A DNA stretch of 9,959 nucleotides, from positions 1-9,959 of the forward strand of contig JAFGFV010000256.1 in assembly GCA_016930895.1 (NCBI GenBank). Reading direction: 5' to 3'. Under the pieces are notes generated by a model. That model did not search any database, was not told where the DNA came from, and saw only the letters and a list, made by a program, of their open reading frames with translations. Of the stretch, positions 1 to 9,959 are shown piece after piece; positions within the stretch are counted from its first letter, which is position 1, and each line of letters begins with the position of its first letter. The position numbers and the translations under genes are program-made. The DNA is from Spirochaetales bacterium. GTDB lineage: Bacteria > Spirochaetota > Spirochaetia > SZUA-6 > DRHE01.

Positions 1-353
1 CGTATCGGGAAGCCCTGGAAAGCTTGCGCCTGGCCCCCTCCGCCTCCAACCGCCAGCCCTGGCGGGGGCTTCTCTCCGGGACTCAGCGGCTCGGCCGGGA
101 GCTTCACCTGTTCCTGTGCCGGACCCCGGGCTACCGGCAGGCGGGGGCGATAGACCTGCAGCGGATGGACATGGGCATCGCCATGGCGCACTTCCAGTTG
201 GGCCTCGAGGCCGCCGCGCCCGCGGAGGCCGGCCGGGGGCGTTGGCAGGTGCTGGCCCCCGAGCCGCGACTGCCCGAGTTCCACCCTCCGGGGCCGGCCC
301 GTTCCTCCTTCCAAAACCTCGAATATGTGGTAAGCTGGCGCCCGGACGGGTGA
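1..353 (+). CDS. Nitroreductase-family protein, C-terminal part (5' end outside window)
   Basis: The reading frame is open from base 3 and ends at TGA 351-353, leaving about 116 residues. The visible part starts YREALESLRLAPSASNRQPWR; the SASNRQPWR stretch is the FMN-phosphate-contacting type of motif found in nitroreductase-fold proteins. Further on come an IDLQRMDMGIAMAHFQL helix and a final EYVVSW strand. That order resembles the C-terminal half of the TM1586-type (putative TM nitroreductase) family, whose members are about 200-250 residues, so roughly half the protein is missing upstream. Such proteins are soluble flavoproteins that reduce nitro or quinone-like substrates with NAD(P)H; the substrate here is unknown. 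The gene lies 69 bases upstream of the alanyl-tRNA editing gene on the same strand and may share its transcript. The family call is by motif reading only, but the pattern is quite specific. Confidence 0.8.
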   Translation, partial: YREALESLRLAPSASNRQPWRGLLSGTQRLGRELHLFLCRTPGYRQAGAIDLQRMDMGIAMAHFQLGLEAAAPAEAGRGRWQVLAPEPRLPEFHPPGPARSSFQNLEYVVSWRPDG

Positions 354-422
354 GGGCCCCGATCCAGGCCGGCTGCGCATGGCGCGAGGCGGCCGTCGGC
401 ACCGCTCGTCTGGGAAGCCAGG

Positions 423-1706
423 ATGACCGAGAGACTCTACTACCAGGATGCGGATTGCCTCGTCTTCACGGCCCGGGTGGCGAGCCAGCGGGCCGACTCC
501 GGCCGGTGGCGCGTGGTGCTCGATCGAACCGCCTTCTTCCCTGAGGGCGGGGGCCATCCCTTTGATCGGGGTACCCTGGAGGGGATCCCGGTGCTGGACG
601 TCCAGGACCTCGATGGCGAGGTGGTGCATTTCCTGGGCAAGCCGCTTCCCGGACCGGCCGGGGACTCCGAGGAGGGCCGTCAGGTGACCGGCCAGGTCGA
701 CCCGGAGCACCGGCGGGAATACCGGGAGCAGCACACGGGACAGCACATCGTTTCCGCCAGCCTGGAAGAGGCCGCGGCGGCATCCACCCTCTCCGCTCAC
801 CTGGGGGAGCGTTGCGTGACCGTCGAGGTCGACCGGGACGCCTTGGGCGAGGATGAGCTGCTGGCGGCCGAAAGCCTCGCCAACCGCATCGTGACGGCTA
901 ATCTCCCGGTACGGGTCCACTGGGCGGAGCGCGACGAGCTGCCGCGATACCCCCTGCGCAGGCCGCCTCCCGCGGGAATCGAGACCCTGCGCATCGTGGA
1001 GATCCCGGGCTACGACGCCACTCCCTGCGGCGGTCTGCACGTGCGCTCCACCGGAGAGGTCGGCCTGATTCAGCTGGTGGGGACCGAGAGAATCCGCAGG
1101 CGCCTGCGCCTGAGCTGGCGCATCGGCGAGCGAGCCTACCGGGAGGCCCGGGCGACCGAGCGCCTGGCCCAGGAGCTCGCCCACGAGCTGGGATGCAAGC
1201 GGGAGGAACTCGCGGCCGCCGTCCGGGAGCTCAAGGAGCGGCTGAGGGCTCGCGACCAGGAAACAACCCGGCTCAGGCGGCGGGTCGCCGGGCTCCTGGC
1301 CCCGACCCTCCGGGAGCGGGCCCGACGGATCGGACCCGGGGGACCGGGAGGCTTCACACTGGTGCTCGAGCGCCTGGAGGACTGCGATTCCGAGCTCCTG
1401 GAAGAGCTCATCCGCACCCTGGTCGCGGCTCCGAGCACGGTGGTCGCCCTGGTGTGCCTTGACCGCGACGAGCTCCGGTGGGTGGCCGGCGCAAGCCCCC
1501 AGCTGGAGCTCGACCTCGGCTCCCTGATCCTGCCGAACCTGGGCCTGATCGCCGGGCGCGGAGGCGGGCGGGGAAACCGCTGGCAGGGGGTGGGCGGCAA
1601 CCCCGGCGGGGCGGACGCCTTTCTGGGCGCAGTGCATGCCGCTGTCCATGCCGCTGTGCAGCAGCGAACCCCCGCAGGGGCCGAACGGGAGACAGAAGAG
1701 TCGTGA
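423..1706 (+). CDS. Alanyl-tRNA editing protein (AlaX type) with C-terminal DHHA1 domain
   Basis: This 427-residue cytoplasmic protein is a free-standing homologue of the alanyl-tRNA synthetase editing half. Such proteins hydrolyse mischarged Ser-tRNA(Ala) or Gly-tRNA(Ala). Residues 33-50 give LDRTAFFPEGGGHPFDRG, close to the family's FYPEGGGQPxDxG loop. The zinc site is complete: HTGQH at 104-108, then Cys202 and His206 in CGGLHV. Residues about 236-300 are charged and helical, probably a coiled coil. The C-terminal part (about 308-412) contains AGRGGGRGNRWQGVGG, the glycine-rich signature of a DHHA1 domain, so this is the long form (usual length about 390-400) rather than short AlaX. ATG 423 follows GGGAAGCCAGG and the protein starts MTERLYYQDAD as expected. 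Its TGA overlaps the GTG start of malQ (GTGA). Tyr/Gly-rich editing loops vary, so specificity for Ser versus Gly cannot be read here. Confidence 0.93.
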   Translation: MTERLYYQDADCLVFTARVASQRADSGRWRVVLDRTAFFPEGGGHPFDRGTLEGIPVLDVQDLDGEVVHFLGKPLPGPAGDSEEGRQVTGQVDPEHRREYREQHTGQHIVSASLEEAAAASTLSAHLGERCVTVEVDRDALGEDELLAAESLANRIVTANLPVRVHWAERDELPRYPLRRPPPAGIETLRIVEIPGYDATPCGGLHVRSTGEVGLIQLVGTERIRRRLRLSWRIGERAYREARATERLAQELAHELGCKREELAAAVRELKERLRARDQETTRLRRRVAGLLAPTLRERARRIGPGGPGGFTLVLERLEDCDSELLEELIRTLVAAPSTVVALVCLDRDELRWVAGASPQLELDLGSLILPNLGLIAGRGGGRGNRWQGVGGNPGGADAFLGAVHAAVHAAVQQRTPAGAERETEES

Positions 1707-3322
1707 GCCAGAGAATCCCCAACCGCGCCAGCCAGCCGCCGATCGCGGGCCCCGCCGGCGCACGCCAGCGCCGCGCTGGCACAGTCCAGCGCCGCGCTGG
1801 CGTGCTGCTCCACCCCACCAGCCTGCCGGGGCCCCACGGCATCGGGAGCCTGGGCGCGCCCGCCCACGCCTTCGTGGATTTCCTCCGGCGGGCCCGGCAG
1901 TCCCTGTGGCAGATCCTGCCGCTGGGGCCCACCGGTTACGGCGACTCCCCATACCAGAGCTTTTCCTCGTTCGCCGGCAATCCGCTGCTGATCGACCTGC
2001 CGCTACTGGTGGAGGAGGGGCTGCTGTTGCCCAGGGAAGTCGAGGCCGCGCTCCCTGGAGGACGGGAGCTTCCGGCGGACAGGGTCGACTACGGGGCGGT
2101 GATCCCCTTCAAGAACGCAGTGCTTCGGCGGGTTCACGCCGCCTGGAAGCGCCGCAGCGGCTCGGCCCTGCAGGAAGAGCTGGCAGAGTTCTGCCGGCGC
2201 AACGCCTTCTGGCTCGAAGACTACAGCCTGTTCATGGGCCTCAAGAGGCGCTACGCCTCCCGGCGGGGCGGGGTCTGGCCCCGGTGGCCCCGGGAGCTCG
2301 TACATCGTCAGCCCGCGGCCATGGAAACGGCCCGCGCCGAGCTGGCCGAGGCGGTCTCCGAGCAGAAGCTCCTGCAGTTCCTGTTCCACCGTCAGTGGCA
2401 GGCCCTGAAGCGCCACGCCAACCGCCAGGGTGTCGGGATCATCGGTGACATCCCGATCTTCGTTGCCTACGACAGCGCCGACGTGTGGGCCCACCAGGAG
2501 CTGTTTCGGCTCGATCCGGACGGCAACCCGACGGCGGTGGCGGGAGTGCCGCCCGACTACTTCAGCGCCACGGGCCAGCTCTGGGGCAACCCCCTGTACG
2601 ATTGGGAGCGACACCAGGCCACGGGCTACCGCTGGTGGATCGACCGCATCCGCACCAGGCTCGAGGCGGTGGACCTGCTGCGCCTCGATCACTTCCGCGG
2701 CTTCGAGGCCTTCTGGGAGGTGCCGGCCGGGGACCAGACCGCGGAAAAGGGACGCTGGGTCCAGGGCCCGGGGCTCGACTTCTTCGAGGCCCTGGAAAGG
2801 GAGCTGGGAAGCCTCCCGCTCATCGCGGAAGACCTCGGGTTCATCACCGAAGAGGTGGTGGAGCTGCGGGAGCGGCTGGGCCTCCCGGGGATGAAGGTCC
2901 TGCAGTTCGCCTTCGACGGTGACAGCTCGAACACCTTGCTTCCCCACCACTACTCCGAGGACTGCGTGGTCTACACGGGCACCCACGACAACGATACGAC
3001 CCTCGGGTGGTACGAGTCCCAAGAGGAGCGGACCCGGGATTTCGTGCGCCGCTACCTGGCTCGGGACGGCCACGACATCTCCTGGGACCTGGTCCGGCTG
3101 GCATTCGCCTCGGTAGGCCGCGTTGCCATGGTGCCGCTGCAGGACCTCATGAGCCTCGGCTCCGAAGCCCGGATGAACTTCCCCAGCCGCGCCCACGGCA
3201 ACTGGCAGTGGCGGTACCAGGACTGGATGCTCCGCCACGAGACGGCTGACCGCCTGGGCGAGCTCACGGAGCTGTACGACCGCGTCGCGGACGGCCATCC
3301 GGAGCACCCGTCAGAGGGTTGA
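1703..3322 (+). CDS. malQ: 4-alpha-glucanotransferase (amylomaltase)
   Basis: Amylomaltase of glycoside hydrolase family 77 transfers alpha-1,4-glucan segments between maltodextrins and can release glucose; it is cytoplasmic and works in glycogen or maltodextrin metabolism. The family core begins at about residue 32 (RAGVLLHPTSLPGPHGIG) and runs to the end. The three catalytic acids are present: nucleophile Asp329 (LRLDHFRGFEAFW), acid/base Glu376 (LIAEDLGFIT) and Asp429 (YTGTHDNDT). GTG 1703 gives 539 residues, compared with about 500 in compact bacterial enzymes, leaving about 31 extra basic N-terminal residues that contain a QRRAG duplication. This start overlaps the upstream stop (GTGA) and suggests translational coupling. 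A second GTG at 1802 would trim into the conserved start of the core, so it is less likely. The stop codon lies inside the first copy of a TTGACCTGG direct repeat. Confidence 0.95.
   Translation: MSQRIPNRASQPPIAGPAGARQRRAGTVQRRAGVLLHPTSLPGPHGIGSLGAPAHAFVDFLRRARQSLWQILPLGPTGYGDSPYQSFSSFAGNPLLIDLPLLVEEGLLLPREVEAALPGGRELPADRVDYGAVIPFKNAVLRRVHAAWKRRSGSALQEELAEFCRRNAFWLEDYSLFMGLKRRYASRRGGVWPRWPRELVHRQPAAMETARAELAEAVSEQKLLQFLFHRQWQALKRHANRQGVGIIGDIPIFVAYDSADVWAHQELFRLDPDGNPTAVAGVPPDYFSATGQLWGNPLYDWERHQATGYRWWIDRIRTRLEAVDLLRLDHFRGFEAFWEVPAGDQTAEKGRWVQGPGLDFFEALERELGSLPLIAEDLGFITEEVVELRERLGLPGMKVLQFAFDGDSSNTLLPHHYSEDCVVYTGTHDNDTTLGWYESQEERTRDFVRRYLARDGHDISWDLVRLAFASVGRVAMVPLQDLMSLGSEARMNFPSRAHGNWQWRYQDWMLRHETADRLGELTELYDRVADGHPEHPSEG
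1764..1801 (+). repeat. Two copies of a 15-bp near-palindrome inside the 5' end of malQ
   Basis: CCAGCGCCGCGCTGG occurs at 1765-1779 and again at 1786-1800, a 21-base period. Each copy is an imperfect palindrome (CCAGCG / CGCTGG arms with a three-base centre) and can form a small GC-rich hairpin. The period is a multiple of three, so in malQ the repeat encodes QRRAG twice with a two-residue spacer. It lies in the N-terminal extension before the conserved amylomaltase core. Confidence 0.75.
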
Positions 3323-3347
3323 CCTGGCTCCCGCGGGGTTGACCTGG
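3316..3347. repeat. Direct repeat GGGTTGACCTGG, two copies 20 bases apart
   Basis: GGGTTGACCTGG is found at 3316-3327 and again at 3336-3347. The downstream copy forms the left half of a perfect palindrome (3339-3352); the upstream copy keeps only the TTGAC half-site, with a partial right arm (CTCCC). A 20-base period places the two sites on nearly the same face of the helix. The upstream copy overlaps the malQ stop codon. Confidence 0.7.
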
Positions 3348-3352
3348 GTCAA
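3339..3352 (+). promoter_or_regulatory. Crp/Fnr-family type operator (TTGAC-N4-GTCAA)
   Basis: TTGACCTGGGTCAA has perfect six-base inverted arms around a two-base centre. This matches the TTGA(T/C)-N4-(A/G)TCAA layout recognised by Fnr, Anr and Dnr-type regulators. Its centre (3345.5) lies about 42 bases upstream of the start point predicted from the TATATT element at 3376-3381, the normal class II activator position. Which regulator binds it cannot be read from this window. Confidence 0.55.
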
Positions 3353-3375
3353 TGGCCTCCACGGCTGCCGTCGAG

Positions 3376-3381
3376 TATATT
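3376..3381 (+). promoter_or_regulatory. -10 element TATATT of the zinc/HD protein gene
   Basis: TATATT lies in an otherwise GC-rich region. The hexamer 17 bases upstream (TGGCCT, 3353-3358) is a poor -35, as expected for an activator-dependent promoter. Transcription would begin near 3388, exactly at an ATG, so the message may be leaderless. Confidence 0.5.
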
Positions 3382-3387
3382 CAACTC

Positions 3388-4005
3388 ATGGACCACATGA
3401 TGTGTCCGGGGGCAAGGTTCCTGCGTCAGCCTCGCCCGGAGATGTTCGAGTGCCCGGACTGCGGGGCGGAAGTCGAGATCTGGTCCGACGAGATCCGCGG
3501 AACCTGCAGCTCCTGTGGTAGACACGTATTCCGCGAAGGCCTCCCCTCCTGCGTGCAGTGGTGCAAGTACGCCAAGGAGTGCGTAGGGGCGGAAGCCTTC
3601 GGGCGATACCAGCGCAACCGGGCAATCGGGCTCAAACAGCGCCTGCTGGAGGTCCTGCAGGGCCGCGGGCTCATCTGCGGGGAAGAGGCAGCCCTCCGGG
3701 AGCGCGCTCTCGCGCGCGCAGAGCGGATCCTGGAAGGCGAGCCCGAGGCGGCCTGGCATCTTGTCATTCCCGCCACTTTGCTCCATGATGTGCCCTTCGG
3801 CCAAGGGCCGGATCATCCGAGCCTGGAGAAGCTTCTGCACGCGCAGGGGCTCGATCCGCAGGACATCGCTGCCATTCAAGGGATTCTGGCGGAGCTGTCC
3901 GGCGCAGGGACCGCGGACCTGGAGCTGGAAGCGCGAGTCGTGCGGGATGCCTGGGGCCTGGCGGAATCAGGCAAGAAGAAAAAGCGAACGAGAGCGGTGC
4001 GCTAA
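3388..4005 (+). CDS. Zinc-ribbon protein with degenerate HD-phosphohydrolase domain
   Basis: The protein has 205 residues from ATG 3388. An N-terminal MMCPGARF is followed by a zinc ribbon with Cys22, Cys25, Cys40 and Cys43 (CPDC, CSSC) and a second Cys cluster, CVQWCKYAKEC (Cys55, Cys59, Cys65). This layout matches a family of zinc-ribbon HD phosphohydrolases known mainly from anaerobic bacteria. The HD part (about 100-192) keeps the LLHD dipeptide (His133-Asp134) and an aspartate in VVRDAWGLAE (Asp187). It lacks the first metal-binding His, where the sequence reads ALRERALARAERIL, and the usual HHH stretch after the HD motif. Phosphohydrolase activity is therefore doubtful. The C-terminus is strongly basic (KKKKRTRAVR). 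Starts at 3352, 3388, 3397 and 3400 are in frame. The 3352 ATG overlaps the operator and none has a good ribosome site; 3388 sits at the predicted transcription start. A sensory or nucleic-acid-binding role is possible but unproven. Confidence 0.75.
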   Translation: MDHMMCPGARFLRQPRPEMFECPDCGAEVEIWSDEIRGTCSSCGRHVFREGLPSCVQWCKYAKECVGAEAFGRYQRNRAIGLKQRLLEVLQGRGLICGEEAALRERALARAERILEGEPEAAWHLVIPATLLHDVPFGQGPDHPSLEKLLHAQGLDPQDIAAIQGILAELSGAGTADLELEARVVRDAWGLAESGKKKKRTRAVR

Positions 4006-4117
4006 AAAGGGGCGCGCCGGCGGCCGCGTGTCGGCCCTTGAAGCAAGAACACTGGCCCGGGAGTGCCGGGCGCGGGCGCGCAGCAAGCGCCGGACGAGCC
4101 GGCGGCCCCGGCACCAC

Positions 4118-4123
4118 GGAGGA
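4118..4123 (+). promoter_or_regulatory. Ribosome binding site deciding the NifU-like start
   Basis: GGAGGA lies five bases before ATG 4129 (ACGGAGGAATCGG-ATG). It fixes this start over an in-frame upstream ATG at 4063, which would only add a low-complexity, proline- and alanine-rich leader. Confidence 0.8.
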
Positions 4124-4128
4124 ATCGG

Positions 4129-4362
4129 ATGCGTGAGAAAGTCGAAGCAGCTCTCAAGCAGGTTCGCCCGGCCCTGCAGGCCGACGGCGGTGACGTGGAA
4201 CTGGTCGGGGTTTCCGAGGATGGCGTGGTCACGGTGCGCCTGAAGGGCGCCTGCGGCGGATGCCCGATGGCGCAGATCACTCTCAAGCAGGGAATCGAGC
4301 GGCACCTCAAGTCCCAGGTCCCCGAGGTCAAGAGCGTCGAGTCCGTTCCCCTCGGGCAGTAA
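4129..4362 (+). CDS. NifU C-terminal-domain iron-sulfur scaffold/carrier protein
   Basis: This 77-residue protein corresponds to the NifU C-terminal (Nfu) domain, which holds a labile 4Fe-4S cluster, usually between two subunits, and passes it to client apoproteins in the cytoplasm. The first helix (REKVEAALKQVRPALQADGG) leads into DVELVGV, and the cluster motif GACGGCPMAQ supplies Cys42 and Cys45. The length equals the bare domain, with no A-type or IscU-like extension. The ribosome site GGAGGA at 4118-4123 fixes the start. The gene follows the zinc/HD protein gene by 123 bases on the same strand, with no obvious terminator between them, so it may be expressed from the same Fnr-like-controlled promoter as well as from its own. 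It converges on the HtrA-like gene with 17 bases between stops. The assignment is secure at family level; clients are unknown. Confidence 0.95.
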   Translation: MREKVEAALKQVRPALQADGGDVELVGVSEDGVVTVRLKGACGGCPMAQITLKQGIERHLKSQVPEVKSVESVPLGQ

Positions 4363-4379
4363 GAGGGATTCCCCGCGGC

Positions 4380-5423
4380 TCAACCTTGGCCGGGGGTGAT
4401 CCGAAGTCGCACCAAGCTTCCCGAGCGAAGGATGTCCAGCTCCATGGCCGCGCCGGCGGGCCAGCGGCTCAGGAGCCGGTGCAGGTCGTCCACCGAGGCG
4501 ACCTGACTCCCTCCGGCGCGGAAGATCAGGTCTCCCCGCTCCAACCCCGCCTTGCCGGCGGGAGCATCGGGTTCGATGGACACGACCTCGACCACGGTGG
4601 GGGCCGCGAGCTCCAGGCGGTGCTGGAGACGCCGGTTCACCGGTCGGGGCTGCGCCCCGATGCCGAGATAGCCGCGCCGGACCCTGCCGTGCATGACCAG
4701 CTCGCTCACCACCCAGCGGGCCGTGTTCACCGGGATCGAGAAGCTGATGCCCTGCGCCATGTAGATCATCGCCGTATTGATGCCGATGACCCGCCCCCGG
4801 CTGTCCACCAGCGGCCCTCCGGAGTTGCCCGGGTTGAGAGCCACGTCGGTCTGGATGACGTTGTCGATGAGCCGCCCCGACTGGCTGCGCAGGGAGCGTC
4901 CCAGCGCCGAGATCACCCCGGCGCTTACGGTGCTCTGGAAACCCAGGGGATTGCCGATGGCGATCACCAGCTGGCCTACCCTCAGCTCCTCCGAATCGCC
5001 CAGCTCGGCGGCCGGCAAGCCCCCGTCCCCCACGCGGATGACCGCCAGGTCGGTGGCCGGGTCGGTTCCCACCACCTGCGCGCCCAGGCTCCGCCCGTCC
5101 GTGAGGGATACCTCCAGGCCGTCGCTTTCCTCCACCACGTGGTTGTTGGTCAGCACGAAGCCGTCCGGGGTGATGATCACTCCGGACCCCGCCCCTTCAC
5201 CCCCGGGACCGCGGCGGCCGCTCTTCTTGCTGACGTTGATCGCCACGACCGAGGGACCGACCTGCTCGGCCACTCGAATGACCGCCCGAGAATAGGCGTC
5301 CAGGAGATCGGCATCCTTCTCGGCTGCCGCCCTTCCCTCCGGCCGAGAGGCTTGTTCCCCCACCGGGCCGTTCCAATCGCTCAATATCCAGTCCACCACG
5401 GGACTCGCATCCGTTCTGCTCAT
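4380..5423 (-). CDS. Trypsin-like serine protease, HtrA/DegP type, with one PDZ domain, apparently leaderless
   Basis: This 347-residue protease degrades or clips misfolded proteins. The catalytic triad is complete: His95 in LTNNHVV, Asp125 in DPATDLAVIRV and Ser201 in NPGNSGGPL. A single PDZ domain occupies about 255-345 (GYLGIGAQ ... PAGKAGLERGDLIF), so the overall size matches DegS or one-PDZ HtrA rather than two-PDZ DegP. The N-terminus (MSRTDASPVVDWILSDWNGP and onward) is polar with a short acidic helical stretch. It has no hydrophobic signal or anchor, so the enzyme looks cytoplasmic unless the true start is further upstream. ATG 5423 is supported by AGGA (complement of 5430-5433) six bases before it. 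A possible weak promoter is TGGCCG-17-TACATT on the minus strand (complement of 5445-5473). The gene is divergent from the XdhC-like gene and convergent with the NifU-like gene. Confidence 0.95.
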   Translation of the reverse strand: MSRTDASPVVDWILSDWNGPVGEQASRPEGRAAAEKDADLLDAYSRAVIRVAEQVGPSVVAINVSKKSGRRGPGGEGAGSGVIITPDGFVLTNNHVVEESDGLEVSLTDGRSLGAQVVGTDPATDLAVIRVGDGGLPAAELGDSEELRVGQLVIAIGNPLGFQSTVSAGVISALGRSLRSQSGRLIDNVIQTDVALNPGNSGGPLVDSRGRVIGINTAMIYMAQGISFSIPVNTARWVVSELVMHGRVRRGYLGIGAQPRPVNRRLQHRLELAAPTVVEVVSIEPDAPAGKAGLERGDLIFRAGGSQVASVDDLHRLLSRWPAGAAMELDILRSGSLVRLRITPGQG

Positions 5424-5531
5424 GGTCGTTCCTGCCTCAGGGGCAATGTACTAAGGGCCGTGACTCCCGGCCACCCGGGCGCCGGTGCGCACCCTCGCCG
5501 CCTCACGACAAACCCTGCCGGAGGCGCCACC

Positions 5532-5560
5532 TTGTCCTGGGCGGCAGCAGCAGCTACACT
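5532..5560 (+). promoter_or_regulatory. Sigma-70-like promoter TTGTCC-17-TACACT before the XdhC-like gene
   Basis: TTGTCC (5532-5537) and TACACT (5555-5560) are separated by exactly 17 bases and each matches four of six consensus bases. The predicted start point is near 5567, two bases before ATG 5569. There is no Shine-Dalgarno sequence, so the message would be essentially leaderless. Confidence 0.5.
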
Positions 5561-5568
5561 GTTCAGCC

Positions 5569-6357
5569 ATGGACATCCTGCGCAAGACGGCGGACCTCCT
5601 GGACCAGGGGGAGGACCTGGTGCTCGTCACGGTGGTCAAGGCGGGGGCCGGCACGCCCGGCAAGCCCGGGTTCAAGATGATCGTCGCCCGCTCCGGGGCC
5701 CTGCACGGCACGGTAGGCGGCGGTGAGCTGGAAGCCCGAGCCCTCGAGGAGGCCGGGGAGATGCTGCGGACCGCCGAAGGGGGGCTGCGGGAATACGACC
5801 TCGGGGAGCTCGGCATGAAGTGCGGCGGCCGGGCCACCCTGCTCTTCGAAGTTTTCCGGGCCCGGGCGAGCTTCGTGCTGTTCGGCGGCGGGCACATCGG
5901 CCGGGCCCTGTCCCCGATCCTGGAGTCCCTCGGCTTTCGCGTGACGGTTTACGACTCGCGCCCGGAAGTCCGGGGGCTCCTGTCCGACGGCGAGCAGCGC
6001 ATCGTGGTCCAGGGGGACTACGGTGATCTGAGCTCGATCCAGGCCACCCTGGCGGCGAGCGAGTACTGCTTCATCGCCACCCACGGGCACGAGCACGACT
6101 ACGTGGTCCTGAAACAGGTGCTGGCCGCGAAGCCCCAGTACCGGTACGTGGGGCTGATCGGCTCCAGACCCAAGATCCGCGCCACCGTGAAGCGCCTGGC
6201 CGCCGACGGGTTGGAGCGTCCGCCCTTCCTGTATGCGCCGGTCGGACTGGCGATCGGCGGGGACACCGCGGCGGAGATTTCCGTATCCGTGGCCGCGGAG
6301 ATCCTGGCCGTACGCTACGGCGCCGCGGCCCCGCACATGCGGGACCGCCTGGATTGA
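5569..6357 (+). CDS. XdhC/CoxI-family molybdoenzyme maturation protein
   Basis: The protein has 262 residues from ATG 5569. XdhC proteins bind molybdenum cofactor, promote its sulfuration and hand it to xanthine dehydrogenase or related hydroxylases (CoxI/CoxF are the CO-dehydrogenase counterparts). The N-terminal XdhC_CoxI domain (about 5-65) includes VTVVKAGAGTPGKPGFKM and GTVGGGELEARALEEA. Next is GMKCGG with Cys85, a conserved cysteine of the family. A C-terminal Rossmann-like domain has VLFGGGHIGRAL (103-114), THGHEHDYVVLKQVL and VGLIGSRPK, then IGGDTAAEISVSVAAEILAVRYG. No large molybdoenzyme subunit lies in the window. There is no ribosome site before 5569, but a promoter ends eight bases upstream, which suggests a leaderless start. 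A GTG at 5485 would add about 28 residues that the family does not need. The next gene starts at most 83 bases downstream and is probably co-transcribed. Confidence 0.9.
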   Translation: MDILRKTADLLDQGEDLVLVTVVKAGAGTPGKPGFKMIVARSGALHGTVGGGELEARALEEAGEMLRTAEGGLREYDLGELGMKCGGRATLLFEVFRARASFVLFGGGHIGRALSPILESLGFRVTVYDSRPEVRGLLSDGEQRIVVQGDYGDLSSIQATLAASEYCFIATHGHEHDYVVLKQVLAAKPQYRYVGLIGSRPKIRATVKRLAADGLERPPFLYAPVGLAIGGDTAAEISVSVAAEILAVRYGAAAPHMRDRLD

Positions 6358-6440
6358 GCGCGAGCGGCGGAGCCGGCCGCCCGCCCGCCCGGCCCCCGAG
6401 GAGCCTTGCCCAGCCGCCCGCGCGCCCGCGAGCTCCCGCG

Positions 6441-8069
6441 GTGAGCAGTCATCTCAGGATCGCGGTCACGTGCAGCTTCGGGCTGGAGTCCCTGGTCAGC
6501 CAGGAGCTCTCCGAACTCGGCTATCCGGAACATGTGGTGGGAAACGGACGCGTGTGCTTCACGGCCCCTGCCGCGGCCCTGGCCCGGTGCAACCTCTGGC
6601 TGCGGACCGCGGACCGCGTGCTCGTGGTCCTGGCTGAGTTCCCGGCGGCAGGTTTCGACGAGCTGTTTGCGGGCGTTCAGAGCGTCCCGTGGGAGGAGAT
6701 CCTGCCGGCCGACGCGCGGGTCGTGGTGACGGCCCGCTCGGTCCGGTCGAGGCTGACCAGTCTTCCCGCCTGCCAGAGCACCGTCAAGAAGGCCGTCATC
6801 GAGAGCTTGCGCCGCCGCCATGCCGCCCAGTGGTTCCCGGAAAGCGGGCCCTTGTACGCGGTGGACCTCGCCTTGCGCGCCGACCGGGGCCTGCTGACCC
6901 TCGACTCCACCGGAGAAGGGCTGCACCGCCGGGGCTATCGCACACGCGCGGGCGCCGCCCCGCTGCGTGAGAACCTGGCCGCGGCCCTGGTGATGCTGTC
7001 CCGCTGGGACCCCTCACGGGTGCTGGCGGACCCCTTCTGCGGCTCCGGGACGATCGTCATCGAGGCGGCCATGGCTGCGCTGCAGATGGCGCCCGGGCTC
7101 CGGCGGAGCTTCACCGCGGAGGGTTGGCCGCATCTGGACCGGCGAATCTGGCAGGAGGCAAGGGAAGAAGCGCGCACCCGGGCCGCGGCGGCGACCCGGG
7201 GCGGCGGAGGGGAGGCCGAGATCCTCGCTTCGGATCGCGATGTGCGCATGATCGCTCTCGGCCGGGCCAATGCCCGCCGGGCCGGAGTCGAGGGTGCCAT
7301 CTCGTGGCGTGCCCTCCCGGTCGAACGGTTTCGCAGCCGGGCGCCCTACGGCTGCCTGGTCTGCAATCCCCCCTACGGAGAGCGCACGGGCGGGGCTTCC
7401 GAGGTGGAGGAGCTGTACCGCACTCTGGGCGCCGTGTTCGCCCGCCTGGACCGCTGGTCCGGGTTCTTTCTGACGTCCCATCCTCATTTCGAGAGGCACT
7501 TCGGGAGACCGGCGGACCGCAACCGCAAGCTGTACAACGGGAACCTCAAGACCTACCTCTACCAGTACCTCGGCCCGCTTCCCCGTTCCGAGGATCACCG
7601 GCACGCCCCGCCCGGCGCAGCCGCCGGGAAGTCGCCCGGCTCCGTCTCAGGGGACACCGCGGGGGCTGCCATCCTGAAAGGCCGGGCAGAGACCGGCTCC
7701 GGGCGCGGGCGGCGGCTCGGCTTTCCCACCGCAAACCTGGCCCTGGACGCGGACGCGCTTCCTCCTTCCGGCATATACGCCGTCTGGGTCCGCATCGAAG
7801 GGGAGCAGCGCTGGCGTCCCGGGGCCGCCAGCGTGGGGTACAACCCCACCTTCCCGGCAGACCGCCGGCGCCTGGAGGTGCACATCCTCGACTATGACGG
7901 GGGCGAGCTCTACGGCAAGCGGCTGGAGGTGCTCCCCGTCGCCTACCTGCGCGAGGAGAAGCGCTTCCCGGACCCCGAGACCCTGGTCCGCCAGATGGAG
8001 CGGGACTGCGCCCACGCCCGAAGCATGCTCGCCGAGGCGAGGCCCCCGGCGCAGCCGGGCGAATCGTAA
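6441..8069 (+). CDS. Fusion protein: THUMP-type RNA (guanine-N2) methyltransferase + riboflavin kinase
   Basis: This is one continuous 542-residue frame from GTG 6441. Residues about 1-380 form a class I SAM-dependent rRNA methyltransferase of the RlmL/YpsC type: a ferredoxin-like/THUMP N-terminus (AVTCSFGLESLVSQEL), ADPFCGSGTIVIEAA (196-210) for SAM, catalytic NPPYGER (309-315) and the family ending RKLYNGNLKTYLYQY. A proline/alanine/glycine-rich linker (about 381-408) follows. Residues about 409-530 are a complete riboflavin kinase domain: GRGRRLGFPTANL with PTAN at 429-432 for Mg-ATP, GIYAVWV, SVGYNPTF, catalytic-type Glu479 in LEVHILDYDGGELYGKRL, and LREEKRFPDPE. The FAD-synthetase half of RibF is absent. 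No ATG, GTG or TTG codon lies in frame between the domains, so a separate kinase start is unlikely. TTG 6354 (TTGA overlap with the previous stop) would add 29 Pro/Ala-rich residues; neither start has a clear ribosome site. The domain calls are firm, while substrates are inferred from families. Confidence 0.9.
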   Translation: MSSHLRIAVTCSFGLESLVSQELSELGYPEHVVGNGRVCFTAPAAALARCNLWLRTADRVLVVLAEFPAAGFDELFAGVQSVPWEEILPADARVVVTARSVRSRLTSLPACQSTVKKAVIESLRRRHAAQWFPESGPLYAVDLALRADRGLLTLDSTGEGLHRRGYRTRAGAAPLRENLAAALVMLSRWDPSRVLADPFCGSGTIVIEAAMAALQMAPGLRRSFTAEGWPHLDRRIWQEAREEARTRAAAATRGGGGEAEILASDRDVRMIALGRANARRAGVEGAISWRALPVERFRSRAPYGCLVCNPPYGERTGGASEVEELYRTLGAVFARLDRWSGFFLTSHPHFERHFGRPADRNRKLYNGNLKTYLYQYLGPLPRSEDHRHAPPGAAAGKSPGSVSGDTAGAAILKGRAETGSGRGRRLGFPTANLALDADALPPSGIYAVWVRIEGEQRWRPGAASVGYNPTFPADRRRLEVHILDYDGGELYGKRLEVLPVAYLREEKRFPDPETLVRQMERDCAHARSMLAEARPPAQPGES

Positions 8070-8100
8070 CAGCCGACTGCAGTCATGCCCAGGGAGCTGG

Positions 8101-9114
8101 TCAGGAGGGACCCCCCACGGGCTCGAGGTCGGACTCCCGCACCCAGCCGAACCTGCGGTAGTTGCCCCAGACGATCACTTCCACCCAGCCGTCCTTGCGA
8201 TGCACCGGGCGCACCATGGTCCCTGCCGGAAGCCTCCCTGCCAGCCTCTCCCCCTCCTCGGGATGGCAACTCAGAGGCGCGCCCGGCGTGATGACCCGCG
8301 CCGCCGGATACGCGCGCACGGCCAGCACCTCCGGAGCGAAGCGGTCACGACGGGCCAGGAAGCGCATGATCCCGCTGCTGATCCCCAGGGCCACGCTCTC
8401 AGGATTGCCGAACAGCACGTCCCGGTCCGAGCGCACGGTCACGAACCCGGTCTCGATGATCACGGCCGGCGTGGAGGGGTGGATGGCGTGCCGACAGCGA
8501 TGGTGACTGAAGGCGTAGTAGCCCCGCATGTTGTAGGTCGTGCCGTAGCGGTCCTCCGGAAGATCCGTGAAGCGGCTGTAGGTGAAAGCCAGGGCGTCGA
8601 GCAGCTGACGCGAGGCGTCGGATGCGCGCCACGGCGTGGCCGCCTTCCAGCCCCGCGCCCCCAGGCGGGCTGCCCCGTCGGCGTGGATCGACACGAAGGC
8701 ATCGGCCCGGTAACCCGGCGGAACCGTGGCCGGCAGGAGCTCGGCGTCCATGCCCGCCGTGCGCAGCTGCTCCACGACCCTGCGGGCGATGCCAAGATTG
8801 GCGTCGACTTCGCGGTACTCCCCAAACCGCGCCCCGGTGGAGGAGCGAAGGCGACGAAGCTCTTCGGGCAGCTCCTCGATGCGCCAGTGTCCCGCCTGCA
8901 CCCCCACCCTCGGGGGCCCGGGCTGAGTCCAGGTCGCGGGGGTGCCCAGACCGGAGAAGTGCGATTCAACCGGGCCGTCAAGGCCGGCGCGGGCGCGCCG
9001 ATACAGCCCACGCTCCGCCTCCAGGCGGGAGCCCACGGAGAGCATCAGCGTCGCAATCACCAGCGCCCAGGCGGCCGCTACCAGAGCCGTTCCGGTTGGG
9101 TCCCTTCGCCTCAT
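8101..9114 (-). CDS. Membrane-anchored N-acetylmuramoyl-L-alanine amidase with C-terminal SH3-like domain
   Basis: This 337-residue protein is a peptidoglycan hydrolase that cuts between muramic acid and the stem peptide. After four charged residues a hydrophobic helix (about 9-29) acts as signal-anchor, so the enzyme lies outside the cytoplasmic membrane. The Amidase_3-like zinc domain runs from about 69 to 255. Likely ligands are His76 in VGVQAGHW, Glu102 in YREVDANL and His144 in FVSIHADG, and the catalytic Glu is Glu221 in AVIIETGF. The usual DPGHGG motif is replaced by QAGHWR, as in a divergent branch of the family. The last 75 or so residues (about 263-332, with WVEVIVWGNYRRFGWV) look like an SH3-type wall-binding domain. 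ATG 9114 has AGGAG (complement of 9122-9126) seven bases upstream. The gene converges on the methyltransferase-kinase gene (31 bases between) and is divergent from the DUF6992-like gene. Confidence 0.88.
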   Translation of the reverse strand: MRRRDPTGTALVAAAWALVIATLMLSVGSRLEAERGLYRRARAGLDGPVESHFSGLGTPATWTQPGPPRVGVQAGHWRIEELPEELRRLRSSTGARFGEYREVDANLGIARRVVEQLRTAGMDAELLPATVPPGYRADAFVSIHADGAARLGARGWKAATPWRASDASRQLLDALAFTYSRFTDLPEDRYGTTYNMRGYYAFSHHRCRHAIHPSTPAVIIETGFVTVRSDRDVLFGNPESVALGISSGIMRFLARRDRFAPEVLAVRAYPAARVITPGAPLSCHPEEGERLAGRLPAGTMVRPVHRKDGWVEVIVWGNYRRFGWVRESDLEPVGGPS

Positions 9115-9173
9115 GACTCATCTCCTGCAGGCAAACGCTCCGCACGGCGGTTCCCTTTTCCTTACGAGGTTAG

Positions 9174-9179
9174 TAAAAT
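9174..9179 (+). promoter_or_regulatory. Possible -10 element (TAAAAT) in the AT-rich divergent spacer
   Basis: The spacer 9115-9292 separates two divergent genes. Bases 9160-9180 are its only AT-rich part and include TAAAAT, one mismatch from TATAAT. No convincing -35 is visible 16-18 bases upstream, so promoter strength and direction are uncertain. An AGGAGG at 9181-9186 is not followed by a start codon at usable distance. Confidence 0.3.
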
Positions 9180-9292
9180 TAGGAGGTCGGGGCAAGGGCG
9201 GTCGAGGTGCGGACGGTCCAAACGGCATGAGCAATCTCCACCCGCGCCTACGCTCCCGCAGGTGCTGCTTCATCGAATCGAAAGGCATGACC

Positions 9293-9916
9293 ATGGCACG
9301 GGTGCGGAACGAGTCGGCTGGCGGGCGTACGGGCCTGCAGGGCAGCGAGGACAGCGAACGCAGCGCCGCAGGCGGCGAGACCCTGCGGAGGTTTCAGCTC
9401 GCCCTGGCGCGCCGGCTTCTGAGCTGGGCGGTGCCCAGCATGGCGGCAGGCCTGGCCGCTGCCTTCCTGGGCACAGGATTCTGGCGGGGCCTCGGCATCC
9501 AGGCGGCGGCCTGGGGCGCCGTGGATGCAGTGATCGCCCTGCTGGCCCGTTTGTCCGCCCTGCGGGGCCGGCGCGCGGGCAGTGGCACCAGCGGCGCCGT
9601 GAGCGGCGGGGCAGACGTGCAGGGAGACTGGCAGCTGCAAGCCCGGCGCCTGCGCCGCATCCTGTGGATCAATGCAGCTCTGGACGGGCTGTACGTGAGT
9701 GGAGGGGTGCTCCTGTCGCTGACCCTGGGGCGCAGCTCCGCGGCCGCCCGGGGGCACGGGTTGGGGATTGCGCTCCAGGGTGCCTTCCTGCTGATCTTCG
9801 ACGTGATCCACGCCCTGGCCGCGGCACGCCTGCTGCCCGCGCCCGGGCACATCGCCTCGGGGGGCGGTCCCGATGCGGCGGAGGGCGGTCCCAACCCGGA
9901 GGGAGGCTCTGAATGA
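9293..9916 (+). CDS. DUF6992-like four-helix membrane protein
   Basis: This is a 207-residue integral membrane protein of unknown function. A polar N-terminus (about 1-40) is followed by hydrophobic segments at about 43-62, 67-88, 123-146 and 156-178, then a Gly/Pro/Glu-rich tail. Conserved-looking stretches are FWRGLGIQAAAWGAVDAVIA (63-82) and HGLGIALQGAFLLIFDVIHA (155-174). These share a G-x-G ... Q ... D pattern, suggesting two related hairpins. The pattern resembles proteins annotated as DUF6992, where FWRGFGxQ and GFLLLFD-like motifs recur; this is from memory and only moderately certain. ATG 9293 is preferred because AAAGG (9281-9285) lies seven bases upstream. ATG 9287, six bases earlier, is too close to that site, and ATG 9227 has none. 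The stop overlaps the next start (ATGA), so the downstream gene is translationally coupled and probably functionally linked. Confidence 0.72.
   Translation: MARVRNESAGGRTGLQGSEDSERSAAGGETLRRFQLALARRLLSWAVPSMAAGLAAAFLGTGFWRGLGIQAAAWGAVDAVIALLARLSALRGRRAGSGTSGAVSGGADVQGDWQLQARRLRRILWINAALDGLYVSGGVLLSLTLGRSSAAARGHGLGIALQGAFLLIFDVIHALAAARLLPAPGHIASGGGPDAAEGGPNPEGGSE
9898..9906 (+). promoter_or_regulatory. Ribosome binding site for the last, truncated gene
   Basis: GGAGGGAGG lies six bases before ATG 9913. It is inside the end of the membrane-protein gene and supports coupled translation of the downstream frame. Confidence 0.7.
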
Positions 9917-9959
9917 GCGCTGTCGAGTACCGGTCGATGCACGGGTCGGCGGACGCTTC
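9913..9959 (+). CDS. Start of an unidentified gene (3' end outside window)
   Basis: ATG 9913 overlaps the preceding TGA (ATGA) and has a strong ribosome site at 9898-9906. Only MSAVEYRSMHGSADA can be read before the window ends. That is too short to recognise a family. The four-base overlap indicates an operon with the DUF6992-like membrane protein. Confidence 0.65.
   Translation, partial: MSAVEYRSMHGSADA

Follow-up and report, generated by a model that had tools for sequence, protein, structure and literature searches.

Whether a riboflavin kinase (RFK) lying behind an RNA methyltransferase in one open frame is a real fusion, what each half would do, and whether the halves act together are the questions raised by the locus analyzed here. 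An earlier note on this DNA had read the frame as an in-frame fusion of the two enzymes and had suggested that the protein may couple FMN supply to ribosome modification. The features needed to follow the argument, all within the window (the whole stretch of 9,959 nucleotides that was analyzed), are given below.

6441 to 8069, forward strand: fusion gene of 542 amino acids, from GTG at 6441 to TAA at 8069; RlmL-type methyltransferase plus RFK
6459 to 6623, forward strand: RlmL_1st ferredoxin-like domain (PF22020; Pfam E value 9.4e-22)
6648 to 6905, forward strand: THUMP RNA-binding domain (PF02926; Pfam E value 1.2e-7)
6930 to 7559, forward strand: UPF0020 methyltransferase domain (PF01170; Pfam E value 2.3e-48)
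7029 to 7052, forward strand: DPFCGSGT motif, read in translation
7365 to 7385, forward strand: NPPYGER motif, read in translation
7587 to 7709, forward strand: linker of 41 codons, rich in Pro, Ala, Gly, and Ser, delimited by codon reading; the Pfam match to RFK begins inside it, at 7674
7674 to 8030, forward strand: Flavokinase domain (PF01687; Pfam E value 2.4e-35)
7719 to 7736, forward strand: GFPTAN motif of the RFK half, read in the sequence
7875 to 7877, forward strand: catalytic-type Glu codon of the RFK half, placed by RFK alignment

Two complete domains in one open frame

The RlmL_1st, THUMP, UPF0020, and Flavokinase domains follow one another in this order in one protein, each above its Pfam gathering score, and the Flavokinase match reaches 121.9 bits against a gathering score of 19.6 while spanning profile positions 7 to 124 of 124. 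Chance is excluded by a wide margin as the source of the domain matches of both halves. The reading of this gene as a methyltransferase and a flavokinase fused in one frame is borne out by the presence of both complete domains, and the families to which the earlier note had assigned the two halves agree with the Pfam domains, the motifs, and solved folds. The open frame also offers an alternative upstream start, TTG at 6354, which would give a protein of 571 amino acids.

The methyltransferase half falls short of the NCBIfam model for RlmKL (PRK11783; 278 bits, with a cut-off of 466), as expected for a model that also spans the RlmK half, and the N-terminal half is therefore filed as RlmL-like and not as RlmKL. 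By sequence, it matches the PDB entries 3k0b (6.4e-101) and Escherichia coli RlmL, 3v97 (3.4e-57), together with 3ldu and 3ldg, and its structure model matches the folds of the same four entries. We take the DPFCGSGT motif to be SAM binding and NPPY to be catalytic. RlmL-type methyltransferases methylate G2445 (E. coli numbering) of 23S rRNA; the N-terminal half is predicted to be an RlmL/YpsC-type THUMP methyltransferase, with N2-methylguanosine in 23S rRNA as its expected product.

The linker and the RFK domain are of low confidence in the full-length structure model, in whose alignment the RFK-only rows were poorly aligned, which made the RFK part unusable, and the RFK half was consequently modeled separately (mean pLDDT of 88.5). 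The separate model has 36 PDB matches with E values up to 0.001. The entries matched are FAD synthetases, over their RFK modules, RFKs of eukaryotes, and the two-domain entry 3op1, aligned over its RFK part; named fold matches include C. ammoniagenes FAD synthetase (FADS), in its RFK module, human RFK, S. pombe RFK, and TM379. The entry 3op1 was deposited as a "macrolide-efflux protein," a name that looks wrong, as its C-terminal half aligns with riboflavin kinase.

According to the part of PMC2573891 drawn on here, residues T208, N210, and E268 of the C. ammoniagenes enzyme, which belong to the PTAN motif and include the Glu, are needed for kinase activity. Both the PTAN motif and the aligned Glu are present in the RFK half of the fusion, and the longer pattern GxxRGxxLGFPTAN and the Glu are invariant in all 22 aligned RFKs. 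For the C-terminal half we propose ATP-dependent riboflavin kinase activity, by which riboflavin would be converted to FMN. Pfam gives no match to FAD_syn (PF06574) in the fusion protein, and several NCBIfam RibF models match it over the RFK part only, with the RibF equivalog cut-offs not reached. The claim that the protein would make FMN without FAD fits this domain content; the enzymatic activity itself is a prediction.

It could be argued that the RFK half is a leftover with a noncatalytic, flavin-binding or regulatory role on an ordinary methyltransferase. Motif-less C-terminal regions derived from RFK are indeed common in the class to which the nearest genome, Spirochaetes bacterium RBG_16_67_19 (G001), belongs, and domain decay is a habit of that group. 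The Flavokinase domain of the fusion is complete, however, and every column that is invariant among the 22 RFKs, those of PTAN and of the Glu among them, is intact in it, leaving this possibility with very little to commend it. An active kinase is the reading that we carry forward.

The linker and the occurrence of the fusion

The linker had been described as free of in-frame ATG, GTG, and TTG codons, and this observation extends to every forward frame: none of the three codons occurs between 7587 and 7709 in any of them. The in-frame start codons that flank the linker lie at 7434, inside the methyltransferase, and at 7833, past PTAN. The forward frames of the linker contain a single stop, the +1-frame TGA at 7675. 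A CTG at 7674 overlaps this stop (CTGA, 7674 to 7677) and offers a possible start for a separate RFK. This arrangement outlines how the fusion could have arisen as an artefact of assembly or sequencing: in the real genome, rlmL would stop at TGA 7675 to 7677 in the +1 frame and a separate RFK gene would start at CTG 7674, the frames having been joined by an erroneous indel in the linker. Besides the CTGA overlap, such an artefact would be consistent with the fusion being known from a single contig and with the nearest relatives of each half being listed as separate proteins. A separate RFK would nevertheless need a rare start codon (CTG), as ATG, GTG, and TTG are missing from the forward frames of the linker. 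Codon usage across the linker as a whole favors the fused frame (mean ln-probability per codon of -3.69, compared with -4.02 for the +1 frame and -3.87 for the +2 frame), and the +1 frame required for the TGA at 7675 scores worst; the substretch from 7630 to 7670 does not share this preference, with the +2 frame (-3.76) slightly better there than the fused frame (-3.86). Taking these points together, we regard an artefact as unlikely and continue with a genuine fusion.

The fusion looks like a one-off among the matches listed, which is how the term is to be read for protein searches that depend on shared words. When the full-length protein was used as the query, PF01687 occurred only in the fusion itself among the best 120 of 7139 matches. 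When the RFK part was searched against proteins of 298 to 948 amino acids, methyltransferase domains were again confined to the fusion, with all 98 of 98 matches inspected. The closest methyltransferases among the matches listed (P0002 to P0006) are 72 to 76% identical and have no Flavokinase domain. The closest RFKs among the matches listed (P0218 to P0242) are 52 to 73% identical and 127 to 168 amino acids long, with Flavokinase as their sole domain; they come from a search restricted to short proteins, blind to fusions by its length limit, and three of them (P0218, P0223, and P0227) lie on contigs of about 700 to 1100 bases and may be partial. The longest contig has the same length, 6347, for the methyltransferase P0006 and the RFK P0228, which hints that the two genes may adjoin in a relative.

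The earlier note had held that separate genes in related genomes would point to an assembly or single-strain artefact. Among the matches listed, the closest kin of each half are separate proteins, as that reasoning anticipated, which by itself demonstrates no artefact; what it shows is that the fusion is lineage or strain specific.

Searching genome contigs with the fusion protein returned five loci, with no match past query residue 384. The nearest of these contigs (L001), from RBG_16_67_19, has the gene order htrA (reverse strand), xdhC (forward), and rlmL (forward) in common with the stretch around the fusion gene, at protein identities of 75%, 59%, and 63%, respectively, and ends inside rlmL. 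This shared gene order makes a GC-rich spirochete the probable source of the window. No RFK was found beside rlmL in the stretch examined in L058, L059, and L060, whose RlmL proteins are 48 to 52% identical. Likewise, the RFK alignment had 0/26 matches among genomes of the order of RBG_16_67_19, and the RFK of the fusion, used as the query, matched 3 of 98 relatives, at 30 to 32% identity only.

A search of viral contigs gave one locus, a phage-like contig that starts inside the 3' end of rlmL and holds no RFK. In this IMG/VR contig (L146:1-1242), the final rlmL codons are followed, on the reverse strand, by a gene that we read as encoding a phage integrase of the tyrosine type, and in some host prophage attachment may occur at the 3' end of rlmL. 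Elsewhere in the window, positions 3352 to 4005 of the forward strand encode a protein of 217 amino acids whose zinc-ribbon-like Pfam matches are all below threshold.

RibF and riboflavin kinase in the class of the nearest genome

Additional insight is gained when the fusion is placed in the context of flavin biosynthesis in its relatives, for which up to 297 genomes of the class of RBG_16_67_19 were sampled. FAD_syn was found in 198/297 genomes (194/297 over the cut-off) and Flavokinase in 29/297; by open frame, 12 of the Flavokinase matches are of RibF length, 15 are of 134 to 190 amino acids, one is of 568 amino acids, and one is a partial match of 53 amino acids. The RFK alignment was matched in 42 of 394 genomes in a larger draw from the class and in 177 of 392 genomes in a phylum-wide draw, where RibF-length frames predominate among the matches listed. 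Among 28 RibF loci, which were hand-picked and not random (27 in class genomes and one in genome G359), the GxPTxN motif occurred in none, versus 28 of 29 RFK-positive control loci, the sole miss being a partial match. A narrower pattern (PT, then A/L/I, then N/K) gave 0/28 and 21/29, respectively, and the C-terminal tails were short in the RibF loci examined. The archaeal CTP-dependent RFK was considered as the missing FMN enzyme of the class and rejected, with matches in 0 of 294 class genomes and positive controls matched in four archaea. Incomplete genomes may account for some of the RFK absences in the class sample.

RibF in the sampled class thus seems to have widely lost its kinase half, a state that, judged by motif and length, is the published FADS-type II. 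In the portion of PMC2972280 drawn on here, FADS-type II denotes a RibF that lacks PTAN and whose C-terminal module is shortened, with Treponema pallidum, Eubacterium saphenum, and Mycoplasma conjunctivae as examples, and Alistipes putredinis combines it with a monofunctional RFK. Genome G359 holds such a pair: its RibF (L106) has 270 amino acids, lacks RFK, and follows a gene that reads as truB, and its separate RFK (L105) has 149 amino acids and is near the RFK type of the fusion (6.1e-61 to the RFK alignment). This RFK lies on a different contig from the sole RlmL match of that genome, which is 32% identical. As RibF in the class mostly has no recognizable RFK, a lone RFK becomes plausible, a background that was absent from the earlier note.

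In the lineage of the fusion, RFK appears to have been split off from RibF. We consider it likely that the locus represents a genuine fusion, in a GC-rich, uncultured spirochete, of such a detached RFK with an upstream rlmL, the halves working independently. The C-terminal half of RibF would have decayed, giving FADS-type II, and RFK would have become a gene of its own, which in an ancestor would have lain downstream of rlmL. Loss of the rlmL stop and of the RFK start codon would then have produced one chain with a flexible linker. The RFK half would now supply FMN, which a shortened, separate RibF, presumed to be encoded in the same genome, would turn into FAD elsewhere in the cell. The two halves most likely act side by side, with the RFK probably providing FMN independently of the methyltransferase and of its methylation of 23S rRNA.

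RFK has other partners in the class. Two of its genomes (G202 and G576) encode an APC-type amino acid permease with an in-frame C-terminal riboflavin kinase (L013:1486-3189, reverse strand, and L140:118-2481, forward strand); the permease parts of the two proteins are 40% identical, as are the RFK parts, and in L140 an FAD_syn fragment below the cut-off lies between permease and RFK. One possible role for the permease-RFK protein is that of a transporter-kinase for riboflavin (or one that traps FMN). Two further loci, L127:352-2238 and L124:280-2136, both on the forward strand, are single open frames in which TruB, a tRNA pseudouridine synthase, is followed by the FAD synthetase domain of RibF.

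It could alternatively be speculated that selection favored the methyltransferase-RFK fusion because the methyltransferase is tuned by FMN from the RFK half or by riboflavin status, or because FMN is delivered at the ribosome. Gene fusions can mark functional links, and the TruB frames of L124 and L127 join RNA modification to an FAD synthetase domain in two class genomes, although neighborhood alone may explain them, as truB and ribF adjoin in G359 too. Against coupling, no second methyltransferase-RFK fusion appears among the matches listed, and RFK is also found alone or on a permease. Furthermore, neither an FMN riboswitch nor any other Rfam family was detected in the window at the gathering score, and the joint in the full-length model is linker-like and of low confidence. 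We therefore find it highly improbable that coupling drove the fusion and hold out as slight a prospect that the protein, as the sole riboflavin kinase in its cell, works as a unit and either makes FMN at the ribosome or lets rRNA methylation follow flavin status. Whereas the fusion and its families stand, the link between FMN and the ribosome suggested in the earlier note finds no support, with no recurrence among the matches listed and no RFK by rlmL in L058 to L060. Independent action of the two halves is the interpretation that we retain.

Taken alone, the methyltransferase-RFK fusion is a curiosity, and its setting, a sampled class in which RibF seems to have widely lost the kinase half and RFK, where present, often stands separately or on other partners, matters more. 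The recurring permease-RFK fusion and the apparent absence of RFK from most sampled class genomes are the more interesting leads. As most of these genomes have no recognizable RFK, bacterial or archaeal, their route to FMN presents a directly testable question.

Comparison with known systems

The N-terminal half of the fusion shares its domain order and motifs with the RlmL/YpsC-type 23S rRNA m2G methyltransferases (the N-terminal half of E. coli RlmKL; 3k0b, 3ldg, and 3ldu). In E. coli, the fusion partner of RlmL is RlmK, whereas in the window a riboflavin kinase takes the C-terminal place. Monofunctional bacterial riboflavin kinases exist, Bacillus subtilis RibR among them (PMC2972280, in the portion drawn on), and share with the RFK half its fold, its motifs, and a Flavokinase domain without FAD synthetase; unlike these, the RFK of the window is attached C-terminally to a methyltransferase. 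Bifunctional RibF carries an N-terminal FAD synthetase domain that is absent from the fusion protein. FADS-type II, the RibF state of the 28 hand-picked loci, leaves room for a separate RFK, the window itself carrying no view of RibF.

A literature search found no description of an RFK joined to an RNA methyltransferase. An RFK placed behind another enzyme is known. Part of PMC2972280 describes RibF as FAD synthetase-RFK and a plant protein as FMN hydrolase-RFK, and part of PMC2573891 describes a DHBP synthase-like-RFK in Rhodococcus. A 510-amino-acid protein among our matches (P0216), with a HAD-type hydrolase, FAD_syn, and Flavokinase, recalls the plant arrangement. In RibF, the plant protein, and the Rhodococcus protein, RFK is the C-terminal module behind another enzyme, as it is here, but their partners belong to flavin metabolism, whereas the partner in the fusion acts on RNA.
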